Shown here piece by piece: positions 1-64,000 of a DNA stretch of 64,000 bases (its first letter is position 1; each line of letters starts with the position of its first letter). The notes beneath the pieces are model-generated. The model was not told where the DNA came from and made no database searches. It saw only the letters and a program-made list of their open reading frames with translations. Both the position numbers and the translations under genes were made by a program. Source of the stretch: Tethya wilhelma. Taxonomy: Eukaryota > Porifera > Demospongiae > Tethyida > Tethyidae. Location: positions 10,496,373 to 10,560,372 of the forward strand of contig CAXIPT010000002.1 in NCBI GenBank assembly GCA_964030475.1, written 5' to 3'.

Positions 1-50
<50 letters not shown>

Positions 51-68
51 CTTGCCTAGCTGGCCTAA

Positions 69-265
69 GTCCATCTGGTTTGAAAATGCTGCTGGAAGTA
101 AAATAATGAGATTAATGCAATGTACTTATCAAACAAAATTGCAAACTTTTGACCGGTAAGGTGTAGGAAGCTGGAAAAGCAATAAAAAGAATGGGGAGAA
201 CTATATATCACTTTCCAATTATGCTTGAAATTTTGAAATCAATTGGATTCTCAAACCAGATGGAC
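69..265. repeat. Family-B inverted-repeat element (MITE-like), copy 1
   Basis: The ends are inverted copies of CCATCTGGTTTGA, reading tctcaaaccagatgg at the right. The interior contains aaataatgagatt and ttttgaccggtaaggtgtag. The same ends and interior recur at 16328-16506 and 39281-39514. No coding capacity is seen, so it is a non-autonomous element. Confidence 0.75.
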
Positions 266-344
266 TATTAGTGGTGTGTTTTGTTAACAATCTTTACCAT
301 TTTTTTGGCTGGTAAAATAATTGTCAATTTAAGTTTCACAGACA

Positions 345-500
345 CCAATAGGGTGCCTTCCAAAAAATGTCTGAAAGTAATTTTAGCTAATGCAACCTGT
401 GTACGAGGCCAGTTGAGGTCATCTGGGCTTTTATATAGACTCCTGTAGTACAAAATGCTTGTGGGTTTCAAAGTTGTGAATATAATTATCATAGCACACA
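345..500 (+). repeat. Family-C dispersed repeat, copy 1
   Basis: It shares the blocks gtgccttccaaaaaa, tatatagactcctg and acttgtgggtttcaaa-like sequence with copies at 9669-9905, 10150-10385 and (inverted) 15232-15440. Copies are well diverged from each other. Confidence 0.6.
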
Positions 501-837
501 GCCATCATTATACATTCTAAGAGGGAGATACTGTACTGATCCCGAGACCCACAGCAGCATCAGTGGGTGGAGCATCCCTCCCACGTACAGTGCCACTCCT
601 ACTTGTGTTTATAGTTACCACAATTATAGTGGGATATTTCCGTTAGTGTAACTTTAAAACATGCCAGGAAAATCTTCATAGTTTTAAGTTGCCTATAAAC
701 AATGCCTAAATTTAGCACTCATATTGTGCATAAAATGCGGGAAGTTTAAATTTTCAAATGGCATACCAAAGTCGTAAGAAAATTAGCACCATACAAACAC
801 TTGGTATTATCCACATTCATCTTTCTTCTCGTGCCAG

Positions 838-1365
838 GCTAATGCTCAGATTGAGAATGAAGAAGACGCTGAGAAGGCCCTCCAGCTCTCCAGCACCCTG
901 ACCCAGGCCCTGTTGGCCTACAGGATAAAGGAGGTTTCTTCATCAGTAAGTCTGGGACTGTGACCAGAACACCAATAGGTGTTGTTGTCCAACTACCGTA
1001 TGGTGGGTAAATTTGCGGGCTAAAATTTGGCAAATTCACATTTTAGCATGATTGGCGATTTTAAATTTGGCGATTTAGCTCCACACGCTGCATTGCTTAT
1101 ATACACGTGCGTGCGTATAAAATTGTTTGGCGATTTTTAACTTTGCGATTTGAAAAAATTAATAATTTGCCAAATTTACCCACTATACGGTATAATATTA
1201 TGCTTGAATTAGCTCAAAGTTGTAGTTTGAAAGATTCATTTTTTGTGTGTTCTTCGTGTAAAGCTACTAGCTACTAGCTGTTTGTTTTTTCCCCTCCCTC
1301 TCCAGAATAACCCCATCTCCTCTCTCTTGAACACCCTCAATGCTATGAAGGCCACTAAACAGTAA
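838..1365 (+). CDS. 3' end of an unidentified gene (last two exons)
   Basis: Two short exons are supported by clean splice signals. The first (838-945) follows a cag acceptor and ends at a gtaagt donor. The second (1306-1365) follows a pyrimidine tract plus ag and ends in TAA. In frame they encode an acidic, helix-prone stretch (IENEEDAEKALQLSSTLTQ, then LLAYRIKEV) and a C-terminus ending NTLNAMKATKQ. The composition suggests the helical tail of a larger protein. I do not recognise the family. The rest of the gene lies left of the window or in unresolved upstream sequence. The intron between the exons carries a family-A element (994-1192). Confidence 0.6.
994..1192. repeat. Family-A inverted-repeat element (MITE-like)
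   Basis: Terminal inverted repeats read TACCGTATGGTGGGTAAATT at the left and its near complement ending ctatacggta at the right. The interior (attttagcatgattggcgat, ctgcattg, tttggcgattt) matches the element at 47123-47318. It lies in the intron of the left-edge gene. Confidence 0.8.
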
Positions 1366-1824
1366 CACAGATGTCGACTGCAAACCTACAGCTAGCTAGG
1401 CCACACATTGGAACTGAGCCACAAGACTATAGATTATAATTATTCCAGGTCATTTCAATGATTAAAATTAATATGTTCATGATCGCTAGCTATAGCTTGA
1501 TTCCAATTGGACCTGTATAATTATGATTATGTGCTACAGTAAAATGTTCAGCTAGTACAATGCAAGTTTTTTGTTCATCACTTCAACAATGAAATTTAAT
1601 TTGTTTGCAAATTTATGTTTGTCATACATGGAGCAAGCTATAGTGCATGGTCATGGAACTATAATGCGCATGCGCAAAATATAGTGGCATATAAGCTTCC
1701 ATGTTCGACGACCCCTACCCACCTACCCGCTGTGATCAACTGACTATGAGTAATAAACACACAAACAAACAACAATAATAAAAAAACAAATTAACAACAA
1801 TCATATAATGACTGTCTGTCTAGT
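1366..1824. other. Tail-to-tail intergenic region
   Basis: This lies between the stop of the left-edge gene (1365) and the stop of the phospholipase gene (1825, minus). It is AT-rich with tagctagc-type words. A perfect NRF-1-type palindrome TGCGCATGCGCA lies at 1665-1676, an odd place for a promoter element because both neighbours end here. No coding exon seen. Confidence 0.6.
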
Positions 1825-2834
1825 TCAGAAGAGGTGCCCTAGGTTGAGCCAGAGGTGGGAGTGAGCCTGAGGGAGAGAGAGAAGGAGCTGATAGACCCAC
1901 TGGTTCTCATAGCCAATGGACGGACGGAAGAACTGGTAGCCTGAGGGGCACTGCAGGAAGGGAGGGAAATCAAAATTAATACTGATATTAATAATAATTG
2001 GTAGTTATATTGCCAATTAGGGAGGAGCCTAGCTGGGAGCAAGGCAGGACACTAACTGCAAATATGTACCGTGATGTGTTAACACACTGCAATTCATGTA
2101 TGTTAACACAGTTATAACTCAATTCATGTACGTTAACGCAGTTATAACTTAAATACGAGTCAATCGGTAGTTTGTAGCTCTAAAATGGATCAAGCCCCAT
2201 GTGATCAGCATGCAGTATTGATCCACCACTCACTAGTGTCTGAGCCTGTTTCCAGGATGCCGCGCTGTTGCTCAATACAATGTGGGAGGAGTTGGTGACA
2301 TCACTGCATGGGAAATAGTAGAGGATGTCACATGACACGGTCACCCAGCGACCTTGACGATGGCGGTCCATGGCAGTGCAGTTGGTGGCAGTGGTGTTAG
2401 CAACTGGAGGAGGGGAAACAGAGAGCAAGGAATGATATAATGGAGAGCAGCTGTTTAAAGCAACAATTATTGCTAGCTGTGTAGAAAAATAAACTAATTA
2501 CGACACATCATTTCAAATGAACAATAATAATGTAAGGAATCACAACTAGAGAACAAAAAAAAACAACCTTTTCCAATGAACTACTGGAGAATTTAAACAT
2601 TTTGTATCAATAACCAAAATGTTTTGTAGGAGATTTAAAACCTGTCCACACAAACAGGCTAGGTAAAGACATCCTCCTTCTCCTACCTGAGTATCCCTGG
2701 GCCCAGCTCCACACAGCCGAGGCTAGGAGGTCAGGAGACACCAGGTCCATGCTGGCCACCCTCACTGGACATTGGAGAAGATAGGGGAGGTTCTCTGGGA
2801 TCAGTAGACCTTCTTCTCCCGGGCCATTGTCTGC

Positions 2835-2876
<42 letters not shown>

Positions 2877-3389
2877 AAAAACAATGTTGACTAAAATTTC
2901 TATGAAAAGTAAAAGCGATCTTAAAACCACAATCAAACCTGGATAGAAACTAATGCCCCTATATAGCACAGGTTTGACAGATATTGGATAAAGTTTTTTC
3001 CTATGTGACTGAAAGTTTACAATAAGTAAGATAAAGTTTTCAAAATCAGACACCTGCTAAAGAGACTCAATTGGATCAGTTGGGAATAACAGAAATGACA
3101 CGATCCCCAAATATGCCTCAATTTCAAGTTGAACAACTCAAAACAAAAACTTTCTTAAGTTTACAAGCGAGACACCAAATGTTTAAAGTACGCTCTATAT
3201 GATGTCTGAAGTACACACACACACACACAGTGTCACTAACATGACAGTTTGCCTACAATCCACAACTGTAAGGTGTACAAGGCAAAAGATAAACAATGAA
3301 ACAGGTTGAACAAACTGTTTTTAGTGAAATGGACTTCTAGTCTAATTACAGTGCATTTTGGGAGCTCACACAAACTGACAAAGTGAATG

Positions 3390-3427
<38 letters not shown>

Positions 3428-3511
3428 TAAACCATTATAACGATCGCTGTGGGAATGAATATCAACTAGCATGGTTGTCTTTCTGTGATTATTAGTATTT
3501 CTACAGCAATC

Positions 3512-3565
<54 letters not shown>

Positions 3566-4847
3566 TCTCTAATGTTTCATACACGTACATTGACATTCAC
3601 ATACAAACACAATTATGACAACACGAGATATAAAGCAGAAAATCACATTATTACTAATTTAGAAAAAAATGCTGTCAATTAGTTGTACAAAGTAATCTTC
3701 TCTCAACTTACAGATGGGTCCCACCACCTGGCTCTCTCCCCCCACGATGTACCAGCCCCCCGCCTCGAACCCCCCGCACTCGGGCCAGGGGGTGAAATAT
3801 TTGACAGTGTCTTTGTCCCAGAGGGGGAGCAACATGTCCCTGAAGATATCGTCATTGGCACATCTTTCCGTTCCAGTCACTATCACCCTCTTGCCGAGAC
3901 TGAAGAGCTGGTGAGGGGTGGGCCTGTGAGTGTGTGAGTGTGTGAGTGTGTGAGTGTGTGAGTGTGTGAGTGTGTGAGGGTATGAGGGTGTGAGGATGTG
4001 AGGGTGTGAGGGTGTGAGGGTGTGAGGATGTGAGGGTGTGAGGGGGAGCTAAATAGTCATAAACTAAAACAGTGTCAGGAAATGAACAAGGAAGACCTGA
4101 TAGGAATCAATTTTCAAGTACACTGTAGTACACACAGCAGTCAGTGGTGTACTGAATGTGAAATGTGGCCAGGTACCTTAGGAGCTGTAGCCAGGCAGTG
4201 AATGGATCAACACGAGTTACTATAGATGCAGTTCAGGTCATAGTGTTATCACTATGGTATGATGGTAAGTGACTTTCTGTGTTTCACTTTACTGCACAGA
4301 AACACTCATTTTCCTTTAACACACTCATTTTCCTCCACTGCTATAATTCAACAATTGTATTAACAGTGACAGCATCTCAGAGGCTGTGATTCCCTTTAAG
4401 AGACACTCTAACTATACATGCAGCTGCTGCCTCAGCACATAAAGTCAACAGGCAATTATGTACATCACAATCTTACAGGTAAATACTAGCTTAGTGGTAG
4501 CTAGGTCACACAAAGTATTGCTACTTTACAGCTCATTAAATCCCCCCCCCCACACACACACACAAAACTCGTCCTTACCAACTGTCAGGGAAATACTTCT
4601 GCTTGTCTGCTGGAGTGAAGAGATACTCCCCAAAGATCTCTTTGATGGGTGTCCTAATAAGGTCGAGATGATCCCAGTCGAAGTCGTGTGCCTCGTCATT
4701 GATCATGATTGTGACCAGCTCCCTGTCATGTGACCTCACCCAGTTGGCAACCTCTTGGATACCTGAAATACAGCAGAGAAAGGGTTAATTTTACACACTT
4801 AGTTGCTTAGCAACATAGTACAACAGTGTGTTAGGGGCATCACAAGT

Positions 4848-4885
<38 letters not shown>

Positions 4886-6910
4886 CAGTTCATGTTGCAG
4901 TAGATAGACTCCTAACCACACAAACTATATCCGTTTCAGTTTGAATGTCTGAAAGGCAAACAGAGAGGAGGTGAATTTCTCTAAACTGGGGACTGAAAAG
5001 AAAACAACAAAACATCTTCAAATGTTTTCTTTTCCTGCAGCCTCTATCTTTGACAGACTGAAACCAGAAGAACATAGGCTGAGAAATTCCCACCAATGGA
5101 AGCTGAACAGCTTCTTGAATGTTTGTCAAAAAACAACTGGAAACTAAAACAACAACAACTGCTGTGCCTGTGCTAGTGCTATGCTATCTTCATCCATCAC
5201 ACAAGTCCCTCCCATAAATTATGTCGACTGATAAGATAACTACTGGGGGGCAGGAGACCAATCTCTAGGAGGGAGCTGGGATTATAGGGAGGGGGGAGCT
5301 AGAGGGGGACCATTTCTTGACAACAGACAGATGTACAGATTCTCTCATGTTTCATTGCAGTGCACAAAATCATTAATGCAGTGAAGACATAGAATAAAGC
5401 ACCTAGAGTATCAAATGCCAAAAGATTATTATTTTTAACCAAATATGGTTAAAAAAATATTCCCAAATTAGAACGAAGCTAAATGAGCTGAGTAGGGGAT
5501 ATTGAAAGCAAACAAGACACAGAGTACATACATTGTGTGGTGGTTAATGTAACATGTACAATGTTTGCATGTCAGTGTAGGGGGAATCCCCTCCAACCTG
5601 AAACCATAGCAATGAGGAGAGGTAACTCTATAAAAGCAGCTCTCATTCTGACCAACAGTTACAGGAAGCAAAGCAGCCTCACAGTGACACACAGCAGAGG
5701 AACAGAAGAGAAGATTATAAGCAGCTAAAGAGTTGGACATTTCTCTCAACTCTTCAACAGAACTGAACAGTCAATTGAACTTATCACAAGCTACTCTAGT
5801 AGTGGTGGACAGATGGAGTGTGTTTAAGTTGATGCCTGCTGTTTTTAGGGGGCATATTTCTGAGAGAAATAACTTCAAGAAGATATAGATAGCTGTTCAA
5901 AGCTAACCAAGGACAGAAGACATCTTGGTGAAACAAGCTCTTCCACGAGGTGCTGTAGATTGGGCTTGGTCGGCAGATGGAGAAAAGAAGGAGAGAAAAA
6001 AACACCTTCTGATCGTCTATCCATCCGCTAACCTTGCTCACTCTACAGAGCCCTTGGAAGTGGGCACATCAGCCAACCACAGAGAAACTGCACACACAAG
6101 AGGAGCACCGAAAGAGATGATGTAGGTTGCTAAAATAATATCATTTGCTGTACAAATAAACAACACTTTAAGTTAATAATTATTCTTCTTGTCAAAATCT
6201 AATATTGTAGGCAATTCTGCCAGCAGTGAAAGCTGGTTACTACCCTACTGGGAGGAGTGGGAGGCACCAGCCAACATCTCACAGCTAGCTGCTGGGAACA
6301 CAACGGATTAAGAAGAGGAAGAAGAAATAAAGCTTGAAGATTCAAAATCTTGATCCCACATCTTCCGCTGTAGATTGGGCTTGGTCGGCAGACAGTGTCC
6401 TTAGGGCATGTAGCAACATCACGTCTTGTGTCTGTTGCTAGATTGCCTGAGGCGTCCGCTGAACATACCCAGTCTTCAGAGGCGATTGTGGAGACATCAT
6501 CGAATACATCCAGTGGAAGGAAATGACAGAATTGTGAAGAAGATTCGATACAAATGCTAAACAAATTCCCTTGCTAGTGTATAAGACTGAGAGGTCCTAA
6601 GTATTGAGACTGCTATATATACAGTAGTTGAATGTACATACATCATTTTATAACAATGCTTGGTAGTGAGTGAATTAATTGTTGCAACTAAAATAATTAA
6701 GAATGAAAAAAATTGGACGTTATGAACCAAAATAGTATAGATACTCGATTTGCCAAAGACAAAAGCACACACATACACACTGCATGCAATATGTAGAAGC
6801 TACTGTAGCATACCCAGCTGGTGGGAATCAGAGTGTGCTTTAGTACTACTTTACTCAACTTGGAGAGGTTATTGACTCACAAGACACTTCACTTTTGTTT
6901 CAGCTTCCTT

Positions 6911-6954
<44 letters not shown>

Positions 6955-9627
6955 ACACACACACACAGCAAAGAGAGAAACACTTATCTCTTGCTAGGAT
7001 ACATCCTTGAAGGAAAGGCGTGCCAAGCACAAGGAAAAAATGAGACAAGAAAACAGAAATCGTTTCTCCAGAGAGAAAGCAAGCAAGGAAGATAATAAGG
7101 AAAGAGAAGGAACTCACTTTCAAAATGGCCATGATAAATAATGCTGACTCAGTACATAGAGATAGCAGTACTACCAAGATACAAATATTATCATGATATG
7201 AAATTAATTTTATCAATATTGCAGTCTTAAACAAAGCTGCATTCAATTTGTACAACTCTTATACGAGCACTAAGTCTTGGTAATAGTTATTCTATGCCAT
7301 TAATTATACAAAGTATAGCCATTCTCATACAAATCACCAAATTAAACACACACAGCTCTAGTAATATATGCCCGATACTGTCTTCATTGGTCCATGACTC
7401 ATTGGCTACATCATCACAGTAGAGTGCCATGGTGATAGTGTAACCAGTGGATACAAACAGGTCGACGATTATCAGATGACACACACGATACATGAGCTGA
7501 GATAGCTCTGAGACATACAGAGATGGTCACAGATAGCTTCACTGTTGCAAGTACATACAAAGATGGCAGTATGTGGCAATATAGAGAGAGGGAGAGAGAG
7601 AGAGAGGCTGTTGCTAATGGTGACAGTGGCTGCCCATCTGTGAGTGTTAGTGTACGCCCACATGGTGATATCTTTGTAAAGTGATTTACAGAGAGACACA
7701 CATTGCTATCACAGAGATAAGATGACAAATACACATACACACACACACACACACGCATACGAACGTACATATACTCACATCAGAAAGTGTACATTTATAC
7801 CACGATACAAGCACTAACGACGCATACACACACACAACACCATTACTTTGGGTATACTTTCACCATTGGTGTGTGTATTTAGAACTGATAACTAACAAGC
7901 CAGCTATACAGTACAACACACCTGTAGCTTTCACCTTTCACTAGCAATCTATATACTACATACAAAGCAATAATTACTAAAAAAAATTATTACACTTTCT
8001 GCCAAGAATTATAACAGAATTTACGAGATAAAAGCCTAAAAAAGATTTCATTGCTACTCTCCTGGTCCATTATTACATTCTCAAGACTAGTAGCTACCAA
8101 AGTCTTAAAAAAGAACCCTTAGCTCAGCACAAATAATCATGGTCTTGCATCCATAGCACAATAGCAATACAGAACAGCAGTAGATGAGTCTAGCATATGT
8201 CCTCACAATAGAATGAGCCTATGCTAGGTCAGAGGACAGAGGCTATATAACTGTAACACCTAGCATTGCAGCAGTGATTCACAGAGTATAATCATATCTG
8301 TAGCTATGAGCACTAAATAATGTTTCCATCTTCAGGTCAAAAGGTCATCTCCCAGAGCAGCGAGGGGTTACTACAGCTGCACCCATTGCAGCTGGTGATT
8401 CACATGTACAGTTGTAGCTAGATGTCCTGCAGCAACTCTAGCTAAGTGCTTTGGTGCATGTAAGACCAGCCTCGCACACACAAACTCAGACCAAAAACTC
8501 TATGTTATAGCTGTTTACATGTGTATGTAGGAACACGGGATATAATGGACTGGTATTGTTTGCCTCATGTCCGATCAGCGTAGCAGTCTATGTTTGTGAT
8601 AAGTGTTTATTGTTTTTCTTTCACTATCGATGAAACATGAAAGTTTCAAAAACAAACTGAAGTGGAGTTAGTTGAAAGTAGAGCCACCAAATGACAAACA
8701 CACTGCAAGTTGGTGCATCTAGTCACACACTTATCTCTAACTCCCCCCCAAAACTGTTCATATTATGAAAAAGAAAGAGNACATTTCACTACAGCTAATG
8801 AGAGATGCTACCCACAAGACTCCTCTTCTACCTTGCTGGGCTAAGTCACCATCAGTGAGATGCTGGTGAACAGCAGGGTGACATATGTACGTGTAGAAAC
8901 TACAAGTCAATCTACACCATCTAAATGCACTGCCTGAGGTAGTCAACCCAGAGCTAGCTGGGTAGCTGTGACCCAGCGCCACGGAGAAACTAGAACCATC
9001 CCTCATGTTTGAGTGTAGGAAAATGGTAATGGGAACATAATGTCATGTTGGTAGCTACCTAGGGTTCATAGCAACACAAGGTGCCATGTTTCAAGCATCT
9101 TGCTGACCAACAAACAAACAGAGAGACAAGACTCAGGTCAGAGTACGTGTGATCCAGAACAAACCAGTTCATACCTGATTCAAATGTCCTGTCGTCAGGC
9201 ATACACCCCAGATCACCAGAGTCAAAGTCAAACTTCTTTCCAAGAGTCTGCAAGGAGCGAGTGCATACATGTTTACATTTAATCTGGTGAATCAAGTGAG
9301 TGTATATACTTGTTTTGTAAATTGTGTATTAGTAGGTAAGGGGTCGTCAAAAGCATTTCCAATTAACTGACAACTGGTCGCGACGACCTTTACCAACAAG
9401 CCTACCTTCTCCAGGAACTGCAGCACAGAGTCCACCCACTTGAAAGTGGTGCCACAGTGGCAGAGCCTCATCTTGCCCCAGAAGTAGACGGGGTCCATCA
9501 TGAGCCTCCTCACACCCATGTTGAGCTGGTCGGTCATGGTGAACCACTCCTGAGCCCACACAAAGTCCCATCTTCCCAGGCTGACCAGCTCCAGGAGCTT
9601 ACCAAGGAGGAAATCACCAGTGCCATA

Positions 9628-9671
<44 letters not shown>

Positions 9672-12600
9672 ATTTACCAGCCTATGGGAGTTGTTGTTTG
9701 TATATAATTGATTTAATCGCAGGCAACTTTGAGTGCCAAGACACTCTGTGTGCCTTCCAAAAAATTCGACTCAATTCATGAAATCGAAACTGTAGAAGAA
9801 GATGTGTATATCTACACTCCCAGCAGTGAGCCTTTATAGAGACTCCAGTTGTACAAAATACTTGTGGGTTTCAAAATTCATGAATATCATCTGCTGTTCA
9901 ATAATTGATTGATGATCTTTACCAGACCCAACAAAGCAAACCTACCCATCAGCTTGCCTCGTTCCCAGGCTCCTCCCTCACGTATATTTTCTTCAAAAAT
10001 AAGGATACGCAAGAGAGAAGCCTGGGAATGAGGCTACCCATCAGCCTTGTTGTCAAAAGAGTTATGGCTGCCAGACAAAGAAGAGCAGAGAGAGTAATTC
10101 ACAAACCATTTTAAAAAGGACTAGCTCCATGCTGCCTATTACTAAAATCTGTTCACTAGCCTATAGGAGCTGTTTATTGTTTGTATATTACTAGCAGGCA
10201 ACTTAGAGTGCCAAGAGACACTCTGTGTGCCTTCCAAAAATTTTTCCTTAGCCAATCAAAAGGTCAGAGTGACTACTGAGAGTAGATGCCTCACTCTCAG
10301 CAGTGAGCCTTTATAGAGCCTCAAGTTGTTTAAAATTCTTGTGGGTTCAAAGCTCATGAATATCATCTGCTGTTTAATAATTGATTTATTTACTAGGAAA
10401 ATGCATGACATTGGTAGGGGCAAGCCTGAGCGACATTATGACTTATAATATGTATTTCATGTGTGTCTTATATAGTACTGCATGCATGGTAACTGTCAAC
10501 AGCATTGGAGTTTGCACAACAGTTATACATCTAAGCCATAATGCTTAGTGTTTGTTTTTAAGCATGGGATGCATAGCCTAGATATGTATCTTTTTCTTTG
10601 TTCAACATTGGTATGGACGGAGCAAGTGCTATAGAGTTGATCCTACGTCATAGCCTCTCATGGTAACATGATGACTCCAGACCTGTAACCCGTGTGTTTT
10701 CATGAGCAACCATGCAGTGGCACATATAACTTGAAACGGTTCATACAACCTTCAGAGTGTGTGAGTTTTCTGATTAATTTATCAGTGGTAGAGTCTATGC
10801 TGCTACTAATTTGCATGTAAACTGGCTGCCAGGCATATCTTGCCATTAAACATAATACTTTCAAAGTTAATAGCTAGGCTAACTGAGGCCAACTGATGCT
10901 CAGTCATTGGCAATATTCATAGCGCTCCACTGAATGAAGCAAACGTCTCTACTATGACTATATTATATCCACAGGTTGAGAGCATAAATAAAACTTACAA
11001 AACGCTGAGTAGCAGCTATATAGATCATTTCACTCTCAGTCTGCTTTCAGCATAGCAAACACTCTGGCAAACGCTCGTACTCGACTCAATCAGCGCTGCC
11101 ACGTGGATGATCACGTGCACATAGGCTAAGCTGGAGCTCCGGAGGTCAAAGTCCTTGATTATCGAGCATACGACGACGACGACGACGACGAAAAAAACAG
11201 AAGAGCCGACCTACTCACAAATGTGGGGCTCGCTCAGGCTCGCCCCAATTAAGTTAATGCTCTTTACCAGAGACAACAGCAAACCTACCCATCTGCCTTG
11301 TTGTTGAATGAGTTGTGGCTACCAAAGGTCTGTAGCACATCGTAGGTCAAGTTCTCTTGTAGCCATCTCTGAAAGGAGAGGGTCTCGTTGAGCCAGGTCT
11401 CCATCTCTACGCTCCCTCTCACACACTCATCTTTAGACCTCTTACATTGTGTCTTCTCCGCAAGACTGGTTAGCTCTGGGATACCTGGGGGACATTGGAG
11501 GGCATTACATCATCATTACATCATTCTTCATCTTTACATCATCATTACATCATACAGCTAGATTGGGTAATATCCGTCACAAGACTGAGAATGCACATAT
11601 TGCCTCCTCACATGATGGTTGTTAGTCAACCATACAACACAATTACAATAATATTATTGTTCGAGTGCACAATTGGAAAATACAATGTATTGATTGTTTC
11701 TCAATGTGGGAAGAAAGTACCCTTGTACCCAGGCCTACCCCATGCTGTTTAATTTTTAAACCTGCAGTACAAGTTTAAGAATTAAATGTGGGGTACAAGG
11801 CCTGGGAACGAGGCTAGGAAGGAAGTACAGTGTGGCTAACAGCATAAACTTGGAACACATTCATAATGCCCCATGATGTAATACTGGGCAGGTGCTTTAA
11901 GCAACCCGACTGTAGAAGGCAAACTATTCCAGTTAGGTAATATTATAATGCCAATCAAATTATGTATATGATTGTTACATAACTCAGGGTGTGGTAATTT
12001 CAGCTCATTCCAAAGGTGTACTGTCAGCAGATTGAGCTAGTGAATATTGCATCAGGTTAATTGTTGTGTGATGTATCATGTGATACACACGGACAGGTGC
12101 TAGGTGGTCAATGGTCCATGACAACAATGCCTGATGATATCTAAACAATGTCCGCTTGTTCAATAAGCCACTTTGAATAATTATATTATAGAAATTGACA
12201 ATAATAAAAGTCAATATTTTCCTGAACTCACACACCAGGTCACCTGACAGTGTACTAATGAGATCATCGACTAAAAAAAAAAATACTGTTTTCTGTTTCT
12301 TTTATATTGCAATAATTATTCTATACTTCAAAATGCCAACCAAATGATTCTTTAATGAGACAAATGGATAGCTAACATGTATACATGTGTATTGTATGCA
12401 CACTGTAAGAGGTGAGGACATCCACCCCTCCATTATATCTCTCTGGTGTGATCCTGACCTCTTAAGACAAACACTGTGGTCTGAACCATAGTAACAGTGG
12501 TATATAGCGAGCTAAGATAGCCAGGGGCGTAGTGAAATGTGACAGACAGACTTGGCACAGCAAATAGCTAGCATAATTTATTATGCACTGAAGCCATTGT

Positions 12601-14005
12601 GTCTATGGAATGCTATTGAAATTTGTTACCATTCTTTTACCAAACCAGTTGTCCATGGTATCAATTTGTCATTGTGACTGATTCAGAAGGCTTTCTTTAC
12701 ACTTTTAGCACACCTCTTTTATGTATTCATGAGAGTAGAATTTGAATTTCAAGACCTTCATGTGTTTCGATGATGAATTCAATCAAAATACAGACCTAGT
12801 GTTACCCTCCATGTGCTAAAGTCATGCTGATCATATCAATATCGCCCCATGTGATCAGCAATATATATATATATAGCCACTGGCTGAGCATGTAGCAGTG
12901 CTAGTCATGTTGATTTGAATGATTTTAAAATTCATGTTGAAATGTTAAACCACTTCAGAACAAAATTGATTACTTTCATCATGATTCATAAATGCCAAGA
13001 GAACAAGACTACATGTACTCTTTGAAACAGTGGCTGTATTACATCATGCAAATACAGCTATATAGCCATCACCTACTGAGCATGCTCAGTGGGTCACATC
13101 AGAGTCAATTAAAATGCCAACAAAGCCACATCACCAGTTAAGCTGACCAGCGGCAAACTGCCACACTCAATCAAAATATTATCACTTCAGAAAATGAGCA
13201 TTTGTTGCTAGGCAACCATATAACTGTAGGTTTGTTTACTATCAGTCTCTCAAACACTTGACACAACCTAACAGTTACTGCAGCGCACGCTAGCCACCAT
13301 CTTTATCCTCTGGTTACAGCTATATTACAATGTGTAGATATCAGTACATATAAATAAAACTACTTGTACAGAACATATCATTTCACTCACAGAGTAGCAT
13401 GATCTTTGATGCTAACAATTGTGAACAATGGTGGCTAGATGTAGACACCATTCTGGATCAGTAGCACGTGCAGTTAACACTAGCTATCTTACATTCACTA
13501 CCTCACCTTTGCTTCCATTGTTGAACTGGTTGGCTGAAATCACACTTCTTTGTCGTCTCAAAACGTTCTCCTGCAGTTCACTGCCTTCAATGTAAGTGAT
13601 ATTGGCCACCAGACGATCCATATCAGCAACCCCCTTCACCACGTACATCTCCTGCCCTTTAGAGAGAGAGTCCACTGATATCTGTGCGGCAAACAACCCA
13701 CTGCTGAGGTTAAAGTTCACATCGACTGGGTCGCTGGCAAAGAACTGGTCTTGAGGAATACGTTTCTCGTTCAAAGCCTCCATTATCATGCCCATCAGTG
13801 CAGCCTCGTGCACCGGAGTGACCTCTCTCTCCACCATTAGAGTCAAGCTACTGACTTTATTAGAAGATCGAATTGAATCGTAAAACTCCAGCATGTTGCT
13901 CACGTATCTTTTCTTGTGTTGAAGATCTGAGGGCAGCTGCTCAGAATTTCCATTCTTGAGTTGAAGTAGAACTAACAGTCCAAACAGGAGGGACAGGCTC
14001 TTCAT
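1825..14005 (-). CDS. Secreted PI-PLC X-domain-like phosphodiesterase
   Basis: Nine exons on the minus strand: about 13507-14005, 11289-11488, 9408-9629, 9174-9249, 4580-4762, 3708-3890, 2687-2836, 2230-2405 and 1825-1959, joined by consistent phases. The start is taken at 14005 because MKSLSLLFGLLVLLQL is a good signal peptide; an in-frame ATG at 14077 is less likely. The second exon ends in GSHNSFNNKADG. The third holds AQEWFTMTDQLNMGVRRLMM and KMRLCHCG. These resemble the PI-PLC X-domain TIM barrel with its two catalytic histidines (HNS and CH), followed by VTIMINDEAHD. Expected chemistry is phosphodiester cleavage of a phosphoinositide-like head group, outside the cell or in the secretory path. 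The first exon (about 165 residues) is an unrecognised N-terminal domain with an RRQR site. The exact substrate is unknown. It is head-to-head with ABCF2. Confidence 0.8.
2838..2874. repeat. (GT)n microsatellite at a 3' splice site
   Basis: On the minus strand this is a (CA)n run that ends ctggcag directly before the seventh phospholipase exon. Confidence 0.85.
3391..3560. repeat. (AC)n microsatellite tracts
   Basis: Two (AC)n runs (about 3391-3421 and 3515-3560), with a shorter one at 3212-3228, lie in one phospholipase intron. Confidence 0.85.
3925..4046. repeat. Decamer tandem repeat in phospholipase intron
   Basis: Roughly twelve copies of a 10 bp unit, first gtgtgtgagt and then drifting to gtgtgagggt with occasional gtgaggatgt. 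It starts about 35 bp from the 5' edge of the sixth exon, in the intron just upstream of it on the minus strand. Confidence 0.9.
4763..9173. other. 4.4 kb phospholipase intron without recognisable exons
   Basis: This holds (CA)n at 4851-4882 and 6913-6967, a short (GA)n near 7585-7605, a repeated 25 bp word at about 5952 and 6369, and an N at 8780. No conserved coding segment was recognised on either strand. The N marks a possible gap, so the true intron length is unknown. Confidence 0.55.
8780..8780. other. Single N: possible assembly join
   Basis: One N inside agaaagagNacatttc in the large phospholipase intron. The window has only two other Ns (26504, 31243), and those coincide with broken gene models, so this too may be a contig join rather than a base-call problem. 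Confidence 0.6.
9630..9668. repeat. (GA)n microsatellite at a 3' splice site
   Basis: On the minus strand it reads (CT)n-cag immediately before the third phospholipase exon, so it serves as the polypyrimidine tract. Confidence 0.85.
9669..9905 (+). repeat. Family-C dispersed repeat, copy 2
   Basis: It contains aggcaacttt, gtgccaagacactctg, gtgccttccaaaaaa, agcctttatagagactcc and acttgtgggtttcaaaa, ending tcataataattgatt-like. It pairs with copy 3 at 10150-10385, and together they flank the duplicated catalytic exon. Confidence 0.7.
9913..10117 (-). pseudogene. Relic copy of the phospholipase catalytic exon
   Basis: On the minus strand this segment encodes GSHNSFDNKADG, almost the same as GSHNSFNNKADG at the end of the real second exon (11289 onward). 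The flanking intron also matches: tctttaccaga followed by agcaaacctacccatc occurs beside both. The upstream residues are diverged (KWFVNYSLCSSLS versus RWLQENLTYDVLQTF). A family-D hairpin element (about 9957-10034) sits at the exon/donor junction. It could be a dead exon duplicate, a remnant of a tandem paralogue, or an alternative exon. Disruption at the donor favours a relic. Confidence 0.65.
9957..10034. mobile_element. Family-D short hairpin element with apparent target-site duplication
   Basis: The arms are GCCTCGTTCCCAGGC at the left and GCCTGGGAATGAGGC at the right, about 78 bp overall. It is flanked on both sides by ctacccatcag, which occurs once (as ctacccatctg) in the intact parent exon. 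That pattern is what an insertion with target-site duplication leaves. Related hairpins lie at 11719-11815 and 15141-15187. Confidence 0.7.
10150..10385 (+). repeat. Family-C dispersed repeat, copy 3
   Basis: Same blocks as copy 2 (agcctataggagctg, gtgccaagagacactctg, gccttccaaaaat, agtgagcctttatagag, cttgtgggttc, tcatgaatatcatctgctg). Confidence 0.7.
11168..11189. repeat. (ACG)n trinucleotide repeat
   Basis: About seven acg units in a row, in the intron before the second phospholipase exon (minus strand). Confidence 0.8.
11719..11815. repeat. Family-D hairpin element, longer variant
   Basis: The left arm cccttgtacccaggcctacc and the right arm ggggtacaaggcctgggaac form an imperfect inverted repeat, ending in the family-D word gggaacgaggct. 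Confidence 0.65.
11820..13500. other. First phospholipase intron: no exon recognised
   Basis: AT-rich non-coding sequence with a short (TA)n near 12862-12875 and the word ccatgtgatcagca shared with position 2198. Nothing coding was recognised on either strand. Confidence 0.5.
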
Positions 14006-14365
14006 CTTTGACAGCAGTCTAGGAGCTGAATGATATAAATTGATGAATAGTCCAAACCTTGAGCAGCCTGAAAGCACCGTCAGAGTATAAACGTTCCCGT
14101 CACAGCAACAGCTCGTAAATTCCTTGATTTTGCTGACGGCCAGCAGTCCCAGAGCTCATGATTGTCACGACTTTCCCCAGCCTGCGCACATCACCTGATT
14201 TCTTCCACAGCAGGAATTTTTGTTGAGATTGCGACAAGCCCACGCCACACCCTTGTCGTGGAAAATCACGTGACAGGAAGTGGTTAAACCTACTTCCTGC
14301 CAGTAACCACAAATCCCTACCCACGTGTACTACAGTAGCCGGCTGAGAGAGATTCAAGACACATC
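14006..14365. promoter_or_regulatory. Divergent upstream region of phospholipase and ABCF2
   Basis: About 360 bp between the two start codons. It contains cacgtg E-box cores (tcacgtgac near 14267 and cacgtgtac near 14322) and an inverted pair of acttcctg/caggaagt ETS-like words around 14273-14298. Activity is inferred from position only. Confidence 0.5.
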
Positions 14366-16060
14366 ATGCCTTCAGAGGCAGCCAAGAAGAGAGCTGCCCA
14401 AAAGAGAGAAAAGAAACAAGCTTCTTCAAGAGCAGCTCAAAAAAGGGTCAAGCCAACGGGACCGGACAGCCAGCCAACAACCAGTGACCCGGGTCAAGTT
14501 GATGGGTGTGTTGAGAATGGTGCCAGCCTGTGTGCCAGTGTTGAGTCCAGTTCAGCATCGGTCAGTGGTGTTACTAGGGGCATAGCCAAGGTGAAGCTGA
14601 CAGCCATATCTTGTACAGGTGAGTCTATTCGTGCCTAAATTTTCACTGGCAAAATTTACATATCTTATCGCCTGACAGAGATGATTGTTAGGCAATGTTT
14701 CATCCAACAGGTTACAGTATGCCAGTATTTGTAGCTATGTACTAGCATAGGTGTGCACATATAGTCTTTGACAATATTCACATTGGGGACATTTTCTATA
14801 CCTCACCAGGTGCAAATATTAAGCACTCAAAATTTTGATGACTTATAATCTAGGCATTATATTAAAGTACAAAAGTTAACATGTGAAAATTCATCATGTG
14901 TTCTCCCCCCTTGTTCCACACCAGGAGTCCTCTCATCTCATCCTGCCTCTAGAGACGTACACATTCACAACTTCTCTCTGACCTTCCATGGAGCAGAGCT
15001 CCTCTCCGACACCAGCTTGGAACTGAACCTGGGAAGAAGATATGGACTGGTGGGACTTAATGGCAGTGGTGAGAGAGCTAGAATAATTATTGTCATGGTG
15101 ATAATATTATAGTGCAGGTGGTAGATTGTATATGAGCAACATCTAGCCTCGTTCCCAATACGACGGAGGAGCCTGGGAACAAGACTAAGCAATATCTCCC
15201 TCTTTGATTGCAGTTGTGCTATGATAATGATATTCATGAGTTTGAAACCCACAAGTCTTTTGTACAACAGGAGTCTATATAAAGGCTCTGCCAAAAATAT
15301 TGCACTGTGTGACAGTGCTTCTGCTCTGTTTTATGGTGTTTGTAACTAGATGATAATTTTTGGAAGGCCCCCTTTGGTGTCTTGGCACCATATGGTGTCT
15401 GCAAGCAAATGAAAACATTCTTTAAGATACCATAATTAACAAGTTATAAAGCTTTGCCCAATAGATCATTCTACATATTTGTTTCCATTCCAGGCAAGTC
15501 CACTCTGTTGTCCTGTATTAGAGAGAGAGATGTGCCCATCCCAGACCATGTAGACATCTTCCACCTCAGCGAGGAGATACCAGCCAGCGACAAGACACCA
15601 CTACAGTGTGTCATGGAGGTCGATGAAGAGAGGTGAGGTCATGTCCTCAAGAAGTTTCTCGTGTTTGTTTGTTTTTATTTCAAGATTAGTGAAGAAATAT
15701 ACCTGTGGGGACAGCTAGGTTGCTAATGTTGTGCAGTTTACTTTTTCCATCTTTTACTTCAAACTGTGAAATAGAGAAATTTTCTTCGCTGCTACTTGCC
15801 ATTGATGTGTGCTGTGTTGCTATAGGTTACGACTGGAGAGGGAGGCTGAGGAGCTGAGCAAGGCGGGAGAGAGTGAGAGTGAGAGACTGATGGATGTTTA
15901 CGAGAGACTGGAGGAGCTGGATGCAGCCACTGCCGAGACCAAGGCCGCCAGGATACTGCATGGACTGGGTGAGGGTGTTTATATGATATTGTGAAATGTA
16001 TACATATAGGCAGCGTGTTTTTGAAGAAGAAACAGAAAACACACAGAAATTTATTATTAA

Positions 16061-16135
<75 letters not shown>

Positions 16136-18245
16136 TTCTCCTCTGTGATGCAGACTGGCACTAGATGTAAAGACTTCTCTGGTGGTTGGAGGATGAGGAT
16201 CTCTTTAGCTCGAGCTCTCTTTGTAAGGCCCACCCTCCTTCTCCTGGATGAGCCAACCAACCATCTCGACCTGGACGCCTGTGTCTGGCTTGAGGAGGAA
16301 CTCAAACGGTAGGTACCACCATTAAAGTCTATCTGGTTTGAGAATGCCACTGGAAGTGAAATAATGAGATTCTTTCCCTATGGGACAAAATAGCTAACTT
16401 TTGACTTGTAAAGTGTAGGAAGATTACAAGTGCTTGAAATTTTGAAATTGGTTGGATAATAGAAAGTTATTCGATTTTTCTACCAGCATTCTCAAACCAG
16501 ATGAACTTTAGTTAGTACTGGTGTTGGTTTCACTCTTACAACCTGTGTTTCCATGGTTACTGTGCAGGTACAAGAGGATCCTGGTGCTGGTGTCTCACTC
16601 CCAGGACTTCCTCAATGGCGTGTGCACCAACATCATCCACTTGCACAAGAAGAAACTGCAATACTATGGCGTAAGGAAGAGAAAAATACTTTGACAGGCT
16701 CAAAACTTAATTCTCCCCATTACTTAGCATCATTCATATGTCGTTTCAAGCTTGCTGTTATACTCTAAAAGATACAGTATAGCAGGAAATTTTGTAGTTT
16801 AAATTTTGTGTAAATTGGTAAAAGAGCGCCAGAAAAAAAATTGTAGTTTTAAATTTTGTACACGCGGCATGCACTCGTATTGCACATAATGCCAAAGTTA
16901 AATTTTCACAGTTTTAACTTTCGTATATTCGAGTAGCATACGAAAATATGAAAATTTGCACCATACGAGAATTTCCCGCTATACAGTACCTTAGTTTGAT
17001 CTGACTGTGTCCATGTTATGGTGTATGTATCACCTATGCATTAGGGTAATTATGATGCGTATGTGAGGACCCGCTGTGAACTGGAGGAGAACCAGATGAA
17101 GAGGTACCACTGGGAGAAGGACCAGATACAGCACATGAAGGTCACATGACACACATAACATGTAGCTCAGTGAACGGGAAATCAGAATACTTACTGTGAA
17201 CCAAACCTCAATAACTTTGAACTAGGACTTTATCATTATATTTCCTCTATCTACCGTAATTTGACTAATATTCACATTGGGGAAATTTTCATACGCGTTG
17301 CACTGTGCTAAAATTAAACACTCGAAATTTTGACGACCCATTACCAATATTAATGCGAGCGCTAAACATGTATGTAAACATGCGAAATTTTGACGTACGG
17401 AATATTTTCAATGCGAAAATATCTCAAACTACGGTATTCATCAGGCTCACGCTCTCACCAGTTTGAACTCATGTTCATTAATACATGCTAGTGTATCTTT
17501 TGCTGCTGTGCCTCTATTAACCCCTGTTGTGTTTTGCCATGATGCACCTGCAGGACTACATAGCCCGGTTTGGTCATGGCAGTGCTAAGCTGGCCAGACA
17601 GGCTCAGAGCAAAGAGAAGGTCCTGGCCAAGATGGTGGACTCAGGCCTCACGGAGAAGGTCGTCACTGACAAGGTATCACATGCATGTACCCAATCAATA
17701 TACAATCACTAGTATACTTTCTTCTGCCAAGCTTCAAATTCTATACTAAGAATCTGAATGTATGCAGCTATATGAAATCATATAGGCTCATTGCTATGTG
17801 GTATAACTGTCAGTTGTTTGTGCAGCTAAATCTGCTATACAAGTTTTGTTTTTATATATTGTACTCATGTTAGATAATTATTGGCTCCCCTGCTGTTATT
17901 GATAATTATTAATGTTATCATTCCACCATTCCAGGTGGTGTCCTTCATGTTCCCCGACTGTGGTACCATCCCTCCTCCCGTCATAATGGTACAGGGGGTC
18001 TCCTTCAGGTATGCCGGGGACAAACCTCTCGTCTACAGGAACATTGACTTTGGCATCGACCTGGAGACGAGGGTAGCCTTGGTGGGACCCAACGGAGCGG
18101 GCAAGTCAACCTTGCTCAAACTGATCGATGGAGAGGTAATATAGGGGCACATGATTGATGCATGGCACTTTTGAATCTGGTAAAGATTGTCAATGTCTTT
18201 TACACTGGTTTTGTCAGGCCAGCAATTGATTCTCACCCTCCTTCC

Positions 18246-18278
<33 letters not shown>

Positions 18279-19216
18279 CTGGTGCCTAGCGACGGTATCA
18301 TTAGGAAACACGCCCACGTGAGAACTGGTCGATATCACCAGGTACGTAAGATTGCAAACTTTAAATTTCCTAAGCCCATAGCTCTCACCCTGCTACTACT
18401 GCCACTTATTGTTTTATTATCTTAGCATTTAAAAGATCACTTGGACCTTGACTCGTCGGCCTTGAGGTACATGATGAGGTGTTACCCTGAGGAGAAGGAG
18501 GAGGAGCAGATGAGGAGGGCCCTCGGGAGATATGGCCTCACAGGCAAACAACAGGTGCACACATAGTTAGTTAGTTAGTTCATGATATGCCGTATAGCAC
18601 AAAATATTGGCAGAAAGAAAATTTGTTGGATCGTCAAAAATTTCATGTCTGGTAGATTTTACCTCAGCAGTATGTAGTGCTTGCAGCAATTATGAATAAT
18701 GTACTCACAGTTCAAAAATGACTGTTTGGTGGATTTAATATTGACGATCCTTACCAAACCACCAATCCAGCAATATTAAAATCACAATCTATGTAGTTTA
18801 CAGCACACATTATTTAGGAGCCATTTCATTTGATAATGTATAATAATTTTTATTATAATAGAATTTTTTTTTTCGTTTCCTATCATTAGATCTGCCCAAT
18901 GAGGAACCTGTCTGACGGTCAGCGATGTCGTGTGGTGTTTGCGTGGCTGGCCTTCCGTAAGCCTCACCTCCTCCTCCTGGACGAGCCCACGAACCACCTG
19001 GACATGGAGACCATTGATGCCCTGGCCTACGCCATCAACACCTTTGAAGGAGGCATGATGCTAGTCAGCCACGACTTCAGACTCATCAGTCAGGTGAGTC
19101 TTCATCATGCATGGTTCAAATGCTAGCTAGATCTCAAGATATTTTCAATGTTTTTTTTCATGTGCCTCTGCATTGACAGCTAGAGAGAGAGCATTGCTTT
19201 GTGGAAATCGTGGACA

Positions 19217-19288
<72 letters not shown>

Positions 19289-19400
19289 GTGGCAGGTGGC
19301 CCAGGAGATCTGGGTGTGTGAGAACCAAGGTGTCCACCCCTGGCCAGGGGACATTCAGGACTACAAGGATGTGTTGAGGAAGAGAGCAAAGAAGATATAA
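14366..19400 (+). CDS. ABCF2: ABC-F ATPase, ABCF2 type
   Basis: Twin-ABC protein without membrane segments, of the ribosome-associated ABC-F class. It opens [17 protein letters not shown], as in animal ABCF2, with a basic Lys/Ala-rich start. The first ATPase shows GLNGSGKST (split by an intron after GSG), signature FSGGWRMR, Walker [14 protein letters not shown] and switch [10 protein letters not shown]. The second shows GPNGAGKST, signature [21 protein letters not shown] and LVSHDFRLI. It ends RKRAKKI at 19398-19400. About thirteen exons have normal gt-ag junctions. Several introns hold MITE-like elements, and (CT)n or (CA)n tracts precede three acceptors (near 16133, 18279 and 19297). The family acts in cytosolic translation; the precise role of ABCF2 is not settled by sequence. 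Confidence 0.95.
15141..15440. repeat. Family-D hairpin followed by inverted family-C copy 4
   Basis: Bases 15141-15187 carry tagcctcgttccc and gcctgggaacaagacta in inverted orientation (family D). Bases 15232-15440 are a minus-strand family-C copy: its complement reads gcctttatatagactcctg, acttgtgggtttcaaac and ggccttccaaaaatt. Both sit in one ABCF2 intron. Confidence 0.65.
16063..16132. repeat. (CT)n(CA)n compound microsatellite at ABCF2 splice acceptor
   Basis: About 30 bases of (CT)n run into about 40 bases of (CA)n and end in cag directly before the ABCF2 exon that begins GFSSVMQTG. Confidence 0.9.
16328..16506. repeat. Family-B inverted-repeat element, copy 2
   Basis: The ends are tatctggtttgagaatgcc and gcattctcaaaccagatg. 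The interior shares gtgaaataatgagatt and cttttgactt with copies 1 and 3. It lies in an ABCF2 intron. Confidence 0.8.
16773..16988. repeat. Family-A' inverted-repeat element (Tc1/mariner-like MITE ends)
   Basis: Ends are TACAGTATAGCAGGAAATTT and the complement of a right end reading aatttcccgctatacagta. The outermost TA could be target site. It resembles family A in the outer 20 bp but has a different interior. Confidence 0.75.
17254..17436. repeat. Family-A'-like inverted-repeat element
   Basis: It begins taccgtaatttgacta and ends tctcaaactacggta. The interior has repeated cgaaattttgacg words. It lies in an ABCF2 intron. A weaker relative lies at about 14765-14890 (cacattggggacatttt). Confidence 0.65.
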
Positions 19401-19784
19401 AACAGTTGCTCTATCAGTCAGTGAAAGATGTTATGTGTAGCTCAAGATTTTTACTTGCACAGCTAGGGATAAGATTAAATCATTTATAACTAACTTATGA
19501 CTCGCATTGACTCCTACACCCACTGTGTTCAGTATATAAATCTTATTTATTTGCAAACTTATTGTTCAATTGATAATGATCATATAATTATAGTCACTTG
19601 ACAATAACATACAATATGTTAAGTTTATTAGCACAATTAAGATGTACAAATCAGTATATACATATTTTTCCACATGCATTATCATAAAATTATACATACA
19701 TACTATAAGAAATATACTGTTTCCAATTGCCAAAAATAAAGTTGACATTATGTACATTAGTTTTGTGAGCCACCATAATGTGTG
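19401..19784. other. Tail-to-tail space between ABCF2 and P450
   Basis: AT-rich 3' flank shared by converging genes. No exon or element was recognised. AATAAA-like words (aataaag near 19736) could serve the plus-strand gene. Confidence 0.5.
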
Positions 19785-22700
19785 TCAGAGAGACCTGTCA
19801 GTTAGCTTCATAGGTACCTTGCCAGCTGGTCTAGTGATGATCAGCTCAGCCGTCTCCAAGTCACTCTCACTGGTCTCCATCTTAAAGTTGAGCACCATCT
19901 GTGTGAGTATACAAGTAGCAATGAATGACCGTAGCAGCATTGTAATAAAATTATGTGCCTGTACCCATGTATTAGAATTATTATGTGGTTGTCATAAACA
20001 CTAGTAATATTTGAACACGTACAAATTACCTGCAGCAAAAGTAGCTTCAGTTCCAATTCTGCAAACCTTTTACCTTCAAAAATTATAACAAAACCTCGAT
20101 CAACCAATCTTGCCTCATTACAGTAATAAAATTTTAAAAAATAAGTAGTGTAGGAATGGGCAGTGCGGTAAAAAGTATTGGAACAAGGCACGGTCTCAAG
20201 TTCGGCACATGACTACTTCATTTGTTTTCTTGATCCCTCATACGAATTTAATTATAAGTGTCCTGTTGCGATGATCTGTACATCAGTATTTATTGCATTG
20301 GTTCGAATTTCTACTATAGCTGATCAATTGGCTAATCAATGGAGTAAACTATAACAAACAGGTATACAACCTAAACTGGACTGGCAGTCAAAATGAAGTA
20401 GTCATGTGCCGAACTTGAGACCGTGCCTTGTTCCAATACTTTTTACTGCACTGCCCATTCCTACACTACTTATTTTTTAAAATTTTTACTACTTGTTCAT
20501 TCACTTTTTTCAACACTACAGTGTGGAAACTATCAGAGACTGGTTAGTCTGTACAAAAGGTTGAGTAATGGCTACATGCACTTCATTATGCTGGAGACTA
20601 GTGCGCATGCGCATAAAATCCCACGTGGATAGAGAATGACCTTTGAACTCTATCTGCAAAGATGGCTGCATTGTAGTACATGAATTTATACGCTAGGTTT
20701 TAAAGCTTTCTAGTTTTCGTTTAGCCCTATTTATGATGAAAACGAGTATCAAGGAATGTAGTACACATGAAAAGAACTTACTTTGTGCCGTCAAAGTTGG
20801 CTCAACACATTCTGGTTCTCTGGAAATCCTTTTCAAGTAAGTCAGTTAGGAAGTAAGTTAGATGAACAAAAATGGCACTATGGTGGCTTCCCACTAGTGC
20901 TCTCTACGAGTGCTGCGGAAAGTTTTTGTGAGTTCTAGGCCTTGCATGCAGTTGATAATCTGTCATTGAAAGCTTCTGAGCAACTTTGAAGGTTCAATTT
21001 TGTTTGACTAGATTTTTATGGTGGCCAACATTTTGTATTGTGTCTATGGGACAGTCGACCCATTCCTACTATACGTACTACTGTACGTATGATATTATGT
21101 ACCGTAACATGATTTGGGACCAAATCCAAATGGTAGGATGGCAAAGGCACTTCTGTCGCTGCTGTTTCTGGTCCAACGACCAGGGTCAAACTCATCAGGA
21201 TTAGGAAAGATGGCCTCGTTTTTACCAGCTTCATAGTTGGAGTATAGGAGATCAGTCTGCATAAAGATCGAGAATTGAAGAATAAAAGTCATATTTACAA
21301 CAAGAAAGCTAGGTTGTACTAGTATCTAAATTGTCTTGCAGATCAATGTTTGTGAGTATATGTATAGCTAGCTACCTTTGCTGGGATGTGGTATCCCATT
21401 ATTGTTGCATCTTGACTCAGCACTCTGTTGTTGGTCGCATGGATACTTGGACGCATCCTAACAAATGCATGATTGAATGATCTCAGTATAATATATATGA
21501 CTACTGCACACTGATAGTGGTGTCTACATACCTGAATGACTCCATGACACATCCCTTGAGGTAGGGCATGGCTGCAAGCTGCTCAGCAGTGGGCTCTCTA
21601 GACGGGCCAAGGACTGACTTGATCTCATCATGGAGCCTTTCTTGTACCTCAGGCCTTTTGGCTACATCAAACATCATGAACGTTCCCTGGTTGGATGTCT
21701 ACATAAAATAATATTAATAAAAATCATGACTATTATAGAAGGCTATAATCATGATTATAAAGGCCAGCTCTGAATTACGTCGGCAAGATCAGAATGCAAC
21801 TAGCTTATTTTGTCACTCTCCAAGAGTCCTATTGCTACAGCTCACATTGTCCACCCCAGCTGCAAACATGTCTGCTGACAGGGAGATACATTCCTCCTTG
21901 GACAGCTTCCCCTCTCTCAGCCATTGCTCCAGCAGACCTTTGACCTCACTCTCTTCTTCTCCAGCTTCAATAGACTTTATGACTTCATCAGCATGCTTCT
22001 TGCCAATATCCAGGATAGCCTGTGTGTGTGTGTGTGTGTCAGTGTGTGTGTGTTTCATGGTGCTATAGCATTATATTAGCTACCTGATAACTGTTGGTGA
22101 TATCTTGGTACAGTTTCGTTGGGTAGACCTTGAACCATGGAAGGGTTGTCCTGAGGTCACCGAATGTGGAGACAAGTTTAGCTGTAGACTTATGTATTGT
22201 AATAGCGTCCTCACTGGGCTGGCCAACAGCACGCAAGTCAGTGCCAAACACAAACTTCCCAGTAGCTGTTTTGTAAGAAATAAGAGGGGAAGATATACGT
22301 AATTATATATGCCTTCACATTGTAAATGGTCAAAGCAAATGCATATACTGTGAGTGATTGAGAGACATGCAACCTGTAAGAGCTGCAGTATATCATCAAA
22401 CCTACATTCCACTAGTAACATCTTATTGAGAGGGTAGATGTCATCCAGCCTTCCCTCTTTGTCTCTGGCTGTTCTCAAGAAATCTATGAATCGACAGGCA
22501 ATGTCATTCAGCCCAGGGATGTAAGAATAGACGTTTCTTGGAAGCATTTGTTTTCCAATGGCAGTTCTCTTTCTTCTCCATTCAGCTCCCTCTCTAGCAA
22601 TTGAATTGAGGTTATAAAGACAATGCCTGTAACTTCCACTTCAAGATAAACACAGACCCCACTATAATAATGATTGTAATACTATCTTCCCTGGCATGCC

Positions 22701-23688
22701 TGCATTCTTGGAATGTATTGCTGCAGCACTACAAGTGTAAACCATTAATTTGCTTTTCCATGGAAATAAACAATATCAGATTCTGCTATATTAAAATTCC
22801 ATTTCAGGATAACAAATGAAAATGGACCCTATAATAATATTATTATTGTCATATGTCCTCCATAAATGGACCATATTAATGCTCGACTTCCTGTCTCTAT
22901 TGTACATAGTTCACTACATAAAAATTCATAGGAAAAAATCTTGAGATCTATAGCATGCAGGGATTCGAACCCAGATCTGCTAGTCATGACATTGTATAGT
23001 ACTGCAAGTAACCATTAATTTGTAATAATATCATACTTGCAAGCATTATTATCTTTAATATTATTTTGCTCTAGACTCACTCAAAAGGGACAGGACAGGA
23101 GACATTCATTCCTTTCTCAAAGATCCACTTCAGTCTTTCACACGCAATCACATCTCTTCGAGGATACTGTCCTTCAGATCTTAAGACTGTTTCTAGAGCA
23201 TCAGGATCTCTGAACACCACTGTAGTGTTACCTGTTACAGTGATGAACGAATAAAAATTATATAACTATTATTAAGATTTATTCAGTCCAAATGCAGTAT
23301 AAATATACGCAGTTTTACTGAAATTTGGAGTGACTGTTGCTGTTCAGTAGTGCAATACTTGTATAGAATGCATTGTATGGAGCAAATGAAATAATACAGC
23401 AATCATGAATGTTATACCTGGCACTTTAAACTTGAAGATGTCTCCATACTCTTTGAAACATTCTCCAAAGTAGTCCCTCAAGCCATTGAGGTTTCTTCTC
23501 AGCTCAAACAAATTCCCAACAACTGGCAGAGGTTTTGGGCCTGGAATAGAGTCCAGGCTAAGTGGTTGTATTTCAGAGTCAGCTTGCAGAAAATTCGAAG
23601 CAGCAATAGTAGATCTGGTAGCTGTTTGATTCAATGTCAGACAACACAGGCCTTTGCCGTTGCGACGAGGAAGCAGTCTAAGTGCCAT
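19785..23688 (-). CDS. Mitochondrial-clan cytochrome P450
   Basis: About ten exons. The N-terminus MALRLLPRRNGKG is Arg-rich without a membrane anchor, as expected of a mitochondrial import signal, and is followed by the hinge SIPGPKPLPVVGNLFELRR. QYPRRDVI and EGAEWRRKRTAI are typical of the mitochondrial CYP clan. Later landmarks are the I-helix AAGVDNTSNQ, the ExxR motif in MESFRMRPS, the PERF-like FDPGRW and the heme loop FGFGPKSCYGKRFAE, whose cysteine ligates iron. The heme loop is interrupted by an intron after SCYG. It ends KLTDRSL. It would take electrons from adrenodoxin. The substrate cannot be named from sequence. A perfect NRF-1-type palindrome lies about 130 bp upstream (23821-23832). 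Confidence 0.9.
20121..20492. mobile_element. Long-arm hairpin element in P450 intron
   Basis: Left arm 20121-20223 and right arm 20391-20492 are reverse complements over about 102 bp with very few mismatches (one is gcggt versus gcagt). The spacer is about 167 bp and non-coding. The near-perfect arms argue for recent origin. No clear target-site duplication was found. It is a foldback or MITE-type element, and transcripts of the intron would form a long hairpin. Confidence 0.8.
20602..20613. promoter_or_regulatory. NRF-1-type palindrome with YY1-like word in P450 intron
   Basis: TGCGCATGCGCA is followed by cacgtgg (20623) and aagatggctgc (20660), a combination more usual for promoters. It lies deep in an intron, next to the hairpin element. 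Confidence 0.4.
22022..22053. repeat. (GT)n microsatellite at a P450 splice acceptor
   Basis: On the minus strand it reads (CA)n-cag immediately before the exon starting AILDIGKKHADE. Confidence 0.85.
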
Positions 23689-23820
23689 AGTTCTCCAAAG
23701 GTAAATGTCTATTCTCCAGTGTCACTGTATGTGATAAAACTATAATATTATGCTCAAAAAAACCTCTGTATTTATACCATTGCTTGCAACAGGCAAGAGC
23801 AAGAGTTCGCCGAAACTCTT

Positions 23821-23832
23821 TGCGCATGCGCA
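23821..23832. promoter_or_regulatory. NRF-1-type palindrome upstream of mitochondrial P450
   Basis: A perfect TGCGCATGCGCA sits 133 bp before the P450 start codon, close to gacgcgcgatatcgcgtgt. In animals NRF-1 sites often mark promoters of mitochondrial genes. Function here is inference. Confidence 0.5.
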
Positions 23833-23984
23833 AAGGTACTAGACGCGCGATATCGCGTGTAAAGATCGTCAAAAAGATAAGAATCATCGGCTAAATTTTT
23901 TTTTTATGCTGTGTCAATTTGCAAAGCAGCAAAGAAAGAAACTGGAATGTTTCAATAACAGCAACAATAATACCACAAGTGAGT

Positions 23985-25352
23985 TTATGTTGTATTTTTA
24001 GCACTGTTGGTTGGGCCACCAGCAGGCCCACTATCATCACTGTCCGTGAGAACCAAGTCATCGTCAATGTCTGAATCACTGTCAGGACTTGCCCTGATCA
24101 GTCGAATGGGCCCCTCGTAGACAACTATGATACCAACCCTCAGCAGCTCACTCCGCTGTGAGGTAGCCAGGGGGAAGATGGGCTCATCCTGACACGTCAA
24201 CACTGAAAACGTGACTTGGATACACTTCGTCCCAATGGCATCCAGCAGTCGCACGTAGCAACCACCCGGTGCTATTATATCGGCTATTTGTTCCCTCATG
24301 GCAATCATATCATTGACGGTAAACGGGCAATCGGGAGTGTCCGGTTTCTTTCCCCTGTACCACGTCTCTTCAATCACCCTCACAATGAGGAGCAGGTCAG
24401 AGGAGGAGGAGGAACCAAGCATTGTGGCGGGGATCTCGTAGACATTACGACGACAGAACTTATGGAAACTTTTCATGTAAGTGTCTAATCGATCTGTGGG
24501 TAGCTGGTTGCGTCGGACGATTATCTCCAAGATCTTATTGTTGATGAAGGAGATGTAACCATGGCAGATGAGGAAGGTCTGGACGCTGGCCCATGAGGCT
24601 ATCTTCTCCAAGTCTTTCTCGTGTCTGACAACGAGCTGTTTAGGATAATCTTCACGGCCATAAGCAAAAATTGACTTCATTACTTGATGTGTGGTTATTT
24701 GACTTGCTTTTAAAGTTTTGAAAATGCTATCAGTGAAGTATTGAAACTCTGTTATGATGGCATTAGTATCACGTATGAGTTGATGGATGAGTAGCTGTTT
24801 ATCGCTCTCCCTCAACCAACTCATGTTTAGGAACGGAAAAGGTTTAGTTCGTACGATGTGGCACCTAGACCTATCGCTGTGATAGGCCTGGAGAGAACAT
24901 TGCCCACAGGGACACTGAAATCCATTGGCATCACCCTCAGACTCTGCTACAGTAGGTGGTGTTGAAGGAGATTCGATAGTAGGATCAATGCCTCTCTTTA
25001 GCTCATAGGCACATTTGGGTAGGTTCAACTTTTCAAGCACAGCTATGAAGGTGACGTAATGAACACCACTCTCTTTTATCTTGCTCAATATCACCTGCAG
25101 CAAATCAGTGGCGCGATGGTAGTCATTTACGTTTTCGTTCGAGGCTTCAGCCATGCTATCCTCTGTTATCAAATGTTCAGAAAACGATAGAGCAGCAACT
25201 TCACCCACAATTGACTTCACAGCATTCGCCAAAAGAGCAAAGTTTCTCATGAAAGTATCATATTCTGGAGTACCCACATCTTCTGGAACTCTTTTATTCT
25301 GTCCAGCCAAACCCTTGTGGCTAGAATCTTCAGGCAAAGTTGCTTCTGCCAT
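23985..25352 (-). CDS. Intronless 455-residue protein, possible death-fold N-terminus, unrecognised
   Basis: One uninterrupted frame in a region where all neighbours are split into many exons. I do not recognise the family. Residues about 30-125 look helical and CARD-like in spacing (NFALLANAVKSIVG, ATDLLQVILSKIKE, GVHYVTFIAVLEKL). This is a pattern judgement, not a match. A cysteine/histidine cluster follows (CPCGQCSLQAYHSDRSRCH). The middle is rich in long helices (SDKQLLIHQLIRDTNAIITE). The tail is strongly acidic (DSDSDIDDDLVLTDSDDS). There is no signal peptide or membrane segment. It could be an intracellular adaptor, or an intronless gene from retroposition. It is head-to-head with the 25747 gene. 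Confidence 0.7.
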   Translation of the reverse strand: MAEATLPEDSSHKGLAGQNKRVPEDVGTPEYDTFMRNFALLANAVKSIVGEVAALSFSEHLITEDSMAEASNENVNDYHRATDLLQVILSKIKESGVHYVTFIAVLEKLNLPKCAYELKRGIDPTIESPSTPPTVAESEGDANGFQCPCGQCSLQAYHSDRSRCHIVRTKPFPFLNMSWLRESDKQLLIHQLIRDTNAIITEFQYFTDSIFKTLKASQITTHQVMKSIFAYGREDYPKQLVVRHEKDLEKIASWASVQTFLICHGYISFINNKILEIIVRRNQLPTDRLDTYMKSFHKFCRRNVYEIPATMLGSSSSSDLLLIVRVIEETWYRGKKPDTPDCPFTVNDMIAMREQIADIIAPGGCYVRLLDAIGTKCIQVTFSVLTCQDEPIFPLATSQRSELLRVGIIVVYEGPIRLIRASPDSDSDIDDDLVLTDSDDSGPAGGPTNSAKNTT

Positions 25353-25746
25353 GAATTTCCTCCTTCTTGTTCTTCTTTCCTACTTCTCCTCGTGTCTCAA
25401 TTGCTCAATTGGGCGGGGCAATCAGTCGCATGACCTCATACGCGGAAATATAAACATACGCGTGAGTCAAGAACTGGTTCAAAAGCTAGCTGAGAGAGAA
25501 AGCTGGTATTTTGTGACCTGCTTTACAATCTGAAGAAACAACTTGTGAGTAAATTAATAGCTGCATAACCAAGAACTGTGTGCATACTATATAAATTATG
25601 TAGTTAGTGGCATAGCTGTATAAATTGCTATGTAGTGTTTATTTATTTATTTTTTGTTGTTTATTTGTTGTTGTTTTGTGGTTTGCTTTGCTATCTGTGT
25701 GGCTGGCTGCCATCAAGACTGGTTATCAAAGTCTGTCATCATCATC
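25353..25746. promoter_or_regulatory. Divergent region between intronless gene and LITAF/BRI3-like gene
   Basis: About 390 bp between start codons. Near the minus-strand start it holds gggcggggc (GC box) at about 25411 and a short palindromic caattgctcaattg. The right part is T-rich (tttatttattttttgttg). Confidence 0.45.
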
Positions 25747-25971
25747 ATGGCTGAAGACAAAACTCCATCTGCTCCTCCGGCCTACACTGAAGTAGCCACT
25801 GGCACAACATATCAAGGAGTAAGTTGAATTTTACCAGCATAATAGGATTAGCATCAGCGTTCTAAGTCTATGATCCGTGGATTGGCAATCACCAATGCAT
25901 TTCTGACATTTTATTTTGTCTAGTGATTTCGTATAATTATGAACAAATGCATCACTATGGTACATGCACAT

Positions 25972-26003
<32 letters not shown>

Positions 26004-26503
26004 GCTACCCACAACCAGCTCCTTATTCTGGTCAGGCCCCACCCCCTCAACACGGCTATACACCAGTGGTGAGTTGAGCCAGTGGTTGCATGTATTATGG
26101 AGCATGTATGGTGGTATATGAATTGCATCATAGTTAATGTTCAGGTGATTGTCACATGTGCACTCATTAATGACCTCATTGTTCCAGAATACTGCACTAC
26201 ATACTGTTTAGTTCCTGTCTTGTGACAATAATGTCCATAGTACATGTTTGAGATTTTTTAAGTTTTCAATAAGCTAGCTGTCCACAGTGTGCGTTGAAAT
26301 GTCGATCCATTTCCATTGTAACAACATTGAAACTATGCATGCATATGTGGGTACTCTTTTATGTGGGCACAAACTTGTATTTGTGTATAACATTTCAGCA
26401 TTCATCTTACATTGTGCTTTCCTTTGAGTCAATGTGACTATTATTATCATTATCATTATCATTATTACAGGGTCAAACCCCTCAGATTGTTGCTGCCCAA
26501 CCC
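25747..26503 (+). CDS. N-terminal exons of a PPxY-containing LITAF/BRI3-like protein (partial)
   Basis: Three exons (about 25747-25819, 26002-26069, 26471-26503) encode MAEDKTPSAPPAYTEVATG, then a Pro/Tyr/Gln-rich stretch (GYPQPAPYSGQAPPPQHGY) and GQTPQIVAAQP. The PPAY motif and Pro-rich lead resemble the start of LITAF or BRI3 family proteins, which bind WW-domain ubiquitin ligases and sit on late endosomes. The model stops at the N at 26504. Beyond it the reading frame does not continue and the sequence is SOAT. The C-terminal membrane-associated domain is therefore missing, not lost. SCAMP-like N-termini are an alternative reading. A (CA)n tract ends in the acceptor of the second exon. Confidence 0.55.
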
Positions 26504-26504
26504 N
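26504..26504. other. Single N joining two unrelated genes
   Basis: Left of it is the Pro-rich N-terminus in frame; right of it is sterol acyltransferase sequence in another frame. This looks like a scaffold join or collapsed gap. Confidence 0.8.
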
Positions 26505-26818
26505 ATTTGGTCCTGCTGACCAGCAGTTGAGGGCTCTGGTAGTCTGGATACCTCTCCAGGCAGCAGCACTGGCTGTCTACCCGATGTTTAAGGTACGACT
26601 GATTCCCGGTTAATTTGGCAGGATTTTTGTTATCAATTGCTGTTTGTGCAGCTCTGGGAAAGCCTTCATCCACGGCTGACTACATGTGTTGATGTTCTGT
26701 TCATCTTGATGCTTGTTCTCTACAACATTGCTGCCAATGTTCTGGTTGTGTGGGCCATTGTCAACTTCAATCTCCCCCCAGTTCCCGCGTTGGTCCTCTC
26801 AGTAGAGCAGGTACTGCA

Positions 26819-26853
<35 letters not shown>

Positions 26854-27226
26854 TGTGCACATTATCTCCACCAGTTGAGGTTTTCAATGAAGAGCTATTC
26901 CTTCTCTCGTGAGAATGCCTACAAGGTGCTTTATCCTTGGCACAAGGACGATGAGACAGGACCAGCGGTGTGGTACCAGGGACAGATGGAACCTAAGGTC
27001 GGATCTTTCTCCCACTACCTCTATTTCCTATTTGCCCCCACGATGCTCTACCAGGACAACTACCCCATGTACGTTGTAACTCGGTCTGTTGTAAATCATC
27101 AATGTTCATTTTGTTTCCGTTGTCTCTCGCAGGATACCCAGGGTGAGTAATTATGTAAGTTCAGAGTACTAGCACACATCACTAAGGTATGGGACTGGAT
27201 AATTGTGTATCTTTAGTGATCATTGT

Positions 27227-27260
<34 letters not shown>

Positions 27261-27694
27261 GCTGTGTGTCCGTCACGTTCATAACAATTGTTGCTAAGGA
27301 GATATTTGGAGGAAGTTTCCCGGAAACGTGAGCCGTGCAATTGTTTGCTAGTTTTATTAAATTATTCTCCTTTGTTGATTTCTTTTAGAGGGAAGTTATT
27401 GGCAACAACGTTTCTCTCCTGTATGTTGTGGGGTCTCCTCCTTCTCTTTATGGCTGGTTATTTCTTCCTCCACTCATGGAACAATCTCTTTGGAGAGCTC
27501 CTCAGATTTGCCGACAGGGAATTCTACTCGGTATAATACAAACTCCCTTTTCTCTTGGTTAATAATTATTACGCTGTTCCCTTGCTCAATCTCAGGATTG
27601 GTGGACCTGCACTTCTTTCTCTCAGTTTTATCGCAAGTGGAATCTCTTGATTCATGATTGGATCAAAGCCTACATCTACCAGGACCTCAAGGAT
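26505..27694 (+). CDS. SOAT: Sterol O-acyltransferase A, middle exons (partial)
   Basis: Six exons in one frame with good gt-ag sites encode the core of an MBOAT-family acyl-CoA:cholesterol acyltransferase of the ER membrane. Landmarks are [19 protein letters not shown], the loop [32 protein letters not shown] (the family FYxDWW motif) and NLLIHDWIKAYIYQDLKD. Human SOAT1 has the same order. The N-terminal region is cut by the N at 26504. The C-terminal exons, with the invariant histidine, are not downstream on this strand. They lie at 30596-31015 on the other strand, beyond a 212 bp inverted copy of the last exon here. Gene broken by rearrangement or misassembly. Confidence 0.85.
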
Positions 27695-27775
27695 GTACGT
27701 TGCGAGCTAGCACCACACTTGGGAAGATATTTTTGTCATTTTGAGCTAGGCCTAGCATTAATGTGATGATTGTGT
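27564..27775 (+). repeat. 212 bp inverted duplication, plus-strand arm
   Basis: Reading both arms in full, this is an exact reverse complement of 31031-31242. It covers the SOAT exon beginning DWWTCTSFSQFYRKW plus parts of both flanking introns. The other arm ends one base before the N at 31243. Confidence 0.9.
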
Positions 27776-28333
27776 ATGAAAGAAGACCATGAGCCAGAGA
27801 AACTAAAAAAATTATTTTTGCCTGGCCTTATTGGTAGGTAAAACTTGAACAGTTACACTGCTGATGCTTGTTTCACTCTGATATGCGGCTGAACTACAGA
27901 GACTGGTCTCTCATCGCTGCTTCAGCTACTGAATAGCTAGTACGTCAGTCTGGCATGCAGTGATACTAAAGTGTAAGAAAACTGGGCCAGCACTCAGCAT
28001 TCCACATCTAGATAACGCACACTATGCACGGGGCGTGATCAATGGGTGCGGTTTCGAAGCTAAGCGCTCAAACATCCATGGTACTGAGCTGCATGAGTGA
28101 GGCACTCAGTGAAGTCTGGCACGGTCATAGAAGTACTAGTGTGTCTCTGGTTTGGTCTGAGGATGTTGTGTGGTCAATACTGAAGCTCAGAGGTGAGGCA
28201 GAACGCACTGCTAGTGTCCCTTAATAGTTGCTAGCTAAAGTAACCCATGCTGGTATTATATTCTTTATACTCTATTGCTGTGTCTAAAATTAATGTTTAT
28301 TGATAGTAGAGAACTTATTTTATTTTACAGAGA
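27776..28333. other. Upstream region of PGAP3
   Basis: No exon recognised. Open frames here (for example 28042-28224) have no recognisable content. The gag before the PGAP3 ATG follows a ttttacag acceptor-like string, so the 5' untranslated region may be spliced. Confidence 0.5.
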
Positions 28334-29527
28334 ATGTTCCGTTTTATATGCTGGTTTGCCGTGAGTTTGCTGGGAATTACTGTGAGCTATGCTAGTCCAG
28401 GCGACCGCAGTGTTGAGTTCAAGAGATGTCTTGTGCAGTGTCATTCCCTGAACTGCTCATCGCCCTCTGATGGAGAAACCCTCTCCTTCTCACTTCGACT
28501 GTTGGCTTGGGACTGCCCCTCCAATTGCCAATATAATTGTATGAGAACCATCACTGACCGAGATGTTCAACTTGGAAGACCAATCAGACAATTCTACGGA
28601 AAGGTATTAACTTAAAAACGAATGACCTTTGATCTTTCATTTAGCTGTAATTGTTGCAGTGGCCATTTGTTCGTGTTCTGGGGGTCCAAGAACCAGCTTC
28701 TGCCATCTTCTCTCTCTGCAATGGAGTGGCTGTAGCCCTGGGCTACTTCAGATTTCGTCGGCTTGCCTCCAAAGCCTATCCTTACCATGGTGTACTTCGA
28801 TTTCAGTTTTGGGTGAGTGGATCACTTTCGGCAGCTCTTTGAGATGATCATGGATGATTGTCATTTGAAGGTGAACGTTCACACATGGCTGTGGTCCACC
28901 ATCTTTCACAGCCGAGATGTGCCATGGACTGAGAAGATGGACTATTTCAGTGCTGCTTCTCTCATTCTTGTGGGCCTACAGGTTCAGTTTGTGAGGTAGG
29001 ACAGGAGCCGGTCTTGACAGTGTCTCCCTAAATTATTGTCGATTTATTGCAGAATAACAGGCTCAGCTGCTGTGAGATGGTTAGTACATTATGAAGACTA
29101 TGATATCATAGTGACGTCACCCTCTGTAGGCATGTGCTCTATGGTGTATTGTGTGCTGTTCTGTTTGCGTGTCATGTTGGCTATTTGAGTCTCTACAAGT
29201 TTGACTATGGGTACAACATGGCCGCTAGTGTTGGAGCAGGTAATGTTCTACCTTGTGAGTAATTCCCTCTCATTAATGCTCCTTTCTCTCCAGGAGCACT
29301 CTACACAGCTGTATGGCTGGCTTGGGCCTACAAGGTACCATGACAGTAATCACATCATTAATTTTTGTTTATTGCTAGACATTTTCTATCTTAGAACAGA
29401 AAGCAGCGTCGCTATGTGTGGAAGTGTGCGGCAGTCGTTGTGTCCACGTCACTGCTGTTATCACTGGAGGTATGTATGTACGCATCACTGGCTAGTGGTA
29501 TGAATATCAAACATTGTTGGTTTCTCT

Positions 29528-29559
<32 letters not shown>

Positions 29560-29778
29560 CCCTGTCAGCTGCTGGATTTCCCTCCCTTATGGTGGGTGTT
29601 TGATGCCCATTCTCTCTGGCACTGTGCCACCATTCCACTCCCCCTGCTCTGGTACAGGTATGTAGGAGAGTCACGTAATAGATCAGTAATATTATCACTT
29701 GTTATTATAATTTAATAACACAGCTTCTTGACAGATGATGCTCACTTTGAAGTACAAAAAATAAGAAAAACTGTCTAA
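28334..29778 (+). CDS. PGAP3: GPI-remodelling factor PGAP3 (Per1-like)
   Basis: It begins MFRFICWFAVSLLGITVSYA, a signal peptide. A lumenal cysteine-rich stretch follows (KRCLVQCHSLNCSS, WDCPSNCQYNCM), then QFYGKWPFVRVLGVQEPASA, typical of Per1/PGAP3 proteins. The multi-pass CREST-type part has NVHTWLWSTIFHSRD with conserved His, GVLCAVLFACHVGYLS, WWVFDAHSLWHCATIPL and the tail SFLTDDAHF. It removes the unsaturated sn-2 acyl chain during GPI-anchor remodelling in the Golgi. About eight exons; one acceptor (29563) follows a (CT)n tract. The stop lies 33 bp from the stop of the convergent CAP gene. Length is near the human protein. Confidence 0.93.
29527..29562. repeat. (CT)n tract at PGAP3 splice acceptor
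   Basis: A cccc(tc)n run ends in cctgtcag before the exon LLDFPPLWW. Confidence 0.85.
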
Positions 29779-29811
29779 CACTCATTAAATATACTGATAA
29801 AAAAAAAGATA

Positions 29812-30258
29812 TTATTTTGCTTGCTTCACATTCTGTTCAAAGTACCCAGCATTGGTAATGTTGCCAGCGGGTGTGTAGTTAGCCACCACAAATGTCTGGT
29901 TCCCCTTCACAGCCCTCCCTGCACCCATGTGTGTTGTGGACGCCCACACCAGTTGGGTGAAGTGACCAGTGTTGCTGCTGAAACCAGGACGAGAGAAGTT
30001 GTAGTTTTTTATCTCAGAGTACCACATGTCGGCCACCTCCTGTCCACTCAAGGTGGCCCCACTCTTGTAGGCCAGGTTCTGACCTATACCCTCATTGCCA
30101 CCGTGTTGGAGGCTACCAGTCTTAGCCAGATGATTGGCCCAACTCTGAGCCTTACTTGCTGCTTCTCGTGACCACTTCAATTTACTGCTTCCATGTTTCC
30201 CTCTGTACCTGTTGTGAGCAGCTAGTAGCTCCTCGCCGAACGAATCTACAGAGGCCAT
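29812..30258 (-). CDS. GLIPR2: GAPR-1/GLIPR2-like CAP-superfamily protein
   Basis: A single coding exon of about 149 residues, the usual length for GAPR-1. The CAP signature is clear: LAAHNRYRGKHG, then MWYSEIKNYNFSRPGFSSN and GHFTQLVWASTTHMGAG, ending FVVANYTPAGN and FEQNV. The CAP histidines (LQHGG and GHF) and the Glu in YSEI are present. The second Glu position reads GQNLAY (Gln), seen in other CAP proteins as well. There is no signal peptide, so it should be cytosolic or Golgi-surface. The start is MASVDS rather than a Gly-2 start, so N-myristoylation as in human GAPR-1 is not expected. A donor-like caacag|gtatag at 30335 suggests a 5' untranslated exon. Upstream lies a GC-rich tgcatgcgcgcgcgca. 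Confidence 0.9.
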   Translation of the reverse strand: MASVDSFGEELLAAHNRYRGKHGSSKLKWSREAASKAQSWANHLAKTGSLQHGGNEGIGQNLAYKSGATLSGQEVADMWYSEIKNYNFSRPGFSSNTGHFTQLVWASTTHMGAGRAVKGNQTFVVANYTPAGNITNAGYFEQNVKQAK

Positions 30259-30595
30259 TAGCACTCATGTCAATAATGGATACATGCATAAATATGTCAG
30301 TCGACTATTATAATAGCTATAATAGCCATACTATACCTGTTGATGTGGAATTACAGCACCCCATTGTCGTCTTTGTCCGCTAGAGATCCCCTCGGCCTAC
30401 ATAACTAGCGGTCTGTGCATGCGCGCGCGCAGTATAATTATGACACGCCCATATTTGCACGTAGTGAATATTTGGCACACAAAAATACAACAATAAAATT
30501 AGAGCAATAACATCTATGGATATAGTTACAAGAAGAATGTGATTATAGTTCAGCACGATATATACTATATATGTGTATGCATAGTGATTGAGTCT

Positions 30596-31015
30596 TTAAT
30601 ACAAATTATAAAGCCTTGAATAACACTTGTAGAATCTTGGTACGAAAGTATTGACAATGTTTTCCTCCATTGGGCATATCTTCCTGGCATAGAATTCCAT
30701 GGCATAGCAGAAGATCATGATGGAGACGCCCATGTGGACGGACCAGTGCAGGAAGTAGTTCCACATGATACTCTTGGGGGAGGGACGCAGGACGAACAGG
30801 ATCACTGGAAATGAACACCATTATGTCACTTGAGATGAGGTGTTTGATGTCACACATATGCTGTACACGTACATACCTCCAAACACTCCAAACTGGGTGA
30901 GCAGGACAGGCACAACAAACCTCATTGGAGCCCAGAGCACATACTCATGGTATATGGCTGATATAATGATGGTCGGGAAGAAGGCTATCTTGTTGTACAC
31001 CTTATGGTTGAACAG
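30596..31015 (-). CDS. SOAT: Sterol O-acyltransferase A, C-terminal exons (partial)
   Basis: Two exons. The first starts LFNHKVYNKIAFFPTIII and contains SAIYHEYVLWAP, where the His of YHEY is the invariant MBOAT catalytic histidine. The second has KSIMWNYFLHWSVHMGVS and the tail FYARKICPMEENI, ending RLYNLY. Upstream on this strand (31109-31211) is an exact copy of the DWW exon. The exon before that would lie across the N at 31243. These exons complete the SOAT-A gene started at 26505-27694 on the opposite strand. Confidence 0.85.
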
Positions 31016-31030
31016 CTGCAGAGAATAGAC

Positions 31031-31242
31031 ACACAATCATCACATTAATGCTAGGCCTAGCTCAAAATGACAAAAATATCTTCCCAAGTGTGGTGCTAGC
31101 TCGCAACGTACATCCTTGAGGTCCTGGTAGATGTAGGCTTTGATCCAATCATGAATCAAGAGATTCCACTTGCGATAAAACTGAGAGAAAGAAGTGCAGG
31201 TCCACCAATCCTGAGATTGAGCAAGGGAACAGCGTAATAATT
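31031..31242 (-). repeat. 212 bp inverted duplication, minus-strand arm
   Basis: Exact reverse complement of 27564-27775, carrying a second copy of the SOAT DWW exon. It ends directly at the N at 31243. Confidence 0.9.
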
Positions 31243-31243
31243 N
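31243..31243. other. Single N at the edge of the inverted duplication
   Basis: The base next to the end of the 212 bp arm is N, which implies a contig end. With the N at 26504 it brackets one contig (26505-31242) whose orientation relative to its neighbours is uncertain. Confidence 0.8.
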
Positions 31244-31283
31244 CAACCTAATACCATAGCACCATGCATGCATGAGTGCATAC

Positions 31284-31450
31284 CTGTCTGTCTCTGACAT
31301 GTAGCCTGAGAGCTGGCCGTTGCCGTTGCCGTTGCTACCATTACTAGGCTCAGTAGCTACAACCTCTTGTTCAGGAGTTGCACTCAAATCGCGATCATCC
31401 TCATTTCTCCGCGATCGGTGCTTAGCTTTGCTGCTCCGCGACCTGGCCAT
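31284..31450 (-). CDS. Orphan first coding exon, possibly the SOAT-A N-terminus
   Basis: It encodes MARSRSSKAKHRSRRNEDD, then an acidic and Asn/Gly-rich stretch ending LSGYMSETD at a good donor (cag|gtatgc). Polar, variable N-termini of this kind precede the membrane part of SOAT proteins. Its position just across the N from a SOAT exon on the same strand suggests it belongs there. The match is by context only. Confidence 0.45.
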
Positions 31451-31573
31451 GAGAATCACCCAAAATGAACATGTAACGTACACGAGGTAACTGCGCATTA
31501 AATGGAATAATGATCTAAAGTACACACACACCAAAATTAATATGATAGAATATAAAGGAATTGAATCTCGTGA

Positions 31574-32993
31574 TTAGTGTGAACTGTTAGTTTGTGTGAT
31601 TTCCAGCAGTGAATTGAGAGTAGCACTCAAACATCCTGGGTTGAAAGAAGGTTCGAAGGTCAAGCTGTACACAGGAAAGAAACCATTGGTTAGGGTATGC
31701 ACTCTGTGGATGTGTGCCTCAATTCCTCCACTCACTGGTTTGGGGCAGTAAAGCCTGGCTGCAAACTCCACCTGATAGTAGAAGAGGATGTTGGCCCCAC
31801 CCACACTGAGGGAGACCAGGACAAACAGATTGGAGAGCCGTTCAATTCCAAACGGTTTCATGAGGTAGAACAGAACTGCAGCGTGGGGAGGAGACAAGCA
31901 CATCATTGCTAGTTCTCACAACTACTGTTATACATACCTCCTAATCCTGCAAACTCTAACATGAGGACTGGATTGAAGAAGCCCAGCACCAATGCCAGCA
32001 GATACTCGTGGACAAATGCTGAAGCTAGGATGGTCATGAACACGGCAGGCACGGTGCTCTTGAACACCTACAGGAGAATGGAGAGGAGTGCTACATTGAT
32101 CGGGGCAACTAGCTCCCTGGTCTTACCGCCTTCATGTCCCGGTAGAGATAGGAGTGAATCCAGTCGTGGACAAGAGTGTTCCACTTTCTATAGTAAGAAG
32201 AAAATGAAGTGCTAGCCCACCAATCCTAAAAGTGAAAGGAATAGACTAATAATAATTGCATACTGCAAGGGATCTGTTGGTGGATTGGGTTACCTGGTAG
32301 AATTCCCTGTCAGCAAATCTGAACAGCTCTGATATGAAGTTGAGGTAGCTGTGAAGGACGCAGGTATGAATGAGAATGAGCATAAAGAAGGCACACAGCA
32401 GACTGGACAGATAGCAGTGGACCAGCTCATCTGGCCTGTAAAGAGACAATGCCATCGTGGCTAGCTACAACTGTACAACACAAACTACATTACCTGAATG
32501 AAGTAGGGAACAAGAAGTCTCTATAGAGAACAGAGATGTACCAGATAGTCGTCAGAAACTACCGTTAAAAGAAACACATTCAAATGAGTTACCATTGACA
32601 ACATTAGAAGTACCTGTGTGAAATAGATGATGACATTCTTCCATTTGATTGGACCTTTGTTTCTGCAGTAAAGAATCCATCATGACTACGATATCAGCAG
32701 CAGTTGGTGAGTGAACCTCACCTGGGGTAGTTGTCTCGGTAGAGAAAGGTTGGACAGAAAATGAAATAAATATATTTGGAAAAAGATCCAACTTTCGGCT
32801 CCATTTGACCTTGGTACCATACAGCTGGACCTATTAATAAAAGTAATGATATAATTATTTCTATTCCCTGGCCATCAGATTGTGAAACCTACCCGTCTCA
32901 TCATCTTTGTGCCACGGGTAGAGCACCTTGTAGGCATTCTCACGAGTGAAGGAATAGCTCTTCATCGCCAGTCTAAGCTGCGTGTGTGTGTGC

Positions 32994-33040
<47 letters not shown>

Positions 33041-33811
33041 TCAATCACAGAGGTAGAATACAGTGACAACACTAGCTAACCAACTACCTGTTCAACAGTG
33101 ATAACTGTTGTGAGGTAATGAGGGAAAGGAACAGCAAAGACCGTCCAACATACACCAATGGTGGAGGCAACCATCACAGCAATGTAGCCCAGGGCAAAGA
33201 CACCATCCACCATCACTCTCAAAGGAACCGGTCGACACACAGCTCTCAGGTGGACCCACAGCTAGGATGAATGACTAGCATTGATGACTCACTTTCCATT
33301 AATGATTCTACGAACGTACCATAAACATTGGATGAACACAAAGAGCGATTGAAATGAGAAGAACCTCCAACAGAAGAAACACAAGGATGGTTTGAGACGA
33401 TCCCAGTCCAACGTACATCAGAGACAGATCAAAGTGCAATCTAACAAGAGAACAGATTCAACGCTAGCAGAACCACACACGACTACTTCAATACCTGCCG
33501 GCTCTGTAGGAATCCCTGATGAGCACGTAGATCATGAAGATGACCACCTGGACCATCAGGGCGTCGTACAGCGACTGGAACTGGTTGCTACTGGACACCA
33601 ACTGACTGTGTACATTCAGACATCAGCTCATACAACACATTTTAGCTAGATAGTAAAATTAATATTAAATAATTTTATAATAAAACTCACTCTGTCAATG
33701 AACTTTGAACCCTGAATACACGGATTCTATACGAGAAGAAAATGGCATTTGAATTGGTCCTTACTCTTCACTAACACTCACATACCCGCCGTTGGTTTTC
33801 TTGGCCGCCAT
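31574..33811 (-). CDS. SOAT: Sterol O-acyltransferase B
   Basis: A complete paralogue of SOAT-A in about thirteen exons, starting MAAKKTNGG at 33811 and ending QTNSSH. Landmarks in order: [90 protein letters not shown] and [14 protein letters not shown] with the invariant His. It is an ER MBOAT enzyme esterifying sterols with acyl-CoA. The shared [21 protein letters not shown] block shows the two SOAT genes came from a fairly recent duplication. The tail after YCPKPVSGG is about 50 residues and unlike SOAT-A. An NRF-1-like tgcgcatgcgt and an ATGGCGGC word sit at the start region. Confidence 0.9.
32985..33040. repeat. (GT)n(GA)n tract at SOAT-B acceptor
   Basis: On the minus strand (CT)n then (CA)n ends gcag before the exon [12 protein letters not shown]. 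Confidence 0.85.
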
Positions 33812-34021
33812 CTCTGGTACTTGTCGCTTTGTTTACACGGCAGCTACTAGTAATCTCACCAGGAATCTGCAGCTCGGGGCTTCTGTGCAATAATTTCGCT
33901 ATCCTCGCGTAAACTTGTAGGCGTGGTGAATAGTATTGCGCATGCGTAGTAGAATAATTATTTCTCAAAAGTGAAATTGTTGTGCCTCATCTATAATAAT
34001 AATAATAATAATACATATGCA

Positions 34022-35833
34022 TTAGATTAGAAATCTTTCATCAACTAGAGTTTTTGCAGCTATGTTTCTTCTTCCAAGCACTTCCCTAAGTAATCGTAGC
34101 AGCCAGCCTACGATGAAGGTGACCACTGCAGCCAGCACATAGCTCTGAGAGAGAAGGTCCACCACAGCAAACACCAGCACATCCAGCAGGAACAGAGTCC
34201 ACTCGTTGCCATAATACAGCACGCTGTCAAACCCATGGCCATCGTCTACAAGCACATACATTCTCTGTATAACAATCTTACATGCTAATGAGCAGGAGCT
34301 TACCCCTGTAAAATGTAGACATGGTCTCATTGTCAAAAAATTCCATTCTGAGAATCTTCTCAATAAACAGTTTGTTTTTGACTGCATAATTCAGACCTTG
34401 TATGCCCTATACATAAAGGAGAGGTCTTTGACACCAATTACCAAACATTGTAATGAAGGGACTTACTCTTTCAATGAATGACGACAAGAAATGGTTCATT
34501 TCTTCATAAATTTTCACTTGGGCAATCCTCAGATCAGCTTCAGCTAGATTCTGGCCTCTGGCATCCAGCATTCTTGCTAGAATGGTGTTGTAGTGGTCTC
34601 TCACTGGTTGCTTCAATGACACCTCATACGACTGGATGTCAGAGTCCAATTCCAAGCCACGAGAGCCCCCACTAGTTTCCTAGGAATAAATAGTTAACAA
34701 TAAAGCATTGTGGTAACCACAGTTAGCGGTAGCTGTGGTTGTGCACACCCCTTGTGTCTGGAGGTGCCTGTCCATCTCTCTCATGTCAGTGTCGGCATGG
34801 CCAGCTGTGCGTCCGTGGATGTAGTAGCCATACAAGGAGTGAGAGAGGATGAGCACACTGATGTTGCTCACTGAGCAAAGATCGACATACTGCTGGACCT
34901 TGTGCTCAAAGTACCGCTCATACACCAGCCACACAAACAGCCTCTGTTAATAATGACAGGGGGTTAACACAATGACAGGGGGTGAGTATTAAGGTAATAA
35001 TGACAGGGGGTCACTCACTAGGAGTACAGCAATGATGATGAAATGAAGAGAAGTGATTGAGAACCTCAAGATGCTACTGGGAGGGGCCGAATAGCGAGCT
35101 TCAGACTGGATCACATGACTGGCAGGGTCTCGTTCACTCAGCAGCTGCAACCCCACCACCTAGATCAATAGATTCAACACAGAACACTCTAAATGAGGCC
35201 TCTCCTGCCTGTCCATAGGCCATTGGTCAGAACAAATGTGAGCATTGAAAGAAGTTTTGCTCTGCTACACAGAGACACAATCCATGGACACCCGATTGCA
35301 GTGCAGATTCAAAACACCTTCAGTAACTGACCCTTTAGTTAAAATGTTTACTGAAAAAAATTTTAAATTTTCATTCTAAGCTGTTTGTCCTTGGAGCAGG
35401 ACATATGAATCAAGGTACAATATTGAACAAACGAGAAAACCCTGATCAATGTTCATGTGCTTTGTTCTTGCAATTGCTCATTCTGTTCTAAAACTTAATA
35501 GTGCTTCAGGGTATTTCTCTTTTTTTGTATTTCTAAGCCATAGTTTCACTGCTTTGTTTTATTCCTGTCCCGCACCAAGGATGGAGAGCTTAGAATGAAC
35601 ATCTTTCAGAGGGCATTTTAACTGAAGGGCAAGCTCACAGAATTTGCATGGACACAATCAATGGACACTCAATTGCACACAGCAATGTGACACCTAACAC
35701 AGTCAGTTGGTTTATGTAAACACTTCCCAATACCAGACCCTCCTTCCTACCTCACACTGTTAATGAGCCATACATTTTATGGGATGCTGCAGTGTACTTG
35801 TACAGGCAAGCTAATACTGGTCTATGGAGGATG

Positions 35834-35905
<72 letters not shown>

Positions 35906-37398
35906 CACACACACACAGAGGAGAGCTCGAACATGTCCACCATTGGAAAGACTATCCTGTGGCTGCTCAATCCTGGAAATGGAATTTTAAGACTTCAATT
36001 AAACACAGGTGAAAAAGAATTAGCATCTTCTATCTAGAATGCATAGCCTGCTCAGGCTCACCTAAGATAGGTCTTTACCTAATCTACAGGGGGTAGTAGT
36101 ATCCATGGGAACTATCCTCACATCAATGAAACACATAGCTGGAGTGATGGGACTATTTCAAACTGATGTGAAACCAAATCTAGCCAGTGTACCTTTAAAA
36201 TCAACAAAAGGTCACCTTTCCTTTGGCTGAAGACAACTGGTACATTTGTTGACAGCAGCAGCTGCTGGGACTTTGAAATGGAATATCTGAAGCTATTGGA
36301 ACAACTTTCAGCTTCCTAGCAACACAACCTTCTGTGGAACCAATAGTTAGGCATTTGAATGTTGAAAGAAAATGAACTATCTAAAGACTGGACAGTATCT
36401 AGAGCAAGAAAAAATGAGAGCATTTCTCAGAGAAAACAGTGGGGAACAATGTGCAACCACTGTATCATTAGTTTCCATAATTATGTGGACAGATAAAAAT
36501 GGAAAATTATGGGTACAGTGAATGCTAGCACTAGACCACTCAGATGGCACACCTGAGATGGAGCAATCAATTATCTTATGTAAACAGGAGGAGCTTCTCA
36601 CTACACATGTACACAGATGCTTCTAGAAGGTCACAGCTTTCTCCAAGCCTTTCCTGACCAGCAAGCAGACTGGTCTTTTCATATCTCTGGCAAAGAAGAT
36701 ATGATGCCAAGAAATTCTACCATTAGAGAAATTCAAACAAAACTTAGACCACCACTAGCTAGATTGGCCTAAGAGTTTATTGCATGGTAGTTTGTGTGTT
36801 TTGTGCAAATGAAATGTCCACTAGCTACTGGGACTGGTGTTTGTCCTGCACACTACACTGATTGAAGTTACACCTGCCACTAGCTAGTTCACACACCAGC
36901 ATGAACAGTGGGCCACAACTTTCAACATCTTTGACTGCTATGTCTGTTATTAAAGACAACATGGCTGCTGTACAGCTAGCAGTGTACCTGGCCAAAGAGG
37001 AGCACCGTGAGCAGGAGCAGCATGGGGTTGACTTTCCTGATGGACTGAAGCTCATTCCATTCATTGACAAGAAAAAAGGTCCTCCATATACTGACAGGAG
37101 CAGGCTGTGGGGGGGTGTCCCTGGGTTGATTGGATGGTGATAAGACTCCTCTTGACTTCTCCCAGTCAATGAAGAAGAGGTCCACAGAGCACTGTTCCCA
37201 AGTCATGTAGCTGACATGAAGCACCTGTGTGTGTGTGTGTGCATGGAAGTCATAGTGACATGACAGCACAGAGCTAAGACTGTACATGTGCGACTTACTC
37301 TGCACAGAAGACCAACTCCTAAGATGATTTGAAATGCCAACTCCTGGCTACCAATAGGCAAGGCAAAGAGAAATGTTGTTTGAACCTTGAACCCAATA

Positions 37399-37442
<44 letters not shown>

Positions 37443-38507
37443 AAATCACCAAACAGTTTTATACACATGCACATGCATATAAACAATGTAGTGTGCAGAA
37501 TTAAATTGGCAAATTTAAATGCAAATTTGTCCAATTTTAGCTGTAGCAAAAAATTGCATTTAAATTTGCCAATTTAATTCTGCACACTAAAACTTTGATC
37601 CAACATACTTTGAAGAAGATTAGCCAGAAGACTGCAGCTACAGTTAACAGAAGAAAGATGGCTGTAGAGAGAGCTCCACAAAACTCCATGACAACAAACA
37701 GAATAGCCTGCAACAATAAACAACATTCATTTTCAAAATCTGTCCATCCACTCACTACAGACTGACCTTGGGGTGGCAGCATTGTGCTCCAGATCTCCTC
37801 AGGTAGCCATTGAGTCTGAAGCCACAATAGACAGCTGCCAGGACTATGAGCAGAGCCAGGGACACACACACACCAATGGTGAAGGAATGGCCAGGGTGAG
37901 AATATTCTGTGGTGTAGGAACACTGTGGATGTGTGTGTGTGTGTGTGGGTGTGGGTGTGTGGGTGTGTGGGTGTGGTACAAGCCATTACTGGTAGTGTAT
38001 CTTCATTGCCAGCCTGAGGGTTCCAAGGTTCATAGTTCACTCTGAGAAGAGGAGGAAACACCTGCCCACTGGAGGTTAGCTGCACACTGATAAAACATGG
38101 CTGGCTAGCACACACTGAGAGAACATATATGGCTGGCTAGCACACACTGACAAAACACATGGCTAGCTAGCACACACTGAGAGAACATGGCTGGCTAGCA
38201 CACACTGATAAAACACATGGCTAGCTAGCACACACTGATAAAACACATGGCTAGCTAGCACACAATGAAAGTAGCAAGATATGAGGGCTCACGTGAGTTG
38301 GACTGACGCAGCATAGAATGGAGTGGCTGTGAGAGATTGGACTAGATAAAACCTCCTCACCAGCTGCCAGCTGCCCCTCTCTCTAGCTGTGTTGACGAGA
38401 GCTCCTGAGATGTCTCTGTAGGAGGAGAGGAGGACAGGCACAGGATAGAGCATCTCCACACCAGCACCAGTCACATCACGATAGTCTGCCAGCTGTTAAG
38501 GTCAACA

Positions 38508-38577
<70 letters not shown>

Positions 38578-39661
38578 GAAAAACAACCAGAGCTGGGGTA
38601 GGATACAAACATCATAGAACAATGGATCAGTTGCTAATTCTTTCAATCTCCTCACGGAGAGGGAGCACTGGAAGAAGAGAGTCAGTCATTGCTAGGAGTG
38701 ATGCTGCCACGAGAGGACTTACTTCAATCCGATAATGAACGCCAACTTGAAATGCTGCTTCAGATCTTGATGACCGATCTCGACAGAGAATGATGTCATC
38801 AGTGATGTCGTAGAGGCCGACAAAGGTCCCATTGAGTGTGAATGTCGCCAGCACTAAAGGGAGCCTATCACTGGTTGATAGCCTGTTGGGAATGTCAGCC
38901 CTTGACAAGATCTCCTCCGCCTGTCTTGAGGGGTAATAGAGAGGAGGCAAGGTGGCACTCCCAGCTAGCTCCACGGTTGCAGCACAGGCGGGGTCAGAGG
39001 TCAGGTACTGCTGTAACACACATAAGTTGCCTAGCAACTGACAGGCCGAGCTGTTTCCATTGGCCTGTACATAGGATACAATTGTTACCATGGCAACTGT
39101 TGCTATGGTAACTCACAGAGCAGAGTTCTCTGGCGGCAGTGAAGTGCTGGTTGTAGTATTGGAAGGCAGTTCCTTGCTGAGCGGCAGGGGGCACAGGGAA
39201 ACACACACCATCCACTACCACCTGTTCAAATATCAACCTCATAATTATACATAATGAACTAGAACTAAAGTATATCAGGATTCTGGTTTGAGAATACCGC
39301 CAAAAGTGAAATAATGAGGTTCATGCAATACTTTTTATATGGGACAAAAATTAATAACTAACTTTTGACTGGTAACGCGTAGGAAGCTGGAAAAGCAATC
39401 AAAAAAACGGGGAGAATGAGCGCTTTCCAATGGTGCTTGAAAATTTGAAATTATTTGGATATTATTCAATTTTTACTACCGGTTTTCTACCGGCATTCCC
39501 AAACCAGATGGAGGGACCTTAGACTCACACATTGCTGGCAGTCTGCAATGCCACACTCAACACACTGGGAGCTAGAGGGGTCGGCCCACAGGCCAGGAGG
39601 ACAAGGTTCACACGACCAATTCCCAGTCTCCAATGAAGACACTGGCAGAGTCTCAACTAAC

Positions 39662-39713
<52 letters not shown>

Positions 39714-40337
39714 AGCGAATGATAATGTAATCTAGTGACAGACGTACCAGCTATCTCTGTGTTGCCACATTGATTGCACCCTCCGCTGACCTCATTGAAC
39801 CCAGTGGCACACTCCAAACAGAATACACCATTCAATGATACTACCTGTGTGGTTGCCATGGAAACATATCTTACATAATTATTATTAATTGCTAGGAGAC
39901 TGACCTCATTATTTCCACACGACTGGCACTGGAGGCCACGCCCATCAGAAGGTATCACTCGGACATGTCCAGTATCACACACACATGATAAACCTGCATA
40001 CAAATGGTTGCCATAGCAACATGCACTCGAAAATTATTCCGATCCATGCAGCAACTATTCATAAGAACAGGCTCAACTACATATTCTGGTTTAGATCACA
40101 GCGTGGGTATTAAATACATACTCATGGCTAACCGTTAAACGTACCATCCTCGGCTGTGCGCTGATTGACGCCAGCACAAGCCACGCAGCTCAGATTGGCC
40201 GCCTGATAGAACTGGGTGGCGGCGCACGTCGAGGGGGGCTCGTAGCGTTGAGGTAGAGGACCGCTGAGGATCTGGGCGGTCGCAGTCAGCGAGAGAACCA
40301 ACACAATGGCAAGGATCGAACACGAAAGCCAGGACAT
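34022..40337 (-). CDS. TMEM67: Meckelin (ciliary transition-zone membrane protein)
   Basis: A large multi-exon gene. It starts MSWLSCSILAIVLVLSLTATA (signal peptide). A cysteine-rich extracellular region follows (CVACAGVNQR, LSCVCDTGHVR, FCLECATGFNEVSGGCNQC, CVECGIADCQQC), as in meckelin, then ANGNSSACQLLGNLCVLQQY. The membrane part has SIWRTFFLVNEWNELQSIRK, a strong family signature, plus several hydrophobic segments. The end is LYYGNEWTLFLLDVLVF, VVDLLSQSYVL and TLVDERFLI, the near-invariant C-terminus. Meckelin works in the MKS module of the ciliary transition zone. The gene is divergent from BBS5. One intron (about 35160-36860) is long and repeat-rich. Some middle exons were not individually resolved. 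Confidence 0.93.
35160..36860. other. Long TMEM67 intron with (AC)n
   Basis: No exon was recognised. An interrupted (AC)n tract lies at 35836-35918, with occasional acaaac breaks. Confidence 0.5.
37400..37441. repeat. (GT)n microsatellite in TMEM67
   Basis: About twenty GT units next to the hairpin at 37489. Confidence 0.85.
37489..37589. repeat. Perfect-arm hairpin derived from family A
   Basis: Arms of about 36 bp (37489-37524 and 37554-37589) begin TAGTGTGCAGAATTAAATTG and are exact reverse complements. The adjoining bases catgcatataaacaatg match the family-A interior at 47123-47318, so this is a folded-back derivative. Confidence 0.75.
38090..38270. repeat. Tandem repeat of about 34 bp in TMEM67 intron
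   Basis: About six units built on catggctagctagcacacac followed by tgataaaacac or tgagagaa. Units vary between ggctggctagc and ggctagctagc and between two tail types, giving a mixed higher-order pattern. Confidence 0.85.
38511..38573. repeat. (GA)n tract in TMEM67
   Basis: About 31 GA units. On the minus strand it is (CT)n roughly 16 bases upstream of the acceptor of the exon starting LADYRDVTG. Confidence 0.85.
39281..39514. repeat. Family-B inverted-repeat element, copy 3
   Basis: The left end is ttctggtttgagaatacc, the right end is ggcattcccaaaccagatgg, and the interior has agtgaaataatgaggttcat and cttttgactggtaacgcgta, as in copies 1 and 2. It lies in a TMEM67 intron. Confidence 0.8.
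39664..39711. repeat. (GA)n tract at TMEM67 acceptor
   Basis: On the minus strand (CT)n-gttgttag leads straight into the exon encoding ETLPVSSLETGNWSCE. Confidence 0.85.
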
Positions 40338-40424
40338 CTTTGGAGAACCTGCTGGTGGTGCGCATTTAATAGAAACTGCTGAATCAGCAAGAATTTGTTT
40401 GTTGATAGTGGGCGTGGTTTGAAG
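40338..40424. promoter_or_regulatory. 87 bp divergent promoter region of TMEM67 and BBS5
   Basis: The whole space between two ciliary gene start codons is 87 bp. It holds a perfect 13 bp palindrome TGCTGAATCAGCA (40377-40389), close to the Maf recognition element, and gggcgtgg (40410-40417). No clear RFX X-box was found by eye. Confidence 0.65.
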
Positions 40425-41509
40425 ATGGCCTCTCCAATCTGGCAAGACAGGGAGATCAGATTTGACTGCTCTGAAAGGTACTAGCACCCCGTGCTGTTGA
40501 TGTTGCAATGATGTAATGGCGTCTCTTTGCAGTCAGCTGCGTCCTAGGAGCGGCGAGGTGATCATCGACTTCCTGAAGGAGGTGGAAGACACCAAAGGCA
40601 ACAACGGAGACAAAGGTATGAGGATCAGGCTGCTGAAGTCAGCTCATATCATCAGTATGGTGTATTGTGCCTGCTGCAGGGCGTCTGTACGTGTCCAACC
40701 TGAGGATAATATGGGTCTCATCAGCACACTACAGGGTGAACCTGTGTAAGCAGTATTTACATGTATAATTATTTCATCGACCATCAAAATCCTTTGTGTA
40801 CGATCTGTTCAGCTATTGGATTCAAGACAGTTACTTCGTTAAATACAAAGAAAGCATTATCTGTAAGTACAAGCTTTACATATTGCGTTTGTTCATTAAA
40901 TCAGTATAATCTAATTATTGTAGAAAATTAAAGGGTCCACAGAAGCTCTTTATGTAATGACAAAGATGGAGAAGACCCAGTTTGAATTCATCTTCACCAA
41001 TCTGGTACAATCTTATCAACATACGCAATCTCTTAACCGTTATATTGCTAAGCTAATTGCAGGAGCTCACTAATTCTCCCCGTCTCTTCTCGACTGTGAT
41101 GGCAGTGCACAGAGCCTACGAGACGTCCAAACCTTATCGGGAGTTGAAGTTAAGATCGGCTCTTCTACACAATAAGGAGCTGAGGCTCCTACCTCAAGAA
41201 CAGCTGTACACAAAGGTCAGTGATCGGATTAAATAGCGCCATAGTACGACTTACGAAGATATCTGTGGTCCTTCTCTATAGCTGTCAGGAGTGTGGAATC
41301 TGTGCAGTGACCAGGTACATTCTAGCTATCATATGAGTGTCATGTGATTATCATGTGATATCCTTGCCTTCAACAGGGGAACCTCGGTACAATGTACATC
41401 ACCAATGTACGAGTTGTGTGGCATTCAAACATGAACGAGGCTTTTAACGTCAGCATCCCTTATCTCCAAATGGTGGGACACATTTATATTGTTGCCATGG
41501 TAACCATCA

Positions 41510-41549
<40 letters not shown>

Positions 41550-42126
41550 CTCTCTCTCTCTCTCTCTCTCCAGACTGTGGTTAAGATCCGTGACTCCAAG
41601 TTCGGGGTTGCCATGGTAGTGGAGACCAATTCTCAGAGTGGCAACTACGTCCTGGGCTTCAGGATTGATCCTTACGACAAGCTGAAGGAGCTGGTCCAAG
41701 AGGTGCACAGCCTCTACCAGGTCTTCAACACAAACCCCATATTTGGAGTAGAGTATCAGGTGGAAGATCAGGTAAGGGGGAGCCTTTCAAAGATGTTGCT
41801 ATAGAGACGTTAATGGCAATGGTGTCACATTCTTACACGCACGCACAGGACCAAGAAGGTCCAGCTACAGTTGAAGCTGTTCAAGAAGACATTGAAGTTG
41901 TTCAAAACACAGACAAACTGGACACCTTTGCTGTGAGTGGTTATGTGGATCCATTCTAGTGTAAATGTGCATGCTGTAATGGTGTACAGTACCACTTCCA
42001 CAGGCTTACTTTGCTGATCCCCACAAGCCCAAAGACAGAGAGCCTGTGTTCAGCCCGGAGTTGGGACTAGCCATTGAGAAGCTCCCACCAGGATACACAC
42101 TCAAAGACCTGTGGGAGGTCTCATAG
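40425..42126 (+). CDS. BBS5: BBSome subunit BBS5
   Basis: The start at 40425 gives [17 protein letters not shown], matching the start of BBS5 in other animals. The next exons give [20 protein letters not shown] and [14 protein letters not shown] (first PH-like domain), then [67 protein letters not shown] and [19 protein letters not shown] (second PH-like domain), ending [21 protein letters not shown]. About eleven short exons. BBS5 binds phosphoinositides and joins the BBSome, which moves membrane proteins in and out of cilia. One acceptor (41573) uses a (CT)n tract. It converges with DCTN2. Confidence 0.96.
41514..41571. repeat. (CT)n tract at BBS5 acceptor
   Basis: It ends in ctctccag before the exon starting [11 protein letters not shown]. 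Confidence 0.9.
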
Positions 42127-42306
42127 CAACTGCAACTCAATATCATGAGAGAATATTGTATTATAGCGCTGCATTTATCACTTAGTACGTATCATTATGA
42201 GCACAAAAAACACACTGACCTATTATTATATAAATTGAATCAAAAATAATAAGAATTAATAGTTGTTTGACATCTATCATCCTATCATGGTCCTGTGGTG
42301 AACTAG

Positions 42307-44252
42307 CTAGCTGTGAGCTGCGTTGAGACGCGATTCAAGAGTAGAGAATTGGTCGTGGATCGAAGAAAGGTTCTCTTTGAACTGGACTTGGACCTATACA
42401 GAAACAAACACCTCAACATTATCACGTACACTCACATACAGAAGCCAGTCAGATCAGTTTACCTCTGTAAGCAGCTGCTGCAATGCGGTCAGTTGCTTGT
42501 TCATCTCTGCCTGGCTGTCCGACACATAGGCCACACTGCCTGCGAACTGAGAGGCCCTCTCGTGGATCTCCCTGAGGGTGTGCAGCCTGGCAACGAGGTC
42601 TGGAATGAGAGGGGCAACACTCGCCAGATTCGCCACCAGTTCTAGGGCCTCAGACACCTGATCATAGGAATAAACTAATGACATCATCAGAAATACATCA
42701 CAAGACACACTCACTTTCCCTCCAGTTTCCTTGTCTTCCATTTTACCCTTTGAACCAGCTTCAATTTGGTCCACTAATGACAGGAGTGCCTACAGATAAC
42801 GATTACATCATAATGACATCACTTATATTGCCCAAAGAGAAGTACCTGCAGTTGAACTCCAATGGCATTGACATGGTTAGGATCCAGTAGAGCCACTTTA
42901 GCCTGGAGGCTCAACACCGATGCCTGGGAAGGGGGGGGGGGGAATATCACTACAATAGTCACGTGATAGTCATGTGATCAGCTAATGACATCATCAGAAA
43001 GCTACAGTTTTGTTTAGAATTTCTTCATAAGCTCAGATCGTACCACCTAGATCTACTCTCCGAACTTTACCCATCCTAATGTATCTGGCCCGGGATTGTT
43101 GGGCAACTCTCCTTTAGTGGAGGCAAAAAAAAAAAGAAGAAGATCAGTAACTTACAGAGAGATCCTTGTGTTCACAGTCCAGTCCTCCGCTAACAGTCGA
43201 CTAACGAGAGGGACAAACCCATTGATAATACTTACATACTAACAAACTGATCACACCCACTTACAATGGAGGTGTCTTCATTTCCTACGAGTGTCTCTAA
43301 CTGTGTTAGTCTCTGTTCGACCTCACTTAGCTGGGAGAACAAACACCATTGTCACACACACACACAATCATTCAATGGTAGCTTACTTTTGACAAGTGAG
43401 CAAACTTAGCAGATTCATTTCTAGTGTACACCTCGTAGACAGGCTGTTCTCTCGTCACCTGACTGTCATGTGACTTGAGGGCCTCCAGCTGTGTCTTAAG
43501 ATCTCTCAGTAGGACGCTCTGCAACGGATGCTCCTCTCCAGTCACTGGGGAGCTGTTTAGAACACGACCCAAAGACAGACCATGAAGCTGTTTCTGGAGC
43601 AATTGGACCTGCACACATCATGAAAATAACACTCAAAAAAGCTAGGAATGAACACATCCTTCCCCTCACATCACCCAGCAGATCAGCTGGGAGGACTTGA
43701 ACGAGCTTCTCAGAGTCTTTCTGTGTCTCTTTGACTCTCTCTAAGTCAGTGACGAGGTCGGCAACCTCCTGCTTCAACCTCTGGTAGCGTTGGAGGAGGG
43801 TCTCTGGCTCACGCTGGCTCACAGTCAGCTCATACTCATCAGGATCAACTCTGAACCCACACTGAGCGGGGCGAGCAATGCTGTCAGAGAAATCTGTTTG
43901 GAAATGCAATAATATGAAGCAACAAACACACAGCAAGACATTCGATCTCCCTCTCACCAATATTAGTGGCATCCAGAGACTTCCCCTTGAAATGATCATA
44001 CGACGTTTTCACTCCAACTGGCAACTGCTGTACAATGCTACTTTTTTGATCATCCTACACACACACACACACACACACAAATTATGAGAAAGATGGTACA
44101 ATTTAGAAATTACTATTACATCAAACTTACATCATAGTTGTAGGTCTCCTCCGGGACATCAGGGGTCTCAAACACCTCCTAGAGAGAAGAAGACAAGTGA
44201 GGGGTTAGCAGCTGCTGACTGAGGACCATCAGCACACACTTACCAAAGACAT
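42307..44252 (-). CDS. DCTN2: Dynactin subunit 2 (dynamitin, p50)
   Basis: A coiled-coil protein. The first coding exon is only nine bases (Met-Ser-Leu, 44244-44252), then EVFETPDVPEETYNYD, like the VYETSDLPED start of dynamitin. Next come SYDHFKGKSLDATNIGDFSD, ETLLQRYQRLKQEVADLV, VYEVYTRNESAKFAHLSK and LSEVEQRLTQLETLVGNED. Later segments are LLSLVDQIEAGSKGK and LPDLVARLHTLREIHERA in family order. It ends NLSSIHDQFSTLESRLNAAHS. p50 forms the shoulder of dynactin, which links dynein to cargo. It is head-to-head with the kinesin gene, 226 bp apart. The sequence has drifted more than its neighbours, and identification rests on motif order. Confidence 0.88.
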
Positions 44253-44478
44253 CTTCTACAGCTAAACAGGCAAGAGTGCCAGCAATATCACGTGACTTTG
44301 TGTTGATGGGCATTATTTAGAACAAGACAGGAAGCCTGAAATCGTGAACAGCTGAGGTGGTGTCTAGCTGATGATACGACCGCCCCACACTAGAGCTGTG
44401 CCTGGGGACACAACACATTTGCTGCTGGCCTGGATCTCGTTCTGGTGTTCGCGATATTAACGTCTCAACGAGATCGTT
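44253..44478. promoter_or_regulatory. Divergent promoter region of DCTN2 and kinesin-1
   Basis: 226 bp between start codons. It includes tcacgtgac (near 44290) and cgaccgccccaca (near 44379). No TATA-like box in a useful place was seen. Confidence 0.55.
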
Positions 44479-45693
44479 ATGAGTGATACGTGTCGCATAA
44501 AAGTGATCTGTCGAGTAAGGCCCCTCAACTCGAAGGAGATAGCCAATGGAAGTTCCAGTGTGGTTCGTTTCCCTACCTCCACCACCGTGGGTCTAGCTGT
44601 AAGTGGACCACCAGCAATAGATCTGGTGCTGTACGACACACACACACACACACACTCCCACACACGTACCAACCGATAGTGTCATCAGCTGGCAATTAGT
44701 AGCATTGCTGAAATAGTTGTTGATTTTCCTCTCAGCTCTTATGTGTTCTCTGTACAGAATCGCACGTTCACATACGACCATGTCTTCCAGCCCACCTCCA
44801 CTCAGAGCGAGGTCTACGCCATATCAGCAAAGCCTCTTGTTCAAGGTACGATGCCACGCCCACTAGCCTCATGAATGTTACATGGAAGCCTTATAATTGC
44901 ATGCACACACCTGTTTGTTGTTGAGTGTTGCTGGTACGTATGTCAGTGTGTGTTCTCCCATCACCTACAGATGTTCTTGCTGGCTACAATGCCACGATAT
45001 TTGCCTATGGCCAGACCTCCAGTGGAAAGACCCACACCATGGAGGTGAGTGTAGCTTCTCACTTATACCAAGTCCTTTAGAGGAGCTGTGTCTCTATATA
45101 AGTGATGTTTTGTAACTAAAATGATGTTTTATGACCTTTTGTGATGTTTTGTTTAGTTTCTAGCATGATCTCGGTGCCACAATCTAGGTACTAGCTCACG
45201 CATGTACATATTATATTCCACGTTTGTCAATAAAAAACGTCATGCATTTTATTTTTGGTAATAAAACAGCGTTTATATGGTGATGGTTCCACATCTTCTG
45301 ATTCTGAGTGTCTTGCATTATACGGTAATGAAGAAATCAAAGTTTTGGCAAACTTTTATGAAAGTGAAGTCAAAGTAGACTATGATGGTGAAACTTACAC
45401 TTCATCAACCATTGTTATGTAGTGAGGATCTAAGTTCAGAATGGATTATTTTTCGACGAGCAATAGTGAAGGAAAAAGAGCTATTAGATGTTTTGTAGCT
45501 AAAATGATTTTTTTTACGTTTTATGACCTTTTGTGATGCTTTTTGTTTTGTTTCTAGCGCGATCTCGGTGCCACATTCCAGATACTAGCCCATGCATGTA
45601 CATGTATTTCATGTTTGTCAACAAAAAAAGTCTCGCATTTTATTTTTGGTAGCTAAACAGCACTTATATATAGTGACAGTTCCTTTAATGTCG

Positions 45694-45755
<62 letters not shown>

Positions 45756-48496
45756 GGGTGTGTTGAACAATCCTGAGATGGAAGGAATTATTCCTCGGAT
45801 AGTGACCCAGCTCTTTGACAGCATTTACTCCATGGACGCTGGTCTAGAGATCCACATCAAGGTCTCGTACTTTGAGATCTACATGGAGAGAATCAGGGAC
45901 CTCCTGGATGGTGAGTGGTCCAGGCACAGTCCTTCAACAGCTGTTACTTTGTGTATGTGTGTCTTGCAGTGACCAAGGTGAACCTGCCCATTGGTGAGAC
46001 CAAGAACAGAGTGCCGTATGTAAAGGTACACGTTGCTATTGACAATAGTTAATGTATATGATTGACCTTTGAACTCTTATCGGCAGGGTGTTACAGAGCG
46101 ATTCGTAACCTCGCCAGAAGAAGTGTTGGCAGTCATTGAGGATGGCAAGGCCAACAGACACGTTTCAGTTACTAGTGAGTGTGATTCTAATTAATGCCCA
46201 CCAAGCCAGTGACCGTGACTCTCCTGCAGACATGAATGCCCACAGTTCTCGCAGCCACGCCGTGTTCCTCATCAGCATCAAGCAGGAGAACAAGGAGACC
46301 AGGAAGACCCTCACGGGAAAGCTTTACCTCGTGGACCTGGCCGGGTCAGAGAAGGTGGACAAGACCAACGCCCAGGGACTGACTCTTGACGAGGCAAAGA
46401 AGATCAACACGTCGCTGCTCTCCCTCAGCAATGTTATATCAGCACTGGCGGACGGAAGTGTAAGTCAGAGTGTCCATTGCTACTCTATCCTACCACTCCC
46501 TGTCCACGTGCAGCGAGGATTCATCCCCTACCGTGACAGTAAGCTGACGAGGGTACTGCAGGAGTCCCTTGGAGGCAACGCCAGGACCACCCTGATCATC
46601 TGCTGCTCTCCCAGCTCCTTCAACGAGCCGGAGACCAAGACCACGCTCATGTTTGGAGACCGTGCCAAGACCATCAAGAACAAAGTGGCAGTGAACGTTG
46701 AACTGACAGCAGAGGAATGGCGGCGCCGCTTTGAGAAACAGAGAGAGGCCAATCAGAAGCTCAAAGCAATGATAGAGAGGTAGCATGATGTCATAATGAT
46801 GTAATATTATTATGATTTGCTGTCATGGTTCTGCAGATATGAATCCGAGCTGTTGAAGTGGCGTAGCGGGGAGTCGGTCCCGGAGTCGGAGCAGTCCTCG
46901 CTGAAGCAACTTCTGGACGCCCCCCATCACTTAGAGGAGAGGGGGAGTAGGGACTCAAGCCCCGCCCCCTCATTGGCAGACGTGAAACTAGTGAACGAGG
47001 AGAGAGCTAAACTGGGACAGCTCCTAGATGAAAAGGCAAGCCCACTATCCTAGCTGCTTGCCATTTAAGTTGGTTGGCCAGTGTTATTCAAGATGTTAGC
47101 TAGGTCTTACATCATTCATTATTACCGTATAACGGGTAAATTTGGTGGGCTTAAAATTTGCCGAATTCTCATTTTAGCAAGATGGACGATTTTAAATTTG
47201 TGATTTAATTCTGCACACTGCATTGTTTTTATGTGCAAGCATGCATATAAAAATGTCTGGCGATTTGCAAAATAATTTGCCCAATTTAATTCTCACCAAA
47301 TTTACCCGCTATACAGTATGTTGTACTTTTGACCCCTTGTTACTAACGGTCTAGGAAGAGGAGCTGCAGTCTCAGACTGCTCTTGTGGAGAACCTGACCT
47401 TACAGCAGCAGGAACTGGAGGAGAACCTCCAGACATCCCAATTAGAGTGCACCCAGCTCAAGAGACAGATAGCTGTCATTGAGCAGTCACTGCTCAACTC
47501 ACAAGAGGAAGTGCAGGAGGTGATGATGGCTTTGGAGGAGCTGGCCATCTCTTACGACAGCAAGGACAGAGAGATAGAGGCAGCCCACAACGAGAGACAG
47601 ATCTACCAGGAGGAGATGGAGAAACTACAGGTACACATCATTGTGTGCTATAGCCTATACCCCTCATTATATCTTACCTCTCATTATATATCCTACCCCT
47701 TATTGTATCTTACCCTGCCCCTTAATTATGATATGTAATCATTCAGAGTGCCATGGACGAGAAATCCCGTGAACTGAGTCATGTGATGGACACCTCCCAG
47801 TCTGAGAGACGCAGGAACCATGATAGGATTACATCATTGTTTTCAGCTCTCAACGACGTGTCGTCTGTGCTGAGTAAGTCCGAGGAGAGGTTAAAGGTCG
47901 TGGACAGCTCCAGCGAACTATCAGAGGAAGAATTCACCAAAGCAAGAATCAAACTGTCAACCCTTCACTGCGAGGCCAGGACTCTCAAGCAGCAGAGAGA
48001 CATCTTGGAGAGCACAGAGAGAGAAGCCAAGAACAGAGCAGAGACACTCCTCAAGGAGCTCTCGGCTTGTAGGATCAAAATATCCCAGGTGAACTTTGAC
48101 CTTTTGTGGTACAATAAAATGTTGATAGATTGCCGTGTTTGTTTTAGTTTGAGACTCAGAATGAGAGTTTGGTTGCCACCCTGAGGGAGTCGGAGCTGAC
48201 CAAGACGGAGCTGGAGGAGACACTTCACTCCTTGAACGAAGAGCTGCTCTCTCTAAAGACAAGAGAGCAGGTGCTGCTGTCTTCCCAGGTGGACAGGGAC
48301 CAACAGCAGGCAGGGGTCGTGCACTCGGCCAATGAAATGAAGAGAAGCCTGGAGAGCCAACTGCAGCAACACTTGGAGTCCCACACACAGCAAATGGAGG
48401 CACTCAAATCAGAGATATCGGCCAAAGAAGAGCACATATCTCAGATCAACACGTGAGCCATCCATTAGTATAGCAAACTGCAAAGACCAAATGATT

Positions 48497-48547
<51 letters not shown>

Positions 48548-50249
48548 GTAGGCAATACCAGGAGCAGCTTGTTGAAGTGGAGACTCTGAAGGGAGAACTA
48601 GATGATGTCCGTCATCATTACGAGGATGAGAAGCAACGCTACTCCAAGATGAAACTGGAGATGAAAGTGAAACAGAAGATCAGGCAGGATGTGGGGGGAC
48701 TCACCAATACAGTGGTAGGTTGGTAAGGGGTCGTCACAATCACTTGCTCATTTCTGTCCTCTATTCATTCTCCCATCAGTCTAATGAGCTGGACAGATTG
48801 AATCAACTGAGGCAGGCCTATCTCAATCGCGTCACAAGTCGACTCAGGAGCAAATCAGTGGAAGAAGAGGTCATGACCCCTGATCGCAGAGAGGTGCTGT
48901 TTCTAGAGAAGAACCTTGAGGAGCTGTCACGAGCTCACAAGAAGGTAATCCCTGCACACCCTCATGGCACTGGACTTGTACTGAGAGAGTGTGTGTGTGT
49001 TTGCAGACCATATCAGAGAACGCTGAGATGCAGAGAGAGATCCCTAGGCTCCATTCTGTGCTGGCCAGCAAGAGCAAGAGGATTGGGGAACTGGAGCACA
49101 TGCTGAGAGAGACCAAAGAAGTCGCAAATACAGAATACGAGAGATTGAAGGCTGAAAATGAAAAGATAAAGCAAAACTTTATGTCCAGACTGAAAGAGAA
49201 GGAGAGAGAGAGTGAGTTTGATCATAGTGCAATGTCTGTCGGTGTGAGCTGCTCCTCATGTGCCACAGGTCAGGGAGTGAGAGTCATCAAGAGACAAGGT
49301 CCTAATATTGGTGAGTGCTGTTGCTATTGGCAACCACTGGTATCCAGTGGGCGTCCATTGGTTAGTTGAAATAGCAAGAAAGAAGTGTAAATTAGTTGAT
49401 GCAGTTCACATGTGGCTAGTTCCGCCCACCATACTGGTATGTCTCTAACCTCGCTGCATTCCTCAGTTTGTTTAGTGGCTGCATCTCCAGGATACAGTCT
49501 CTGGTAGCTGCAATACCTGTGGTCTCTCTCTCTCTCTCTCTAGTTCGCCCAGTCCCTCGTCACGGCAAGATAGCTGAGAGTGGTGCAAGTCGAGAAGCCC
49601 TGTTGGCGGGAGCTGGGGTAGCCATGATTGGTCAGCGCAGGAGGCCTCATCAGTTTGACACGTGAGTCAGTCGTTGTGGGTTAATTGTCTGTGAACTGGA
49701 AACTGTTTTTGTTTGTCCATTAGTTTCAAAATAAACAATAATAATGTTTACTTTCATTTCAGACCCACTGATGAAAGTTCGGCAACTGCTTCTGGCGATT
49801 CAACTAGTAAGTACAAGTTTGTCATACTTGCCTTTCTAGTTGCCGTACTTGCAGTTCTGTTTGAGGTCTCTCTCTACTAACTGTGTGTGTTTGTGTGTGT
49901 GTGTTTGTGTGATTCAAATCAATCTCTATTCAAAAGACTGCCCTCTTTCATCATAGATGATTTGTAACCTTTTTATCAATGAGAGTCTTGACAATGTTTC
50001 ACTGTTTCAATATTATTTATTATCACGTTTTGAATCAGATTTTGAAATTTTTGAGCAATTCCTAGAAATGTTAATACAGTGATGTGGTTTATGCATGGGT
50101 TGGTTCGTGTTTTGACTTCCCGGTATATGGTCTGTGTTTATGTTATGGTCTCAAAAACTTTCACAGTTTTTAGTTTAGAGAGAAACAGTTACGTTTGTGC
50201 TGTAGAATAAACTAGATGGTCAATGTTATCTCTTATGAAGACGCCTCCC

Positions 50250-50289
<40 letters not shown>

Positions 50290-50296
50290 AGGTTAG
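44479..50296 (+). CDS. KIF5: Kinesin-1 heavy chain
   Basis: The motor domain begins [21 protein letters not shown]-loop [13 protein letters not shown], switch [11 protein letters not shown] (built across a splice junction), switch [11 protein letters not shown], then [20 protein letters not shown] and the neck linker [16 protein letters not shown] long coiled-coil stalk follows, including [16 protein letters not shown] motor residues and [15 protein letters not shown]. The tail has [11 protein letters not shown] then [13 protein letters not shown], in the position of the conserved autoinhibitory IAK region. The last exon adds only the end of one codon and TAG, giving ...SGDSTS. About 18 exons. 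It carries cargo to microtubule plus ends. Three acceptors follow (CT)n tracts. Intron 3 holds a diverged tandem pair. Confidence 0.95.
45110..45685 (+). repeat. Diverged direct repeat pair in kinesin intron
   Basis: About 170 bp at 45115-45285 recurs at 45497-45680. Both share ttttatgaccttttgtgatg, gatctcggtgccaca, actagc(c/t)catgcatgtaca and cattttatttttggta. The segment between them is unrelated. Origin unknown. Confidence 0.75.
45698..45752. repeat. (CT)n tract at kinesin acceptor
   Basis: About 27 CT units ending cacag before the exon [14 protein letters not shown]. Confidence 0.9.
47123..47318. repeat. Family-A inverted-repeat element in kinesin intron
   Basis: The left end is TACCGTATAACGGGTAAATT; the right end is aatttacccgctatacagta. 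The interior matches 994-1192. Confidence 0.8.
48503..48551. repeat. (CT)n tract at kinesin acceptor
   Basis: It ends ctctgtag before the exon [14 protein letters not shown]. Confidence 0.85.
50248..50291. repeat. (CT)n tract at the last kinesin acceptor
   Basis: It ends cttag just before the final partial codon and stop. Confidence 0.8.
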
Positions 50297-51202
50297 CCAG
50301 CCAATCGTTCAAGAATCATAGCTTCTCTTTGTCCTGGTTCCACACACAGCTCTCAACTCACAGCAGAGACTGCATTAAACTAATATTATTTCAGTATTAT
50401 GGCTGTTCATGTGTACATCAATGTGATTAGTATTCAAGCCACTTGGCAAACAGTTCACTTTAATTGTGATAATAGTCTTTGTAGTGAAGCTACAGATGGC
50501 CAGCCACTTTAGAGCCTCTCTGAGCACTAATGGATACCCCATTAGAAGGTTATGCATCAAACATGTCCTCTGACACACTCACAAATGAACTGGAAGTAGA
50601 CCAGCTGTAATCCTCTGTAACCTCTATCATGCACAGCTAGGGACATATACAGCTGTATCTTGCACCTTTGACCCCCCACAGCTATAGTATAATACTGCAC
50701 ATATGACCAATTTCTTTTAAAACAGCAAAACACATCATGTAAGCAACTGATACGGGGACAATATAGACAGAAAACCAAACAAAAACTATCAAACAACACG
50801 TATACACAACCAACAGTAAGGCACAGCTCTAGTGGCTTGTGTATAATAATGACCCTGTGACACAGGACTAGCTATGGGTGGGAGGATAGGGAGAACAAAC
50901 ACATTAAGAGGCAGTCAGTGAGGCACACAAAAACAAAAATGTCCAGTGAAAAAATGCAGCAAGGCTGCACCAACAGCAGTTTGTGGTATAGCAGTAGTCC
51001 ATAGTGTTGTGTGTGCTGAGAGAGAGATATATAGAGCTAAGTGAGTGATGTGCACATGGAGACCTGTGGGAAAGGAAGCAATTAGTCCAAAAATGGCTTG
51101 AGAGGTTTCTTCAAAGAATTAATATCTGATTGTCAACAAAGGCTGTGGTGAGCTGCAAATATCGAATAACAGGAGAGAAGTGTGTATTGTGTGCCAGTGA
51201 CA
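50297..51202. other. Tail-to-tail region of kinesin and DOK-like genes
   Basis: About 900 bp of AT-rich 3' flank. No exon was recognised on either strand. Confidence 0.6.
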
Positions 51203-52156
51203 TCATGCCCGCGTCTCCACGTAAGAATCCTGTCTCAGTGAGATGATAGATCTTGGTGGGACAATGGGTGCCAAAGGACTGCTCCTACTGGAGGATGGGA
51301 AGCCACCAGATCGCTCATTTTCTTCATAATTGAAGGGGCTGTCTTCTACAATAGCTGGACTGTAGGCTAGTGAGCTGTGAGAGCTGGACACAGAGTTCTG
51401 CTGTGAAAGTCTGGGGGGTGTAGGAGGCGGATCAAACACATCACTAGTGAACCCCGAATCAGAGAAATGGCCGTCAGTAAGATCAATCGTAGAAGGAGAG
51501 AGTCGTTCCCCAAACGATGTCACGCTGGTTTGTCTGAACTTGTCCAGCGTTGGTTTCCGCAGCGGGAGGGGATGGGCCTTCATGGAGCTGATAGACTGCT
51601 TCCTCCGGTTCTTGTGCAGTGCCCAGTCCTCCAATGAGACTCCACCCATTCCAGCATCACATGACCTGGTCATCTCTCCCTCTCGTCTCAGTCTCTCGGA
51701 GGTGTTGGCCCAGAGGGGGGTGAGCTGGTTCATGCCCGACTGGAGGATCCTGCTCCTCAAGGTGCTGGAGAACTCCTCACAGCCATAGTGCTCTCGGGAG
51801 ATAAATGCCAACTCAGCATCGCTGCAGTCCTCCATTATGAGAAGCACGGAGGTGTAGATCTCAATGGCCGCCTTCAGCTCACGCACTATCTTTTGAGCAG
51901 CTTCCAATCCTGAAGGGATCGTGAAGAAGACAAAGTTGTCGGGAATGGAGTGCTTGCAGGTCTCAAACCACACCACGTTAATGTTGTACATCTCCAGGCA
52001 ACCCAACCGCCGAATGTTGCCAAAAGGAATTTCCAAAATGGTCTTTCCGTTTGAAGGTAGAACTGCAGTAACATTTGCAGGAGATGAAAACTTCAAGATA
52101 GCTTCAGTGTAGGCAACTGCTGGTTGCTGGGGGATGGTCACATGATAGACTTGTTC

Positions 52157-52189
<33 letters not shown>

Positions 52190-53782
52190 AGAGAGTGAAT
52201 GTTATTGTTGTTGATAAATATACCCAATAGAGGAGCTAGAGTGAGTGCAGGTGGTCTGTGGGAGAGTGTTAATAAGGTCTGCTGGTGACATTAAAGGGAA
52301 ATATTTTGGTGAGTCCATCTGCCTCAGTGTTTACTCAAGGTGGCTTTATTACAATATCAGACAATCTCTCTCTTCTCTCAGACTACCCACAAACCACACT
52401 TCAGATTCAAACTGTGTTGCTAAGGAACAGGATGCTTATGGTGGTCTTACCTTGTCCACACAGCTCACACAGCTTGGCCAGCCAGATATTCTTGGTGTTC
52501 TGATCGGGAGCCTTCAAGATATACTTTCTTTCCTCCGTTTCAATGGCAAACACGTGCTCATTTGTCCCAACTTTAGCGTTTGGACGGATCCCAACAAACT
52601 GAGACAAGTTGATGGTTTGTCTCTTCTCTCTCTTGCTGGCATCTCTGAAGTAGGAGAGCTCAATGGAGGATGGGTCACTCTGTATAGACCATGGTGTGTG
52701 CAAGTACCAGTTTATGCGGTGAATCATAACAATGGCATGTGCAATTCTACATTAGTTCCAAATTCTCGTCACATGAAATCTCACACTATGTGATACTGTG
52801 GTGTTTCTTTGGGTGCTAGGGGTGCACACACAGTGCATGCATGTCTTGTGGACACATGGCTTGAGGCAACACCCAATACCGAACCGCTCAGCCTCACACC
52901 ACTCCCAGCTGAAAAGCCTTGTTTTGCCTAGCCAAGAAATATTTGAGGCTGCTGGATACGCTCTCGTCTGTATGGCTGCCCAGGCAGGCCTGCTGCATGC
53001 ACTGTGACAGTGAATTAGCTACTAATGGAGCTATGTCTTTGTAGTCTGAACTCTTAAGATACATAAACCAGCCATCATCTTTGAAAGGACCATTTCCTAA
53101 TAGCAGCTAGCGTGGCACTTTACAAAAAAGAAGTAATTATGATTACGGACATAAAGTACAATATGAAAGAACAAATAGAAGTGCATTAGTCACCATGGCA
53201 ATGCTCTCAAGCATTTCATTATAAAGGGGAACTACTAGCAACATCCATCTATTGGCAATGTACTCCATTGCTGTATCTATATGACTAGCTCATAAAGTGC
53301 ATGTTACATGACAGCTAACGCTATAACCCACACAGCATACACCCATGCAATGATCAGTGGTGATAACTCACTGGGTCAGATCGCGACAAGACAAACCACC
53401 TCTTTGTCCATTTCTGCAGAGAAAGAGAAAGACAACAACAACATAATTTTAAAGCTCTTGGAGCTACAATATCCATGCTCTTGGTAATGATAGCCATCAA
53501 TGTTTACTACAGGCTACGCCCGCACTAAAGATACTCTGACTGCAGTAGTAAAGTAGTGCTGTGAGCAGTTCTATGACTTACCATTATAATACTCCTCAAA
53601 GGAGGTGTTTTGTGGAGATAACTCTCAAACAGGATCGTCTCCATGCCTCCTGCACTCACAGTAGCGCCGCTGCCGCCGCTGACAGTGATGGTCGGGAATT
53701 GTCCGCTGCCTGTGAACCCAGGCGAGACGGGCGATGCAGGGACGGGAGAAGAGGACGGAGATCTGCTCGAAGACACAGACAT
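51203..53782 (-). CDS. DOK/IRS-like adaptor with PH and PTB domains
   Basis: Four exons. The first (about 53582-53782) has a Ser/Pro-rich start then ETILFESYLHKTPPL; a small exon adds KWTKRWFVLSRSDP; the third continues SSIELSYFRDASKREK and ends NIWLAKLCELCGQ. Together these make a PH domain. The last exon holds an IRS-type PTB domain (EILKFSS-like AYTEAILKFSSPANV, ILEIPFGNIRRLGCLEM, GLEAAQKIVRELKAA) and a disordered tail with Pro-rich PPPTPPR and tyrosines (LAYSPA, FNYEENE, DSYVETRA). About 490 residues, like DOK1. Such proteins dock on phosphotyrosine receptors at the membrane. Its 5' exons are duplicated at 54441-55816. The acceptor of the last exon is a (CT)n tract where the duplication breaks. 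Confidence 0.88.
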
Positions 53783-53948
53783 AACTGACAGAATGTAAAA
53801 TACAGCTGATCTGCTCCTTCTAACTTGATAAGGCTTTATACTGCAAAAGTTTGTAATGACACGATAATTATATTCATAGCATACAATTGGCCTACACGGA
53901 TGACGTCATAGTAAAAAAAGAAAAGTGAAGCGCGGGAATTGACTGGCC
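53783..53948. promoter_or_regulatory. Divergent promoter region of DOK-like gene and RPA3, unit 1
   Basis: 166 bp between the start codons, repeated in unit 2 at 55817-55982. It contains tgacgtcat (53901-53909), a cAMP-response-element-type palindrome. Confidence 0.55.
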
Positions 53949-54197
53949 ATGGACACTGCAACCCCCAAGCCTCGCATCAACGGGTCAATGGTAGCCAAGA
54001 ATATTGGAAAGTATGTCAGTCTGGTTGGAAAGAACATCAGGGTGAGTTGTAGCACTGCTTGTCGTATATAAATTTGCATGGGTGTATACTGATGACATGG
54101 TTTGGTGTTCATTATCAGGTGAACCCCGGGGGAAATTCAATGATTGTTGAGACATCTGATGGACAGAAAATCACTGCCAAGTTCCCTCAGCCTCTGG
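53949..54197 (+). pseudogene. RPA3 5' fragment, truncated by the duplication junction
   Basis: Exon 1 (53949-54041) and exon 2 (from about 54120) are the same as in the intact copy at 55983. Instead of the donor after PQPL, exon 2 runs into (GA)n and reads Glu-Arg repeats to a stop at about 54322. It lacks the second half of the OB fold and is probably non-functional unless exon 2 is spliced to the downstream copy. Confidence 0.85.
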
Positions 54198-56231
54198 AGA
54201 GAGAGAGAGAGAGAGAGAGAGTAAGAGAGTGTATGTTATTGTTGTTGATAAATATACCCAATAGAGGAGCTAGAGTGAGTGCAGGTGGTCTGTGGGAGAG
54301 TGTTAATAAGGTCTGCTGGTGACATTAAAGGGAAATATTTTGGTGAGTCCATCTGCCTCAGTGTTTACTCAAGGTGGCTTTATTACAATATCAGACAATC
54401 TCTCTCTTCTCTCAGACTACCCACAAACCACACTTCAGATTCAAACTGTGTTGCTAAGGAACAGGATGCTTATGGTGGTCTTACCTTGTCCACACAGCTC
54501 ACACAGCTTGGCCAGCCAGATATTCTTGGTGTTCTGATCGGGAGCCTTCAAGATATACTTTCTTTCCTCCGTTTCAATGGCAAACACGTGCTCATTTGTC
54601 CCAACTTTAGCGTTTGGACGGATCCCAACAAACTGAGACAAGTTGATGGTTTGTCTCTTCTCTCTCTTGCTGGCATCTCTGAAGTAGGAGAGCTCAATGG
54701 AGGATGGGTCACTCTGTATAGACCATGGTGTGTGCAAGTACCAGTTTATGCGGTGAATCATAACAATGGCATGTGCAATTCTACATTAGTTCCAAATTCT
54801 CGTCACATGAAATCTCACACTATGTGATACTGTGGTGTTTCTTTGGGTGCTAGGGGTGCACACACAGTGCATGCATGTCTTGTGGACACATGGCTTGAGG
54901 CAACACCCAATACCGAACCGCTCAGCCTCACACCACTCCCAGCTGAAAAGCCTTGTTTTGCCTAGCCAAGAAATATTTGAGGCTGCTGGATACGCTCTCG
55001 TCTGTATGGCTGCCCAGGCAGGCCTGCTGCATGCACTGTGACAGTGAATTAGCTACTAATGGAGCTATGTCTTTGTAGTCTGAACTCTTAAGATACATAA
55101 ACCAGCCATCATCTTTGAAAGGACCATTTCCTAATAGCAGCTAGCGTGGCACTTTACAAAAAAGAAGTAATTATGATTACGGACATAAAGTACAATATGA
55201 AAGAACAAATAGAAGTGCATTAGTCACCATGGCAATGCTCTCAAGCATTTCATTATAAAGGGGAACTACTAGCAACATCCATCTATTGGCAATGTACTCC
55301 ATTGCTGTATCTATATGACTAGCTCATAAAGTGCATGTTACATGACAGCTAACGCTATAACCCACACAGCATACACCCATGCAATGATCAGTGGTGATAA
55401 CTCACTGGGTCAGATCGCGACAAGACAAACCACCTCTTTGTCCATTTCTGCAGAGAAAGAGAAAGACAACAACAACATAATTTTAAAGCTCTTGGAGCTA
55501 CAATATCCATGCTCTTGGTAATGATAGCCATCAATGTTTACTACAGGCTACGCCCGCACTAAAGATACTCTGACTGCAGTAGTAAAGTAGTGCTGTGAGC
55601 AGTTCTATGACTTACCATTATAATACTCCTCAAAGGAGGTGTTTTGTGGAGATAACTCTCAAACAGGATCGTCTCCATGCCTCCTGCACTCACAGTAGCG
55701 CCGCTGCCGCCGCTGACAGTGATGGTCGGGAATTGTCCGCTGCCTGTGAACCCAGGCGAGACGGGCGATGCAGGGACGGGAGAAGAGGACGGAGATCTGC
55801 TCGAAGACACAGACATAACTGACAGAATGTAAAATACAGCTGATCTGCTCCTTCTAACTTGATAAGGCTTTATACTGCGAAAGTTTGTAATGACACGATA
55901 ATTATATTCATAGCATACAATTGGCCTACACGGATGACGTCATAGTAAAAAAAGAAAAGTGAAGCGCGGGAATTGACTGGCCATGGACACTGCAACCCCC
56001 AAGCCTCGCATCAACGGGTCAATGGTAGCCAAGAATATTGGAAAGTATGTCAGTCTGGTTGGAAAGAACATCAGGGTGAGTTGTAGCACTGCTTGTCGTA
56101 TATAAATTTGCATGGGTGTATACTGATGACATGGTTTGGTGTTCATTATCAGGTGAACCCCGGGGGAAATTCAATGATTGTTGAGACATCTGATGGACAG
56201 AAAATCACTGCCAAGTTTCCTCAGCCTCTGG
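54198..56231 (+). repeat. 2.03 kb tandem duplication, unit 2
   Basis: The junction at 54197/54198 joins cctctgg of RPA3 exon 2 to the (GA)n that normally follows ttctgg in the DOK intron. The shared tctgg is a 5 bp microhomology. Confidence 0.92.
54441..55816 (-). pseudogene. Duplicate 5' exons of the DOK-like gene (PH domain only)
   Basis: Unit-2 copies of the first three DOK exons are intact, with their donors. Reading on, the next exons on this strand are the truncated RPA3 antisense and then unit-1 DOK exons. It lacks its own PTB exon. It could act as an alternative promoter splicing into 51203-52141, give a PH-PH protein, or be inert. Confidence 0.75.
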
Positions 56232-56532
56232 TCAGTTCAAACACAGCTACAGAGCAGATAATTTCAAGGTGTATTTACAGTTTTGACGACCTTTTACCAA
56301 CAGAGAGATTCCCTTGATCCCTATGTTGAAGTTCTTGGTCGGGTGGAGCAGGACTGCTCCATCACTGTTGAAAGAATATCCAACTTTGGAACTAATTTTG
56401 GTTGGCATTTTCTCTCTTAATCTTTGTATGTGTTTCACATAAGATTGGAATTTTACTTTAGATTTGCCGTCATACAATGAAGTAGTGAAACTCTCAATGG
56501 AATTTCCACGGATATTTCGTGCTCAAAGCTAA
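55983..56532 (+). CDS. RPA3: Replication protein A 14 kDa subunit
   Basis: Four exons encode about 117 residues, the usual RPA3 length. It begins MDTATPKPRINGSMVAKNIG, followed by VSLVGKNIRVNPGGNSMIVE (start of the OB fold), then RDSLDPYVEVLGRVEQDCS and FDLPSYNEVVKLSMEFP, closely matching the family's end, and stops at 56530-56532. RPA3 is the small structural subunit of the single-strand DNA binding trimer used in replication and repair. This is the intact copy; its first two exons are also in the upstream duplicate. It converges with HSPE1 (about 190 bp between stops). Confidence 0.93.
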
Positions 56533-56639
56533 CTCACCAGTGAAATCACTTAATTACTACAACTGAAAGCAAATACTCAATTCATACACACACATGAGTA
56601 ATAATTCAATGATTGATGTATATTTGAATACACAGCAAA

Positions 56640-56641
56640 TA

Positions 56642-56667
<26 letters not shown>
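56640..56667. repeat. (AAT)n trinucleotide repeat
   Basis: About nine aat units in the 3' space between RPA3 and HSPE1. Confidence 0.85.
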
Positions 56668-56672
<5 letters not shown>

Positions 56673-56720
56673 GCAGTTTAGTCAGCAAAAATTGAGTTTA
56701 AGGTTTGATGGTAACATCGG

Positions 56721-57329
56721 TTAGCTGTCAAAGACTCCCAAAATGTCTTCATCTCTGAACAAGAAGTAGTCCTGTGTCAAATGAGATGGTATTTCCTGTC
56801 ACACTCTCTAATGAAGTAATGATCTAACGAACACAAATTACCTTGTCGTCAAAGTTCAGTTTTGTCCCACCGTACTCTGGTACAAGGACTTGGTCACCTA
56901 CTTTAACAGTAGTCGGCTGGAGACTCCCTTCCTGCGAGCACATGTGCAGAGGATGTCATCATCAGCATTAGGGTACATTATCAACATTAAGGTACATCAC
57001 TAGCATTAGGGTCATTAGGGTACTGACCTTGTTCTTAGTTCCAGGACCCACTGCAATCACTGTGGCTTGGTTCACTTTACCTTGAGCCTTCTCTGGTATG
57101 TAGAGTCCAGTCTTAGTTTTCTGCATGTGGAAATAGACCAGTTGGCAATGGCACAATAAATGAGATACTAGTTAGTGTATCTTACTGATTCTGGAGCCAG
57201 TCTTTCCACCAGAACTCTGTTGAGGAGTGGTCTGAACGCCTTTAGAGATTTGAAAGCCTGCAGCAAACACACCAGACGCTCTCATATTAAGAGAATGCAA
57301 CAAAACACAAAGAAAGACGGTCATACCAT
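56721..57329 (-). CDS. HSPE1: Mitochondrial 10 kDa chaperonin
   Basis: Four exons. The first coding exon contributes only the ATG (57327-57329), spliced to AFKSLKAFRPLLNRVLVERL. Then come KTKTGLYIPEKAQGKVNQ (the mobile loop that binds HSP60), ATVIAVGPGTKNKEGSLQP and VLVPEYGGTKLNFDDKDYF, ending LFRDEDILGVFDS. It forms the lid of the mitochondrial folding chamber. An alternative upstream start in the same exon (MRRIHVEG...) would be out of frame with the second exon and was rejected. It shares its upstream region with HSPD1, as in vertebrates. Confidence 0.95.
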
Positions 57330-60045
<2,716 letters not shown>

Positions 60046-60278
60046 TCAAATCAAAGAACTGGAAATTACTGTCAATTGTTTGTACATTTTTCTGTTTTTT
60101 GTTTTTTTGGCTTACTGTGAGTTATGCTGCTATTTATGAATATAAAAGCATGAACTAAATTGTTGCTAAACTGTATGTGGAAATGGTCGTCAAAATGCTT
60201 TACGTGTACATGTGCTTTATTTAGAATACAGTTGTTGCTGACAGGGAAAGTTTGAAAGAGCGTTTCTGAGAGAAAGCG

Positions 60279-60499
60279 ATGGATGGAAATGACGGTAATC
60301 CTGCCAAACCGAACACCTACTGGTTGAGCAGACGAGGGATGTGGCTGGGCTACTGCGCTAGCGTGGTGTTGCTGCACTTCCTTCTGTTGAGTGTGCCTTT
60401 CTTCTCCACCCCAACTGCATGGACACTCACTCACGTGGTGCACAACGTTGTAAGGGAATAGAATAAAGTGTCGCAGTTATGTAGTCACAATGTTAGCAC

Positions 60500-60560
<61 letters not shown>

Positions 60561-60914
60561 GAATGTACCTGCTCTTCCATTACCTAAAGGGGAATCCATT
60601 TCCCTCTGCCAGTGACCAGGGAGACTATCACCGACTCACCCACTGGGAGCTCATTGATGATGGGGAGCAGTATACAGCCACGAGGAAGTTCCTCATTGCC
60701 ATCCCCATTGCACTGTAAGTATCCCAGTTAGCTCATCTTTCCATTGCACTTATGTAATTCATTTCTTCCCCATTGCAGCTTCATAATGGCCAGCATCTAC
60801 ACTGCCTCGTCCGGTCTACTTACTGTTGTTAATGTGTTTGCTCTGTTAGTGGGTGTTGTGCCTAAACTGCCTCAGTTCCACAAGTTTAGACTCTTTGGCA
60901 TCAACAAATATTAG
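60279..60914 (+). CDS. ORMDL: ORMDL sphingolipid-synthesis regulator
   Basis: Three exons, about 150 residues. It begins MDGNDGNPAKPNTYWLSRRG, followed by hydrophobic segments (MWLGYCASVVLLHFLLL, TLTHVVHNVGMYLLFHYLKG). The conserved loop is THWELIDDGEQYTATRKF, then FLIAIPIALFIMASIY, and the end is PKLPQFHKFRLFGINKY. All are ORMDL hallmarks. ORMDL proteins are ER membrane brakes on serine palmitoyltransferase. The second exon's acceptor follows a (CA)n run (60496-60558). Confidence 0.96.
60496..60558. repeat. (CA)n tract at ORMDL acceptor
   Basis: About 30 CA units end directly in acag before GMYLLFHYLKG. Confidence 0.9.
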
Positions 60915-61185
60915 CATGCATGCACCACTAGCTCTTGTACTGTGCACACATTGATACATACCTACTGTAGCGTTTGTCAATCATTGTTATTTATAATTAA
61001 TGATTTTCATGTTTTAACATTTATTAGCAGTAAAATTGCTGAAAAGAAAAAGCAATAGACTTGGTTTCAAAAAAATAACAATCATAACATTACACCTCCA
61101 CATCTAGATCTGTTAACAAAAACCCTGCTCATTTCAACATTAAAGAAAGCATTGTATTGTGACAAGTGGTATTAATGGTGTGTGT

Positions 61186-61917
61186 TCAGTCATGCTCTTC
61201 CTCGTCGAAGTAGACCGTTGGCGCCAGGCGGATGTAAGATCTCTTCTTCTTCACTCGCTGGCAGAACATACAGCTGAGGCCAGTGATGAGGAATGTCAGA
61301 ACAGCAGTCCCTGGAATCGAGATACCAACAGCCAGTCCGAGGCTCCGCCCACAATCCACACAGACGTCACACGGTGGTTGATGAGTGGTGGGAGGGGGGC
61401 TAGTGGCAGAGTGAGTGTGGAGGTGTGAGGCTGTGAGGGGTGAAGCTGTGACGTGTGAGCCTGTGACGTGTGGAGAGTGCATTGGTGAGGATGTGGGTAC
61501 ATGGACTGTGGTTGCCATGGTGATCCCTGACGACATTGATGTGGAGTTAAAAGTCTGGGAACTGGTTAAAGGTGCGACCTTTGAACTCTGCGGTGGAACC
61601 GTGGTAGATGCCGTGGTGGGGGGGAGAGCAGAGGTTGGAAAAGGACCACTGGAAGTCGTTGAAACATTCATGATCTTGCTGGAAGATGTTGTAGGTACGA
61701 GAGCAGTTGTAGAGTTGCTCTTACTCACAGTAGTGCTAGATGTATTACTTCCATCTGCTTGAAGGGGAGATGGTACTAGTACCTTCACAGCTGTCGTAGT
61801 TGGGAAGAAGACATCTGGTGGAACTCCACTGGAAGGAGACGAGATGACAGAATTGATGGACGCCAGCAGACTAAGAGACGTGCACAGACTCAACAACAGA
61901 TGCACACTCTTACTCAT
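61186..61917 (-). CDS. Mucin-like single-pass membrane protein A
   Basis: An intronless frame of 243 residues. It has a signal peptide (MSKSVHLLLSLCTSLSLL), then about 140 residues of Ser/Thr/Pro with many NxS/T sites, as expected for a heavily O-glycosylated stalk, and a small Cys cluster CDVCVDCGRS. One membrane span follows (LGLAVGISIPGTAVLTFLIT) with a basic stop, RVKKKRS. The short cytoplasmic tail has two tyrosines (SYIRLAP, TVYFDEEEHD). No recognisable adhesive or enzymatic domain. Possibly a surface mucin or adhesion stalk. It is head-to-head with protein B, which has the same build. Confidence 0.7.
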   Translation of the reverse strand: MSKSVHLLLSLCTSLSLLASINSVISSPSSGVPPDVFFPTTTAVKVLVPSPLQADGSNTSSTTVSKSNSTTALVPTTSSSKIMNVSTTSSGPFPTSALPPTTASTTVPPQSSKVAPLTSSQTFNSTSMSSGITMATTVHVPTSSPMHSPHVTGSHVTASPLTASHLHTHSATSPPPTTHQPPCDVCVDCGRSLGLAVGISIPGTAVLTFLITGLSCMFCQRVKKKRSYIRLAPTVYFDEEEHD

Positions 61918-62156
61918 CTTGGAACGTAAACCGAGACGTAAAATGCAGTTAGTTTGAAATTACTCTATGACGTCACTACCGTAAATATCTCGCCACAAGG
62001 TTTGCATGTGATCATTGAATAGCAACTGCCAAGCTGAAAAGGTGTTGGAAATGTAAGAGATGTTTATGCGCTGTGATTTGTGTTTGCAACTAATTTACCT
62101 TTCGTTCTCACTGTAGATTGCTCTGTTTTGCGTGCACACTACGAACTGCTGAAGCA

Positions 62157-62903
62157 ATGAAGTTGCTAATTGTCTTGCTGGCTTTCCTTGGCGTGAGCCA
62201 GGCGCAGCAAATGACCAGCGTCTGTTCAACGGTATGTGATACATCTACCAGCAGTATGGTTCCACCTTCTGCTTCCAGCATGGAGCCCCCGTCCACTACA
62301 AGTAGCATGGCCCCACCATCAACGAGTGGCATGGCCCCCCCATCAACCAGTGGCATGGCTCCCCCTTCAACCAGTGGCATGGCCCCACCATCAACTAGTA
62401 GTGCCATGTCCAGTCCATCAGCCAGTGTGCCAATGAGCTCACCCAGTGTGTCTATGTCTGTCAGTACGTCGGTTGTGATGAGTGCCTCTCTGAACCCAAC
62501 TACCACCGGTGCTGGTGTAACTCCCACACCTTCTGACTCGTCTGTTGCTATGACTACCACATCTGTTGAAATGTCGAGTCCAGCCATGAGCCCATCCAAC
62601 CCAATAATGACATCATCGATGGCCCCCACTGAGTCGTCTGTTGGAAGTGCCACGCCCACCACTCCCTCTGTGGCCCCCAGTGGCAGTTGTCGAGTGGCCT
62701 GCTCCACATTTGTCCTCCCTTCCATGACTCCAAGTGTCACTCCAAAGCCCAGCAACAAGGGACGTCCCAACGTGGGATTAGCTGTCGGCCTCACTATTGC
62801 TGCACTGGTCATTCTGACGGTGGTTGTAGTCATTGCTGGATTCTTTATCTACAAGAGGTTTGGAAAGTACAAAGTCAGCTACGAGTCAATCCCTGAAAAT
62901 TAG
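62157..62903 (+). CDS. Mucin-like single-pass membrane protein B
   Basis: The start at 62157 gives the signal peptide MKLLIVLLAFLGVSQA; an upstream in-frame ATG at 62118 is less fitting. The ectodomain is Ser/Thr/Pro/Met-rich, with a tandem SGMAPPST unit (about five copies near 62299-62400). Cys pairs lie at each end (VCSTVCD and SCRVACS). The membrane span VGLAVGLTIAALVILTVVVV resembles that of protein A in its GLAVG lead. The tail is YKRFGKYKVSYESIPEN, with a possible tyrosine signal. No known domain was recognised. Confidence 0.7.
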   Translation: MKLLIVLLAFLGVSQAQQMTSVCSTVCDTSTSSMVPPSASSMEPPSTTSSMAPPSTSGMAPPSTSGMAPPSTSGMAPPSTSSAMSSPSASVPMSSPSVSMSVSTSVVMSASLNPTTTGAGVTPTPSDSSVAMTTTSVEMSSPAMSPSNPIMTSSMAPTESSVGSATPTTPSVAPSGSCRVACSTFVLPSMTPSVTPKPSNKGRPNVGLAVGLTIAALVILTVVVVIAGFFIYKRFGKYKVSYESIPEN

Positions 62904-63302
62904 TGATAATTATAGCCACCTCCTAATTGATGTCAGCATGTTAGAACTACTCTTTTACATTGAATTGTACAACAGGTCTTTTTTTGATTCGTTGTTTGTA
63001 TTGTCTCGGCTATTGTAAGTGCACACATGATTAAAACATTTTCCATGTTATTCATTCCAATTGCTATATATGTAGTCCATGCACTTTTATATTGCTTGTT
63101 TGTTGCGCAGTTTTCCTTCTTTTTTTGTAAACTTTTTATTAATTGATGTATACATCAATTAAAGACTGTTAATGTTGTATTGAAGATTGGTACAAAATTA
63201 ATGTTGATAAAACAATTTAATGGAAAAAATTATTGTTCAAAAATAATGTTTTAAAGACATGTATATTTTTGAGATTGACCTACATACATGTGCAAACATA
63301 GA
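62904..63302. other. Tail-to-tail region of mucin-like B and aquaporin
   Basis: AT-rich. The short palindromic tgatgtatacatcaatt-like word lies near 63145. No exon seen. Confidence 0.5.
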
Positions 63303-64000
63303 CTATTCACTATGTTGTCGTTTGCTCCAGAGTTTTGCCAGATACACTGCCAGAATTGTTCCAATGAACGGTCCAACCCAGAATACCATGATGTGGGTCA
63401 CACAGTCGCCCCACGTGAGGGAGTGCCAAGGAAGGGTGCAGCTGAAGGCGACCATTGGATTCATCATGGCTCCCGTGGTCGCCTGGAACTGAATGATCAG
63501 CAAGATGGTGATAATGGACTCCAGTAGCCCACGGTAGATGGACGGACGCAGGAACACTCGCGGCATGTACATGAGGAAGGTGACAAACATCTCCACTCCC
63601 GAGCCATACATCGAAGAAGCTTGAAGGAAATACTCTAACTTTGAGTCAATAAATGTCCTGTGTTCACGCGAAATGGTCTGTCCAATGAGATTCCAATAGG
63701 CCATCGTATAATAGACACCACACACGACCACAGACAGCAGCAAACATCTCTATGCTAACATAGACGGTGAAATGAACGACACTCCACGATGAAAACACAC
63801 CATACCACACACACCTGTAGAACACACTGCACGGATTAACGTAGGCATCTCTGAAGATATAAGGTGCCAAAAGAAGGCGAGCAAAGAGTATGAGCAAACC
63901 TAGAGTCGGTGACCACGTGTAACTGATGACAATTGTCTCCAGGGTCCACGCCACCCAGGCAAAGCTACACAGGAACTCGTTGATGTAATAGAAGAAGGCT
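63303..64000 (-). CDS. AQP11-like unorthodox aquaporin (partial, 5' end outside window)
   Basis: Two exons are visible, separated by a short intron (about 63758-63815), and the gene runs off the right edge. The left exon ends with SKRQHSE at 63303. The right exon has WVAWTLETIVISYTWSP then RDAYVNPCSVFYR, where NPC replaces the first NPA motif, as in AQP11/12-type proteins. The next exon has MFVTFLMYM, then TTGAMMNPMVAFSC, where NPM replaces the second NPA. WGDCVTHIMVFWVGPFIGTI follows, typical of the last membrane segment. Such superaquaporins are often intracellular and pass water, glycerol or peroxide. The NPM motif is unusual for the family and may alter selectivity. Confidence 0.82.

Follow-up and report, generated by a model that had tools for sequence, protein, structure and literature searches.

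A near-identical 2034-bp tandem duplication, probably real, that splits a head-to-head DOK-like and RPA3 gene pair in an assembly of the sponge Tethya wilhelma

We analyzed a 64,000-nucleotide stretch of the T. wilhelma assembly (the window), in which a DOK-like gene on the minus strand and an RPA3 gene on the plus strand lie head to head with 166 bp between their start codons. A segment containing this start region is present twice in direct succession, and its edges cut both genes. The features of the locus, in window coordinates, are:

51203-52155, minus strand: last coding exon of the DOK-like gene (predicted PTB fold), single copy
52160-54197: unit 1 of the duplication, which starts with a 28-bp AG tract (self-BLAST and base-by-base comparison)
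52160-52187: (AG)14 tract; its complement forms the polypyrimidine tract of the DOK intron 3 acceptor on the minus strand
52451-53782, minus strand: coding exons 1-3 of the whole DOK-like gene, with the PH domain (53582-53782, 53372-53413 and 52451-52679)
53783-53948: unit 1 copy of the interval between the DOK and RPA3 start codons, 166 bp, with TGACGTCA at 53901 and GCGCGGGAA at 53930
53949-54322, plus strand: cut RPA3 (exon 1 53949-54041, exon 2 54119-54196, donor lost; stop codon 54320-54322)
54193-54197: TCTGG at the join, the same as at 52155-52159 and 56227-56231
54198-56231: unit 2 of the duplication, which starts with a 24-bp AG tract (self-BLAST and base-by-base comparison)
54198-54221: (AG)12 tract to the right of the join
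54485-55816, minus strand: second copy of DOK-like exons 1-3, followed by the acceptor CCAG (54194-54197) and antisense RPA3 exon 2
55817-55982: unit 2 copy of the start-codon interval, 166 bp, differing from the unit 1 copy at 55879
55983-56532, plus strand: whole RPA3 (exons 55983-56075, 56153-56230, 56304-56400 and 56462-56532; 112 aa)

The models of both genes were read from the sequence, and all splicing described here is predicted. The whole DOK-like gene has four coding exons on the minus strand that encode 474 aa, with a PH domain at the N-terminus of the protein (PF00169, E 5.8e-13). An earlier note on this DNA had placed the last exon at 51203-52141; we corrected its end to 52155. 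We found no Pfam family in this exon up to E 5, and a profile of the exon gave no match to PDB chains up to E 5. An AlphaFold model of the exon (mean pLDDT 66.8; block means of 82-95 across the first 140 residues) matched the PTB domains of EPS8 (1.3e-4), CCM2 (9.6e-4) and IRS-1 (3.4e-3), and it also matched talin F3 and PH domains, which share the same superfold. When the DOK-like protein was used as a single-sequence query, Dok-7 was matched at E 0.14; a profile of four homologues matched Dok-7 at E 5.3e-4 and the PH domain of SET binding factor 1 better, at 3.1e-5. By its modeled fold, the last exon appears to supply a PTB domain after the PH domain, an architecture that would be compatible with the DOK label, and we refer to the gene as DOK-like.

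The RPA3 gene completed in unit 2 is a full-length member of Rep_fac-A_3, matching positions 1-105 of 105 of PF08661 (E 6.2e-24), and the fragment in unit 1 matches positions 1-55 only (E 7.2e-9). Exons 1 and 2 of the two RPA3 copies differ by one silent substitution. The donor of the cut copy reads GAGAGA in place of GTCAGT, and translation is predicted to read on to 98 aa. In the interval between the DOK-like and RPA3 start codons, TGACGTCA and GCGCGGGAA may resemble CRE and E2F sites. At 56824-57171 on the minus strand, tail to tail with RPA3, we observed exons of a chaperonin 10 gene (PF00166, E 6.1e-8 and 1.2e-5).

The two units form a direct, head-to-tail duplication of a 2034-bp segment. 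Window-versus-window BLAST aligned 52163-54197 with 54197-56231 (2035 bp, 99.853% identity, 3 mismatches, 0 gaps), and base-by-base comparison from 52188 onward yielded only three substitutions between the units (52198 A/54232 T, 53845 A/55879 G and 54184 C/56218 T). These results agree with the earlier description of a near-identical tandem duplication, offset by 2034, with three base differences and a change in (GA)n length. The introns of the two units are alike to the same degree as the exons, and no coding difference separates their copies of DOK exons 1-3. The differences lie close to the join: two of the three substitutions are 10 and 38 bp from it, a proximity with P 0.004 for two sites, and the third is 349 bp away, and the AG-length change sits at the join itself.

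The tctgg microhomology that had been claimed at the junction is also present, since TCTGG occurs in the left flank, at the join and at the end of unit 2. On the left side of the join 5 bp are shared, and on the right side none. We computed a probability of ~0.005 for at least five shared bases at a random junction, and two other junctions that we examined had 0 bp each, against the 5 bp at this join. A microhomology-mediated tandem duplication is recognized by direct head-to-tail copies that lack long homology at their breakpoints and by shared bases at the join above chance; both features were found here. The window contains a single instance of the 64-base word across the junction. When the whole genome (124.6 Mb, 204 contigs) was searched at the DNA level with parts of the unit, at least two places were returned, those found being the two units, and copy counts from these searches are lower bounds. 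The right flank was single-copy in the genome search, as was the left flank apart from a 91-bp match on C6, and queries from both flanks and from two more parts of the unit revealed no separate allelic copy (haplotig). A genome-wide RPA3 family search gave no match, as did its 14 control genomes, and so carries no weight. A protein search with the adjoining gene gave 32 matches, the best with 77% identity over 55% of the query. Among the 7992 candidates sharing most words that were scored, its closest named relatives were from the sponges Amphimedon and Ephydatia, and no near-identical T. wilhelma protein from an independent assembly was found.

Both breakpoints fall at splice sites, a feature that the earlier note had overlooked together with the acceptor retained in the spare DOK copy. 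The left breakpoint is the acceptor of the DOK-like PTB exon, which on the minus strand reads as a CT tract followed by CCAG/AACAAG, and the right breakpoint is the donor of RPA3 exon 2, CCTCTG/GTCAGT. The earlier note had assigned cctctgg at the junction to RPA3 exon 2; the site is correct, but the exon ends at 54196 (56230 in unit 2), and the last G of TCTGG is the first base of the donor. As the reversed CCAG is contained within the shared TCTGG, the spare DOK copy retains both its polypyrimidine tract and its acceptor. In the C2 sample, the chance that a breakpoint falls no more than 5 bp from a GA/CT tract at least 24 bp long is 0.005, and such a tract at a breakpoint is predicted by a fragile tract and by a contig break alike. 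We considered an RNA-mediated origin, since both breakpoints lie at splice sites, and rejected it because the opposite orientation of the two genes speaks against it. We likewise rejected recombination between a pair of GA tracts, because no such tract is present at the native right breakpoint.

The exons of one whole DOK-like gene (with unit 1) and of one whole RPA3 (with unit 2) survive, and each therefore has its own copy of the start region. What is left over is an RPA3 fragment that lacks its donor and a DOK fragment that carries the PH exons and a splice acceptor, which bears out the earlier account of one truncated and one intact RPA3 and of a second DOK promoter with PH exons and no PTB exon. 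If spliced at the retained acceptor, the spare DOK copy is predicted to encode the PH domain plus seven residues before a stop, a PH-only product of 164 aa. The spare DOK start could yield this protein or, by skipping to the last exon, the normal DOK message; more generally, each spare start might feed a normal message through exon skipping, and the half-genes are presumably near neutral. A single AATAAA/ATTAAA hexamer occurs on the plus strand of 54198-57000, at 54324 directly past the stop codon of the cut RPA3, and a single one on the minus strand of 50801-54193, at 52350; such hexamers are too little to predict where transcripts end.

The strongest alternative to a duplication in the animal is an assembly error, in which one locus yielded two contigs, the second of them beginning at the GA/CT tract, and these were placed head to tail when they should have been merged. 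The differences between the units would then be alleles, different individuals or contig-end errors, and TCTGG would be a coincidence or an overlap at the join. The way the draft was made is in line with this reading: it was built from Illumina contigs, Hi-C/Chicago, Moleculo and low-coverage Nanopore data with SSPACE-LongRead and GapCloser (PMC11347921). The published T. wilhelma libraries come from more than one animal (PMC11347921), so low divergence could reflect two individuals. The published Twi-v4 has 557 scaffolds and 126.1 Mb, compared with the 204 contigs and 124.6 Mb of the assembly analyzed here, and its reported BUSCO duplication of only 2.5% indicates that whole-gene false copies are not rife (PMC11347921).

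To place the duplication among other repeats of this assembly, we compared with itself a sample of 264 kb around and including the window together with 50 kb of C1 (298,227 sequenced bases). We scored direct repeats of at least 300 bp within 15 kb, and counted a gap contact where an N lay within 60 bp of an end. The sample has 31 gaps, 27 of them a single N, and positions within 60 bp of a gap make up about 1.2-1.5% of it. Gaps were contacted by four of five rows at ≥99% identity, seven of nine at 93-99% and two of 14 at 85-93%; when rows were collapsed by hand into places, contact was seen at 8/10 at ≥93% and 1/5 below. The enrichment gave a Fisher probability of 0.002 by rows, which are not independent, and 0.09 by places. 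Because near-identical direct repeats concentrate at gaps, recent-looking repeats in this assembly are suspect as a class.

One of these pairs matches the form that the assembly error would take: two 1362-bp copies at L009:72-2796 (C2:10456444-10459168), 100% identical and head to tail around one N, are likely an unmerged contig overlap. From the flanking copies, we tentatively read single Ns as unmerged overlaps, and found no statement of a single-N convention of the scaffolder in the parts of the literature consulted. Other repeats in the sample took different forms. At L003:5441-9868 (C2:10401813-10406240) there is an adjacent direct duplication without a gap (~2.2 kb, 94%, 29 gap openings, 0 bases shared at the join), which may be a duplication of greater age or else an allelic pair that has been closed. 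An array with a spacing of ~450-520 bp, whose repeats are 95-97% alike, runs into a gap of 5,915 N at L012:2749-4085 (C2:10489121-10490457). In the window itself, a 212-bp inverted repeat (27564-27775 and 31031-31242, 100%), whose second arm stops exactly at the single N at 31243, may be another artefact of a contig end or else an inverted-repeat element that a gap interrupts, and a 103-bp inverted repeat (20122-20223 and 20391-20493, 97%) with a spacer of ~167 bp resembles a foldback element.

The GA/CT tract that bounds the duplication is itself a known spot of confusion in the assembly, because a chimera runs through it. When extended, the 91-bp match of the left flank on C6 covers 96 bp of the last DOK exon along with a CT tract: at L046:1446-1592 (C6:6050149-6053239), a 46-bp CT tract in unrelated sequence is followed by CCAG, 96 bp of this exon and then one N. 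Most likely, the end of a contig was carried on through the repeat and into a wrong locus. The earlier note had argued that a clean microhomology junction speaks for a real duplication and not for an artefact; the microhomology stands, but the gap-side repeats and this chimera weaken the conclusion drawn from it.

Several features of the duplication nevertheless fit poorly with an assembly error. There is no N at the join, the nearest being 22,954 bp to the left and ~26.7 kb to the right, and the duplication is among the three of 14 rows at ≥93% that contact no gap. Of the four gap-side pairs at ≥99%, only one is a plain adjacent pair, the head-to-tail copies around an N, and the other three contact the gap with one copy only. 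The C6 chimera follows a long shared repeat, whereas the duplication join shares only 5 bp, a microhomology with a chance of 0.005 and, in our judgement, shorter than any obvious assembler overlap. The divergence between the units matches neither class of gap-side pair, although control pairs and junctions for these comparisons are few: the four pairs at ≥99% have 1 mismatch in 3667 bp, a rate at which at least three in 2034 bp would be expected with P 0.019, and 3/2034 is far below the divergence of the 93.7-97.4% gap-side pairs, such that a divergence of 2.6% or more is excluded. The clustering of differences at the join does not separate the two readings, as contig-end errors would look alike. 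Taken together, we regard an assembly error as a credible but lesser possibility. An older duplication kept alike by gene conversion that ended near the unit edges would account for the two substitutions close to those edges, with the third 349 bp in, but the differences number only three, introns and exons are equally alike and no datum calls for age, making this explanation very improbable.

We therefore favor, with some reserve, a partial tandem duplication that is real, mediated by microhomology and very recent, and that may still be polymorphic; its presence in the animal is probable but unproven. We propose that the event could have begun at the GA/CT tract within the acceptor of DOK intron 3, where a break or a stalled fork was joined or restarted via the 5-bp TCTGG microhomology where RPA3 exon 2 ends; this would have copied the 2034-bp interval twice. 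Synthesis near the join was perhaps error-prone, since no more than 38 bp separate the join from the AG-length change and from two of the three substitutions. Provided that the outer copies represent the ancestral state, these changes arose at the join, as error-prone repair predicts (PMC5413072). Beyond this, it is conceivable, though we consider the combination unlikely as a whole, that the duplication was caught early and provided both members of a tightly coupled head-to-head gene pair with separate copies of their shared promoter, that a PH-only adaptor is made from the spare DOK promoter by way of the acceptor that the microhomology itself preserved, and that error-prone template switching at a splice-site GA/CT tract left mutations still visible at the join.

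If the duplication is real, it provides a base-resolved case from a sponge in which one junction doubles a bidirectional start region and separates two genes with neither lost. If it is false, it warns against taking GA-tract chimeras or duplications of recent appearance in this assembly for gene gains. Judged by title, none of the sponge papers returned by a literature search dealt with tandem duplication and microhomology. The type of event is well known, and false duplications in drafts are equally documented, with gaps between copies as a main sign and half or lower read depth, discordant linked reads and one-copy k-mers as further ones (PMC9516828). Like those false duplications, the units described here are adjacent near-identical copies that split genes in an unphased draft; unlike them, they have no N between or near them. 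In yeast, microhomology-mediated end joining is mutagenic to flanking DNA (PMC5413072), and the sponge locus likewise combines a microhomology join with mutations in the flanking DNA. The yeast work used repeats of at least 15 bp and reporters kilobases away, whereas the sponge join has 5 bp and three unpolarized substitutions. In Drosophila genomes, Li and colleagues identified 1,920 tandem duplications (PMC6380325), and in Drosophila yakuba partial tandem duplications produce gene fragments and chimeric structures (PMC5460883). Unlike the D. yakuba cases, which were studied with population RNA-seq, the sponge case is known from the sequence of one assembly and concerns a head-to-head pair cut on both sides; like them, it sets the duplicated 5' part of a gene, with its promoter, beside foreign sequence, with the chance of a new transcript (PMC5460883).
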